Below, one piece after another: positions 1 through 50,058 of a DNA stretch of 50,058 bases. Position 1 is the stretch's first letter. Each line of letters opens with the position of its first letter. The notes below the pieces were generated by a model. That model was not told the origin of the DNA. It was given only the letters and a program-made list of their open reading frames with translations, and ran no database searches. The position numbers were made by a program, and so were the translations under genes. The stretch is taken from the IMG/VR virus record IMGVR_UViG_3300042691_035664, positions 1 to 50,058 of that record; one strand, 5' to 3'. The DNA is from a virus.

Positions 1-2
1 AT

Positions 3-1139
3 ACTGATGAAAAGACAACTGCAATTTGTACTCTATCTTCTATGGTATTAAAGAACTACGTTAAAGATGGAGAGTTTGATTTCAAAGGGTTGTATGAGGA
101 AACACGTAAAGTTGTAAGAGCGTTGAACAAAGTAGTTAATATTAACAACTACTCAACTGAAAAAGGACGTAAAGGTGGGTTGGAACAAAGAGCAATTGCT
201 ATCGGAACTCAGGGACTTGCGGACGTATTCTATTTAATGGATTATATCTTCACATCTGATGAAGCGCGTAAATTGAATAAAGAAATTTTTGAAACCATTT
301 ATTTCGCAGCTATCACTGAAAGTAATAGATTGTGTATGGAAGGTGACTATGACCCATACGCTTACTTTAAAGGTTCACCAATGCATCAGGGAGTATTCCA
401 ATTTGATATGTGGGGATTGAAAGAAGATGAATTATCGGGAAGATGGCCTTGGGATATTCTAAAAGAGAATGTTAGTAAATACGGTGTTTGTAACTCTTTA
501 TTTACCGCTCAAATGCCTGTGGCATCTTCAGCTAAGATTACAGGTTCGTATGAAATGACTGAACCCGCTCACTCGGCAATCTTTAACCGACGTGTTGTTG
601 GTGGTGAGATTATGATTGTGAACAAGTATTTGATTAGTGATTTTGAAAAGATTGGTATTTGGTCTGAAGATTTAAAAAACGAAATCATTATGAATGAAGG
701 GTCGGTACAAGGAATTAACTTCTTGAATTATTTGGACCCTGAAGATAAAAGATATAATTTCAAAGTTAAACGAATCGAGCACTTAATTGAGAAGTACAAA
801 ACAATTTGGGAAATATCACAAAAATCATTGATTGAGATGGCGGCTGACAGAGCACCATTTATTGACCAATCACAATCAATGAATATCTATATGGGTAATC
901 CGACATTGTCTAAAATTTCTTCATCACATTTTTACGGATGGGAAAAAGGATTGAAAACACTTTGTTACTATGTAAGAACAAAGGCAATTTCAACAGGAGC
1001 AAAACACTTAGCAATTGATACATCAAAAATAAAAAAACCAAATCCAACCCCTGAACCACCAAAGGTAGACTATAGTTATATGAATTTACCTCCAAAACCT
1101 GAGAATAGTGATTTTGATTGTTTTGGATGTTCTTCTTAA
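3..1139 (+). CDS. nrdA: Ribonucleoside-diphosphate reductase class I, large (alpha) subunit, 3' part
   Basis: Reduces ribonucleoside diphosphates to deoxy forms for phage DNA synthesis, together with a small radical subunit not in this window. The frame is open to the left edge, so the start lies outside; codons run from base 3. The first visible residues include ICTLSS, whose Cys (bases 27-29) matches the second active-site cysteine of the family (Cys462 in E. coli). Further family blocks are GSPMHQGVFQFDMW, MPVASSAKITGSYE and NRRVVGGE. The radical-transfer tyrosine pair is in LCYYVRTKA. The C-terminal redox pair is CFGC, four residues from the end. The tail before it is rich in Pro and Lys, as expected for the flexible swinging arm. 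A hairpin terminator follows directly. The catalytic Cys/Glu loop lies upstream of the window and cannot be checked. Confidence 0.95.
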   Translation, partial: TDEKTTAICTLSSMVLKNYVKDGEFDFKGLYEETRKVVRALNKVVNINNYSTEKGRKGGLEQRAIAIGTQGLADVFYLMDYIFTSDEARKLNKEIFETIYFAAITESNRLCMEGDYDPYAYFKGSPMHQGVFQFDMWGLKEDELSGRWPWDILKENVSKYGVCNSLFTAQMPVASSAKITGSYEMTEPAHSAIFNRRVVGGEIMIVNKYLISDFEKIGIWSEDLKNEIIMNEGSVQGINFLNYLDPEDKRYNFKVKRIEHLIEKYKTIWEISQKSLIEMAADRAPFIDQSQSMNIYMGNPTLSKISSSHFYGWEKGLKTLCYYVRTKAISTGAKHLAIDTSKIKKPNPTPEPPKVDYSYMNLPPKPENSDFDCFGCSS

Positions 1140-1155
1140 ACAAATCCGATGTGTT

Positions 1156-1180
1156 ATCCCGAGCTAGGTCGGGATTTTTT
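1156..1180 (+). terminator. Rho-independent terminator after nrdA
   Basis: A perfect 7-bp stem (ATCCCGA at 1156-1162 with TCGGGAT at 1169-1175) has a 6-base loop and runs into a T tract ending at 1180. It separates nrdA from the structural block. Confidence 0.85.
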
Positions 1181-1191
1181 ATTTTAAAAAG

Positions 1192-1198
1192 TATTTAT
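1192..1198 (+). promoter_or_regulatory. TATTTAT start-proximal motif (candidate late promoter)
   Basis: TATTTAT ends four bases before the ATG at 1203, just downstream of the nrdA terminator. It is one of ten copies found close upstream of gene starts in this window. It is the reverse complement of the core of the T4 late promoter TATAAATA. The promoter role is inferred. Confidence 0.4.
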
Positions 1199-1202
1199 CT
1201 AT

Positions 1203-1970
1203 ATGTCTAACATAATACAAGAAGAAATTGAGAAGATAAGAAAAATGATGCTTTTGGAAAATATGGTCCAAGAGGGTGGTGCGAAAAAGTTAAAACAAAC
1301 TTTGGACATATTAAAAAAGAAAGAAAAAGTTTTATTATTAAGTTGTTCAAACCGATTTAATTGGGATGAAAAAAATATTGATATCCCAAAGTCCAAAATT
1401 ATTGCAATGTATCTTAAAGAAGAACTTGGAGACAAATGTGTTTTTATGGATGTATCAGAATTGAAAATTTTTCCTTGTGAAGGAAATGTATCAAGAGAAG
1501 AAGGTAATAGTTGTGGGGTTTTAAAATCATTACTTAAAGATAATAAAAAAAATCCTTCAGGTTATCATAGATGTTGGGCAAGTTTGAATAATAAAACAGA
1601 TGAACTTTGGAAAGTTTCTAAAGAACTTTTTGAATCTGATGCTGTTGTATTTTTTAGTTCAGTAAGATGGGGACAAGCAAATATGTTCTACCAAAATTTA
1701 ATTGAGAGATTAACTTGGATTGAAAATAGACACTATACTTTAGGTGAAAAAAATATTGTTGATGGTGTTGAAACAGGGTTTATTTGTGTTGGACAAAATT
1801 GGAATGGAGAGGAAGTCACTAAAACTCAAATGGAAGTTCATAAGTTTTATGGATTTACACCCAATAAGAAACTATATTGGAATTGGCAATATACTACAGA
1901 TGTTAACGACGAAAGCAAATCTTCTTACAAAAAATCCCACAAAAAATTCATTGATGATATGGGATTATGA
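1203..1970 (+). CDS. Flavodoxin-fold NAD(P)H-dependent oxidoreductase-like protein
   Basis: 255 aa. The core looks like the flavodoxin/NADPH-dependent FMN reductase fold: a first strand and phosphate-loop region KVLLLSCSNRF (about residues 42-52) and the segment FFSSVRWGQANMFYQNLIERL (about 150-170). That segment parallels the SPxYWGxxSxxxKxxIDR signature of WrbA and FMN reductase relatives. FMN binding and redox function are inferred from these. The first 20 residues form a separate predicted helix, SNIIQEEIEKIRKMMLLE, ahead of the fold. It is reminiscent of capsid-targeting leaders of T4 internal proteins and ends in an LLE that could suit a prohead protease; this is speculative. The gene follows a terminator and carries its own TATTTAT motif, so it is read as the first gene of the structural block and not as part of an nrd operon. 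The substrate is unknown. Confidence 0.65.
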   Translation: MSNIIQEEIEKIRKMMLLENMVQEGGAKKLKQTLDILKKKEKVLLLSCSNRFNWDEKNIDIPKSKIIAMYLKEELGDKCVFMDVSELKIFPCEGNVSREEGNSCGVLKSLLKDNKKNPSGYHRCWASLNNKTDELWKVSKELFESDAVVFFSSVRWGQANMFYQNLIERLTWIENRHYTLGEKNIVDGVETGFICVGQNWNGEEVTKTQMEVHKFYGFTPNKKLYWNWQYTTDVNDESKSSYKKSHKKFIDDMGL

Positions 1971-2142
1971 GATAGGTTATTATAAGTACCAATCCAAAGA
2001 AACACCATTAATAGATTGTATTAATTATTATCCAATTAACAATTTTATTTGTGAGTATCTACTTAAACAAGATTTTATTAAATTAGAATATGATAACAAT
2101 AAACCAAAAACTATTGATGGTAAAATCATTGTTTTGATATAA
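1954..2142 (+). CDS. Small overlapping ORF, 62 aa, unknown function
   Basis: ATG at 1954 overlaps the end of the flavodoxin-like gene by 17 bases in another reading frame and runs to TAA at 2140-2142. The product begins MIWDYEIGYYKYQSKET and is rich in Tyr, Ile, Asn and Lys. No domain is recognised. It fills a gap that would otherwise be about 200 bases, and its start overlaps the upstream stop as many real genes here do, which supports it. It could also be the remnant of a longer C-terminal part of the upstream gene. No clear Shine-Dalgarno sequence is visible. Confidence 0.45.
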   Translation: MIWDYEIGYYKYQSKETPLIDCINYYPINNFICEYLLKQDFIKLEYDNNKPKTIDGKIIVLI

Positions 2143-2156
2143 ATTTAATATTTCAG

Positions 2157-2163
2157 TATTTAT
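2157..2163 (+). promoter_or_regulatory. TATTTAT start-proximal motif (candidate late promoter)
   Basis: TATTTAT ends five bases before the ATG of the gp25-like gene at 2169, in a 26-base gap, at the head of the baseplate operon. The promoter role is inferred from recurrence. Confidence 0.4.
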
Positions 2164-2168
2164 ATCAT

Positions 2169-2630
2169 ATGGCGACAAACGAAACATATGGAGTAATTTT
2201 TCCTTTTAGAGACTCATTCTACGGAACTTACTTGGCGTTATCTGAGACAACTGATGAGGAAATTAGAAGTAATTTGATTCATCTTTTATTGACAAGAAAG
2301 GGTTCAAGATATTTTTTACCTGATTTTGGGACCCGACTATACGAATATATCTTTAATCCATTGGATGGTTTATCTTTTGGTGACATTGAATCTGATATTA
2401 GAGTTGCTTGTGAAAAATATTTACCAAGTCTATTAATTAAATCTATTAAAGTAACAGGGACTTCTTCAGAAGAAGATGACAAAATTGTTTTAAGTAACGG
2501 AGCGGTGATTGATAGAACTTACAGTATGCCAGGTGAAGCAACAAGAGATTATACTGCCAAAGTTAGGATTGACTATCAAGTACAAAACAATACTTTTGCA
2601 AGTAGTGATTTTATAATTTTGAATATTTAA
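2169..2630 (+). CDS. gp25: Baseplate wedge protein, gp25-like
   Basis: 153 aa; T4 gp25 is 132 aa. Gp25/GPW-family proteins join gp6 and gp53 in the baseplate wedge and help start sheath assembly. The family core is visible at about residues 24-60: EEIRSNLIHLLLTRKGSRYF followed by LPDFGTRLYEYIF. This matches the pattern in which a short helix, a T-x-x-G-x-R turn and a P-[DE]-[FY]-G motif occur in order. The gene is first in a tight operon, seven bases before gp6, which is its physical partner in T4. The start is preceded by TATTTAT rather than a Shine-Dalgarno sequence. Confidence 0.9.
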   Translation: MATNETYGVIFPFRDSFYGTYLALSETTDEEIRSNLIHLLLTRKGSRYFLPDFGTRLYEYIFNPLDGLSFGDIESDIRVACEKYLPSLLIKSIKVTGTSSEEDDKIVLSNGAVIDRTYSMPGEATRDYTAKVRIDYQVQNNTFASSDFIILNI

Positions 2631-2637
2631 TTTTTAT

Positions 2638-4476
2638 ATGGCTAACAAAAAAATATCATATACAGTCAGAGATTTTGAAGCGATAAGAACGGAACTTATC
2701 AATTTTACAAAAACTTACTATCCTGATGTAGTACAAAACTTTAACGATGCTTCGTTATTCTCAGTGTTTATGGATTTAAATGCTGCCGTAACCGATAACT
2801 TACACTATAATATTGATAGAAGTATTCAAGAAACAGTACTTCAATACGCTCAACAAAGGTCGTCAATTTATAATATTGCTAAGACCTACGGACTTAAAAT
2901 TCCTGGACAAAGACCATCAGTTGCGATGGCAGAATTAAGTATTACTGTACCTGTTCTTGGAGACCAAGAAGATTTAAGATACTGCGGATTTTTAAGAAGA
3001 GGTGCTCAAATGATTGGAGGAGGACAAGTTTTTGAAACTGTTGATGACGTTGATTTTTCATCACCATATAATTCACAAGGATTTCCAAATAGAGTTAAGA
3101 TACCAAATTTTGATAATAACAACAATCTTATTAATTACACAATTGTTAAAAGAGAGGTATTAGTTAATGGAACTACTAAAGTTTTTAGAAGAACAATTAA
3201 TGCTCAAGACGCTAGACCATTCTTAGAAGTATTTTTACCTGAACAAAATGTGTTATCAGTTACAAGTGTAATATTAAAAGATGGTACAAGTTATAATGGT
3301 ATTCCTGCTTATAGTGATTTTTTGAGTCCTAACGACAGATGGTATGAAGTACCTTCACTTGCTGAAGAAAGAGTGTTTATTGAAGACCCTACAAAGACCT
3401 CAGACAATCCTGGTATTAAAGTTGGAACATACATTACAACAAATACAAGATTCATTTCAGAATATACTCCACAAAATTATTGTAAATTAACATTTGGTGG
3501 TGGTAACAATTCCGCTGACGATATGTTAAGAGATTTTGCAAGAAACGGAGTTGTTTTAGATTTAAGTAAGTACCAAAATAACTTTGGATTAGGAAGTACT
3601 TTAAAACCAAATTCAACATTGTTCATTCAGTATAGAGTTGGTGGGGGTGCTGGAAGTAATTTAGGTGTTAATGTTATTAATCAAATTGGGACAATTAGTT
3701 TCTTTGTAAATGGACCAAGTCAAACAATTAATAGTAATGTAATTAATTCATTATCTTGTAATAATATAACAGCGGCAATTGGTGGGTCAGATGTTCCTAC
3801 AATTGAAGAAGTTAGAAATTATGTATCATATAATTTCGCGGCACAACAAAGAGCGGTAACAATTAATGACTATCAATCATTAATTAATACAATGCCGTCT
3901 AAATTTGGTGCACCCGGTAAAGTTGCAATTGTTGAACAAGAAAACAAAATTAAAATAAAAGTTTTATCTTACGATAGTAGTGGTTCGTTAACAAGTCAGG
4001 TATCAAATACTTTACAACAAAACATCGCAAATTATTTATCAAACTATAGAATGATAAATGATTATATTTCTGTGGAAGCAGCTCAGGTTGTTGACTTGTC
4101 ATTTGATATTAGTGTTGTTTTAGACTCGTCACAAAACCAAGGAAATGTTATTACATCTATTGTTGGTGTTGTTTCAACATATATGTCACCAGCAAGTCGT
4201 GAGATGGGTAGTAATGTTTATGTTTCAGAAATTAGAAGACAAATACAAAGTTTAAATGGTGTGATTAGTATCTCGGACATATCGGTATTCAACAAAGTAG
4301 GGGGAGAGTATTCATCGAGTCAAACCTCTATGAGTTATTCAAATTCAACTACAAAACAAATCAGTTTAGTTGATGAAACAATCTTTGCGGAACCAAGTCA
4401 AATTTACCAAGTTAGATTCCCAAATAAAGATATTGTTGTTAGAACTAAGAATTTACAAACTGTCAATTTCTCATAA
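2638..4476 (+). CDS. gp6: Baseplate wedge protein, gp6 / baseplate J-like
   Basis: 612 aa; T4 gp6 is 660 aa. In T4 a ring of gp6 dimers links the wedges of the baseplate. The N-terminal 110 residues (YTVRDFEAIRTELINFTKTYYPD, then NLHYNIDRSIQETVL) match the start of gp6-like proteins. Around residues 395-560 there is the baseplate-J-type core: RAVTINDYQSLINTMPSKFG, a strand rich in K/V (KIKIKVLSYD), a helical stretch ending NYLSNYRMINDYISV and a second strand-helix unit ending EIRRQIQSLNGV. The position directly after gp25 agrees. The start ATG at 2638 follows a T-rich stretch with no Shine-Dalgarno sequence. Confidence 0.9.
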   Translation: MANKKISYTVRDFEAIRTELINFTKTYYPDVVQNFNDASLFSVFMDLNAAVTDNLHYNIDRSIQETVLQYAQQRSSIYNIAKTYGLKIPGQRPSVAMAELSITVPVLGDQEDLRYCGFLRRGAQMIGGGQVFETVDDVDFSSPYNSQGFPNRVKIPNFDNNNNLINYTIVKREVLVNGTTKVFRRTINAQDARPFLEVFLPEQNVLSVTSVILKDGTSYNGIPAYSDFLSPNDRWYEVPSLAEERVFIEDPTKTSDNPGIKVGTYITTNTRFISEYTPQNYCKLTFGGGNNSADDMLRDFARNGVVLDLSKYQNNFGLGSTLKPNSTLFIQYRVGGGAGSNLGVNVINQIGTISFFVNGPSQTINSNVINSLSCNNITAAIGGSDVPTIEEVRNYVSYNFAAQQRAVTINDYQSLINTMPSKFGAPGKVAIVEQENKIKIKVLSYDSSGSLTSQVSNTLQQNIANYLSNYRMINDYISVEAAQVVDLSFDISVVLDSSQNQGNVITSIVGVVSTYMSPASREMGSNVYVSEIRRQIQSLNGVISISDISVFNKVGGEYSSSQTSMSYSNSTTKQISLVDETIFAEPSQIYQVRFPNKDIVVRTKNLQTVNFS

Positions 4477-4478
4477 GT

Positions 4479-4485
4479 TATTTAT
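4479..4485 (+). promoter_or_regulatory. TATTTAT motif, distal copy upstream of the 1768-aa gene
   Basis: The first of two TATTTAT copies in the 50-base gap after gp6, starting three bases past its stop. It may be a second start signal or part of an AT-rich spacer. Confidence 0.3.
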
Positions 4486-4507
4486 TTTTTTAAAATAGGG
4501 CATAAAC

Positions 4508-4514
4508 TATTTAT
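4508..4514 (+). promoter_or_regulatory. TATTTAT motif inside a 7-bp inverted repeat upstream of the 1768-aa gene
   Basis: TATTTAT lies 12 bases before the ATG at 4527. It overlaps a perfect 7-bp inverted repeat (ACTATTT at 4506-4512 with AAATAGT at 4520-4526, loop of 7) that abuts the start codon. The repeat could be an RNA hairpin affecting initiation or a DNA palindrome. Confidence 0.4.
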
Positions 4515-4526
4515 TAAAAAAATAGT

Positions 4527-7500
4527 ATGAATTCGTCGTATAGAGTTAGGACCCAAGTTGGAGTTGATAAATCGGTACCAATTGATTTAGAACAAGAATT
4601 TGAAACCTTAGAAATATTATCATTAAAGATTTACCAAAGAGACATCTATACAAGAGTGTGCTCTGATTATGGGGTTATTTGTGGTAGAGTTTTTTCTAAC
4701 AAAGGGTATGGTATTCCTAATGTTAAACTTTCGTTATTTGTACCACTTACAGACGAAGATTCACAAAACCCAATTATATCTGAAATATATCCGTACAATA
4801 GTATTGATAATTTAGATGTTGATGGGTATCGATATAATCTTTTACCTAAAGAACAATCACACGGAGGACATACCCCAACAGGAACATTCCCAACAAGATT
4901 AGAAGTATTAACAAATAAAAACTTATCCGAGGTCTATGACAAGTATTATAAGTATACTGTTAAGACTAACGAATCGGGTGACTATATGATATTTGGAGTA
5001 CCTGTGGGTTCATATACTATCGTAATGGATGTTGACTTGAGTGATATTGGTGAATTCTCATTAACACCTCAGGATTTGATTAGATTAGGATTGGCGACTG
5101 AAGGGCAAGTTGCAGGTTCAAGGTTTAACGCATCATCTAATTTAAATTCATTACCACAAATTATTAATCTTACAAAACAAGTTGAAGTATTACCACTTTG
5201 GGGAGAGGAAGAAGTTTGTAAACCGTCTATTACTAGAACTGACTTTGACTTAACACAAGAAGCGAATATTGATTTAACTCCGACATCTGTTTTTATAGGG
5301 TCAATTATGAGTACCGAAGACGAAATTAAAATTGGTAATACTTGTAAAGTCCCTAAAAAAATTGGAGATTTTTGTAAATTAGTAACAGGTCCTGGTCAAA
5401 TAAAGGCTATTAGACAAACGATTAATTATGATACGGATGTTAATTCAGATACGTTTGGTTTTCCACAATTAGAGGTGTTTAATTTAGAAAACGATGGACA
5501 CGTAATTGATGAAAATGGAGCTTGGATGGTTGAAATTCCGATGAACTTAGATTATGTGTACACTAACGAATTTGGTGAGCAAACAATATCATCAGACCCA
5601 ACAATAGGTGTACCAACTAAAGGGAAGTATCGTTTTAAAATTAAATGGAATCAATCCCCGTCTTTATCTGAAGAAACACGACGAGGATATTTTTTAGTAC
5701 CTAACGTAAAAGAATGGGGATGGACAGGTCCATCGGATAATTATTTTCAAGATGGTAATCCTGCGTTTTACGCTTCTAACTCACTTAATAGTGATTACTT
5801 ACAATATCAACAATCATATTCTTTTAGTTTAGATTGGTTGGATTACGGTGACCCATTAACTCCTGAAGGTCAACAAATGTTACAAGAAGCGATTAATTGT
5901 GAGGACAGATTTTTTGAATTTGAATACAAAAAATTATATACCATTTCACAATTAATGGACAAATACAAAAATGGTAACGGACAAAAATTTATTGGGATTA
6001 AAAATATTTTAAATGGGGATTGTTCATCTGAAAATAACAAATATCCTGTTAATGATGCTTATAAAGGGACTTCAATATTATTTATAATGTTTTCGTACTT
6101 TTTAAGTATGACTAAACTTTTAATGTTCCCAATTATTATTGTACTACACGCAGTTGCTTTACTTTTATATGTTGTTAACTTTATTTTGACTCTTTTAATT
6201 TGGACAATTTATGCTCCAATTTATTATTTTATAGATGGATTAGTTAATATTGTTAATGGATTAGTGCCTGGAAGTCCATTAGAAAATCCATTTGAAAATA
6301 CTCCTGCAGAATTAACAGAAGCTGTTTTTGAAAAAATTACTATTAGAAAATTACCAATTCCATTATTATTACAATCTGAAGGTGAGTGTACTTTTTGTGA
6401 TTGTAAAGAAAATGAAGCTGCTGCGGAATATGAAAACGCATCAATTAATAACATATTGTCCGAACAAGGTAATAGTTGTAATTTAGCGTTAAATGACGGT
6501 AACCAATTTGAAGTTACTATTGCGGAATTAGTACAAGATTTTACCCCTCAGTTCCAAGTTACTGTTGGAGGAATCCAAAGTTCTTCAACAAATGCGAGTA
6601 TTAGGATGCCATCTTCAGCATATCTTGACCCTTATAGTGATGGGGGAGTTAATTTTAACGAAGAACAAGATTTTATATTTTCAAATCAGTTAACATTTGC
6701 TGAAAGAGTAAATTTATCAAATTTAAAAGATAAATATTTTGCTAACTCCAATCTTATCAGGACATATATTGAACCTGATTTAAATGGTGACCAATATCAT
6801 ACAGATAACACTTTAACATTTATTGTTACAGGATGTGATGACGTTTATCAAACAGGAAAATTAATTACTTTCCAAGACCCAACAATTTCGACGGACCCTA
6901 ACCAAACTATTGCTTTAGTTGCGAATAGTTCAGGTGGACTTCAAATTTCAGGTACGAATAGTTCTGCTCAAACAATCACATTCACATACGCATCTACAAA
7001 TAGTAATGTTGTTGAAAATTCGGTAACATACAACTTACCACTTAAAGAATCTTCTGAGTATGTGGATTATATGAAATATAAATCAGATATTGAATATTTT
7101 CAGGTATTAACCGCAATTACTTATTCAGAATTTATTGCGATGGGAGGTAGTAGTACATCATTATCGGACCACGGAACTTTTTATAGACGATTATTTAAGT
7201 CCCCAATGTGGATTGGTAAGGCGACCAACTCAAATAATGGTAGGTATGAAATGTCATACCAAGGATTAGTTAATTTAAACACTAATTCATTTCCAGGATT
7301 GTCATCTGCAAAAATTGTAATATGTACAAGAGGGGTTGACCCATATTCTCCTAAATTTAATACAAAATATGATATTAGTAGAATATTAAATCGACCTATT
7401 GGTACAATTGAAGTACAAGGTGATTATAGGATTAATATACCTGTTAAATCTGGAGGTATTAGTTTAGGGAATAAGAAAAAATCAATTAGGCATGTTCAAA

Positions 7501-9833
7501 TTCAAAATAATAATGATACTGATGAAAATGGAGGTAGGTTATTTTTTGATTCGTTCTTCTTTACACCCGGCAGTGAATTCCAACCATATGAAACTGAAAT
7601 GCCAAAATATTATGGTAGTTTAGATGAACGTTTGGATAACTCACAAAATCTTTTTAAAATTATTGACGCATATACGTATACATCAATTCTAAGGGTTGGT
7701 GTTAACACAGGGTCTTTAAGAGTTAAGATGGCGGCAAGTTTTAATGGTAATAACGCATTAACTCGACACGGAGAATACCCTAACAACACTTGGGGATTTC
7801 CTGAAAGTCCTGAGGATAACTCAGTAGTTAACGGACTTACTGAAGGTGGTGGGACTACTTGGGGAGGGTCGTCATATATGTTACATAATGGTGACTATTA
7901 CGGGGACTCAATTGAAGGGGGGTCTTATATGTATCAAACATATAGTGAATATAATGACCAAAAATGGACTAACTCAACCAATTTATATTTTTCACCGGCA
8001 TACACTACAACTTCAGGAAATACGTCTTGGGGGACATTTGGTGTTAACGGTAAAATACAAATGACTAATTCTAATAAAATTGTTTTCCGTTCTGACAGAT
8101 TACCAACATCAACAACTGAACGTAGAAGTGGAAATAACTCAATGTTGTTTTTTCAAAACAAAAATTTTTCAGTGTATTCTTTTAATGACACTACAGGTGA
8201 AATAACTTCGGTTGAGGGATTTGGAGATAGTGAACAGTCAATTGAATTGGAGGATAATTTCTTTGCTGATGGTTCAAGTCTTGGAGGAATTAACGACCAA
8301 GTTGTTGCAAGTTTAAGTGATTGTGCAGCAGCGGTTCCATTTGAGTGTTATCAAATTGATGCTGATGGTACAGTTGTTATTGAGGATTTCCCAAATTGTA
8401 CTAAAGATTTAGGTGTGTCATATTTCCAAAACGGTAAAGGATGTTACACATTTGTTAATGTACCTTTGATAGGTATTCCTTGGGATTTCTTTAGAGTTAG
8501 TGAATGGTATACTCGAACCGTATTTAACTTGTTTTTATGTTTAGATGGTATTCAATATGATTTTTATAATAATTGGATATCTGGTAATTTATTTATGCCA
8601 ACAATATATGCAACAAATTTTCCTGATTTAAATGGGGATATGACTAGAAGATATTGTAAAGATGTTGTTGTATTTCACGAAGCGACTAAAAATTATTATT
8701 ATAGAAGTAGTCCATATAGATATAATTACGGATTCCTTGGAGGTAGAACAAGAGAACGAAATAAAATAGGTTCAAGTAATGATGTTAGAGGTAATTCTAG
8801 AAATTTAAAAACACCAACAACAATTATAAATTTAGGACCAATTACAAATTATGCAAGTGAATTAGTACCAGGAGTTGGTTATTCAGGGTATATCGCAAAT
8901 TACTTTACACCCACCAGTTATCGAGATATTACAGACATTGTTAATTTCTTTGTTTTATCAAGAAATTTAGAATTAAGTTATCAAACTTCAATTGCTATTT
9001 ACCAAGCGATTACTTCACTTCTTAGTGGTACTGGACCAATATTAGCATTTACTAATTCGCCAATTAATCATTTATTTGGTGATAGAAATTCAAATGAGGA
9101 ATCAAAGGTTAACGCTGACCTTGCTCAATTATTATCAATTAACTCAGAATTTGGTGTACGTCCATTTTCACCATCATCATATCCTACTTCAGGTAATTTA
9201 AGAATTATTATCTTATGGGATGGATTAGGTGTTTCATACACAGGAGCTAATGTTATACCAACTCCAAAAATGAAATTTATTGTAGGAGTATTTTTTGAAG
9301 CTTCGGACAGAAAAAGAGATGCGGTCACCCCAAAAAGATTATTATGGAATCAAAATGCTCAATTACCTTTCCAACCTAACGACATTACAAACTATTCCCA
9401 ACCAACTCAAATTGTTCCATTATACCAATGGGAACTTGATTTTGAAAACCAAGCTAATTTAATGGGAGGATTTTTAAATATCCCAGTACCTGACCCAAAT
9501 ACTCCAGTAATATTTGGTTCTGCTAAAAATGATTGGAAAACAACACCAATTTATTCTAATGATACATTTTTCTCATATGGGTTTCAAAATCTTGATAGAA
9601 CAAACAACACCTCAAGATATTTTATGGCTAATACTAACCAACAAAAATATCTAAATGGGTTTATTTATAATGTAGACAGTAATGGTAACTTTGAAATTTT
9701 AAAAGGTAATATTACTAACACTGTTAATACCGTAGGTGCTCCATACCACTTTTACTTTGGTCTTAAAAAAGGTAAAACTGCTATGGATTTATTCTACATA
9801 AAATATGTTGATACCGATATAGTAATTGAATAA
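4527..9833 (+). CDS. Very large baseplate/tail structural protein with a carboxypeptidase-regulatory-like domain and a hydrophobic segment
   Basis: 1768 aa, the largest protein here. It sits where T4 has gp7, directly after gp6, and is probably a wedge or peripheral baseplate protein; this role is inferred from position. Residues about 40-180 resemble a carboxypeptidase-regulatory-like beta sandwich (VICGRVFSNKGYGIPNVKLS, then TNESGDYMIFGVPVGSYTIV). Residues about 515-575 are strongly hydrophobic, enough for two or three membrane spans (LFIMFSYFLSMTKLLMFPII, then VLHAVALLLYVVNFILTLLI), followed by a Cys cluster CTFCDC at about 627-632. The remaining 1100 residues are Ser/Asn/Gly-rich beta-type sequence with no fold I recognise. 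Its stop overlaps the TTG start of the next gene. A soluble virion protein would not normally carry so long a hydrophobic run. Confidence 0.7.
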   Translation: MNSSYRVRTQVGVDKSVPIDLEQEFETLEILSLKIYQRDIYTRVCSDYGVICGRVFSNKGYGIPNVKLSLFVPLTDEDSQNPIISEIYPYNSIDNLDVDGYRYNLLPKEQSHGGHTPTGTFPTRLEVLTNKNLSEVYDKYYKYTVKTNESGDYMIFGVPVGSYTIVMDVDLSDIGEFSLTPQDLIRLGLATEGQVAGSRFNASSNLNSLPQIINLTKQVEVLPLWGEEEVCKPSITRTDFDLTQEANIDLTPTSVFIGSIMSTEDEIKIGNTCKVPKKIGDFCKLVTGPGQIKAIRQTINYDTDVNSDTFGFPQLEVFNLENDGHVIDENGAWMVEIPMNLDYVYTNEFGEQTISSDPTIGVPTKGKYRFKIKWNQSPSLSEETRRGYFLVPNVKEWGWTGPSDNYFQDGNPAFYASNSLNSDYLQYQQSYSFSLDWLDYGDPLTPEGQQMLQEAINCEDRFFEFEYKKLYTISQLMDKYKNGNGQKFIGIKNILNGDCSSENNKYPVNDAYKGTSILFIMFSYFLSMTKLLMFPIIIVLHAVALLLYVVNFILTLLIWTIYAPIYYFIDGLVNIVNGLVPGSPLENPFENTPAELTEAVFEKITIRKLPIPLLLQSEGECTFCDCKENEAAAEYENASINNILSEQGNSCNLALNDGNQFEVTIAELVQDFTPQFQVTVGGIQSSSTNASIRMPSSAYLDPYSDGGVNFNEEQDFIFSNQLTFAERVNLSNLKDKYFANSNLIRTYIEPDLNGDQYHTDNTLTFIVTGCDDVYQTGKLITFQDPTISTDPNQTIALVANSSGGLQISGTNSSAQTITFTYASTNSNVVENSVTYNLPLKESSEYVDYMKYKSDIEYFQVLTAITYSEFIAMGGSSTSLSDHGTFYRRLFKSPMWIGKATNSNNGRYEMSYQGLVNLNTNSFPGLSSAKIVICTRGVDPYSPKFNTKYDISRILNRPIGTIEVQGDYRINIPVKSGGISLGNKKKSIRHVQIQNNNDTDENGGRLFFDSFFFTPGSEFQPYETEMPKYYGSLDERLDNSQNLFKIIDAYTYTSILRVGVNTGSLRVKMAASFNGNNALTRHGEYPNNTWGFPESPEDNSVVNGLTEGGGTTWGGSSYMLHNGDYYGDSIEGGSYMYQTYSEYNDQKWTNSTNLYFSPAYTTTSGNTSWGTFGVNGKIQMTNSNKIVFRSDRLPTSTTERRSGNNSMLFFQNKNFSVYSFNDTTGEITSVEGFGDSEQSIELEDNFFADGSSLGGINDQVVASLSDCAAAVPFECYQIDADGTVVIEDFPNCTKDLGVSYFQNGKGCYTFVNVPLIGIPWDFFRVSEWYTRTVFNLFLCLDGIQYDFYNNWISGNLFMPTIYATNFPDLNGDMTRRYCKDVVVFHEATKNYYYRSSPYRYNYGFLGGRTRERNKIGSSNDVRGNSRNLKTPTTIINLGPITNYASELVPGVGYSGYIANYFTPTSYRDITDIVNFFVLSRNLELSYQTSIAIYQAITSLLSGTGPILAFTNSPINHLFGDRNSNEESKVNADLAQLLSINSEFGVRPFSPSSYPTSGNLRIIILWDGLGVSYTGANVIPTPKMKFIVGVFFEASDRKRDAVTPKRLLWNQNAQLPFQPNDITNYSQPTQIVPLYQWELDFENQANLMGGFLNIPVPDPNTPVIFGSAKNDWKTTPIYSNDTFFSYGFQNLDRTNNTSRYFMANTNQQKYLNGFIYNVDSNGNFEILKGNITNTVNTVGAPYHFYFGLKKGKTAMDLFYIKYVDTDIVIE
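6061..6250 (+). other. Segment encoding a long hydrophobic hairpin within the 1768-aa structural protein
   Basis: About 60 codons encode almost only Leu, Ile, Phe, Val, Met, Tyr and Ala with no charged residue over long stretches except one Lys. This could span a membrane two or three times. It is flanked by polar, beta-rich virion-type sequence on both sides and kept in frame. Confidence 0.7.
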
Positions 9834-11613
9834 CGAAAATAAAATATCAATTATCCTACCTGCGGATAGATACAAAGGGGCTCCTGAGTTAGACAATAAT
9901 CTTGTGTTTGAATTAGATTCTAAACAAAAAGAAGTTATTGAATATGATAGAAATCCTAATGTTTTTTTAGATGAGTTGTATGACTCTGAAAGACAAGCTT
10001 CAACATATTTTAATCTATCTTCAAAATTAACAACAATCTTTCAAAACCAATACACAGGTGAAACTAATTACTCTGCGTTCAAAGACCAATTATATTATGT
10101 TAATGAAAATTATTATCAAACCCAAAGTTTTTTAACAAATTTTAATGGTTATTGGGGTGGTTTTCCTCAGTATAAAGAATTTGATTTGTCTCGTAATGAT
10201 TTTAACATTACCGGATATACAACAGGTACAGCTTCTCATTTTGACTTTATTCAAAATGATTCTTCAGAATATAATTGGAGTTTTTATTTAACTTATCCTT
10301 ATTCTAATGATTATACAAAAACATTAAGTAATTACAATGAGTTTTATGCTTCTTGGACTGTTGGAGACGGTATACCGTTTCAAACTTCGTATTTTACATA
10401 TAATGGACAAAATTTAATATTATTTAAATGTTTTGTTAAACACGGATTAACCGCAGGGGAAACAGTTCAATTATCTGAAATATATACTAACCCGTCAACA
10501 GGTGTACAAACAAATTTATTTGAAGTATATTCATTAGGTAACGATACTTTAAATTCTGAAGAATACTATTTTGCAATACTTAACATTGGTTATTTAAATA
10601 ATTTTTTAACTCCAAATACTATTGGTACTTTCAAAAGAGTATTGGACCCAAATAATTTATCTGAGACTACTTCAAAATATTATATTAGACAACATATTGT
10701 ATTTGACAATTATAGTAATTTAGTTTTAACTAACGCTGGATTTGAAAGGGAAATATTCTCAGATGAAAAGAAATTTTTTCAAGCCGCTCTAACTACTAAT
10801 TTACAAGATAGAGTCGCTTATAAAGAAGGAAGTAATGTTTATAATTTAAGTAATAAAACCCGTATTGATATAAATGGTTTAATTGATAACAATAAAAGAC
10901 CATTAGTTGAATTATATTTTACTATTATTAATAAAGGTAGACTTGGTTGGTTTAATCCACCTGTTGCCGGTGGAAACACGTCACTTAAACAAGGTTGGGG
11001 GTTTAATATTGATTACCCATCACCGTCACTATATTGGTCAAGAAATCCAAACAACAGTGTTTCAGATACTAACATACAAGTTTCCTCATTTACTAAAACT
11101 GAAAACAATCAAATCTATACATTTTATTATAATAATAATTTAAATATTGGTGATATTATTGACGGTGATTTTTGTGAGTGGAATGATTTTGAACAATCCG
11201 AAAGAGTAATCTCGGATTATTATCACAAGTTTGTTTTAAACACTAATGTGTTTGTTAACACAAGTGCTGACCTACTTGAAAATAGAAATCCTAAAGGGTA
11301 TTACTATCAACCTCATTATAAATTTAAATTACGAGTATTTTCTGATTATGTTGAAACTGCACCATTAACTGATAAAGTTGTTGGAATTCCTAATTACGCA
11401 TTTTATTCACAGGTTAATCAAGAGTATAGGTGGAGAGATTTATACCCTTATGGGTATATTGATGGTTTTGATAATGGTGTTGATAACCCATATACAAATA
11501 ACTCCCATTATGTTCATCAGAATTTTATTTTTAAAATATTACCTGAAGGTTCAAACTTTGCAATAAACGATACTGATTACATTAATTCCCCAATTGAAGA
11601 TGGATGTGAATAA
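9826..11613 (+). CDS. Tail/baseplate structural protein, methionine-free, TTG start
   Basis: 595 aa, unrecognised. It is Tyr-, Asn- and Phe-rich, with the repetitive beta-strand character of phage wedge or fibre proteins. The start is decided by sequence: an in-frame TAA ends at 9825 and TTG follows at 9826, and I see no Met codon anywhere in the frame. TTG, overlapping the upstream stop as TTGAATAA, is therefore the only standard start. This implies reinitiation or coupling with the 1768-aa gene. The C-terminal half contains Trp/Tyr-rich segments (GWFNPPVAGGNTSL, EYRWRDLYPYGYIDG) suggestive of a surface-exposed or sugar-binding jelly roll, but this is only an impression. Confidence 0.65.
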   Translation: MNNENKISIILPADRYKGAPELDNNLVFELDSKQKEVIEYDRNPNVFLDELYDSERQASTYFNLSSKLTTIFQNQYTGETNYSAFKDQLYYVNENYYQTQSFLTNFNGYWGGFPQYKEFDLSRNDFNITGYTTGTASHFDFIQNDSSEYNWSFYLTYPYSNDYTKTLSNYNEFYASWTVGDGIPFQTSYFTYNGQNLILFKCFVKHGLTAGETVQLSEIYTNPSTGVQTNLFEVYSLGNDTLNSEEYYFAILNIGYLNNFLTPNTIGTFKRVLDPNNLSETTSKYYIRQHIVFDNYSNLVLTNAGFEREIFSDEKKFFQAALTTNLQDRVAYKEGSNVYNLSNKTRIDINGLIDNNKRPLVELYFTIINKGRLGWFNPPVAGGNTSLKQGWGFNIDYPSPSLYWSRNPNNSVSDTNIQVSSFTKTENNQIYTFYYNNNLNIGDIIDGDFCEWNDFEQSERVISDYYHKFVLNTNVFVNTSADLLENRNPKGYYYQPHYKFKLRVFSDYVETAPLTDKVVGIPNYAFYSQVNQEYRWRDLYPYGYIDGFDNGVDNPYTNNSHYVHQNFIFKILPEGSNFAINDTDYINSPIEDGCE

Positions 11614-12373
11614 ATTTAAATTATTAAAAAATGATGACAATCAATATCAAATTGTCTTACCAATCCAAACGGATAATTTTTATTTAGGATTAGATATGGG
11701 AATTGATGAAATTGAAACAGAAGTTGTTACTGAGGTTATTGGGTTACCAAAAAACTACGAGATAAGTAGATTTGTTTTTAACGATAATTCTTCATTAAAT
11801 ATAAATTTCAAATTTTTTAATTTTAGTACAAACTCTTGGGAAAGTAGTTATCTACCCATTTTCCAACAACAACAAATTTATTATAATACTACAGCATTTT
11901 CAAATTCGTTTTTTAAATTAGATTTTTATGACAAAAATGATAATAAAAATCAAAAAATAATTTTTACAGTTGTCATACCAACACAACAAGGTAAGTTTGA
12001 AAATGTTCAAATATTCCCTTCTTGGTATACAAATGGTGGTTATGTTAATTTAAAAACGTCATCATTCCAATTAAATTATTTACAAGATAAAGAAGGTTAT
12101 TTTATTTATTTTTTAGAGGACCAAACAATTATTAATTTAACTGACTTTTATGTGACATTTAAATTTTTTAATGGTAGTACTGGACAATTTACACAATTTT
12201 TAACTCAAGACCCTTCAACATTTACAAATAATAATTTTAATCCTGATGACTACCAATATTTAAAAGCGGTGTTAAATTATAGTAATTATACATACATATA
12301 CACAACTTTATCAGGGGTACCAATCGGAAATGAATTAAATCCAATAAACCTATATGAATACATAAATCCATAA
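11600..12373 (+). CDS. Tail/baseplate structural protein of unknown function
   Basis: 257 aa from ATG at 11600 (MDVNKFKLLKND). An in-frame TTG six bases earlier is possible but the ATG is preferred. The start lies inside the last codons of the 595-aa gene and the stop shares one base with the next start (TAATG), so three genes are translationally coupled. The sequence is rich in Asn, Phe, Tyr and Gln with alternating strand-like stretches (QYQIVLPIQTDNFYLGL; FKFFNGSTGQFTQFL). It looks like a small beta-rich virion protein that may assemble with its neighbour. No known family is recognised. Confidence 0.6.
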   Translation: MDVNKFKLLKNDDNQYQIVLPIQTDNFYLGLDMGIDEIETEVVTEVIGLPKNYEISRFVFNDNSSLNINFKFFNFSTNSWESSYLPIFQQQQIYYNTTAFSNSFFKLDFYDKNDNKNQKIIFTVVIPTQQGKFENVQIFPSWYTNGGYVNLKTSSFQLNYLQDKEGYFIYFLEDQTIINLTDFYVTFKFFNGSTGQFTQFLTQDPSTFTNNNFNPDDYQYLKAVLNYSNYTYIYTTLSGVPIGNELNPINLYEYINP

Positions 12374-13473
12374 TGGAAAACGAATACTTAAGATATCAAA
12401 TATCACCTGAGGTTATTACCGGAGACGTTAGAACTATAATAGTTAGTGGGACATCTTATGGGATTATTTCAGGTATGACGAGTATTCTAAGTGGAGGGAC
12501 TAACGGAGAATCACTACTTACCGATTTAACTTTACCAATACCGTTATTTCAAACCGCAATTGATTATGGATATTATGATGGTTTTGATGGGGATGTTTTA
12601 CAACAGGATACCGTAACTAATTTTTTATTTACACAAACCGATGGGACATACGACGTTACATTATTTAATACTTCAGATATTGAACTAAAAAAATTATTAT
12701 CTGAGTCAACATATACGGTTGATTGGGGAGATAATTCACCTGTTCAAACCATTTCATTAGTTGCTCCATTTGGGGTTACTCACACTTACTTATCAGTTCC
12801 ATATACTTACACTATAACTTTATCACAGACAAATCCTTGGGGGATTACAAACGTTACTAAAACAGTTACAGTACCTTATTCATTAGTACCTAATACTAAT
12901 CCTTATGGTAATGTTACATTTACACCTGCAGGAGGGTCTTGGGCAAACACCCCAACTTCATATGATTTTATATTTTTAGGGGACTCTGAAAATACAATTG
13001 CTCAACAAGTTAGTTCAAATTTTATTACAGTTCCATTTTACGTTACAGCTCAAACTAAATCACAATTAACTGAGTTAGCGTTGTACGGTCCTCAAAAATA
13101 TATTGTTAATCAACCAATATTTTCAGGAGTTGGTTCTGGCTCAATTTATATTGGAACCATTTTTGGAATTGACCCTAACGGTGAATACACAGGGTATACT
13201 ATTAATAATGTAGACTATTACGATTTTAGTGATGGTACAACAATTTCATACGTCCAAAGTAGTGGTATTACTTCAGAAATGTTAGTTCAGTCCGCAATTA
13301 CTAAAAATGAATATCTTTTAGGTGTAATTGACCAGCCAGAAATTTTCTCAAATGTATTTATTGAAAGAGGAAAAGAATCCGGAAATGAAAGAATACAAAG
13401 ATTGGGTGATGTAAGTAGTTTGGGTGGATTAATTAAATACGGATATAAATTCTTCAAAATTAAAAAATATTAA
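12373..13473 (+). CDS. Tail/baseplate structural protein with PKD-like domain
   Basis: 366 aa. Residues about 110-175 show a PKD-like immunoglobulin fold: YTVDWGDNSPVQT, then THTYLSVPYTYTITL, the WGD and H-x-Y marks of that domain. PKD domains commonly act as spacers or binding modules in surface proteins. The last 50 residues (VFIERGKESGNERIQRLGDVSSLGGLIKYG) form a short charged and glycine-rich tail that looks conserved rather than low-complexity and may dock to the baseplate; this is inferred. It starts one base inside the preceding stop and is two bases ahead of the next gene. Its role is assigned from context only. Confidence 0.6.
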   Translation: MENEYLRYQISPEVITGDVRTIIVSGTSYGIISGMTSILSGGTNGESLLTDLTLPIPLFQTAIDYGYYDGFDGDVLQQDTVTNFLFTQTDGTYDVTLFNTSDIELKKLLSESTYTVDWGDNSPVQTISLVAPFGVTHTYLSVPYTYTITLSQTNPWGITNVTKTVTVPYSLVPNTNPYGNVTFTPAGGSWANTPTSYDFIFLGDSENTIAQQVSSNFITVPFYVTAQTKSQLTELALYGPQKYIVNQPIFSGVGSGSIYIGTIFGIDPNGEYTGYTINNVDYYDFSDGTTISYVQSSGITSEMLVQSAITKNEYLLGVIDQPEIFSNVFIERGKESGNERIQRLGDVSSLGGLIKYGYKFFKIKKY

Positions 13474-13475
13474 AA

Positions 13476-14384
13476 ATGGCAATAGGTTCATACGGTACAA
13501 TTAGACCATCAGATGTTTCTCCTTCAGACGTAGAAATAATTCTTCATTATACCCCATCAAGGGATTACACGGAGAATTATACACTAAAAACTTTAGATGC
13601 TAATACTCTTTTACGTCCTTATTTTAATAATAATGATACAGGTGGAAATGCTGATATTGAAATTTTAGGGGGACTTTATAATTTAAAATTACCAGCAACT
13701 GAATTTAATAAGTTGGGGATTTATACATTATACTTAAGACCTGCTCAGATTAGAACTCAAATAACGGATTGTGGTGTGTTATCTGCATTACCTAATGTTA
13801 AAGGAATAGTTGTTGATATTACAAATGTGCCGAGTCAATATAGAAATAAATTTATTAATCAGGGACTTGTTGGGTTTAGAGTTGAATATTTAAATCCTGA
13901 CGGAACCAAAGTACCAAACTTTTTTAGATACATCACTTCAAGTTTTTATTGTGAACCTGTTACTCAAAATTTAACAACAACACAACAAAAAGTTGTTAGA
14001 TATAGATACGTAGATAACTCTACCAATTTAGTATTTTGTACATTAACCCCATCATCTGCACCTACTAACAAACCAAATGCAACTCCATTTATTGGAACTC
14101 CTGGTCAAAATATTATTATTAGTAATACATTTTTTAATCCTGTTACATTAGATGTTGAAATTGTAGAACACGATGCGTCAACATTAGCGTTGGCTCTTTA
14201 TGGTAACCAAACTAAGTCTATGGATGACGGTATCTACACAATTTACGATTCAAGTAATAACATTTATAAACAATATAACTTATACGAAATTAGAGACCAA
14301 TTTAACGAATTACTTTATGAAGTTAGACAAGATAGAGGTGGTAACATTGATTTTAGTAAAAGTTATGACAATATAATCGCTTAA
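13476..14384 (+). CDS. Tail/baseplate structural protein of unknown function
   Basis: 302 aa (MAIGSYGTIRPSDVSPSDVEI). The N-terminus is rich in Pro and acidic residues. The centre is beta-rich (GIYTLYLRPAQIRTQITDCG; VVRYRYVDNSTNLVFCTL). The C-terminus (LYEIRDQFNELLYEVRQDRG) looks helical, and the mix suits a wedge subunit. The stop overlaps the next ATG (TAATG), placing it in the same coupled operon. I recognise no family; its constant position between two wedge-type genes is the only functional hint. Confidence 0.6.
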   Translation: MAIGSYGTIRPSDVSPSDVEIILHYTPSRDYTENYTLKTLDANTLLRPYFNNNDTGGNADIEILGGLYNLKLPATEFNKLGIYTLYLRPAQIRTQITDCGVLSALPNVKGIVVDITNVPSQYRNKFINQGLVGFRVEYLNPDGTKVPNFFRYITSSFYCEPVTQNLTTTQQKVVRYRYVDNSTNLVFCTLTPSSAPTNKPNATPFIGTPGQNIIISNTFFNPVTLDVEIVEHDASTLALALYGNQTKSMDDGIYTIYDSSNNIYKQYNLYEIRDQFNELLYEVRQDRGGNIDFSKSYDNIIA

Positions 14385-17300
14385 TGGCCGTAACTAAATA
14401 TACTTATCCAAAACAAACTCCGGCTGGCGCAGGAACCTTTTCAAATAATTTGGTAGGGTTTCAACTTGTGCAAGGAGGTGGATTAACTCAGGGTAATTTT
14501 GAATTTACGACATCTGTAACTGAAAAATCAAACAGAAATTTTGGAACTGGAGTTTTTTCAAATCCGATATCATTAGATACTTTAAATGTTAATTTAGCGG
14601 AATCAGCATCAATATTTACAAATACATACGAAGTATTTCCAAATTTTGATTTAAATGAGGTAACTAATTTTACGTTATACGGACCGTTAAGTAAAAGATT
14701 ATCGGCATCTGCCGAACACATTGTTAATTATTTTCCTGGGGGCCTTGAAGTTACGTATAAAAAACAAGACTTTTCAACAGGGTACACGGCATATAATATT
14801 ATTTACGATTCAAGTGAGGATATTACTGAATTTGATATAGATGTCAATATGATTTCAAATCCGTTTGGAATTGACTTTACATCAAATGCCACTAGAAATT
14901 TACAAGCTAGGGAAATTAAAGTATCTGACTTAAGAAATTTAACTGTTGAATATCAAAATTACGTATTAAATCTTAATGGTAATTTTTACACTTTAAATAA
15001 TATTACTCCTACATCATCATTAACTGCCGGTACATTAACAGTATTTGCTAATGGTAATCCTTTCTCAGGTAATTTTAATTCAATAGATTATTTGATTATT
15101 AGACCAAATGATGATATTGTTACTCGTGTTTTTACATTAGATTTAGACTATGTTGACAATTTCTTATTGAATAGGTCAACCGTTCCAAATTATACCGCAT
15201 TATTCACAGTTCCATTAGAGGCTGACGATGGTAGTTTTTATAACAGTTATGACAAAGTTACTTGGCCGTTATATGGACAATGGAACTTAGATATTTTAAC
15301 AAACGCATTTACAGTTTATCTTGAGAAATTAAGTACTATTGGTGATGAATTTGATAGTTACAAAACAAACTTAATTGCTCGTTTTTTAATTACGGACTCA
15401 ATTATTGAGTTTGATACCGAAGGTCAAAAAGTTGACAAACTATTAAAAATATATGGTAGAAGTTTTGATGAAACTAAAGTTTTCATTGACGCTTTGGCTA
15501 ATATGAATTCTGTAAATTATAACATAGGTAATGATATACCTTCACAACTTTTAAAGAATTTAGCTCAAACATTAGGTTGGGATACTAACATATCCCCAAT
15601 CACAAATGAAAACTTTTTAGATTCTTTATTTAGTGCTAATCCGACACCTAACTTTGATGGTATTAGTGCTAATCCGACTCCTGATGAATTAAATTATCAA
15701 TATTATAGAAATTTAATTATTAATTCTGCGTATTTGTTTAAGTCAAAGGGAACTAGAAAATCAATCGAAAGTTTAATGAGATTGATAGGGGCTCCTGAAG
15801 CTTTAGTCGAATTTAATGAGACAGTATATGTTGCTGACCAAAAGATTAATTTTTCACAATTTGACCAACAATACCAATTAGTTGCCGGAGGGTCATATGT
15901 CCAACAATCGGTTTCTTGGAATCCAAATGTGACATATTCAATTCAAGGTACGGTATATACTGCATTCACTGCAACAAGTACTGTTATTGAAACTGATACT
16001 GTAAGAGAGGATTATCCAATTGATTCATTTGGATACCCATCAATGCCGACTGAGAGCGAAGGGTATTATTTTCAAATGGGTGAGGGATGGTTTGAATCGA
16101 CACCAACACATAGAAGTAATGAAATTATTAATACTACTACAAGTGTTTTTACGGGACAAAATTTCAATGTACAAACACAATTAGCCCCATTTACTTACGG
16201 TCAACCTTATCTTGATAGGTATAGGGATTTTCCGTATTTAGGGTTAGGATTTGACTTATCAAGAACTATTGACAACAAAAAAAGTTGGGTTAGTACTGAA
16301 ACAGATAGAAACTATTCAAACGCAGGGTTTGGTTCAAATTATACAACTGAGGATGATAGGTTAGTAGTTAACGTTAAAAATGTTGATTTATATTTAAATC
16401 CTGCTCAAGGGTTATTGTATGATGTTTGGTGGGTTTCACAACAATCAAATTATCCTATCCCTAATACAGGATTACCACAATTTTCATCCGCATCATTGGA
16501 TTATGGATTTCCTTTAGGTCCTTGTAATTATAGTGCGGGAACAAGTGTTAGTGGTTTGACTTACTGTGGGTTTGAATTTGATAAAACTATTATTGACCCA
16601 AAACCACAAAAGAAAACATTTTTTGAATTCGCTCAAGATTTTATCTCAAATATGATAAATGTTAGAGATAGACTTTTTATAAGTGATGGTAAGACTGGTG
16701 GATACCCGAGATTACAATCTATTTTTTGGGAATATCTTCTTTCTGAACAAACAGTTAATATCCCAACTAATCAATTTACATACGACAAATTAATTGAATA
16801 TGTTAATGGGTTAGGTGATTATTGGATTAGACTGGTTGAACAAATGGTACCCGCTACCACAATTTGGAACACAGGTACTAAACTTGAAAACTCAGTATTT
16901 CATAGACAAAAGTTTGTTTACAGAAGACAAAAAGGTTGTGAAATTGTACCAGTTGCTTGTGAATCTTGTAAGGCTACAGGGTCACTTTATTCGTATGATT
17001 GTAACTATGAAAAAATAAATTGTTCAATCTATCCTTGGTTAAATGGTAATACTTCAGTACCATCTTTTGGTGAAGTTTTAAATACAACTTTAAATACATA
17101 TCTTTCAAGTATCGGACTAACAATACTTGACTGTGATATTAATACATTGATTAGCACTTGGTTTGTTGATGTTACAGTTGGAGGGAATCAATTAATTCAA
17201 TCACAGTTTTACCAAGGATATGGACCAACTGATTTTCCAACACCAACAGAATGGTTATCGGCTCTTCAAACTTATTTAACCCAACTTAATAATTATAACT

Positions 17301-17419
17301 TGAGTTTTTATATAAATAACTCAATTTTATATGTACAAAATATGAATTGTGGACAAGACTTTTTACAGGACACATTCGAATTAAATGTGGGAATAAACTT
17401 TTCATTAGCGTGTAATTAA
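14384..17419 (+). CDS. Baseplate/tail protein with tail-protein-I-like region
   Basis: 1011 aa. Residues about 345-485 resemble the P2 gpI / phage tail protein I family, which connects the baseplate to fibres. They contain KLLKIYGRSFDETKVFIDAL, SQLLKNLAQTLGW and LIINSAYLFKSKGTRKSIES, in the usual order of helix, LGW segment and K-[KS]-x-G-T-R-x-x-I motif. The rest is beta-rich and contains a Cys cluster near residues 855-880. The last 110 residues (PTPTEWLSALQTYLTQL, then NCGQDFLQDTFELNVGI) resemble the C-terminus of the next gene's product (see findings). The protein may therefore carry a shared docking domain. It overlaps both neighbours by one base (TAATG). Confidence 0.7.
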   Translation: MAVTKYTYPKQTPAGAGTFSNNLVGFQLVQGGGLTQGNFEFTTSVTEKSNRNFGTGVFSNPISLDTLNVNLAESASIFTNTYEVFPNFDLNEVTNFTLYGPLSKRLSASAEHIVNYFPGGLEVTYKKQDFSTGYTAYNIIYDSSEDITEFDIDVNMISNPFGIDFTSNATRNLQAREIKVSDLRNLTVEYQNYVLNLNGNFYTLNNITPTSSLTAGTLTVFANGNPFSGNFNSIDYLIIRPNDDIVTRVFTLDLDYVDNFLLNRSTVPNYTALFTVPLEADDGSFYNSYDKVTWPLYGQWNLDILTNAFTVYLEKLSTIGDEFDSYKTNLIARFLITDSIIEFDTEGQKVDKLLKIYGRSFDETKVFIDALANMNSVNYNIGNDIPSQLLKNLAQTLGWDTNISPITNENFLDSLFSANPTPNFDGISANPTPDELNYQYYRNLIINSAYLFKSKGTRKSIESLMRLIGAPEALVEFNETVYVADQKINFSQFDQQYQLVAGGSYVQQSVSWNPNVTYSIQGTVYTAFTATSTVIETDTVREDYPIDSFGYPSMPTESEGYYFQMGEGWFESTPTHRSNEIINTTTSVFTGQNFNVQTQLAPFTYGQPYLDRYRDFPYLGLGFDLSRTIDNKKSWVSTETDRNYSNAGFGSNYTTEDDRLVVNVKNVDLYLNPAQGLLYDVWWVSQQSNYPIPNTGLPQFSSASLDYGFPLGPCNYSAGTSVSGLTYCGFEFDKTIIDPKPQKKTFFEFAQDFISNMINVRDRLFISDGKTGGYPRLQSIFWEYLLSEQTVNIPTNQFTYDKLIEYVNGLGDYWIRLVEQMVPATTIWNTGTKLENSVFHRQKFVYRRQKGCEIVPVACESCKATGSLYSYDCNYEKINCSIYPWLNGNTSVPSFGEVLNTTLNTYLSSIGLTILDCDINTLISTWFVDVTVGGNQLIQSQFYQGYGPTDFPTPTEWLSALQTYLTQLNNYNLSFYINNSILYVQNMNCGQDFLQDTFELNVGINFSLACN

Positions 17420-19557
17420 TGGGTGTAATAGAATATAATATATCATTAACAGGAGATTGTACTAATTCAGGATTAGGTGCAATGCAATTAAGTATCTCAG
17501 GAGGGACCCCAAATTATACTGTAACTTGGGTTACTCCCGCATATTCTCCTGATATTTTAGCGGCTAGTGGGGTAACAAAAAATAATTTATCTTATGGGTC
17601 TTACACTTTTTATATAAGTGACCAATCAATACCTGTTAATACTACTGAATATGTTAACTTCTTTATGCCGACAGGATGTTGTTTATCTATTGAAACTCAA
17701 GATACTACTTGTAGTTTACCAAATGGACAAATCACGGCGACTACTGCAGTTAATTTAGGTAACATTGATTTATATCTATATAAAGATGGTATTTATTTAG
17801 ATAGTGCAACAACATTTAATACTGAGGTAATATTTTCAAATTTATCTGCGGGAACTTATCAAATACTCGCAACTGATGTCGGAGGTTGTAATTGTTCAAG
17901 TCAAACCTGTTTAATTAGAAATAATTCTTCGGCATTTGATTATGGTTTATTAGTGGTTAGTGCCAGTACTTGTACATCAAATCTTGGTAAATTAATTGTT
18001 ACAGGAAATACTGGTATACCACCATTTATATATAATTGGTCAAGTAATGTACCAAATGCTAGTCTAACTGCGAGTACTGTTACCGGATTATCAGCAGGAA
18101 GTTATAGTGTTATAATTACCGATTCTACAGGATGTCAAGTAACTAAAAGTGCGACTGTCGGATATATTCCAAACTTTGGAATGACTTATTACACGGCAAC
18201 TCAAGCGTCTTGTCTTTCAAATGATGGGACTGCGACTTTTTATTTATCAGGAGGAACCCCACCTTACTATTACATATTATCTAACGGAGATTCGGTAATT
18301 AGTTACAATCAAAACTATACTTTTAGTGGACTTGCGGCTAATACATACTCAATACAAGTTGTTGATTTGGCTTTATGTACGTTTACCCAAAGTTTTCAAA
18401 TCCCAATGGATGGGAACTTCAATGTTATTGGTGTTAGTACTACTGGAGTCACTTGCACTTCAAATGGAATTATATCAGTTAATTTGATTGGTAATTCTCC
18501 ATTTACATATAATTTAACTAATAGTTATAGTGAGAGTCAAACAATTGTTACCCAAGTAAGTAATTATCAATTTACTAATTTAACTGCGGATACCTATACT
18601 TTAGTTGTTTCTGATTATCTTGGGTCTTGTGAATACACTGACACGTATGTAATTAGTTCCTCAACTAATTTTAATATTTCAACAACATCTACAGGTACTA
18701 CTTGTATGTCAGATAATGGAGGAATAACAGTTACTGTTAACCCCGTTAATTCAACAACATTTACTTACGATTTACAAGGTATTGAAAATTCGGGACCTAT
18801 TACTGAAACTACATATGTTTTTTCAGGGTTAAATACTGGGATATATAATCTAACGGTTACGGATGAAAGTGGGTGTACACAAACACAGTCAATTAGTTTG
18901 TTAAATGACTCAATGGTTAACTTCAATCTATACTCAACAAGTTGTGGGTTAGGTTCACAGGGTACGGTTAGTGCCGTAATTACTGATGGAACTCCTCCAT
19001 TCACATTTAATTGGAGTGGTAACTCAGTCGGGTCTCAAACAGGGGTTTATTTAACAGGACTAACTGCCGGTAGTTATATTTTACAATTAATTGATGACAA
19101 TGGATGTGAATTAACTAAATCAATTACTGTTAGTTGTGGTAATTTAATAACCGCTTCTTACCAAGTTTTTAATGTCTGTGAAAGTGAGTTTCTTGAGGTC
19201 CCAAATCAAAAACGAGGATTAACCCAAATGTTAAATGAAGGTTATCAAGATTTGGTTGATGGAAGTGTATGTCAATTAAATTACGCTAATTTTAATACAG
19301 TAATTACTATAGGTACTAATGTGTATACCGAAACTTTTTTTACAACAACATCATTATCTAATGTACCTACTGATGATTTATGGATTGATTCGATTGAAAA
19401 TTTATTAGGGTCTGCTTATGGTATTGGTAGTGTTACTATTAATTCAGGACAAAATGTTGTATTGGTATTGTCAGATTGTAATATTTCTTATGATATATTA
19501 CAAGACCAAAATATTAAAATTGATTTACAAATACAGTATGATATTAGCTGTCAATAA
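17419..19557 (+). CDS. Tail adhesin/fibre protein with about seven SprB-type repeats
   Basis: 712 aa. About seven tandem units of 75-85 residues carry the SprB pattern: a Cys-bearing strand, GGTPPYxYxW, then LSAGSYSVIITDSTGC and similar (examples LTAGSYILQLIDDNGC, LNTGIYNLTVTDESGC). SprB repeats are known from the gliding adhesin of Flavobacterium and from many secreted Bacteroidetes surface proteins. In a phage tail operon the likely role is to extend or bind at the host surface. The C-terminal 140 residues lack repeats and resemble the end of the preceding 1011-aa protein. The gene starts one base inside the preceding stop, so it is coupled to the wedge genes and is probably a constitutive tail part rather than an accessory fibre. 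Confidence 0.75.
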   Translation: MGVIEYNISLTGDCTNSGLGAMQLSISGGTPNYTVTWVTPAYSPDILAASGVTKNNLSYGSYTFYISDQSIPVNTTEYVNFFMPTGCCLSIETQDTTCSLPNGQITATTAVNLGNIDLYLYKDGIYLDSATTFNTEVIFSNLSAGTYQILATDVGGCNCSSQTCLIRNNSSAFDYGLLVVSASTCTSNLGKLIVTGNTGIPPFIYNWSSNVPNASLTASTVTGLSAGSYSVIITDSTGCQVTKSATVGYIPNFGMTYYTATQASCLSNDGTATFYLSGGTPPYYYILSNGDSVISYNQNYTFSGLAANTYSIQVVDLALCTFTQSFQIPMDGNFNVIGVSTTGVTCTSNGIISVNLIGNSPFTYNLTNSYSESQTIVTQVSNYQFTNLTADTYTLVVSDYLGSCEYTDTYVISSSTNFNISTTSTGTTCMSDNGGITVTVNPVNSTTFTYDLQGIENSGPITETTYVFSGLNTGIYNLTVTDESGCTQTQSISLLNDSMVNFNLYSTSCGLGSQGTVSAVITDGTPPFTFNWSGNSVGSQTGVYLTGLTAGSYILQLIDDNGCELTKSITVSCGNLITASYQVFNVCESEFLEVPNQKRGLTQMLNEGYQDLVDGSVCQLNYANFNTVITIGTNVYTETFFTTTSLSNVPTDDLWIDSIENLLGSAYGIGSVTINSGQNVVLVLSDCNISYDILQDQNIKIDLQIQYDISCQ

Positions 19558-19563
19558 AATTAA

Positions 19564-20607
19564 ATGTGTCTAATTACTTTAAATATTGTTACAGGAACCC
19601 CACCATATACTGTGGAGGTTTGTGATGTATTTGGTAGTAACTGTGTAATTGCATCCTATATTACAGGATATGTACCTCCAACGTTTGATGTTATTGTACC
19701 ACCACCATATGATGTTGCACCAATTCTAAAAGTTAGAGTGTATGATGCTAATGGATGTATATATGACACTAATATGACTATGATGAGTCCTACTCCGGCA
19801 AACTCAAGTACACCGACTCCGACAGTAACTCCAACTATAACTCCGACAAATACTCCTTCATCCACAGTTACTCCAACATCACAATCTCCAACCCCAACTC
19901 CAACTCCGACTCAAACACCTGGTTCACCAACTCCGACTCCTACAAATACCCAAACACCTACAGTTACAAAAACACCTACTAAGACCCCGACAAAAACACC
20001 AACGGTTACTCCTACAATGACACCATCGTCGTCACCATTACCACCAACTAAAGCTTTCTTATTTATTGAGCCTTATAGTGGTTCGAGTAGTATTGGTAGT
20101 TGGATGTATTCATCGTTGGGTTCAGGATTCTACGGGTTTACCAATGGTACTCAACCGACACAAACACAGGGAACATTTAATGTGGAACTAAATACTTATG
20201 TTAATTTCTCAGGATGGACAACAGGACTATTCCCTCCAATTATTAATCAAGATGTCCCACAATCAACAGGTGGTGTTGATTCATTTGGAAATCCAATTAT
20301 TGCTTATAATTTTAAAACAACCATAGTATCCGCAAACACTGTCTCATCAGGAAAAGCTTGGTTTACTTGGATGATACCTACGGGACAAACTAACGGTTTG
20401 TATCAAATAAAGATTGATTATAGTACATCAAGTCCAACAATATTAACAACTGTTCTTGCTGAACCTACAATATATTCATACTATTTCACATATACAGGTG
20501 ATACAATTCCAAAAACAACATATAGGGTTTATACGACATACCCATCAACTAACTTTGAGTTATTAAATAGCTCGGCGATTTACTTCAAAGGAAATACGGT
20601 TAGCTGA
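19564..20607 (+). CDS. Fibre/adhesin protein: TGTPPY module, Pro/Thr linker, C-terminal domain
   Basis: 347 aa. Residues 1-75 form a small module ([39 protein letters not shown]) shared with the 669-aa protein at 31385 and the 74-aa minus-strand protein at 41207. Residues about 78-158 are a Thr/Pro linker of repeated T-P-T and K-T-P units. Residues about 165-347 form a separate beta-rich domain beginning [18 protein letters not shown]. The layout, anchor then stalk then tip, suggests a short fibre whose first module attaches to the virion; that direction is inferred from the module being shared. The linker is a likely site for glycosylation or recombination. Confidence 0.65.
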
Positions 20608-20621
20608 TAATTATATTATAT

Positions 20622-23600
20622 ATGTCATCATTTCCGTATAAGAATCCTATTAGCTCAGAACAATTAAACGGTGTTCAATCTGTCCAAAGAAGTGAAGTTT
20701 TTGGTACAAATTTTTCCGTTTTATCTGTTGGTGGATATATGGAGGTCTATAATACTTCTGATTTAATTTACACTATAAATGGATTAGGTCCTATTGAATA
20801 TAGTGGAAATACAATCCCTATAGATTTCTTAAAAGGAACAGGTGACCCTTGGTCTCCTGATGTTTTAACTCTTAATTCTGACAATATCTCTTCAGGTAGA
20901 AGACGACTTGGTATGTTGGTCTATGTGTATGAAAATGACCAAACATATCAATTTAGGATTGATAACTATGAAACTTTATGGACTGCGGCAACCGCTAGTA
21001 CGGGAACTGTAGTAATCTCAGATTTTGGAACAACAGTTTATAATTCAAGTGTTGCCGGACAAAACTTTATTAACGCTTGGACCGCATCAACTATTGAAGA
21101 TATTTCAGGGGCAACCTACTCGACTGCGGTTTGGAAAAAGTATAATCCAGGTAGTGGTGGAACTCCCTCAACATCCGCTGATACATTGTATATTACAGGA
21201 ACAGGAATTAATTCAACAATCAGGAAAAATGTTGGTAATACTGCTTCAGGTAATTATGGTGCATCATTGGGTGGCTCGGGTAATACTGCTTCAGGTAATT
21301 ATAGTTTTATTGGTGGGGGTGTAAGTGGAACGTCATTAGGTTATTACGGGGCAATAGTTGGTGGTGTTGGGAATACAATATCTGCAAAATACTCATCTTC
21401 AATTTTAGGTGGTGTTGGGAATATTATTGCGGAAAACCAAAGTGTTATTGGTGGTGGTGTCACAAATGTTATTGGTAGTACTTCATCAACTTATTCCATT
21501 TACTGTACAAACTCCACTTACAATAGAGTTGTAATTTTAAATGATGTGACATCAAGTTATCCAATTGGTAATACTGTAGAATTTTTTAATTGTGTTGATA
21601 ATAAATTTATCAGGGCTAATATAACAAACTCAACTTATAGTGGAGGTTATACTTGTTTGGATTTGGATAACTCAACAGCTTCAAATGTATATGGTGGTGT
21701 AATTATTAATTCTACAACAATCTCCCAAAGTGGAACTCAAAACTATAGTGGAATTGTTGGTGGACTTGGTAATAATATTACACAATCGGCTTACTATTCA
21801 TTCATTGGTGGTGGATTTTTGAACAAAGTAACATCACCTAATTCTGTAATCAACGGAGGTAGCTGTAATAATATTTCAGGAAAAGTAGGATATTCGGTCA
21901 TTGGTGGAGGACGATTTAACACCGCAAGTAATAGTTATTCAACCGTAGGTGGAGGACGATGTAACACCGCAAGTAATTACCACTCAACCGTAGGTGGAGG
22001 TTTTGGTAACACCGCAAGTAATTATTATTCAACCGTAAGTGGAGGACGACAAAACACCGCAAGTAAAAGTTCCTCAACCGTAGGTGGTGGACGTGGTAAC
22101 ACCTCAAGTGGTTATTACTCAACCGTAAGTGGTGGATATGGTAACACCGCAAGTGGTGATAGGTCAACAGTTAGTGGAGGACGTAGTAACACCGCAAGTT
22201 GTTATGTTTCATTTGTTGGAGGGGGGTTTGGTAACACCGCAAGTTGTTATTACTCAACCGTAGGTGGTGGAAGTAGTAACACCGCAAGTGGATGGATGTC
22301 AACCGTAGGTGGAGGATGTAAAAATACCTCAAGTAATACTGGCTCAACCGTAAGTGGTGGAGTATGTAACACATCATCAGGAATTTATTCTGTAGTTGTT
22401 GGTGGTTGTAAAAATACCGCATCTGGTAAAAATAGTTTTATTGGTAGCGCAACTGATAGTACCGCTTCAGTATTAAATTCAACGGTTTTAAATGGGGTGA
22501 GTAATTCAGTTTCAGGAAAATATAGTACAATAATAAATGGTTTATACAATAGTGGAACTACAACAAATTCATTCATAGGTGGAGGTTATTCAGGATTAAC
22601 ACTTTCAAGTTATAGTTTCATAGGTAATGGTAAATTTAATACAATTGCTGGTAAAGCTGCTTATGGTGCAATTTTGGGAGGGTGTGGTAATAGTGTTTCA
22701 GGTGTTTACTCGGGAGCGTTTGGATGTGGATTAGTTGCTTCTGTTAATTGTACATTTTATAGTAATAACTTCTGTGGTTGTGGAAATATTGCATCAAGTA
22801 ATTTAACAAACGGTTGTACGGTTTGTGTTGGTGTTGGTGGAACGTTAACTAACGGATTGTCATATAGTGCTTTAACAGGGGGTACAATTATAGTTTTAGG
22901 GGCGGGTACTTGCTCGACTGTAAGGTGTGGTGTTAGTAATACCGCAACTCAATTAGGTTCAGCTTCTTTGGCTGGTTCCGCAAATACCGCAACAAATTGT
23001 TTTTCAGTAATTACTGGTGGTATATGTAACACATCGTCAGGTGTGTACTCAACAGTTTCAGGTGGGTATAAAAATACGGCATCAGGACAGAACTCCTTCA
23101 TTGGTACAGGTACTTTAAACTGTGCTCAAGGTACTCAATCAGTGGTACTTAATGGACAATCAAATACTACTTCACCATCATTTGGTAACGTTGCCATATT
23201 AAATGGATTAAACAATAGTGGTTTTACTTCTAGTGGTACAATACTAAATGGGCAGGCTAATGGTGTTTTTGGAATTCTCGGGTTTTCAACCATAGGTAAT
23301 GGATGTTTAAATAATGCTTGTGCCGGATTTTCAACAATACTTAATGGTCGTAGTAATTTAGTAAGTGCTTGCGGTTCTTATAGTTCAATATTAGGAGGAT
23401 GTTCTAACTGTATGTGTTCTGGACTATCAACAATTAGTGGTGGGTACAAGAACGTTACAACTTCAGGGGGTACACATAGTTTTATTGGGGGAGGTAAGTT
23501 TAATACTGTCAGTAGTTGTTATGGTTCAGTACTTGGAGGTAGTGGTAATACAGTTACAGGTAGTTTCTCATCGGCAATTGGTTGTGGATTAAATGCTAGT

Positions 23601-25076
23601 GCTAACTGTACGTTATATACTAATAATATAATAACAGGGGGTTTTTCTGCGACTACAATGTCGTCATCAACTATAACAACTTCATTCACAACAGGTTCGG
23701 TAATATTCCAAGGAAGTGGTGGGACTTTAAGTGAGAATAATTCTAATTTCTTTTGGGATAACATAAATACAGGTTTAATTTTAGGTGGAGGTTCTTTAGA
23801 CTCTAATCAAATATTACAAAACAATAGTACTAAAGGAATTAGAATTAGTGGAACGGGTGCAGGTTTTGGTTATAGTTTGGTTAGAGGTTCTGAAATTGCA
23901 GGGTTGGCCACTAACACAACATTCTCTTTGTTATATAGTACAACTCAGTTAAGGTTTGAAACTGCCGCAAATGAAAGAATGAGAATTGCCTCGACAGGTA
24001 ACGTACTAATAGGAACTACAACAGATGCTGGATTTAAATTAGACGTAAATGGTAGTACGAGGGTTCAGAATACGGTTGAAGTAATAGGTAATGGACGTTA
24101 TAAATTTGGTGCTGCGACGGGATTATACGCGACTACTGATAATGGTGTAAGTTCAAATTCGGGAGCGGGTAATTTATTTTTAGGATATTATACAACTTCG
24201 GACTTAGCATACGCAGGTACAAGTGTAACTCTTGGAAGAGTTCCAAATATTAGTTTATCTGCAACGTCAGGTCTTCAAGAAATGGTAAGAGTAACTGGTA
24301 ACTTTGCTCCAACAAGTGGAACCGGATTATTTACCGCATTACAATTAAACAATACAATTAATCAAACAGGTGGTTCAAGTGGTATCACACGAGGTCTTTA
24401 TGTTAGTCCAACATTAACATCCGCAGCTGACTTTAGAGCCATTGAAGTAGAAAGAGGTAAAGTAATATTAAATAGTATAAGTGGTAATACACTTATTGGC
24501 ACCACCGCAGATACAGGAACTTACAAATTAGATGTTCGTGGATTAACAAGATTCTCCGCATCAACAGGAACAAGTTTAACAGTTATTAGTTCGGGTAATA
24601 GTACATCGGTACCTGTCTTCTCAGTTCAAGGCTCACAAGGTGAATTGTTCAGTGTTACAGATAGTTTAACAGGTTCATTATTCTCTGTTAGTGACATATC
24701 AGGTTTACCGATAATGGAAGTATTCTCTGATAGTACAATAGTACTTGGTGATTACCAAGCTCCGTCACTTTATACTACAAAACGTGTATCATCAATTACC
24801 GCAACAACAGGTACAACAATATATTCATTCCCAACAAGTGCTTACACCAGTTCATTTGTTGATTATTATGTGTCAGGTAGTACAGGATTAAGAGCAGGTA
24901 ACATTATGGCAATATGGAGTGGTAGTTCAGTTAACTTCACTGAAACATCAACAAATGATTTGGGTAGTACAACTCCTGTAACATTTGGTTATGTGATGTC
25001 AGGGTCAAGTGCTGTTTTACAAGCATCCGCATCAACGGGAACTTGGATTGTTGAATCAATATTAAGAGGATTATAA
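20622..25076 (+). CDS. Large tail fibre with 15-residue solenoid repeats
   Basis: 1484 aa. Residues 1-190 are a non-repeated N-terminal region. From about 200 to 1010 there are many units of about 15 residues of the form S-T-V-G-G-G-x-x-N-T-A-S-G-x-Y, densest at 425-605. This resembles the Ser/Ala/Gly ladder of YadA-type trimeric adhesin heads, so a beta-solenoid or trimeric fibre is expected. Near residue 1129 is LIGTTTDAGFKLDVNGS, a motif common in fibres of this type, repeated in the 824-aa paralogue at 28885. The C-terminal 200 residues are a distinct beta-rich tip. No S74-type self-cleaving chaperone is seen. The repeats contain unusually frequent Cys. Confidence 0.75.
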   Translation: MSSFPYKNPISSEQLNGVQSVQRSEVFGTNFSVLSVGGYMEVYNTSDLIYTINGLGPIEYSGNTIPIDFLKGTGDPWSPDVLTLNSDNISSGRRRLGMLVYVYENDQTYQFRIDNYETLWTAATASTGTVVISDFGTTVYNSSVAGQNFINAWTASTIEDISGATYSTAVWKKYNPGSGGTPSTSADTLYITGTGINSTIRKNVGNTASGNYGASLGGSGNTASGNYSFIGGGVSGTSLGYYGAIVGGVGNTISAKYSSSILGGVGNIIAENQSVIGGGVTNVIGSTSSTYSIYCTNSTYNRVVILNDVTSSYPIGNTVEFFNCVDNKFIRANITNSTYSGGYTCLDLDNSTASNVYGGVIINSTTISQSGTQNYSGIVGGLGNNITQSAYYSFIGGGFLNKVTSPNSVINGGSCNNISGKVGYSVIGGGRFNTASNSYSTVGGGRCNTASNYHSTVGGGFGNTASNYYSTVSGGRQNTASKSSSTVGGGRGNTSSGYYSTVSGGYGNTASGDRSTVSGGRSNTASCYVSFVGGGFGNTASCYYSTVGGGSSNTASGWMSTVGGGCKNTSSNTGSTVSGGVCNTSSGIYSVVVGGCKNTASGKNSFIGSATDSTASVLNSTVLNGVSNSVSGKYSTIINGLYNSGTTTNSFIGGGYSGLTLSSYSFIGNGKFNTIAGKAAYGAILGGCGNSVSGVYSGAFGCGLVASVNCTFYSNNFCGCGNIASSNLTNGCTVCVGVGGTLTNGLSYSALTGGTIIVLGAGTCSTVRCGVSNTATQLGSASLAGSANTATNCFSVITGGICNTSSGVYSTVSGGYKNTASGQNSFIGTGTLNCAQGTQSVVLNGQSNTTSPSFGNVAILNGLNNSGFTSSGTILNGQANGVFGILGFSTIGNGCLNNACAGFSTILNGRSNLVSACGSYSSILGGCSNCMCSGLSTISGGYKNVTTSGGTHSFIGGGKFNTVSSCYGSVLGGSGNTVTGSFSSAIGCGLNASANCTLYTNNIITGGFSATTMSSSTITTSFTTGSVIFQGSGGTLSENNSNFFWDNINTGLILGGGSLDSNQILQNNSTKGIRISGTGAGFGYSLVRGSEIAGLATNTTFSLLYSTTQLRFETAANERMRIASTGNVLIGTTTDAGFKLDVNGSTRVQNTVEVIGNGRYKFGAATGLYATTDNGVSSNSGAGNLFLGYYTTSDLAYAGTSVTLGRVPNISLSATSGLQEMVRVTGNFAPTSGTGLFTALQLNNTINQTGGSSGITRGLYVSPTLTSAADFRAIEVERGKVILNSISGNTLIGTTADTGTYKLDVRGLTRFSASTGTSLTVISSGNSTSVPVFSVQGSQGELFSVTDSLTGSLFSVSDISGLPIMEVFSDSTIVLGDYQAPSLYTTKRVSSITATTGTTIYSFPTSAYTSSFVDYYVSGSTGLRAGNIMAIWSGSSVNFTETSTNDLGSTTPVTFGYVMSGSSAVLQASASTGTWIVESILRGL
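21895..22440 (+). repeat. In-frame 45-bp tandem repeat block inside the 1484-aa fibre gene
   Basis: About twelve consecutive 45-base units, each encoding 15 residues. The sub-motifs AACACCGCAAGT and TCAACCGTAGGTGG are nearly unchanged between units even at silent positions, which points to recent expansion or conversion. Confidence 0.8.
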
Positions 25077-25077
25077 A

Positions 25078-25788
25078 ATGGCATTTCAATATTCACCCAA
25101 AATAGTTACGAATGGTTTATCTTTCTATGTGGACGCATCAAATACTAAAAGTTTTGTTAGTGGAAGTACTGTTTGGAATGATTTAACAATAAATTCAAAT
25201 AACGGAACATTAACTAACGGACCCACATTTTCAAGAAATAATGGTGGAAGTATAGTATTTGATGGAGTGGATGACCGTGTAAGTCAAACATCATCAATAA
25301 ATACTGGTGATAACTTCACAGTAAATGCTTGGATTTACCCCACTTTATTAGGAACAACTCGTAGAGCTATTGTTGGTAATAGTTACAATTACTCAACAAG
25401 ACGAGGGTGGCTTTTTTGTACTGCTGGTGGGAGTATAAATAATACATTTTTCCTATCAATAGGGGGTGATAATGCGGGTGTAAACGCTCCTGCCAATACC
25501 TTGTCTTTAAATACTTGGGTATACGTTTCGGCAACTTGTCAAAATGGAGGTGGTTCAATTAATCTATACAAAAATGGGACAATCGTTAATAACGTAATAT
25601 CAACATTATCGCCAGGAAATATATTATACGATGTAAACCAATTTAATATTGGATTTAGATTCGTAGGTGGAACTCAAGACCCATACACTGGTAATATTGC
25701 TTCGGTTTCTATATATAACCGAGTGTTAACTGCAGATGAAATTTTCCAAAATTACAATGCCACTAAATCACGATTCGGATTAACATAA
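25078..25788 (+). CDS. LamG/concanavalin-like lectin-fold protein, copy 1
   Basis: 236 aa, essentially a single LamG-like jelly roll. Visible marks are NGLSFYVDASNTKS near the N-terminus, SIVFDGVDDRVS, FTVNAWIYPT and a C-terminal SVSIYNRVLTADEIFQNYNA. These are typical of the Laminin_G_3 type, which usually binds carbohydrate or mediates adhesion. It is one of three consecutive paralogues (next at 25790 and 26761). It begins one base after the fibre stop, so the two are co-transcribed. The likely role is a small adhesin or a decoration attached to the fibre; attachment is inferred. Confidence 0.75.
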   Translation: MAFQYSPKIVTNGLSFYVDASNTKSFVSGSTVWNDLTINSNNGTLTNGPTFSRNNGGSIVFDGVDDRVSQTSSINTGDNFTVNAWIYPTLLGTTRRAIVGNSYNYSTRRGWLFCTAGGSINNTFFLSIGGDNAGVNAPANTLSLNTWVYVSATCQNGGGSINLYKNGTIVNNVISTLSPGNILYDVNQFNIGFRFVGGTQDPYTGNIASVSIYNRVLTADEIFQNYNATKSRFGLT

Positions 25789-25789
25789 T

Positions 25790-26494
25790 ATGGCAGGAAG
25801 AATATCATATTACGGAAATATTGTTTCAAATGGTTTGATTATGGATTTGGACGCTGCGAAATTTGATTCATATCCTAAGACAGGTACTCGTTGGTATGAT
25901 ATTACTTGGACAACTTCAGGTGGAACATTAATAAATGGACCTGTGTTTAATAGTAATAATGGGGGGTATTTTTCTTTTGACGGGACAAATGATTATGCGG
26001 ATTTAGGTAATGTATTGTTTAATAGTGCAACCACTGTGACATTAGACATTTGGGTTAACTTCCCTAGTATGACAGGCAACCGATACATAATGGCTAAAGG
26101 TTCGGCAGGAGATGGGATATATACTTTTTATATGACTACGGGTCCAGGTCCGTCAGGAGGAGGGTCTAGCTACATAAGATTTTCTATGGGTAACCAATCA
26201 GGAGCCGTATCAACTGTTATAGAATATGGTAGTTTAGTTTGGGGACAATGGTATAATTTTACTTTCACATATAATGGAACAACTGTAACAGGATATAGAA
26301 ACGCATCATCACCATCAACTAGCTCACTATCAGGGAACTTATATACAACGACATCGTCAATAACTTTGGCGAGTGATAAGTACGGTAATATTAGTGCGTC
26401 AAATATTGCTTGTTTTAAAATCTATAACCGAGTACTCTCGGCCTCAGAAGTGTTACAAAACTATAACGCACTAAAAGGAAGATACGGATTATAA
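25790..26494 (+). CDS. LamG/concanavalin-like lectin-fold protein, copy 2
   Basis: 234 aa, paralogue of the preceding gene with the same layout: NGLIMDLDAAKFDSYPKTG, YFSFDGTNDYADLG, VTLDIWVNF and the C-terminal motif CFKIYNRVLSASEVLQNYNA. The shared ends and divergent centres fit a duplicated jelly roll whose binding loops have drifted. It follows copy 1 after one base and is probably translated from the same message. A carbohydrate-binding role is inferred from the fold. Confidence 0.75.
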   Translation: MAGRISYYGNIVSNGLIMDLDAAKFDSYPKTGTRWYDITWTTSGGTLINGPVFNSNNGGYFSFDGTNDYADLGNVLFNSATTVTLDIWVNFPSMTGNRYIMAKGSAGDGIYTFYMTTGPGPSGGGSSYIRFSMGNQSGAVSTVIEYGSLVWGQWYNFTFTYNGTTVTGYRNASSPSTSSLSGNLYTTTSSITLASDKYGNISASNIACFKIYNRVLSASEVLQNYNALKGRYGL

Positions 26495-26501
26495 TATTTA
26501 T
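26495..26501 (+). promoter_or_regulatory. TATTTAT start-proximal motif (candidate late promoter)
   Basis: TATTTAT overlaps the region just past the copy 2 LamG stop and ends five bases before the ATG at 26507. The spacing equals that at 2169, 31385 and 44571. Confidence 0.4.
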
Positions 26502-26506
26502 AATAT

Positions 26507-26764
26507 ATGGAATACGGACAAAGAGAATTTATGATATTTGGTACAAGTGAATTACCACTTATTGATTTTACACAAGTTTTAGAAACATCAATAGATACCG
26601 TTAGAAAATCGGTTGATGAAACAAAGACATTTGTTAAATGGGATGGTAACATCATTCCACCAAGTGTGGATTCTTTAACAACAAAGGAAGGACCATACTC
26701 TTATGAAGAAATATTAAATATTTTATCAACTCCTGAATGGACATCTCCTGACCCGATTATATGA
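26507..26764 (+). CDS. Small protein of unknown function between LamG genes
   Basis: 85 aa (MEYGQREFMIFGTSELPLI), acidic, with a helical N-terminal half and a Pro-rich C-terminal half (WDGNIIPPSVDSL, TPEWTSPDP). No domain is recognised. Its stop overlaps the next start as ATGA, so it is coupled to the propeller-LamG gene. It may be an assembly partner or chaperone for that protein; this is inference from coupling only. It has its own TATTTAT motif five bases upstream. Confidence 0.6.
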   Translation: MEYGQREFMIFGTSELPLIDFTQVLETSIDTVRKSVDETKTFVKWDGNIIPPSVDSLTTKEGPYSYEEILNILSTPEWTSPDPII

Positions 26765-28569
26765 GTACAGTACAAAGTGTAAGAAATACGGTCACATCAG
26801 GTCTATCTTTATTTTTAGACCCGGCAAATCCACGATTTTACACGCCGACAGGTAGTACAATTCTTGATATAAGTTCTTCATCAAATGTGGGGACATTGGC
26901 CAACGGGACTTTATATAATTCATCTAACGCTGGTAATTTCTTATTTGACGCTACTGATGATTATATTAATCTAACAAACTATTTTAGTGCGACAACTTGG
27001 AGTGTAAATTATTTTGCGAAATTTAATATTTCTAAAATTAAAACAGCCCAACAAATGGTTCTTAATAGGAATTCAGTAGGTGTGTCAGATGGAAGATTAA
27101 TTTTAGAGCTAGCTTATACTGCAAGTATTTCTCAAATATTAGTTGACCAAAATGGGGACATTTTTATTTGTGGCTCAATGGTTGAATATAGAAATGTTGA
27201 AAGACAATTTATAGTTAAAGTATCATCAACAGGTTCTTTGGTTACACAGTTTAATACGGAATTATCTGTTAGTCAAACACAAGTTGTAACTTGTATTGGA
27301 TTTAACTCTTCAGGTGATTTATTATATGGAGGATATAATTTAGGAAATCTTAGAAGAATTAATTCAACAACAGGAGCATTACTGCAAACAGTTTCTACCG
27401 TCAATGCAACTATTATGCAATCAAAATTTGTAATTGATAACGCAAACGATAAAATTTATGTTGGTGGTTGGTTTACATCAATACAAGGAACTTTAGCACA
27501 AAGATTAGCACGTCTTAATTTGTCGGCGATGACAATAGACACGAGTTTTAACACAACAACAGGGTTTGTTAATACAGAAGATGTTCAAGATATGGTATTA
27601 CAACCTGATGGTAAATTGATTGTATTGGGACAATTTACAAGTTATAAAGGTATTGCAATCAATAGAATAGTTAGATTAAATTCCGATGCAAGTATTGACC
27701 CAACTTTTCAAACGTCAGGTGCAACATTTGGGTTTAATGGTACTATAACAAGAAATTGTACAGTTTTACAATCCGATGGTAAAGTAATTGTTGGAGGAGC
27801 GTTTACAACATATAGTGGGGTAACAAGTAATAGAATTATTAGATTGAACTCAAACGGTACAATTGATAATACATTTACAATTGGAACTGGTTTTAATGGT
27901 CCAGTGACTTGTATTACATTACAATCCGACGGAAAAATTTTAGTCGGAGGGTCATTTACAATATATAGCGGATTGACGAGTAATTACATTATAAGATTAA
28001 ATACTAACGGTAATAAAGATTCGACCTTTACCGCATCCACAGTTTCAACTGTTACATCAATTACAGTGCAAAATGATGGAAAAATTTTAATTGGTGGTGG
28101 TTCTATCACACAAGTTAATGGTACAAATGTAAACGAAGTTTGTAGATTAAATACCGATGGCTCAATAGATAATACCTTTTCATCGGGAACAGGTATTTTA
28201 GGACAATATCGGCTTAACACTCAAGTACTCTATTCAACATCAATTTCATCAATATCGACACAATCTTTTTTTTCTTTTATACAACCCTCTAATTGGCGAA
28301 AATACGAGAACTACGAGTCAATGTTATCTAACAAATGGTTTAATTTAACGATGACTAAAAATACTGGTAACACTTTTAACCTATTTTGGAATGGAGAATA
28401 TAAAGAAAGTGCTACCCCATCACCTGTATTTTCAACAAACAACATAACAAACAGAATTGGTCCGGCAAATGGTAATGTCGGAGTCATACAATACTATAAT
28501 AGGGAATTATCAAGTACTGAAGTTTTAAATAACTATCGTTCTTTTAAAGACAGATATCAAATTACGTAG
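26761..28569 (+). CDS. Adhesin with a seven-bladed delta-60-type propeller inserted in a LamG fold
   Basis: 602 aa. Residues 1-116 match the first half of the two upstream LamG proteins (TSGLSLFLDPANPRFY, FLFDATDDYINL, TWSVNYFAKF). Residues about 485-602 match their second half and end in VIQYYNRELSSTEVLNNYRS. Between them, residues about 117-478 hold seven units of the delta-60 kind: LQPDGKLIVLGQF, LQSDGKVIVGGAF, LQSDGKILVGGSF and VQNDGKILIGGGS, each followed by RLNxDGxIDxTF. The first three units are more divergent. Seven units fit one closed propeller. The protein is thus a LamG domain with a propeller replacing a loop. It is probably a receptor-binding protein. Confidence 0.75.
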   Translation: MSTVQSVRNTVTSGLSLFLDPANPRFYTPTGSTILDISSSSNVGTLANGTLYNSSNAGNFLFDATDDYINLTNYFSATTWSVNYFAKFNISKIKTAQQMVLNRNSVGVSDGRLILELAYTASISQILVDQNGDIFICGSMVEYRNVERQFIVKVSSTGSLVTQFNTELSVSQTQVVTCIGFNSSGDLLYGGYNLGNLRRINSTTGALLQTVSTVNATIMQSKFVIDNANDKIYVGGWFTSIQGTLAQRLARLNLSAMTIDTSFNTTTGFVNTEDVQDMVLQPDGKLIVLGQFTSYKGIAINRIVRLNSDASIDPTFQTSGATFGFNGTITRNCTVLQSDGKVIVGGAFTTYSGVTSNRIIRLNSNGTIDNTFTIGTGFNGPVTCITLQSDGKILVGGSFTIYSGLTSNYIIRLNTNGNKDSTFTASTVSTVTSITVQNDGKILIGGGSITQVNGTNVNEVCRLNTDGSIDNTFSSGTGILGQYRLNTQVLYSTSISSISTQSFFSFIQPSNWRKYENYESMLSNKWFNLTMTKNTGNTFNLFWNGEYKESATPSPVFSTNNITNRIGPANGNVGVIQYYNRELSSTEVLNNYRSFKDRYQIT

Positions 28570-28576
28570 TATTTAT
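28570..28576 (+). promoter_or_regulatory. TATTTAT motif within an inverted repeat upstream of the 83-aa gene
   Basis: TATTTAT lies 16 bases before the ATG at 28593. It overlaps an 8-bp inverted repeat (AGTATTTA at 28568-28575 with TAAATATT at 28579-28586, including one G-T pair, loop of 3). Confidence 0.35.
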
Positions 28577-28592
28577 AGTAAATATTATTACT

Positions 28593-28844
28593 ATGAACAT
28601 AGAAATTCAACCAGTAGTTGTTCCAACAAAAGGAACAGGTACACAATTCAATTTAGATTCTCTTAAATTTCCGATGTTTCCAACATCTGTTCCATTCCTT
28701 TGGCAAGTGTTAACAATTGAAGGTGTTACAGTTTTGGAAGGTAACCTATATATGGACGAAGAAACATATTCAGGATGGTCAAACGATGATAACTATGCGA
28801 TTGATTGGGCTTTGAATGAGATAGGATTACAAAGAGTAGTTTAA
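28593..28844 (+). CDS. Small protein of unknown function between fibre genes
   Basis: 83 aa (MNIEIQPVVVPTKGTGTQFN), with aromatic segments VPFLWQVLTIEGVTVLEGNL and YSGWSNDDNYAIDWALNEIG. It looks like a compact mixed alpha-beta domain; no family is recognised. The length, acidic C-terminus and position directly before a fibre gene would suit an assembly factor or a small fibre-associated protein, but nothing proves this. TATTTAT within a hairpin precedes it. Confidence 0.6.
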   Translation: MNIEIQPVVVPTKGTGTQFNLDSLKFPMFPTSVPFLWQVLTIEGVTVLEGNLYMDEETYSGWSNDDNYAIDWALNEIGLQRVV

Positions 28845-28884
28845 TCGGATATATAATAATCTTGGATAGGGAAAAGATTTAATT

Positions 28885-31359
28885 ATGCCAAACGAATTTA
28901 ATATAAAAAATGGTTTTATAACCAGCGGTAACTCTTTTGTTTATGCGAATGTAAACTTTGGTACCGGATTTACTTGGAACAATACCAATTCACGTTTGGG
29001 TATTGGAACAAATTCACCAAGTGCATCTTTGCAAGTAGTTGGTGGTGGTGTTTTTAGCTCATCGATTAATATAAGTGGTGGTTTTGTAATGACTGAAGCT
29101 GGTAATGTTCACTTATTCACTGCTCCTGCAACAAATAGAACTATTCGTTTTGTTACAAATAGTCAATCATTCAGTCTTACACCAACTGGTAATGTTCAAA
29201 TTGGTACAACCACTGATGCTGGATATAAACTTGATGTTAATGGAACGGGAAGATTTACAGATAACCTACTACTAAGTACAAATAAAGGCGTTTACTTTGG
29301 AAGTTCAGGATATGGTGTTAGTGGTGAAACAGGAATTGGAACAGTTAGTTTAGTTACCAATTCAATAAATAGACTTAGAATTGATAACAGCGGAAATATA
29401 AACGCTTCAAGTTCCCCAACTGCACAATTTTCAAATATATACATAACTGGTAGTAACATTGAATTTTGGAATGGACTCCATTACTTCAGTTGGGAAAACA
29501 CTGGAAATGTCTTTCAAATTAAAAATATAAGTAATGGTAACACAATTCCATTTATTGTTTTTAAATCAACAAATAATATCGGTATCGGAGCAATTACTGA
29601 TTCAGGATTTAAATTAGATGTTAGTGGTAACACAAGAATTCAAGGGGGTTTAACCGCAAATACAATATCGGCAACAACCGCAACGATACGAAGAATTACA
29701 GGAGGTTCAGGTAACACCAATTCAGGTACTTACTCATTTATAGGGGGTGGAACGTCAAATACATCAACAGGTAACCTTAGTTTAGTCGGAGGTGGTCGTC
29801 TTAATACATCAAGTGGTAATTATTCTTTTATTGGTGGAGGTAGTGGAAATACTGCAAGTTCATATTATTCATTTGTGGGAGGTGGGCTTCAAAATATTTC
29901 AGCAGGTATATACTCTACCGTAAGTGCAGGTTATAAAAATTGTGCAATATCTTATGGCTCTACTGTTGGTGGAGGTTCTTATAATGTGGCGTGTGGAGGT
30001 AAATACTCCACTGTCGGAGGAGGTACTAGTAACACTGCAAGTGGGCCTACGGCAACCATAAGTGGAGGATATGGTAACATTGCAAGTGGTTCAAATTCAA
30101 TCGTTGGTGGAGGATATACCAACACCGCAAGTTGTAATTACTCTTTTGTGGGTGGTGGGAGAAATAACACTACAAGTGGATACCACTCAACAGTAAGTGG
30201 TGGGTATAGTAACACCTCGAGTAATTATTATTCGACTGTTGGTGGAGGTGCTAGTAACACTGCAAGTGGTGATAGGTCAACCGTAAGTGGTGGACTAATT
30301 AATGCCGCAAGTGGAGGGTTTTCAACGGTAGCTGGTGGGGCTACTAACACAGCAAGTGGTATCAGGTCAACCGTGAGTGGTGGGTATGGTAACACCTCAA
30401 GTGGTTATGGGTCAACTGTTGGAGGTGGAAATAATAATACTGCGACTGGTGACACATCATTTGTTGCTGGAGGATATTTGAACGTCGCGTGTGGAGGTTT
30501 TTCTTTTATCGGAGCGGGTAAAGGTAATACTGTTTCAGGGACTTACTCGGCGGCCATTGGATGTGGATTAAATGCTACCGCATCGTGTACACTTTATACT
30601 AATAATTCTTTTGCAACTACTGCAATGTATTCTCCAAGTTTTAGCGGTTCGGTTAGTACAATTTCAGGTTCAAAAGGAAGTGTTATAACTAGCGGAAGTA
30701 CAACAACTGCGTTTATGACTTTTTGTGGTAGTAATACAATTGGTGGAACAGGTTATACTGATTTCATTAGAGTTACAAATACCGCTGCAGGTGCTACAAA
30801 TCCAAACAAGACAATCCGTATTAATAATACGGGAGGACTTGAAATTGTTAATAGTGCTTATAATTCAACACCATTAACTCTTTCAGATTCTGGTAATTTA
30901 TCTGTTGCGGGAACGGTTACTGCTAACGCATGGTCTGCTGGTCAAGTAATAAAAGATACAATTTTATCAAATACTGAAGTAACTGTTAGTACAACAACTA
31001 TTGCAACAAGTAATGCTGACACAGATTTCGTAACTTATAGTTACACACCAACAAGTTCTAATAGTTATTTGATAATTCATTATCATTTGGCAAGCTATGA
31101 TTTTACTTCAGGAACTGGTAATGATTCATATTTCTCTAGAATAAAGGTTGATGGTAACGAAATAACATTTGGTGCACAAAATACAGTTAATGGATTCCGT
31201 ACAGGTGTATTATTCCCATTGACAGGTAGATATACTAACTCTAACACAACCGCTAAATCTATAGTCGTTGCATGTCGTAGAAATAGTGCGGATGATAGTA
31301 TCAGTATAGTAAACTCCTCAACTTCTATGTGGTTGAGAATAACAGAGATTGCCAGATAA
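28885..31359 (+). CDS. Tail fibre with 15-residue solenoid repeats, paralogue of the 1484-aa fibre
   Basis: 824 aa. Residues 1-260 are typical fibre shaft sequence (FGTGFTWNNTNSRLGIGTNS; IGTTTDAGYKLDVNGTGRF at about 105; a second copy IGAITDSGFKLDVSGNTR near 233). Residues about 272-560 are 15-residue repeats of the S-T-V-G-G-G-x-x-N-T-A-S-G type, as in the gene at 20622, followed by the shared segment IGCGLNATASCTLYTNN. Residues about 690-824 form a beta-rich C-terminal domain, ending SMWLRITEIAR, that differs from the paralogue. Shared shafts and different tips fit alternative receptor-binding fibres. The intergenic region before it lacks TATTTAT. Confidence 0.75.
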   Translation: MPNEFNIKNGFITSGNSFVYANVNFGTGFTWNNTNSRLGIGTNSPSASLQVVGGGVFSSSINISGGFVMTEAGNVHLFTAPATNRTIRFVTNSQSFSLTPTGNVQIGTTTDAGYKLDVNGTGRFTDNLLLSTNKGVYFGSSGYGVSGETGIGTVSLVTNSINRLRIDNSGNINASSSPTAQFSNIYITGSNIEFWNGLHYFSWENTGNVFQIKNISNGNTIPFIVFKSTNNIGIGAITDSGFKLDVSGNTRIQGGLTANTISATTATIRRITGGSGNTNSGTYSFIGGGTSNTSTGNLSLVGGGRLNTSSGNYSFIGGGSGNTASSYYSFVGGGLQNISAGIYSTVSAGYKNCAISYGSTVGGGSYNVACGGKYSTVGGGTSNTASGPTATISGGYGNIASGSNSIVGGGYTNTASCNYSFVGGGRNNTTSGYHSTVSGGYSNTSSNYYSTVGGGASNTASGDRSTVSGGLINAASGGFSTVAGGATNTASGIRSTVSGGYGNTSSGYGSTVGGGNNNTATGDTSFVAGGYLNVACGGFSFIGAGKGNTVSGTYSAAIGCGLNATASCTLYTNNSFATTAMYSPSFSGSVSTISGSKGSVITSGSTTTAFMTFCGSNTIGGTGYTDFIRVTNTAAGATNPNKTIRINNTGGLEIVNSAYNSTPLTLSDSGNLSVAGTVTANAWSAGQVIKDTILSNTEVTVSTTTIATSNADTDFVTYSYTPTSSNSYLIIHYHLASYDFTSGTGNDSYFSRIKVDGNEITFGAQNTVNGFRTGVLFPLTGRYTNSNTTAKSIVVACRRNSADDSISIVNSSTSMWLRITEIAR
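29690..30560 (+). repeat. In-frame 45-bp tandem repeat block inside the 824-aa fibre gene
   Basis: Tandem 45-base units encoding the same 15-residue motif as 21895-22440. Exact matches with that block include 22 bases (30387-30408 equals 22094-22115) and 20 bases (30262-30281 equals 22149-22168). Confidence 0.75.
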
Positions 31360-31372
31360 ATGATTTAATTAA

Positions 31373-31379
31373 TATTTAT
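31373..31379 (+). promoter_or_regulatory. TATTTAT start-proximal motif (candidate late promoter)
   Basis: TATTTAT ends five bases before the ATG at 31385 in a 25-base gap after the 824-aa fibre gene. Confidence 0.4.
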
Positions 31380-31384
31380 CGTTA

Positions 31385-33394
31385 ATGAGTTGTTATATTA
31401 CACTTCCCTTTATTACGGGAACCCCACCATACGAAATTACAATATGTGATAATAATGGTAATAATTGTTTTCTCGCTGCGTATGAAACATCTTTTGTACC
31501 GCCAACAATTTATGTGGAGTTACCTGAAAGTTGGGAAACATTACCATTTGTTTTAGTTACAGTTCAAAGTAGTGAGGGATGTGAAGAGGTACAGTTCATT
31601 ATGAACACACCGACTCCGACATCCACTAACACCCCAACACCAACACCAACACCAACACCCAATACAAGTTTAACCCCAACCCCAACCCCTACAGTTACTC
31701 CTACACCTTCAACGGTTGCTCCTATTCCACCATTTTTTCAAGTTCAGAATATTGTTGGAACAAACCCAATGATTGTTAATTTTATAAGTGCTCCGAATAG
31801 TAGTTTTAATATTAATTGGGGTGATGGGTCAACATATCCTGTTAGTATAACTAATCCTCCTTATCCTGCAGGTTATACGGGGTATACGTATACTCACAAC
31901 TACGGAGCTAGTTTATATACTGCAACATTTGAGGATTTCCAAGTGTCATCATCAATATCTACTAATAATATTCGTGAGATTAAATTATATAATATTTCAG
32001 ATATTATTGAAAATTCTTACACTTTTAGTGCATTTACTGCGGCAACTGATATTTGGTTATCTGCTACAACTCTAACTGATTTTAGTTCTAGTTTACCTAA
32101 CTCACTTGTTGATTTTTATATTTATAATACAAATGCACCAGGGTCTCAAAATTTTCAATTTACACCAACAACTAATTTAGCGACATTACCCGTGTTTAGA
32201 GAACTATTAATTCAGAATACTGATATGTCAGGGTTTACCTACAATTTTTCAGGAAGTAGTTCATTTAGAAGTTTAACTTTAATTACCAATAATAGTTTAA
32301 CTAACTTGAATGTGACAGTACCAACTGGTTCAACATTCCTTGAAATATACATTGTAAATAATACATCATTACCAATACTTAATGTGACCAATAATTTATC
32401 AGGTTGTACAGGTCTTAATGATATACAAGTATTTGGTAATACATCATTATCAGGGTGGACATATACAGTACCAGTGTCTACACAAGATTTACGTCTCAGT
32501 AGTAATACTATTAGAGAGTTTAATATTGATTTAACCGCAAATACTAATTTAACTTCATTACGACTTGATAGTAATATAGTATTAAGTTCATTTACTAACA
32601 GTATATCGGCGTGTACCTCATTAACAACATTAAGATTAGATAGGAATAATTTAACATCATTACCACCGGTATTTCCCAATAGCATTCAAACTTTAAGATT
32701 AGACATAAATAATTTCACAGGTTATACAAGTAACTTCCCAACAGGATGTGTGACTTTTAATATGAGCGATACCTTACAGAATCAATACGTACCACAATGG
32801 ACTGTTGATTTAACAGGGTCAACATCACTTACAACATTCCAAATGGAAGATGTTAGTTTATCAGGGTGGACAACACAATTCCCAACATCTATTAGAACTA
32901 TTAATTTAGATGGTAATTTAATGACTAATTTTAATTTTAATTACACGTTAGGTGCAACTAATATTACTTTAGATGACAATATATTAACGGGTACAACAAA
33001 TTTATCGGCACATACTTCAATAGTTACTTTAGATATTGGAAGTAATAATTTCATAAATAGTACTCAAATAATACAAGGAAACTTCCCATCAACATTAAGA
33101 ACATTCAAAGTTGATGGTAATATACCCTTAACTGGATGGACATCCACATTCTCAGCGATGACTAATATACTATCATTAGATTTTAGAGGTAGTAGTCTTA
33201 AAACCGCGGCGGTAGATTATATTTTACAGGACGTTGCAACTATTGCAACTGCAAATACTTTATACAATAAGACTTTATTATTTACAGGAACTTCATTCCC
33301 ACAACCTGAATCACCGACGGGAGGTTTAACTAACCCATATTATTTATTACTTAAAAATTCTCCATACAATTGGAATATTACGGTAAAACCATAA
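31385..33394 (+). CDS. Leucine-rich-repeat adhesin with TGTPPY module and Pro/Thr linker
   Basis: 669 aa. Residues 1-75 are the TGTPPY module (ITLPFITGTPPYEITICD) also found at 19564 and 41207. Residues about 76-112 are a T-P-T linker. Residues about 115-190 resemble a PKD domain (FNINWGDGSTYPVSI, YTYTHNYG). Residues about 195-600 carry irregular leucine-rich repeats with L-x-L-x-x-N spacing (NLTSLRLDSN, LTTLRLDRNNLTSLPPVFP, IQTLRLDINNFTG, IRTINLDGNLMTNF). Such repeats form a curved binding surface. Leucine-rich repeats are usual in Bacteroidetes surface proteins and uncommon in phage fibres. It is probably a receptor-binding fibre; the first module is the likely virion anchor. Confidence 0.75.
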   Translation: MSCYITLPFITGTPPYEITICDNNGNNCFLAAYETSFVPPTIYVELPESWETLPFVLVTVQSSEGCEEVQFIMNTPTPTSTNTPTPTPTPTPNTSLTPTPTPTVTPTPSTVAPIPPFFQVQNIVGTNPMIVNFISAPNSSFNINWGDGSTYPVSITNPPYPAGYTGYTYTHNYGASLYTATFEDFQVSSSISTNNIREIKLYNISDIIENSYTFSAFTAATDIWLSATTLTDFSSSLPNSLVDFYIYNTNAPGSQNFQFTPTTNLATLPVFRELLIQNTDMSGFTYNFSGSSSFRSLTLITNNSLTNLNVTVPTGSTFLEIYIVNNTSLPILNVTNNLSGCTGLNDIQVFGNTSLSGWTYTVPVSTQDLRLSSNTIREFNIDLTANTNLTSLRLDSNIVLSSFTNSISACTSLTTLRLDRNNLTSLPPVFPNSIQTLRLDINNFTGYTSNFPTGCVTFNMSDTLQNQYVPQWTVDLTGSTSLTTFQMEDVSLSGWTTQFPTSIRTINLDGNLMTNFNFNYTLGATNITLDDNILTGTTNLSAHTSIVTLDIGSNNFINSTQIIQGNFPSTLRTFKVDGNIPLTGWTSTFSAMTNILSLDFRGSSLKTAAVDYILQDVATIATANTLYNKTLLFTGTSFPQPESPTGGLTNPYYLLLKNSPYNWNITVKP

Positions 33395-33431
33395 TAATAT
33401 TCATTTCGTTTTCAAAAAACATTAATACTAT

Positions 33432-33438
33432 TATTTAT
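33432..33438 (+). promoter_or_regulatory. TATTTAT motif within a perfect 7-bp inverted repeat
   Basis: TATTTAT lies 13 bases before the ATG at 33452 and is centred in the inverted repeat ATACTAT (33425-33431) / ATAGTAT (33437-33443), loop of 5. Confidence 0.4.
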
Positions 33439-33451
33439 AGTATAGTAAATT

Positions 33452-35422
33452 ATGTTCGGACCTCCTTATAATTATTTAGTCTCAGACTGTTGTAGTGGTA
33501 ACCAATACATCGTCAATATGCCAAGTGGTGCATTAGTTGGTGAGATGTGGTATATCCAATCTGTTGAGGGGTATAACTTCTGTTGTATTATTGAACAGAT
33601 ACTAGGGTCAAGTAGTTCGGGATACGATTACGCGGCTGACCCCGCGACATTAGTGTTAAATGGTCTTAATACTTGTGGTGAAGCCCCTGGTTATTGTTGT
33701 GCGGCGTCAAGTCCGACACCAACACCGACAAAGACAAAAACACCGACACCAACTCCAACAATTACAAAAACACCAACCGTTACCCCTACAAAAACGGTTA
33801 CTCCGACAAAAACACCAACCCCTACTAAGAGTCCGGCATTAAGTCAAACATCGACACCTACAGTTACACCTACACTTACGGCAACACCTACAGTTACACC
33901 TACTGTAACACCTTCACTTTCAGTATCAAGAACACCATTTCCTGATATTACACAATCACCAAGATTAACGGGTAAAAATGAATGTGACATAATTACGATA
34001 TACCCGATGTATGCTGAATGTCAGTTCTTACAAGAACCAAGTTCGGTGAATCTTAATGATGGTATAGTTACGTTATTTATAACTGGTGGAACTGCACCTT
34101 ATAATATACAATGGTCAAATGGACAGACAAGTCAAACTTTAAATAATATTGGATATGGTGATTTTTCAGCGATAGTAATTGATTATTATGGTGATTTTAG
34201 TTCGACTACATCGTGTTCGTTAATTGCGCCAACACCATCACCAACCGTAAGTCCTACTGTCACTCCAACAGTTACACCATCAAGAAGTGTAAATGCACCG
34301 CCAGCAGTTCCTAATCTATGTATGTCATTTACTTATTGTGAACAACAATATTTAATTACATTTGTGTATAATGGTAATGTTAATTCTAATTATTCTTGGA
34401 TTTCACAAGATGGTCAGTATACTATAACAAACAATGGTACACTATGGATAATGAACGGATTACCTGTTTGTGGTAGTACGTTACCACAAATTAGGTCGAC
34501 ATCTACTTCATCAATACCTACAACGTCTTGGTCAGGATTTGGAGGTGGAAATACTCTAACAGGTAAAATAACAACTATAACAGGAAGTTGTGTTTCACAA
34601 CCAATCGTTTTAACATATACTAAAACCGATTCTTGTAGTAGTAGTGGTACTATTCTTGGTTCTGTAACAGGTGGATTACAACCATACCAATATTCAATAA
34701 ATGGTACGACTTATCAATCATCACCATTATTCTCTAACTTAACTGCGGGTAACTACACATTGTATGTTCAGGATTCTAACGGTGATACAGAAAGTACTAC
34801 TGTAACTATTAATCAGACATCCGCACAGAATTATGTAATTAGTGTTAATTATAGTGGATTACCTACAGGAAATTATACCGCGACTAATTGGAATAACCAA
34901 CCTGGCTCGATATTTACTACACCGATAACTAATGGAAGAAATGGGGTTATTAGTATCTCACCGGCATTACCTAATGGAGTTACAGTAGAGTTTGATATTG
35001 CGTACAGTGAATACGTTACTCAGTCACCTGTTTATCCTTCAACATATGTAACTTGGTCATCAACTAAACCTGTAGTTAAAAATAGTACAACCTTGACACC
35101 GACAGTTGTACCAACTACAAATGTGATAACGAACTTAAGTTGTTCAGGAGCTTTCACAGGTAAATCACAAGTAACCAATGTTGAAAATTATACGTCGGTT
35201 CAAATGACAAACACTGACTCAGTTACTGTATCAATGTTATTTAACTCACAATTTACAAATACTAATTATGGATTATTCCCTTGTAATGAGAAGTTCTTGT
35301 ACATTACTAAATTCAATATACGAAATGTTAAATTAGTTGGTGCAAGTTGTTCTACAATATCATTAGGTAATAGTGAAATAACTGTAACTGCAAATTATGG
35401 TGTACAGTTTTTTGGAGGTTGA
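33452..35422 (+). CDS. Modular adhesin: double-Cys module, Pro/Thr linkers and SprB-like repeats
   Basis: 656 aa. Residues 1-88 form a Cys-rich module (VSDCCSGNQYIVNMPSG, then NFCCIIEQ and CGEAPGYCC). The same CC-x-x-x-x-Y-x-V theme appears in the minus-strand 977-aa protein. Residues about 88-165 are a Pro/Thr/Lys linker. A SprB-like unit (LFITGGTAPYNIQWSNGQTS) lies near 210-262, followed by a second short linker and an aromatic Cys-bearing module. A second SprB-like unit (SVTGGLQPYQYSINGTTY, LTAGNYTLYVQDSNGD) lies near 405-455, then a C-terminal domain. The architecture of modules on flexible linkers suggests an extended surface-binding fibre. Confidence 0.7.
   Translation: MFGPPYNYLVSDCCSGNQYIVNMPSGALVGEMWYIQSVEGYNFCCIIEQILGSSSSGYDYAADPATLVLNGLNTCGEAPGYCCAASSPTPTPTKTKTPTPTPTITKTPTVTPTKTVTPTKTPTPTKSPALSQTSTPTVTPTLTATPTVTPTVTPSLSVSRTPFPDITQSPRLTGKNECDIITIYPMYAECQFLQEPSSVNLNDGIVTLFITGGTAPYNIQWSNGQTSQTLNNIGYGDFSAIVIDYYGDFSSTTSCSLIAPTPSPTVSPTVTPTVTPSRSVNAPPAVPNLCMSFTYCEQQYLITFVYNGNVNSNYSWISQDGQYTITNNGTLWIMNGLPVCGSTLPQIRSTSTSSIPTTSWSGFGGGNTLTGKITTITGSCVSQPIVLTYTKTDSCSSSGTILGSVTGGLQPYQYSINGTTYQSSPLFSNLTAGNYTLYVQDSNGDTESTTVTINQTSAQNYVISVNYSGLPTGNYTATNWNNQPGSIFTTPITNGRNGVISISPALPNGVTVEFDIAYSEYVTQSPVYPSTYVTWSSTKPVVKNSTTLTPTVVPTTNVITNLSCSGAFTGKSQVTNVENYTSVQMTNTDSVTVSMLFNSQFTNTNYGLFPCNEKFLYITKFNIRNVKLVGASCSTISLGNSEITVTANYGVQFFGG
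33809..33824 (+). repeat. 16-bp inverted repeat, left copy (in Pro/Thr linker)
   Basis: AAAACACCAACCCCTA here is exactly repeated in reverse complement at 40679-40694, in the linker of the oppositely oriented 977-aa gene. Shorter imperfect matches extend over both linkers. Confidence 0.7.
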
Positions 35423-35451
35423 TAAAATAGATTAATTGATAATTATTATAT

Positions 35452-37629
35452 ATGGGTTTTATACTACAAAATACTTCAGGTTTAATCTCAACAAGAATAA
35501 CAGATGTTGGGAGAAGAAAAATCTCGCAAGGTAATTTAGATATACAATATTTCCAAGTTGGGGATAGTGAGGTATCTTATACAGGGGCAACTAACTCAGT
35601 TTCAACTACGTCTAAAGTTTTAATGCCTTCATATAATTCACAAAACAATACAGGATTTCCTCAGTCAACAAAAAATTATGTTAAGTATCCTTATTATATG
35701 GATGGAATATCGGGTAACACTTATGGTAAGCCATATATGGAATCTGAATATGTTTCTATTTTTAATAGTGCTGCTGACAGAGGATTTTTCTCAGGTGATA
35801 CCTCTTGTTGGGTACCACAAGTATGTTCGGGATATACTTTAAATTCTCAATATGATACTGATACTAGTCTTATGGATGGGGGTTTAATTATTACTATAGC
35901 AAATAATCCTTTATTATGTGATAGCAGTGCAAATACTACTCCTCAAGTTGGTGATTTAGTTACAATATACTACGGTCAAGATGATACGTGTTCTTGTACC
36001 ACATCTTGTTATCCTACATTAACTTACAAAGTTGGATATTTTGATGGGACTAATTTAGGACTTGATAGACCTGTCCCAGACTACTTGTCAACGGGAGGAC
36101 CTGGTAATTCAAGACTTTTATTTTATCCTTCAGGGATGACACAACTTTATGATACTATTACACCTTCAGGACATTGGAATGATGATGTAATTAATTATGA
36201 ATCACTTTGTTATACTGACCAACTATCATCATTAGTTTGGAATATGAATATTGTTTGGAGTGAAAGTGTCGCGGGTATTAATAATGCATTATATCAAGAT
36301 TATAATTATTACGATTCTAAAGATTACATTGGTAGTAAAGAATATTTTGGTTATATGTCATCATTAGGACAAACTGCGTCAACACAAGTTTACTTTTATA
36401 ATTCATACAATGAACAAGTTATTGTTGAACCTGAAGACCAAAAGTCTATTGCAATTATTCATTTTACAAACCAATCGATAAATAATTTTTACGGTGAAAA
36501 ATTTGCGGTAGAAACATATGACATAAATAATGATGGGGCGACTGGACAAGCTAGAAACTTTAAAGTACAAATCCCAACATTAATGTGGCATAAGAATTCA
36601 ACTTGTTGTTCAGGAACTACATTTTATATTGACCCACCGGTAAATGGAGGTGGATTTATGGAACAAGGTGTTCTACAATCTTCTAAAAATTCTGATATGA
36701 ATTCACCTGGTATTAGATATTATACATTATGGGATAATAATTTAACGTTGGCAGGTGAACCGAGTAGAGTTGGTAAAGTATTTCCTGATGACCAAGTAAT
36801 TGTATTTGATGATGAGGAAATTGTTGCGGCGTTATCATATAAATCAAATAGAAACTGGACATTACCCGCTCCAAAAATATCATTAGTACCACCAAACATC
36901 TGTAGTGGTGATATTACTGACAATGGTATATTAAGCGCCGAAACACAAACTATGTGGGTTAGTTACGGATTTTATAGTGATAATGATTTTACTTCATCAT
37001 TACACTGTAACTATTACCAACAGATTCAAGGACCTACTTCAGGTTGTACTAATTACGCTATGGATATTTCTTTAATATTTGGTAATGAATTTAGGTGTAT
37101 GAGTATGGGAGATTTTACAGGTTATACTGCGGACCAATTCTATGTAATTGCTCAGGTTACCGATACAGGGTCAAGACCAAATCCATCATTATGGAAAGAG
37201 ATTGATTTTACAGATTATTTAAGTGGCTCAACTGTGGGAGGGTATATTGCACCTTCAGGGTTAACTGCGAATACATTTACAATTACTGAGACTTTATATA
37301 ATAATGCTCCATATCACAATATGGCTCAAACATTATATTTACCTACAATAGGACAAACAGGAGCTTTAAATTTTGGTAGTGAATATTATTTTTATGGTAA
37401 CATTGAAACAGATATCCAAGCGACTATCTATGAGATGAAATATAGAATTAATCTACCATCGAATCAGTTTGTTTATAGTAGTAATCCGTCTTGGAACAAT
37501 ACTATTACTCCACATTTCACTGAAATCGGTCTTTACGATTCTGATAAAGACCTTATCTTTATATCAAAAATGCAACGACCAACTCAAAGAGGGGGTATAC
37601 AGCAGATAATGATTAAATACGATTTCTAA
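35452..37629 (+). CDS. Tail/baseplate structural protein of unknown function
   Basis: 725 aa. The N-terminus (GLISTRITDVGRRKISQGNL, then IQYFQVGDSEVSY) looks like a virion assembly motif in which a T-x-x-G-R-x-x-[IL] helix is followed by a strand. The C-terminus (FTEIGLYDSDKDLIFISKMQ) is a compact strand-turn-strand motif typical of baseplate or fibre-attachment proteins. The central region is beta-rich with Cys pairs (CSCTTSC, TCCSG). No Pro/Thr linker is present, which sets it apart from the adhesins around it, so a core rather than accessory tail role is likely. It abuts the RuvC-like gene without a gap (stop 37627-37629, ATG 37630). Confidence 0.65.
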   Translation: MGFILQNTSGLISTRITDVGRRKISQGNLDIQYFQVGDSEVSYTGATNSVSTTSKVLMPSYNSQNNTGFPQSTKNYVKYPYYMDGISGNTYGKPYMESEYVSIFNSAADRGFFSGDTSCWVPQVCSGYTLNSQYDTDTSLMDGGLIITIANNPLLCDSSANTTPQVGDLVTIYYGQDDTCSCTTSCYPTLTYKVGYFDGTNLGLDRPVPDYLSTGGPGNSRLLFYPSGMTQLYDTITPSGHWNDDVINYESLCYTDQLSSLVWNMNIVWSESVAGINNALYQDYNYYDSKDYIGSKEYFGYMSSLGQTASTQVYFYNSYNEQVIVEPEDQKSIAIIHFTNQSINNFYGEKFAVETYDINNDGATGQARNFKVQIPTLMWHKNSTCCSGTTFYIDPPVNGGGFMEQGVLQSSKNSDMNSPGIRYYTLWDNNLTLAGEPSRVGKVFPDDQVIVFDDEEIVAALSYKSNRNWTLPAPKISLVPPNICSGDITDNGILSAETQTMWVSYGFYSDNDFTSSLHCNYYQQIQGPTSGCTNYAMDISLIFGNEFRCMSMGDFTGYTADQFYVIAQVTDTGSRPNPSLWKEIDFTDYLSGSTVGGYIAPSGLTANTFTITETLYNNAPYHNMAQTLYLPTIGQTGALNFGSEYYFYGNIETDIQATIYEMKYRINLPSNQFVYSSNPSWNNTITPHFTEIGLYDSDKDLIFISKMQRPTQRGGIQQIMIKYDF

Positions 37630-38223
37630 ATGGCGAAAAAAGAACTTAAGAATTCCCCTAAAATTTTGGGGTTAGATGTGTCTACCAAAACTATTGGTTG
37701 GGCGTTATTTGATTTACAATCAAAAGAGTTATTAGAATTAACTCATATATCCCCACAACCAAAACCAAAATCTGAAGATAAGATGGAAGAACTTCTTAAG
37801 AAGTCTGATTTATTTAAGATTAAATTGGACCAATATAAAAACTTGGGGATTGTTAAAGTGGTAATTGAAGAACCTCTTTTAAATTCAAATAATGTTTATA
37901 CCATTGGAACATTATTAAGATATAATACGTTAATCACAAAACAAGTATACGACGTGTTTGGAATTGTACCTGAATACATCTCAACATATAACTCAAGAAA
38001 AGGGGCGTTCCCTGAATTAGTTAAGGAGAATGATAAAGGTAAATTTGTATTATTTGGTGGTTACCCAAAGGACATTGATAAGAAACAAGTTATTTGGGAT
38101 TTAGTTGCAAAAAGAGAACCACAAATTACTTGGTTATATACTAGAAATAATACTTTAAAGAAAGAGAATTTTGATATGACAGATGCTTACACTGTTGTAT
38201 TAAGTTATTTAAATACAAAATAA
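37630..38223 (+). CDS. RuvC-like Holliday junction resolvase (RNase H fold)
   Basis: 197 aa. The four acidic positions of the RuvC family can be placed: Asp16 in ILGLDVSTKTIGWAL, Glu80 or Glu81 in VVIEEP, and Asp182 and Asp185 in FDMTDAYTV. The first motif, D-x-S-[TL]-K-x-x-G, is typical of the superfamily. It probably resolves branched DNA made by recombination-dependent replication before packaging, the role of T4 endonuclease VII, which is unrelated in sequence. It is cotranscribed with a structural gene, which fits late expression, and ends at a strong terminator. Confidence 0.85.
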   Translation: MAKKELKNSPKILGLDVSTKTIGWALFDLQSKELLELTHISPQPKPKSEDKMEELLKKSDLFKIKLDQYKNLGIVKVVIEEPLLNSNNVYTIGTLLRYNTLITKQVYDVFGIVPEYISTYNSRKGAFPELVKENDKGKFVLFGGYPKDIDKKQVIWDLVAKREPQITWLYTRNNTLKKENFDMTDAYTVVLSYLNTK

Positions 38224-38244
38224 CTTAAACAATAAATAAAAATT

Positions 38245-38269
38245 AAGGGTCCTTTTGGACCCTTTTTTT
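38245..38269. terminator. Bidirectional terminator between convergent genes
   Basis: An 8-bp perfect stem (AAGGGTCC 38245-38252, GGACCCTT 38257-38264) has a TTTT loop and is followed by a T run on the plus strand and an A-rich flank that gives T's on the minus strand. It sits between converging genes ending at 38223 and 38274. Confidence 0.85.
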
Positions 38270-38273
38270 GTTA

Positions 38274-41207
38274 TTAACAAAGACCTGTTGGTGATATTAA
38301 ACTTGGAGTTCCAAAATAGTTACCAGTGTAGTTCACATTTGCAGGGTATGATGGATTCCATCCCAACACCCTATCAATAAATGTACATTTCTTACTTGAT
38401 GCCATCGCGGATACCGCACTAACAAACCCTTGTCCAACAGTCGTTACTCCTGGTACAGGTACGTCTTGAGCTACAATTATTGGGTTTAATCCTCCACCAA
38501 CACATACTTTATAAACATAAGTATATGATATCATTGATGGTGTTGGTGTTACTGTCGGAGTTGGGGTGTTGGTAGGGGTTATTGATGGGGTAGGTGTTGG
38601 ACTAGTTCCTGGTGTACAAAACGCGCAATATAATAGATTACCTGACTCAACAGATGTTAAAGTATGTGTTGGTGCTTGAGATACATTTTCAGTATAAGTA
38701 ACACAATAACTAATGTTATTGATGAATACTGAAACAATTGCTCCAATTTCTAAATTATTTAAACTACCTGTTACTAAGAATATTTCACCCGAATTACAAT
38801 CCACTAATTTTTTAGATATTGGACATAACATATATTGGTCAAATGAATTATAAGTAACCGTACCCGATAAACTCACAGAGTATGGGATTGAACTTGATGT
38901 TGGTGAAGGGGTGGGTGTTGTTGGAATTCCTGTACTTATTGTTGTTGCGGATACTGTAACAGCCTTACCATAACATAATTGAGTTGGAGTTACCGTTGGG
39001 GTAACTGTAGGAGTAACTGTTGAAGTTGGAGTAACACTCGGTGTTAATCCTGGAAAAGTACCGCTAGTCCCACCACTTGTTGGTGAACAATCAAAGTAAG
39101 CCTCAAAGAAGAAATCATTACAAATATTTGATGGTGACGGAGTTGGAGTAACCGGTATTCCTTGAATTAATAAATCGTCACATAAATCAGGACAAAGACT
39201 TGTACAAGGACTTTTACCTTCTAAGATACAAGATTCTCCTAAATTTGCGGATAAACACCATCTTGATGTTGTTGAATTATAGTATATAAAATAAGTTCCA
39301 TTATTATAGAACGTGTTACCATTATATATTCCATAACTATAATATGTACCATCATAAATTGTGTATGATGGGTCATTAGTTACTAACGTATAAATATTAT
39401 TTGGACAATAAACATATGTTGTTGGGGTTACTGTTGGAGTTTTTGTTGGAGTTATTGTTGGGGTTGCGGTTGGTGTTGGGGATGGTATAGTTAATGGTGA
39501 TTGAGAAACTGTTGGAGTTACTGTGGATGTTGGTGTAGGTGTTGGTGTTCCAGGTGATGGTGTAACAGTTGATGTTGGAGTTATTGTTGGGGTTGGGGTT
39601 TTAGTAGGTGTTTTAGTTGGGGTCGCCGACCTAGCAGGAGTATTACTTGGAGTATTTGTTGGGGTAGGTGTCGGTGATGCAACAATAGGTGTATATGGGT
39701 ATACTGTTGAATTATTTGATGTCCCACCAACAGTACAGACTTGTACTAAATAAAAATAAACACTACCTGAATTATAACCAGGTATTGTGATTGTTCTCGG
39801 AGAAGTACAAGACCCTGCGTCAAATGAATATGTAATACCATCGGTTGAGTAATAAACTAATATTGTAGTACAGTTAGTAGTTGAACCCCAGTTCACTGTA
39901 AAATCTTCGGGAGCAGAATACGTTACTGATGTTATTTCAGGAACTGTACATCCTGGTGATGGAGTATTTGTTGGTGTTTTAGTTGGTGTTTTAGTTGGTG
40001 TTACAGTTTTAGTTGGTGTAGTTGTTGGTGTAACAGTTGTTGTTGGTGTGATTGTGGGTGTTGCAGTTCTTGTTGGTGTTATTGTTGGAGTTACACTTGG
40101 TGTTGGTGATGGTGGTATAATACCCGGACTTAATGTTGGTGTTGGTGTTGGTGTTTTAGTTTGAGTTGGTGTTTGAGTTTGTGTAGGGGTATTTGTTGGG
40201 GTCTGAGTTGGTGTACCCGTTGGAGTATTTGTTGGTGTTTTAGTTGGTGTTTTAGTAACTGTTTTAGTTGGTGTTACTGTTGGTGTTACTGTAGGTGTTT
40301 TAGTCATTGTCGGAGTTGGAGTTGGACTAGCACACGTTATACTCTCACCCGCAAAACACGCAGCGCAGGAAGTTTTACCGTAGCTAGTAATCGTTGTATC
40401 GACTAATGATGCTTCATACAAATATGTATATAATGGGTCGAATACAGTACTAAAAGAAAGTAATGTAAAACAACCTGAAATTTCTACATTTGTTGTTGTA
40501 TTTCTAATTGTTGTGTAATAGATTACTCCACCATCAGGTATTAACCCGTAAGTTAACCAAGGCAAATTCTGAACTTGATATTTGGTACCTGAACAACATT
40601 CTTCAAAAATATAATAGGCTGAAATATTAACAGGTGTCGGGGTTGGAGTTTTTGTTGGGGTTGGGGAACTATTTGGGCTAGGGGTTGGTGTTTTGGTAGG
40701 TGTTACACTTGGATTTGGTGTTGATGTTGGTGTTTTAGTCGGAGTGTTTGTTGGTGTTTTAGTTGGAGTTCTTGTTGGTGTTTTAGTGACTGTTGGAGTT
40801 GGAGTTTTAGTTCTAGTAACCGTTGGTGTTACAGTTTTAGTTGGTGTGACCGTTGGTGTTTTGGTCATTGTTGGTGTTGGGGATGGTGATGGGGCAACTG
40901 AACAAGGAACCACAGTTTTACAAGCTCCGCAACTCCCATAACCCCCGACACCCACAAATCCTGTAAATATTGTACTACTTGGTGGTGGAGATGTTCCTAA
41001 ATAAAAATCAATTTTGACACAATCCCCTGATGGGTATAAACTTGATTGTATTGCGTAAATCCCGCCTACATTATATGGTGCGGGAGCCCCACTACCGGGA
41101 GTGGTTCCGTCAGGGATATATGATGGGAAATATACTACGTATTGTTCACTTAATTCGGGTGACGAACAACATCTTAATACTTTATAATAACCTGAACTTA
41201 ATGGCAT
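38274..41207 (-). CDS. Large modular adhesin with Cys-rich modules on Pro/Thr linkers
   Basis: 977 aa. About six folded modules are separated by long Thr/Pro/Lys/Val linkers of T-P-T and K-T-P-T units. Module 1 (1-105, [20 protein letters not shown]) and module 2 (about 196-290, [15 protein letters not shown]) share the double-Cys pattern found at 33452. Module 3 (about 416-500) resembles fibronectin type III ([17 protein letters not shown]). Later modules are Cys- and aromatic-rich ([37 protein letters not shown]). No catalytic motif is seen. The gene is on the minus strand, unlike all its neighbours, and shares one base with the preceding 74-aa gene. It is probably a host-surface adhesin acquired or inverted as a cassette. 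Confidence 0.7.
40679..40694 (-). repeat. 16-bp inverted repeat, right copy (in Pro/Thr linker)
   Basis: Reverse-complement partner of 33809-33824. Both lie in the first linker after the double-Cys N-terminal module of their gene. Confidence 0.7.
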
Positions 41208-41431
41208 TAGTTAACTGTAAATGTATTTGTTATCTCACAACCATAAACGTCAATTATTTTTATAGAATAATTAATTAAACTCTCAAATGGTTGAGGTATT
41301 ATAAAATTATATGGTAGGTCAGTATCTTGAATTTGTGAAATATAAATACAAGAAGACAGCGTTGAATCACAAACATATACTTGATATGGTGTTGACCCTG
41401 TAATATTATTGACCGTGACTTGAACTGCCAT
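41207..41431 (-). CDS. Stand-alone TGTPPY-type module, 74 aa
   Basis: 74 aa, essentially only the module that forms the N-terminus of the proteins at 19564 and 31385: [18 protein letters not shown], then a Pro-containing strand and [11 protein letters not shown]. It ends where the others enter the Pro/Thr linker. Its stop overlaps the start of the 977-aa adhesin by one base, so the two are coupled. In effect the anchor module and the multi-module stalk that are fused elsewhere are here two genes. It is probably a virion attachment module or assembly partner; this is inferred. Confidence 0.65.
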
Positions 41432-41440
41432 ACTTTTAAA

Positions 41441-41447
41441 ATAAATA
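41441..41447 (-). promoter_or_regulatory. TATTTAT start-proximal motif on the minus strand
   Basis: On the minus strand TATTTAT ends nine bases before the ATG at 41431, as expected if the motif belongs to gene starts and not to one genome strand. Confidence 0.4.
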
Positions 41448-41473
41448 TAGAACTATCAAAAACTTTGTGAAGT

Positions 41474-41503
41474 TTGATTTAATAAAGTTTTTTATTATAT
41501 TTC
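41474..41503 (+). promoter_or_regulatory. Host-like promoter before the primase gene
   Basis: TTG (41474-41476), 19 bases, then TATATTTC (41496-41503), seven of eight positions close to the Bacteroidetes TTG-N19/20-TAnnTTTG consensus with the last base changed. The primase ATG is six bases further on. The TTG overlaps the right arm of a small palindrome (AAACTT/AAGTTT) that could be an operator. Confidence 0.5.
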
Positions 41504-41509
41504 AGACAG

Positions 41510-42406
41510 ATGGAAGATAATGAAATTCTTGTGGATATTGTAAGAGACCTTTTTGGTAAAGAGAAAAATTATTATGCTTCTAAAGGTCAAATTTCGGTAA
41601 ACTGTCCGTATTGTGACGAAGGTAATAACAAAGGTAACTTGGAGATTAATATATACGAACACGTATATAAATGTTGGGCATGTTCTGAAACAAATGGTAC
41701 CCACGGACCATTGGGTAAATTAATTGATATATTTGGTACCAAACGACAGAAGAAGACTTACGACCTATTCAAACCTGAGGAGTTAAAACAAAAAGATGTA
41801 TGGGTTAAGAAATTGACATTACCTAAAGAGTTTGTTTCCTTCAAAGATATTAATCCTTTACACATCCCACATAAAGAGGCTTTAAAATATGTTAAATCAC
41901 GAGGGATTACCGATGAGATGATTAAGAAATATAATATCGGATTCGCTTGCGAAGGGGAATATATGGGTAGAGTTATTGTTCCTTCATATGATAAGAATGA
42001 TGAATTAAACTACTTTGTGTCAAGAGCTTGGTTTAAGACTAAAAACAAATATAAAAACCCTGAAGCTCCAAAAGAGACAATAATTTTCAACGAGAAACTA
42101 ATTGATTGGACAAAACCAATTTACATATGTGAGGGGGTATTTGATGGATTCTTTACTCCAAACCCCGTAATTCTTCTTGGTAAGGTATTACACGACTTAT
42201 TATTTGAAACCATATATACTAAAGCTGAATCTGACGTTATTATTTGTCTTGACGAAGATGCGTGGGAGAATGCTAAAAAACTATACAATACTCTTAACGG
42301 TGGAAAGTTAAGGGGTAGAGTCAAAATTATCAAACTACCAAAGGACAAGGATGTTGCTGAGTTAAGAGGTAAAATTGATGATTATTTTTATAAAATGAAT
42401 TATTAA
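41510..42406 (+). CDS. DNA primase (zinc finger plus Toprim, gp61/DnaG-like)
   Basis: 298 aa; T4 gp61 is 342 aa. It makes RNA primers for lagging-strand synthesis with the phage helicase, which is not in this window. The N-terminal zinc-binding cysteines are C32, C35, C55 and C58 (NCPYCDEG; KCWACSE). The Toprim domain shows IYICEGVFDGF (catalytic Glu) and VIICLDEDAW (the D-x-D metal pair). Between them is a DnaG-like block with YVKSRGITDEMIKKYNIGF and RVIVPSYDKNDEL. The start ATG at 41510 follows a host-like promoter, and the nuclease gene follows one base after its stop. Confidence 0.9.
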   Translation: MEDNEILVDIVRDLFGKEKNYYASKGQISVNCPYCDEGNNKGNLEINIYEHVYKCWACSETNGTHGPLGKLIDIFGTKRQKKTYDLFKPEELKQKDVWVKKLTLPKEFVSFKDINPLHIPHKEALKYVKSRGITDEMIKKYNIGFACEGEYMGRVIVPSYDKNDELNYFVSRAWFKTKNKYKNPEAPKETIIFNEKLIDWTKPIYICEGVFDGFFTPNPVILLGKVLHDLLFETIYTKAESDVIICLDEDAWENAKKLYNTLNGGKLRGRVKIIKLPKDKDVAELRGKIDDYFYKMNY

Positions 42407-42407
42407 A

Positions 42408-43262
42408 ATGGATTTAAAAAAAATTGCATCTGAAATTCGAGAAATTTTAGAGGAAAAAAGAAAAGAAATGGAGTTGAGTTTCATCGAGGATACTCACACC
42501 TATTTTATGAAAGATACTGATGGTGAGGTTAAAAATACTTTTCCATCGGTATCAAAGGTATTGAAGAAGTTCTATCCTGAGTTCCCAACCGACGAAGCTG
42601 CGGAAAAGAAATCAAAGGGGGACCCTGTTGTTAAACAACAATTAATTGAGGAGTGGGCAGCGGCTGGTGATTACTCAACCAATATGGGAAGTCGGGTTCA
42701 CTACATTTTAGAAAAGAAACTAATTGAAAAACACGGAAGTTATAAGGAAGTTAGACAACCTGTTTTTGATTGTGACTTTACTCAAATATTAAAGGGTGAT
42801 AGTATGATTAATGCCGGTGGGAAATTCCTTAAATTAATGGAAGATAGGAATGTTGTCCTATTGGACACTGAAATGGTATTGGGACACCCTGAACTAGGAT
42901 ATACAGGTCAACCCGATAAAATTTGGTTGGTGATTAATAAAAAAGGGGATGAATATGGATTGTTAATAACTGACTGGAAAACAAACAAACCTAAGAATTT
43001 CCAAGCAAACAACTTCACAAAACCGATGTATAGTCCGTTCCAAAAGTATCCGAATACGGCATTAGGTCACTATTACGTACAGTTACCTCTTTATGGTAAA
43101 CTACTATTACAAATGTTGAAAGGTACCAAATACGAGAACATTAGACTATATGGATGTATTGTTGTATTATTGCGTGAAGATTCAGAATTTGAAGAATTCA
43201 GGGTACCACAAGATGTGATTGATACAGTTCTTAATATGACTGTGAAAGATTATTTAAATTGA
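42408..43262 (+). CDS. PD-(D/E)XK nuclease, RecB-like exonuclease family
   Basis: 284 aa. The RecB/Cas4-like nuclease motifs appear in order: GSRVHYILEKK (the G-x-x-x-H motif), LGYTGQPDKIW (acidic metal ligand), LLITDWKTNKP (D-x-K catalytic pair) and HYYVQLPLYGKLL (Q-x-x-x-Y). The first 50 residues are charged and helical, followed by SVSKVLKKFYP, usual for phage members of this family. It probably processes DNA ends during replication or host DNA degradation. It is in the primase operon, one base after its stop, close to gp47. A nickase or an RNA substrate cannot be excluded. Confidence 0.8.
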   Translation: MDLKKIASEIREILEEKRKEMELSFIEDTHTYFMKDTDGEVKNTFPSVSKVLKKFYPEFPTDEAAEKKSKGDPVVKQQLIEEWAAAGDYSTNMGSRVHYILEKKLIEKHGSYKEVRQPVFDCDFTQILKGDSMINAGGKFLKLMEDRNVVLLDTEMVLGHPELGYTGQPDKIWLVINKKGDEYGLLITDWKTNKPKNFQANNFTKPMYSPFQKYPNTALGHYYVQLPLYGKLLLQMLKGTKYENIRLYGCIVVLLREDSEFEEFRVPQDVIDTVLNMTVKDYLN

Positions 43263-43289
43263 CAATCCCATTAAAAAGTTATATATTTA
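43259..43289 (+). promoter_or_regulatory. Host-like promoter before the 72-aa gene
   Basis: TTG (43259-43261), 20 bases, then TATATTTA (43282-43289), with the start codon at 43296. It is similar to the elements at 41474 and 48770. The last base of the consensus is changed. Confidence 0.4.
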
Positions 43290-43295
43290 AACACT

Positions 43296-43514
43296 ATGAT
43301 TAAATTAACATTTTATACAAAAAACAAACAAGTTACCGTTGATTTTGGTGACCTACATCACGAAACCTACGAGAATGTACCAACAGTACAAGTAAGAGAA
43401 AGATACTATGAAATTATGAAACGATTTGATAGTGAAACCGCACTTAATGGTTTTACAACAATTCCGGTACTTAGAGTCCCAATTAGTAATACAATAATGT
43501 TTATAGAAGAATAA
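43296..43514 (+). CDS. Small protein of unknown function, 72 aa
   Basis: 72 aa (MIKLTFYTKNKQVTVDFGDL), with a beta-hairpin-like start and a helical centre (QVRERYYEIMKRFDSE). No domain is recognised. It is the first gene of a short operon with the zinc-ribbon protein and gp47, behind a host-like promoter. An accessory replication or regulatory role is plausible from location only. Confidence 0.6.
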   Translation: MIKLTFYTKNKQVTVDFGDLHHETYENVPTVQVRERYYEIMKRFDSETALNGFTTIPVLRVPISNTIMFIEE

Positions 43515-43515
43515 T

Positions 43516-43749
43516 ATGGATTTAGAAAAACCAAGAATTAATTTAAGAGAAATGAACTATATAGTTTGTGACTCTTGTGGATTTGACCAATTTAAAGAAG
43601 TTACGTACCTTAAATTGGTACCTAAACTTATGACAGGTTCACCAAATGATACCATTGTACCGTTCCCAACTTACGCTTGTATTAAGTGTGGACATATCAA
43701 TGATGAATTAAACCCTTTTAAAACTGATTCCCCTAAATTAGAATTATGA
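43516..43749 (+). CDS. Small zinc-ribbon protein
   Basis: 77 aa. Two Cys pairs (VCDSCGF and CIKCGH), about 39 residues apart and flanked by strands, fit a zinc ribbon. Such ribbons often bind nucleic acid or partner proteins. The stop overlaps the gp47 start as ATGA, so it is translationally coupled to the nuclease subunit and may act with it; that link is inferred. No close functional family is recognised. Confidence 0.65.
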   Translation: MDLEKPRINLREMNYIVCDSCGFDQFKEVTYLKLVPKLMTGSPNDTIVPFPTYACIKCGHINDELNPFKTDSPKLEL

Positions 43750-44525
43750 TAAAGAAATTAGTTCATTTTTCTGATTTACACGTTAGGTTGTTTAAAGACC
43801 ATCAATTGTATAAAACAATATTGGAGGACGCCTTTAATCAATGGAGAGAAATTCAACCTGATAGAATCGTATTCACAGGTGATTTGGTTCACTCAAAGAA
43901 TCAGATGACACCTGAACTTGTTGAATTTATTGCTTGGGTATTGACGGAGTGTTCAAAGATTGCCAAAACGGTATTAATCCCTGGTAACCACGACTTCCTT
44001 GAAAACAATATGGAAAGGTTGGATGCTTTAACACCTGTTGTTGACTCATTAAAAAATGATAACGTGGTTTATTACAAGAATAGAGGTGTGTATCAGGATG
44101 AAAACATTGACTGGTGTGTGTACTCACTTATGGACCACAACATCCCACCTGACATTGAAAAATCTGATAGAGTTAAGATTGGATTATTTCACGGACCTGT
44201 CCAAGGACTAACTACAAATCTTGGATTTAAGTTTGAAGATGGGTTTGAATCGTCAAAGTTTGATGGATGTGATTTAGTTCTTTGTGGCGATATCCATAAG
44301 AGACAAATCTTTGATATACCTGGTGGAAAGAAAGCGTATATGATTGGCTCAACGATATGTCAAAACTATGGTGAAACAATTACCAAACACGGATATGGTA
44401 TATACGATGTTGAAAAAGATGAATATGTTACCGTAGATATACACAATCCAAAACCATTCGTGGCATTTAGAATAAACTCATACGAAGATATTGAAAATGG
44501 TGTTGAAAAATTAGTAAATTATTAA
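43746..44525 (+). CDS. gp47: gp47-like (Mre11/SbcD) nuclease subunit lacking the usual C-terminal domain
   Basis: 259 aa; T4 gp47 is 339 aa. All metallophosphatase motifs are present: SDLH (Asp10, His12), GDLVH (Asp46), GNHD (Asn81, His82), His149 in FHGP and GDIHKR (Asp182, His184). With gp46 it resects DNA ends for recombination-dependent replication. It ends in NPKPFVAFRINSYED and then EKLVNY, the point at which T4 gp47 enters its C-terminal strand-helix-strand domain. That domain appears to be missing here and to be present at the N-terminus of the gp46 gene (see findings). The core is intact and should be catalytically active. Confidence 0.9.
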   Translation: MIKKLVHFSDLHVRLFKDHQLYKTILEDAFNQWREIQPDRIVFTGDLVHSKNQMTPELVEFIAWVLTECSKIAKTVLIPGNHDFLENNMERLDALTPVVDSLKNDNVVYYKNRGVYQDENIDWCVYSLMDHNIPPDIEKSDRVKIGLFHGPVQGLTTNLGFKFEDGFESSKFDGCDLVLCGDIHKRQIFDIPGGKKAYMIGSTICQNYGETITKHGYGIYDVEKDEYVTVDIHNPKPFVAFRINSYEDIENGVEKLVNY

Positions 44526-44558
44526 TTGTTAATATTCACACTTTTTGATAATTTAAGA

Positions 44559-44565
44559 TATTTAT
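44559..44565 (+). promoter_or_regulatory. TATTTAT start-proximal motif
   Basis: TATTTAT ends five bases before the ATG at 44571. It is the only copy found near a start within the replication block, and it heads the cassette that separates gp47 from gp46. Confidence 0.35.
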
Positions 44566-44570
44566 ATAAT

Positions 44571-44732
44571 ATGGGAAGAATTAAATTAAAGGATGAAGAT
44601 AAGAAAACAAAAGTATCTGTAGCTTTAGACCCTGAATTATTGAATTTTTATAGGTCATTACATATTAATTTATCTTCTTTGGTTAATAAATTACTTAAAG
44701 ATTATAGAGATGAAAAATACAAAGATTTGTAA
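44571..44732 (+). CDS. Ribbon-helix-helix-like small DNA-binding protein
   Basis: 53 aa from ATG at 44571 (MGRIKLKDEDKKT). A longer frame from a TTG at 44526 is not preferred because it would read through the TATTTAT element. The pattern KVSVALDPELLNFYRS followed by INLSSLVNKLLKDY matches a ribbon-helix-helix (Arc/CopG) fold: one strand and two helices. It probably regulates the adjacent endonuclease cassette. It overlaps the HNH gene by 23 bases in another frame. Confidence 0.6.
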   Translation: MGRIKLKDEDKKTKVSVALDPELLNFYRSLHINLSSLVNKLLKDYRDEKYKDL

Positions 44733-45363
44733 TAAATGTGGTGTTGAAAAGAAATTGTGTGAGTTTCATAAATCTAAAAATAAAACTGATGGTTATAGAC
44801 TGACTTGTAAGGAATGTAGGAAAGAGGAGTCTAAAAATAGATATCTGAATAATCCTGAATATTTTGAAAAATATAGAAAGGAAAATAGAGATAAGATAAT
44901 TGAATCGTTAACCGAGTGGAGAAAAAACAATTCAGAATATCGGAGAACCTACTATGAAAAAAATTATGAAAAAGAGATAGGTTATTATAAATTAAATCAC
45001 GAAAAAAATAAAAAAAATCAAAAAGAATATGTTAAAAACAAATACAAAAATAATGTTTTGTTTTCATTAAAATTAAAACTGAATGGTAGATTACATAAAG
45101 TGTTAAAAAGAAATAATTTTGAAAAAAAATATAGATTTACTGAAATACTTGGTTGTAATTTAGAAGAATTTAAAGTATATTTTGAAAGTAAATTTACAGA
45201 AGGAATGTCTTGGGATTTGATGGGTAAAGAAATTCATATTGACCACATAATACCTTGTGCTTCTGCTAAAACTGAAGAAGATATGATTAAATTATTTCAT
45301 TACACCAATTTACAACCTTTATGGGCTAAAGATAATATGAGTAAATCTGATAAAATATTATGA
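44710..45363 (+). CDS. HNH homing-type endonuclease
   Basis: 217 aa, Lys/Asn-rich. The N-terminal zinc finger has CNKCG and CKEC (about residues 7-37). The HNH core is near the C-terminus: IHIDHIIPCAS, then HYTNLQPLWAKDN and SKSDK. It is separated from the finger by a charged helical region (about 40-130) that could contact DNA. Free-standing HNH endonucleases are common selfish genes in T4-like phages and usually sit next to the site they cut, which here would be the gp47/gp46 junction. It ends as ATGA over the next start. The A-rich base composition differs from its neighbours. Confidence 0.85.
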   Translation: MKNTKICNKCGVEKKLCEFHKSKNKTDGYRLTCKECRKEESKNRYLNNPEYFEKYRKENRDKIIESLTEWRKNNSEYRRTYYEKNYEKEIGYYKLNHEKNKKNQKEYVKNKYKNNVLFSLKLKLNGRLHKVLKRNNFEKKYRFTEILGCNLEEFKVYFESKFTEGMSWDLMGKEIHIDHIIPCASAKTEEDMIKLFHYTNLQPLWAKDNMSKSDKIL

Positions 45364-45848
45364 ATAACAAATTAGAAATTGATATAAGCAAACAAGATTA
45401 TAAAGATTTATTAGAGTTTTGTAGGATGAATGATATAACTGATACTGAGGGTTTTGTTAAATTATGTTTTCGTAAGGGTTATTATATTGAGCGCTACGGG
45501 TTATTAAATCAAGGAACTCTACCTGATGTAATTGAACGGGAACTTGAAAAAGAGGTCATCAAAGAAGTTATTGTTGAAAAAGAAGTGATAGTTGAGAAAC
45601 CTGTAATTGATAATCAAAAGGTGGATGAATTACAAAATGAAATCTATATTTTAAAAGGTAAGTTAGAAAATCAAAAAGAAGTTGAGTGTGGTAAACTACA
45701 GGAAACTTTAATGGAGTTGAACCGACAAATAGGTGATAAAAATAACACAATAAAAGAAATGAGAAATAAAGTTAACGAACTTGAAAATCTAACAAAAAGT
45801 TCTTATGCTTTCTATATGAAAAACTCAAATCTTTCAGATAAACTATAA
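45360..45848 (+). CDS. Coiled-coil protein with helix-turn-like N-terminus
   Basis: 162 aa. Residues 1-50 (LEIDISKQDYKDLLEFCRMND, then FVKLCFRKGYYIERYG) are a strand-helix-helix unit similar to small phage DNA-binding folds. Residues about 60-150 form a long charged coiled coil (ERELEKEVIKEVIVEKEVIV; MELNRQIGDKNNTIKEM). The function is unknown. Its start overlaps the HNH stop. It may be part of the inserted cassette or an older phage gene displaced by it. Confidence 0.55.
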   Translation: MNNKLEIDISKQDYKDLLEFCRMNDITDTEGFVKLCFRKGYYIERYGLLNQGTLPDVIERELEKEVIKEVIVEKEVIVEKPVIDNQKVDELQNEIYILKGKLENQKEVECGKLQETLMELNRQIGDKNNTIKEMRNKVNELENLTKSSYAFYMKNSNLSDKL

Positions 45849-45857
45849 AATAAAATT

Positions 45858-46211
45858 ATGACAGCATTAGTAGCTTGGGCAGTACTAGCCTACGGATTTA
45901 GTACAATTATGGTCTACGGAACCATTTTTAAAGGAATGAGAAATTTCATAAAGGTATACGGGGAATCTGAATTGATGATGTCCGAAGTGTTCAAATTCAT
46001 TTCAGGAATATTATCTTGTATGATGTGTTGTTCAACGTGGATAGGGTTCTTTTTAGGTACATTTATTTACTCACCAACACACGAGTTATTTAACTTAACA
46101 CCATACGTTTCTTGGTTTTTTGACGGATTATTAGCGTCAGGGGCGGTATGGGCAATTAATGGATTCATCGAATGGTTTGAAGAAAACCGACCAAATAAAA
46201 ACAATTTATAA
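45858..46211 (+). CDS. Small membrane protein
   Basis: 117 aa with about three hydrophobic segments: ALVAWAVLAYGFSTIMVYG (about 3-21), FISGILSCMMCCSTWIGFFL (about 46-65) and the segment WFFDGLLASGAVWAINGF (about 86-103). A charged C-terminus (EWFEENRPNKN) follows. The Cys run in the second segment is unusual. It probably sits in the host inner membrane. No family is recognised; lysis, superinfection exclusion or replication anchoring are all possible and none is supported beyond topology. Confidence 0.65.
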   Translation: MTALVAWAVLAYGFSTIMVYGTIFKGMRNFIKVYGESELMMSEVFKFISGILSCMMCCSTWIGFFLGTFIYSPTHELFNLTPYVSWFFDGLLASGAVWAINGFIEWFEENRPNKNNL

Positions 46212-46223
46212 AAACAAACAAAT

Positions 46224-46397
46224 ATGCCAAAGTCAAGATTAAGACCAAACCACAAGCAGAAAGTTGCCGCTTGGAAAATGAGAACACTACACGCTGAAAA
46301 ACGTTACCAAAGAACAATGTCAGAATTGTTTCAAAAAATGAGAGAATCTCAATCAGGAACTACTGAGAACAATGAACCTGTTCAGCAAACCGTTTAA
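46224..46397 (+). CDS. Small basic protein, 57 aa
   Basis: 57 aa from ATG at 46224 to TAA at 46395-46397 (MPKSRLRPNHKQKVAAWKMR), with basic residues at the N-terminus and an acidic, Gln/Thr-rich tail. It lies 12 bases after the membrane-protein stop and overlaps the gp46 start by 26 bases in another frame. Small Arg/Lys/His-rich proteins of this look are frequent in T4-like phages and probably bind nucleic acid. The overlap with gp46 suggests coupled translation. Confidence 0.6.
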   Translation: MPKSRLRPNHKQKVAAWKMRTLHAEKRYQRTMSELFQKMRESQSGTTENNEPVQQTV

Positions 46398-48741
46398 TTT
46401 AGAAAGAGTTAAGATGATTAAAGATTTAGATTTTGATAAGTTGGAGAACCCATACGTACAAGTCGTATGGGAGGATTCTCCTGAAAACTTCACACAAGAA
46501 AAGTTAAAAAACGTAAAACATTACTTTCAAAAGAAGTATAACACAACCAGTGTTAATGTTATTACCAAACTTAAAAAGAGTGAAGAAGTTCAGGACAATG
46601 TTGATGTTTCATTCAATATTATGGATGAAAACTTCCAACACGAACTTATGAAATCTATTCTTGAATCTAAAGGACAAGTAAGCCTTTACGAGGATATTCT
46701 AAAGATTGACTCGGCAGTTAACAACAAAATGATTGCTGAACAAGAAGAAGTTGGGACATTTAAGAAGTGGTTTATTAAGAAGATTGAGTTTTCAAATTTC
46801 TTATCTTACGGAGATAATCAAACCCTTAACTTTGAAAAGTTAGGGGGGATTACCGTAATTGAATCTGACCCACCAAACTTTGGAGGTAAGACCGTATTGT
46901 CAGTTGACTTATTGTTATTCTTATTTTTCAACACAACAACCAAGACAAGTAAAGCTGAAGAGGTGTTTAACCGATATTCAGGAAAAGACAAAGTATCTGT
47001 TCGTGGTGAGATTGTTATTGATGGTGAGGATTACATTATTGTAAGGGAACTTGACAGAAAGAAATCAAAGGCAGGTGAATGGAATGTCAAAACTGAATTA
47101 GACTTCTTTAAAAAGTATCCTGATGGTTCATTGGTTAAATTTACAGGAGAACAACGTCGTGAAACCGAGAACTTTATCAAAACATCTATTGGAAGTTATG
47201 ATGACTTCTTGATGACCATTTTGACTACAGGTACCAATCTTGAAGATTTGTTGGATGCTAAACCAACAGCTCGTGGACAAGTCCTATCAAGATTCTTGGG
47301 ATTGGATTTCCTTAAAAGAAAAGAAGAAACCGGTAAAGAAATCTATTCGGTGTTTTCCAAATCAATGATTTCCAATATCTATAATACTGAATCATTAAAG
47401 ACTCAAAATGAAGAGTTAACTTCGAGTAACACAACTTTGAATTCAAGTATTAGTGAAAGTAAGGACAAATTAGTTGAATCACAAGGACGCATTGTTAAAG
47501 GACAAGAATATCGTGATAACTTATTAAAATCTAAGGTTGTAGTTGAAAAAGAATTGACTCTTTTAAACCCTGAACAGACTAAGAAAGAAATTGATGGGTA
47601 CCAAAATCAAGTTGACCAAAACATTAAATTACGTGATGGTATAAACATTGTTGAACCTACTGAATTTTACCACGAGGACCAACACGATAAGGTTAAGGAA
47701 GAGTACCAAAAGGCTTACAAACAAAAGATTGAGGTTGATACTAACATATCAGGTATTGAAAAGTTGAAAAGTTCTGTAAGTGGTGGAATCAAATGTGAAC
47801 ACTGTGGTATTGAACTTATGAACGCAGCAATTACCCAATCAAGAATTGCTGAACTTGATGGTTATAACATGCAAAAAACCCAAATTGAGGGGGTAATGTC
47901 TGATTTATCAAGCAAAGAACAAGGGTTTGTTAAGTTGAAAAAAGACTTTGATGAGTACGAAAGAAACAAATTAATTTATGAAAAGTATCAAGCAACAATC
48001 GAAACTCTCCAAACAAAGAAAGACACTCTTGAGTCAAAACTTAATAGATATGGAGAGATGCAAGATGTTATCAAGTCTAATGAACAAATCGAAGCTCAGA
48101 TAATTAAGGCTAATATGAGACTTGAGGAGTTGAAAAGAGAAGAAGAATTAATTAAAAAGAACATCTCTAACTTCGAGTTTCAAATTAAACAAAACGATGA
48201 TAAGATTGAAAACAACTTAAAGACTATTGTTAAAATCGCTGAGGAACAAGAGAAGGAAATTAAGTACAAATTATATTTGGAATTGTTTGGTAAGAATGGA
48301 ATTGCTAAACGTATTATGAAGAGTATGATGCCACTTATTAACTCTGAGTTACAAAGATTATTACAAGATTCTTGTTACTTTAGATTAGAGATTCGTATTA
48401 GTGAAAAGAATGAGGTTGAGTTTTGGATGATTGATAACAACACCCAAGTTGAGAAACTTATGACCACAGGTTCAGGGTATGAGAAAACAATTGCGTCACT
48501 TGCATTAAGAGCGGTTCTTGCTAAAGTTTGTTCTTTACCTAAACCAAACATTACAGTATTTGACGAGGTGTTTGGTAAGATATCAAACGATAACTTGGAG
48601 ATGGTTTATGAGTTCTTTATCAAGATTAAAGAATATTTTGAAAATATTTTGGTCATCACTCACAATCCGATGATTTCAAATTGGGCGGACAATGTAATTA
48701 AAATTACAAAAAACGACAATATATCAAAAGTTAGTCAATAA
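46372..48741 (+). CDS. gp46: gp46-like (Rad50/SbcC) recombination ATPase with an extra N-terminal domain
   Basis: 789 aa; T4 gp46 is 560 aa. The ATPase domain starts near residue 130 (WFIKKIEFSNFLSYGDN). Other marks are a P-loop SDPPNFGGKT (Lys173, with the first Gly of G-x-x-x-x-G-K replaced by Pro), a zinc hook CEHC (Cys475, Cys478) in the middle of a long coiled coil, an ABC signature TGSGYEKTIASLALR (near 700) and Walker B ITVFDEVFG (Asp731, Glu732). It supplies the ATP-driven clamp for the gp47 nuclease. Residues 1-125 are not part of standard gp46 and resemble the C-terminal domain of gp47 (NPYVQVVWEDSPENF, then acidic DNVDVSFNIMDEN and a helix). This looks like a domain transfer from gp47. 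Confidence 0.85.
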   Translation: MNLFSKPFNLERVKMIKDLDFDKLENPYVQVVWEDSPENFTQEKLKNVKHYFQKKYNTTSVNVITKLKKSEEVQDNVDVSFNIMDENFQHELMKSILESKGQVSLYEDILKIDSAVNNKMIAEQEEVGTFKKWFIKKIEFSNFLSYGDNQTLNFEKLGGITVIESDPPNFGGKTVLSVDLLLFLFFNTTTKTSKAEEVFNRYSGKDKVSVRGEIVIDGEDYIIVRELDRKKSKAGEWNVKTELDFFKKYPDGSLVKFTGEQRRETENFIKTSIGSYDDFLMTILTTGTNLEDLLDAKPTARGQVLSRFLGLDFLKRKEETGKEIYSVFSKSMISNIYNTESLKTQNEELTSSNTTLNSSISESKDKLVESQGRIVKGQEYRDNLLKSKVVVEKELTLLNPEQTKKEIDGYQNQVDQNIKLRDGINIVEPTEFYHEDQHDKVKEEYQKAYKQKIEVDTNISGIEKLKSSVSGGIKCEHCGIELMNAAITQSRIAELDGYNMQKTQIEGVMSDLSSKEQGFVKLKKDFDEYERNKLIYEKYQATIETLQTKKDTLESKLNRYGEMQDVIKSNEQIEAQIIKANMRLEELKREEELIKKNISNFEFQIKQNDDKIENNLKTIVKIAEEQEKEIKYKLYLELFGKNGIAKRIMKSMMPLINSELQRLLQDSCYFRLEIRISEKNEVEFWMIDNNTQVEKLMTTGSGYEKTIASLALRAVLAKVCSLPKPNITVFDEVFGKISNDNLEMVYEFFIKIKEYFENILVITHNPMISNWADNVIKITKNDNISKVSQ

Positions 48742-48744
48742 AAG

Positions 48745-48770
48745 AATAGGGAGAAATCCCTATTTTTTTT
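48745..48770 (+). terminator. Rho-independent terminator after gp46
   Basis: A 7-bp stem (AATAGGG 48745-48751, CCCTATT 48758-48764) has a 6-base loop and is followed by a run of T's to 48771. It closes the replication block. Confidence 0.85.
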
Positions 48771-48800
48771 TGGAAACAGTAACAATTTATACTATCTTTG
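48770..48800 (+). promoter_or_regulatory. Bacteroidetes-type promoter before the unknown gene and sigma factor
   Basis: TTG (48770-48772), 20 bases, then TATCTTTG (48793-48800), a full match to TTG-N19/20-TAnnTTTG. It follows the gp46 terminator directly. The true ATG at 48818 lies 17 bases downstream. Confidence 0.7.
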
Positions 48801-48817
48801 TAAAAGAAACGAGAAAT

Positions 48818-49342
48818 ATGGAGCATTTACTATTTGCCTTTGGAGATTACGAACAAGATGATAAAAACATTCAGTTGATTGTTGATTTTGTTTCCCAAAT
48901 CTCAACTACCGATGTTAGATACCAATTTGGTGAATCGGGGATTATTGTTAACTTTACGACTAAATTAAGTACGGATGAAATAAGTAAATTTTTTGAAGAA
49001 TCATTAACTAAAATTACCGCAATGTTCTTTGTATTTCCGGTGAATGACAATATGATTCTATCAATGGACGAAGATATTCACCAACATTTATTTGGAATTA
49101 CTGACAAAAAGTCAGAACCTGTCATACAAAAGTATGTGATAGACACAACTGAAATACCTTCTTTTAACGATACTGACATTACAAAGTCATTAGATACTGT
49201 ATTCAATCTATTATTTAACAAGATTGAAGAACCTCCTGTCATAGTTTTGACTTTGGACCAATTATTAGATAAGATAAATGAATCTGGTATTTTATCTTTA
49301 TCTGATGATGAATTAAAAATGTTAGACGATTATTCAAAATAA
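48818..49342 (+). CDS. Protein of unknown function upstream of the sigma factor
   Basis: 174 aa from ATG at 48818 (MEHLLFAFGDYEQD). The longer TTG frame from 48770 is rejected because it covers the promoter. The N-terminal 90 residues look like a mixed alpha-beta domain (KNIQLIVDFVSQIS; IIVNFTTKLSTDEISKF). The C-terminal tail LTLDQLLDKINESGILSLSD, with DELKMLDDYSK, resembles a short motif at the C-termini of some Bacteroidetes proteins (LDKI-x(3)-G-x-x-SL). The function is unknown. It is in the same transcript as the sigma factor and could be a regulator, which is inferred. Confidence 0.6.
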   Translation: MEHLLFAFGDYEQDDKNIQLIVDFVSQISTTDVRYQFGESGIIVNFTTKLSTDEISKFFEESLTKITAMFFVFPVNDNMILSMDEDIHQHLFGITDKKSEPVIQKYVIDTTEIPSFNDTDITKSLDTVFNLLFNKIEEPPVIVLTLDQLLDKINESGILSLSDDELKMLDDYSK

Positions 49343-49355
49343 ATTAAAACCATAT

Positions 49356-50058
49356 ATGATAAATAAACAATCTGTTATTCCTATTAATCAGGACGAAGTT
49401 AGTCATTACTTAAAAGACATTAGAAAAATTAAGGTAATGACTGTCGAGAGAGAACGAGAACTTTCAATTTTAATGCAGTCTGAAAATGTTACAGAAAAAC
49501 AAAAAGACTCAATCAAGAAGGAAATTGTTGAAGGTAACCTTAGATTTGTTATCACAGTTGCGAAACAATACCAAAACCAAGGGGTTGATTTTCCGGACTT
49601 GGTAGCTGAAGGTAATTTAGGCTTGATTAAAGCTTTGAACAATTTTGATTGGTCAAAGAACCTACGATTTATTTCATATGCGGTTTGGTGGATTAGACAG
49701 TCAATCCTACAGTCTTTGAATGAACATTCTCGTACCATCCGTATTCCTGTGAATGTTGTCCAAGATTTACAAAAAGAAAAGAAACGAATTGAAAAGACAG
49801 GGGACAAAATGGGGGATAAGTTTGCAAACCTTCCATTCACTATTAACTTGGAAAGTCAAATTAATGAAGAGGGGGACACTTTGATTGATTTGATTGAGAA
49901 CAAGGATTCAATGAGACCTGATGAAGTTTTTAACACAACAACTCAATTAAAGGATGGATTAATTAATATTATGAATATCCTTGATGAACGTGAAAAACAA
50001 ATTGTTGAGGATTATTACGGTATATCAGGTACCCCAAGAACACTTGAAGATATTGGTT
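49356..50058 (+). CDS. Phage-encoded sigma-70 family factor, cut by the window end
   Basis: At least 234 aa, open at the right edge. Region 1.2 is near residues 14-40 (VSHYLKDIRKIKVMTVERER). Region 2 is complete and close to Bacteroidetes housekeeping SigA: GNLRFVITVAKQYQNQG, LVAEGNLGLIKALNNFD, FISYAVWWIRQSILQSL, SRTIRIPVNVV. Region 3 is much shortened between VNVV and the LESQINEEGDTLIDLIE segment. Region 4 begins at LDEREKQIVEDYYG and runs into the edge. It is not like T4 gp55, which keeps little of region 2. It probably redirects host RNA polymerase to phage promoters. The ATG at 49356 follows the upstream stop by 13 bases. Confidence 0.9.
   Translation, partial: MINKQSVIPINQDEVSHYLKDIRKIKVMTVERERELSILMQSENVTEKQKDSIKKEIVEGNLRFVITVAKQYQNQGVDFPDLVAEGNLGLIKALNNFDWSKNLRFISYAVWWIRQSILQSLNEHSRTIRIPVNVVQDLQKEKKRIEKTGDKMGDKFANLPFTINLESQINEEGDTLIDLIENKDSMRPDEVFNTTTQLKDGLINIMNILDEREKQIVEDYYGISGTPRTLEDIG

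Follow-up and report, generated by a model that had tools for sequence, protein, structure and literature searches.

An Mre11 nuclease apparently cut in two in a large environmental phage family, with its putative Rad50-binding half at the front of the Rad50 ATPase

Introduction

Mre11 proteins are organised as a nuclease domain followed by a capping domain, a flexible linker and a Rad50-binding domain (PMC6265447, PMC13402864). In a viral DNA of 50,058 nucleotides (IMG/VR record IMGVR_UViG_3300042691_035664), the whole of which is hereafter called the window, the homologue of the T4 nuclease subunit gp47 stops short of this complete layout and the homologue of its ATPase partner gp46, encoded downstream, begins with residues lying ahead of the ATPase domain. 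The locus thus raises the question of whether what is missing from one chain is what is in excess on the other and, if so, how it came to be there. A first-pass annotation of the window, made from the sequence alone, had proposed that the C-terminal domain of gp47 had moved to the N-terminus of gp46.

The two chains of the locus

As first described, gp47 is a protein of 259 aa ending in EKLVNY (ORF 43746-44525). It matched PF00149 over the Pfam cut-off (E 8e-13) and, in the PHROG scan, the SbcD-like phrog_100 (E 1e-27), and it contains the set of calcineurin-like phosphoesterase motifs of Mre11/SbcD (DxH, GDxxD, GNH[DE], H and GxH), namely DLH10, GDLVH45, GNHD80, LFH147 and GDIH181. In GDLVH, the last D of GDxxD is replaced by H, which is the GDxxH variant described in Mimivirus R555. 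The capping domain and C-terminal Rad50-binding domain expected in the same chain of an Mre11/SbcD protein are not found together in gp47, the usual C-terminal part being absent after EKLVNY.

43746 to 44525, + strand: gp47/Mre11-type nuclease chain, 259 aa, with the metallophosphoesterase domain and the putative first part of the capping domain
44446 to 44522, + strand: gp47 tail (KPFVAFRINSYEDIENGVEKLVNY), the final segment ahead of the break, which aligns with the equivalent segment of fused proteins and is kept in split relatives

Regarding gp46, the longest ORF (46372-48741) encodes 789 aa, about 130 of which precede the start of the ATPase at KKWFIKKIEFSNFLSYG; these extra residues and the motifs quoted for them in the first-pass annotation were all recovered. 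The chain matched the SbcC-like phrog_77 (E 8e-42, PHROG scan) and has the architecture expected of Rad50/SbcC, that is a split ABC ATPase head, an intervening coiled coil (long helices at residues 339-387, 400-462 and 491-638 in the full-length model) and a CxxC hook, of which C478 is nearly invariant in the gp46 alignment. Its P-loop is divergent, and a PF13476 search of the window's own record gave no match.

Codon-position variability places the onset of purifying selection at an invariant ATG corresponding to residue 15 of this ORF (46414), in one relative (L179) an in-frame stop lies just before that ATG, and in deep-branching relatives gp46 begins directly at M(A)NPFIKV. Since coding constraint begins at 46414 and an upstream in-frame stop occurs in L179, the KPF stretch of gp46 is probably untranslated. 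The resemblance between the end of gp47 and the start of gp46 (KPF...KL.NPY), which had been taken for a duplicated boundary, reached a p of about 0.01 against shuffles in the window; this duplication was rejected on the start-codon analysis and on the 131 relatives presented below, where KPF is found in 9 of the gp46 starts vs. 111 of the gp47 tails.

Features of gp46, with residues numbered from the start of the longest ORF:
46414 to 48741, + strand: gp46/Rad50-type ATPase chain carrying an Mre11 domain at its N-terminus, 775 aa from the likeliest start at 46414
46456 to 46572, + strand: strand-helix-strand (residues 29-67, AlphaFold2 elements), homologous to the linker domain found in fused proteins and putative second part of the Mre11 capping domain
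46573 to 46626, + strand: acidic flexible linker (residues 68-85), with pLDDT <50 at 68-79
46627 to 46740, + strand: predicted helix-loop-helix (residues 86-123), putative Rad50-binding domain, with position and pattern as in T4-like gp47 tails
46762 to 47361, + strand: ATPase N-lobe, starting at residue 131 (residues 131-330 of the window protein were used for the ATPN profile)
47794 to 47805, + strand: CxxC (CEHC, residues 475-478), motif read in gp46, zinc-hook-like tip of the coiled coil
48289 to 48738, + strand: ATPase C-lobe with Walker B (DEVF at residue 731; PF13558 SbcC_Walker_B, E 2e-5, slightly below the cut-off)

The extension compared with T4-type gp47 tails

The T4 gp47 protein (339 aa) does continue, as had been stated, into a strand-helix-strand-acidic-helix-helix region, and T4 gp46 begins at the ATPase. 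More generally, T4-like gp47 proteins are 339-374 aa long and keep the C-terminal domain in their own chain, and most of the corresponding gp46 begin at or near the ATPase. By eye, the gp47 tails of Aeromonas, Klebsiella, Vibrio, Synechococcus, Salmonella, Salicola and Serratia phages all read as strand, helix, strand, acidic stretch and two helices. The elements predicted by AlphaFold2 in the gp46 extension come in the very same order (strand 29-35, helix 42-56, strand 61-67, helix 86 to about 99-100, helix 103-123), and no unrelated fold emerged for its first 125 residues. The model of the extension alone is of low confidence (pLDDT 69, pTM 0.31); in the full-length gp46 model, the block mean pLDDT of the two helices is 92-93. 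A helix-loop-helix is predicted behind a disordered acidic linker, colinear with T4-like tails, and is a candidate for the Mre11 Rad50-binding domain, a helix-loop-helix that follows a flexible linker and binds the base of the Rad50 coiled coil.

Direct comparisons of the extension were less telling. Its profile alone matched the T4-like gp47 C-terminus weakly (E 0.012 vs. about 0.4 when reversed). When one profile of split gp47 and extension concatenated and of fused nuclease-through-extension parts was compared with full-length T4-like gp47, the alignment was colinear to the C-terminus over 349 columns (E 5e-19), the score coming mostly from the nuclease and the tail aligning without shift. 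Pfam, PHROG and NCBIfam scans of the extension returned weak scattered matches only, e.g. phrog_11953 'exonuclease' (E 0.01–0.03), tblastn of the extension against named phages gave no match, and a sequence search of solved structures found none for either the extension or T4 gp47. With Foldseek, the extension alone had nothing significant in the PDB (Mre11 3av0_A at rank 29, E 1.5) or in BFVD, where exonucleases/SbcD at ranks 1 and 2 and an endonuclease subunit at rank 5 remained non-significant (E 0.07-0.18). The extension profile alone did not match E. coli SbcD, whose tail shows by eye a strand-helix-strand-linker-two-helix pattern.

Relatives in which both parts lie on one chain

Fusions of Mre11 and Rad50 have already been published for viruses, i.e. 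Mimivirus R555 and Bacillus phage 0305phi8-36 (Yoshida et al., 2011; PMC3175470). In tblastn searches against named phages, the closest matches of gp46 and gp47 share one frame in LR756501, a phage of 735 kb, and in Microcystis phage Mel-JY01 belong to a single annotated gene. The single-chain proteins are 1202 aa in LR756501, 1066 aa in Mel-JY01 and 1318 aa in Tenacibaculum phage PTm1, where again one gene is involved, and two further viral-contig scans brought the total of single-chain loci to about 33, some 30 of them on viral contigs. Among the top ten viral Foldseek matches of full-length gp46 are PTm1 and long DNA-repair proteins of giant viruses (1193-1389 aa, with one of 969 aa), ranked above stand-alone gp46.

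Split and fused proteins align right through the break, from the nuclease to KPFVAFRIN, the break itself, NPYVQVVWED, a helix, VNVITK, an acidic linker, two helices and the ATPase. Between the same two anchors, L055, a deep-branching split pair, has 27 junction residues and the fused L067/LR756501 has 28, meaning that almost no sequence was lost or gained. Besides, HHalign matched the extension to the nuclease-to-ATPase linkers of fused proteins with E 4e-11 and 3e-8, the reversed controls being mostly at 0.2–0.4 and at best 0.005. This homology, together with the colinearity with T4-like gp47, supports the proposal that the extension is the missing C-terminal part of gp47, covalently attached to the ATPase. 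From the order of the elements, the strand-helix-strand would correspond to the capping domain's second part, and the two helices to the Rad50-binding domain; with both of them on gp46, the topology would put the break inside the capping domain. The nuclease subunit is then covalently split, as had been claimed, at a point that would not coincide with a clean domain border.

A widespread split arrangement

A viral-contig scan with gp46 gave 66 loci and one with gp47 gave 419 matching stretches, of which 80 were kept; profiles for the nuclease, the extension and both ATPase lobes were run over all loci. The arrangement of a nuclease followed by an extension-ATPase was found in 131 pairs, a recurrence that rules out chance; the 131 loci form one clade and so reflect one event rather than independent counts. 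All 128 complete split-type gp47 are 259–274 aa long, each followed by an extended gp46, and the three further pairs are fragmentary. In none of the 131 pairs does a full-length gp47 stand beside an extended gp46, a coexistence that would have spoken against the transfer of the domain. These sequences describe a large environmental phage family whose Mre11 nuclease is seemingly cut in two, with its predicted Rad50-binding half at the front of the Rad50 ATPase.

The gap between gp47 and gp46 contains several genes and measures about 1.85 kb in the window; its range in relatives is 847-3550 nt. Two of these genes have homologues inside the gap in 131/131 split loci, and the flanks of 33 fused and of 24 canonical T4-like loci had none.

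45360 to 45848, + strand: intervening gene 1, with an N-terminal domain and a coiled coil
45858 to 46211, + strand: intervening gene 2, hydrophobic and weakly DUF1360-like (PF07098, E 0.03, below the cut-off)
46224 to 46397, + strand: small basic ORF, 57 aa, found in many close relatives

Like T4-type gp47/gp46 (SbcD/SbcC, Mre11/Rad50), the split type comprises nuclease, capping domain, helix-loop-helix and ABC ATPase with coiled coil and CxxC in the same order, on two chains encoded by neighbouring genes, but the chain break comes earlier and the C-terminal domain is on gp46. With the phage Mre11-Rad50 fusions, it shares an inter-domain segment homologous to the gp46 extension. Whereas the fusions (PTm1, Mel-JY01, 0305phi8-36, Mimivirus R555) consist of one chain, two separate ORFs are present in the window and its relatives, giving two chains encoded 0.8-3.6 kb apart with the break inside the Mre11 part and other genes in between.

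Origin of the split

Trees of the nuclease and ATPase lobes rooted on E. coli SbcCD (FastTree, and IQ-TREE with 34 taxa) recovered the split proteins as one clade (0.996 and 99, respectively), with the Mel-type fused proteins as sister group (1.0 and 100). Fused and split proteins together form a clade in which the split ones are nested among the fused ones, with moderate support (0.73 and 71). A tree with all fused proteins monophyletic could not be rejected (AU p 0.057), which leaves the nesting favoured but unproved. Since relatives carry nuclease, domain and ATPase as one chain, the split probably corresponds to the fission of a fused gene. The domain now sits on gp46, as first proposed, but rather than having moved it more likely stayed in place. 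Overall, we consider it probable that this two-chain Mre11-Rad50 complex, broken inside the Mre11 capping domain, derives from a canonical pair by fusion and then by fission through the insertion of a two-gene cassette, the order of the two events being the most parsimonious one. In a first step, the canonical pair (nuclease-capping-Rad50-binding domain and ATPase) would have become a single gene, a state seen in related jumbo-phage and Microcystis-phage lineages; the conserved two-gene cassette would then have been inserted between two strands of the capping domain, reopening the fused gene, and the downstream part would finally have gained its own start codon.

An unlikely alternative is that the domain passed from gp47 to gp46 by rearrangement between neighbouring genes, with no fused intermediate, and that the fused proteins were later derived from the split ones. 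The AU result and the moderate node uniting fused and split proteins are in its favour; against it, exactly one mid-domain segment would have to be moved onto the adjacent gene, the junction matches the fused chain in length and order nearly residue for residue, as fission leaves it, and the split clade joins the Mel-type fused proteins with a support of 100. Far less credible is that gp47 merely lost its C-terminus and that the extension is an unrelated, lineage-specific N-terminal domain: the weak direct profile match to T4 and the non-significant Foldseek search would fit, but not the significant homology to the fused nuclease-to-ATPase segment, the colinearity with whole T4-like gp47 or the shared order of predicted elements. 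Least credible of all is a large intron or split intein whose splicing restores a single Mre11-Rad50 chain since, even if an HNH-type ORF interrupts the nuclease at the same GDIH site in L011 (split) and L069 (fused), so that intron-like elements may target gp47 or fused genes, no Rfam intron was found in the window or, at E <= 1, in L011 and L069, the gp47 stop is conserved (exactly 259 aa in 85 of 128) as is the gp46 start ATG, the intervening stretch varies in length and holds several genes, and nothing resembling the ends of an intein was read at the junctions.

A capping domain proposed to be completed by the ATPase chain

Following fission of a fused gene, gp47 would contribute the nuclease and the first strands of the capping domain, and the gp46 N-terminus the remaining strand-helix-strand and the helix-loop-helix. 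The Rad50-binding helices may grip in cis the coiled-coil base of gp46 itself, and the capping domain would re-form across both chains, tethering the nuclease to the ATPase. Together, gp47 and gp46 would most likely make up the usual 2:2 end-processing complex with a capping domain completed by gp46. It is as likely as not that this is a natural split-protein Mre11: the capping domain, by which the ATPase state is coupled to nuclease access, would be built from both chains, gp47 would remain an incomplete nuclease as long as gp46 is not there to complete it, and control by the ATPase chain would take the place of the usual control in cis by the C-terminal domain of gp47. According to the title of a paper by Gao and Nelson (2014), cited in PMC13402864, T4 Mre11 is autoinhibited by its C-terminal domain; if this holds in the split lineage, control would pass to the ATPase chain.

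To our knowledge, the Rad50-binding domain is part of Mre11 in all well-studied Mre11–Rad50 systems, where it contacts Rad50 via a flexible linker. The widespread phage lineage described here would have it covalently on Rad50, with the chain break within the capping domain. No description of this alternative split was found in the open-access full texts searched. The role of the capping domain and linker in coupling ATP hydrolysis to nuclease activity can be addressed with the three natural states found in related phages, i.e. canonical pair, single chain and alternative split, and a two-part Mre11 would be a ready system for assembly assays. As for annotation, methods based on length may label such gp47 genes as truncated.

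A sporadic HNH cassette

The HNH endonuclease that the first-pass annotation had placed between the two genes is indeed there, next to a small CcdA-like ORF.

44571 to 44732, + strand: CcdA-like small ORF (PF07362, E 8e-6), 53 aa counted from the ATG, a sporadic insertion forming a pair with the HNH ORF
44710 to 45363, + strand: HNH/endonuclease VII-like ORF, sporadic insertion (phrog_1035, E 8e-20)

A homologue of the HNH ORF occurs between gp47 and gp46 in only 5/131 split loci, on which ground this cassette was rejected as the cause of the split; it is a later sporadic insertion, standing outside the split itself. An identical 53-aa CcdA-like protein (100%) is found in one other locus (L004), there again beside an HNH ORF.

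Gene neighbourhood and inserted ORFs

The genes around gp47 and gp46 in the window form a replication/recombination block, the members of which, as assigned by PHROG matches, are a primase (phrog_47), an exonuclease (phrog_298) and an RNA polymerase sigma factor (phrog_351). On the minus strand, the 977-aa protein encoded at 38274-41207 is rich in PTPT/TPTxTPT repeats standing between short unrelated domains.

Window 41510-43262 and 49356-50057: replication/recombination block
Window 44571-45363: CcdA-like and HNH pair
L004:523-1342 (viral locus): CcdA-like and HNH pair
L036:2371-3133 (viral locus): CcdA-like and HNH pair

Three phages carry a small CcdA-like ORF that overlaps an ORF for an HNH endonuclease, and among them the pair sits in two different genomic locations. 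In L004 the 53 aa of the small ORF are matched with 100% identity, while identity between the HNH proteins is 39%, and the two ORFs together look like a mobile pair.

Interrupted nuclease genes and apparent breaks in gp47 and gp46

The nuclease part is broken directly past the GDIH(K/L)RQ metal-binding motif both in a split-type relative (L011:3229-5053) and in a fused-type relative (L069:4950-9175), that is at an identical site, with similar read-through tails (...DEYLKKGW and ...LEKYLNSGW) and a zinc-finger/HNH-type ORF of ~305 aa following the interruption in both; an Rfam search returned no intron match at E <= 1 in either locus. In three further viral contigs (L047, L061 and L091), gp47 and/or gp46 are seemingly broken into additional ORFs, through frameshifts, sequencing errors or further splits.

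Start codon and metal-binding motif

In the window, gp46 probably starts at 46414 rather than 46372, and the in-frame stretch upstream (46372-46414) overlaps the end of the preceding ORF. In gp47, GDLVH (43878-43892) replaces the usual GDxxD, a D-to-H change shared with Mimivirus R555, where it has been described (PMC3175470).
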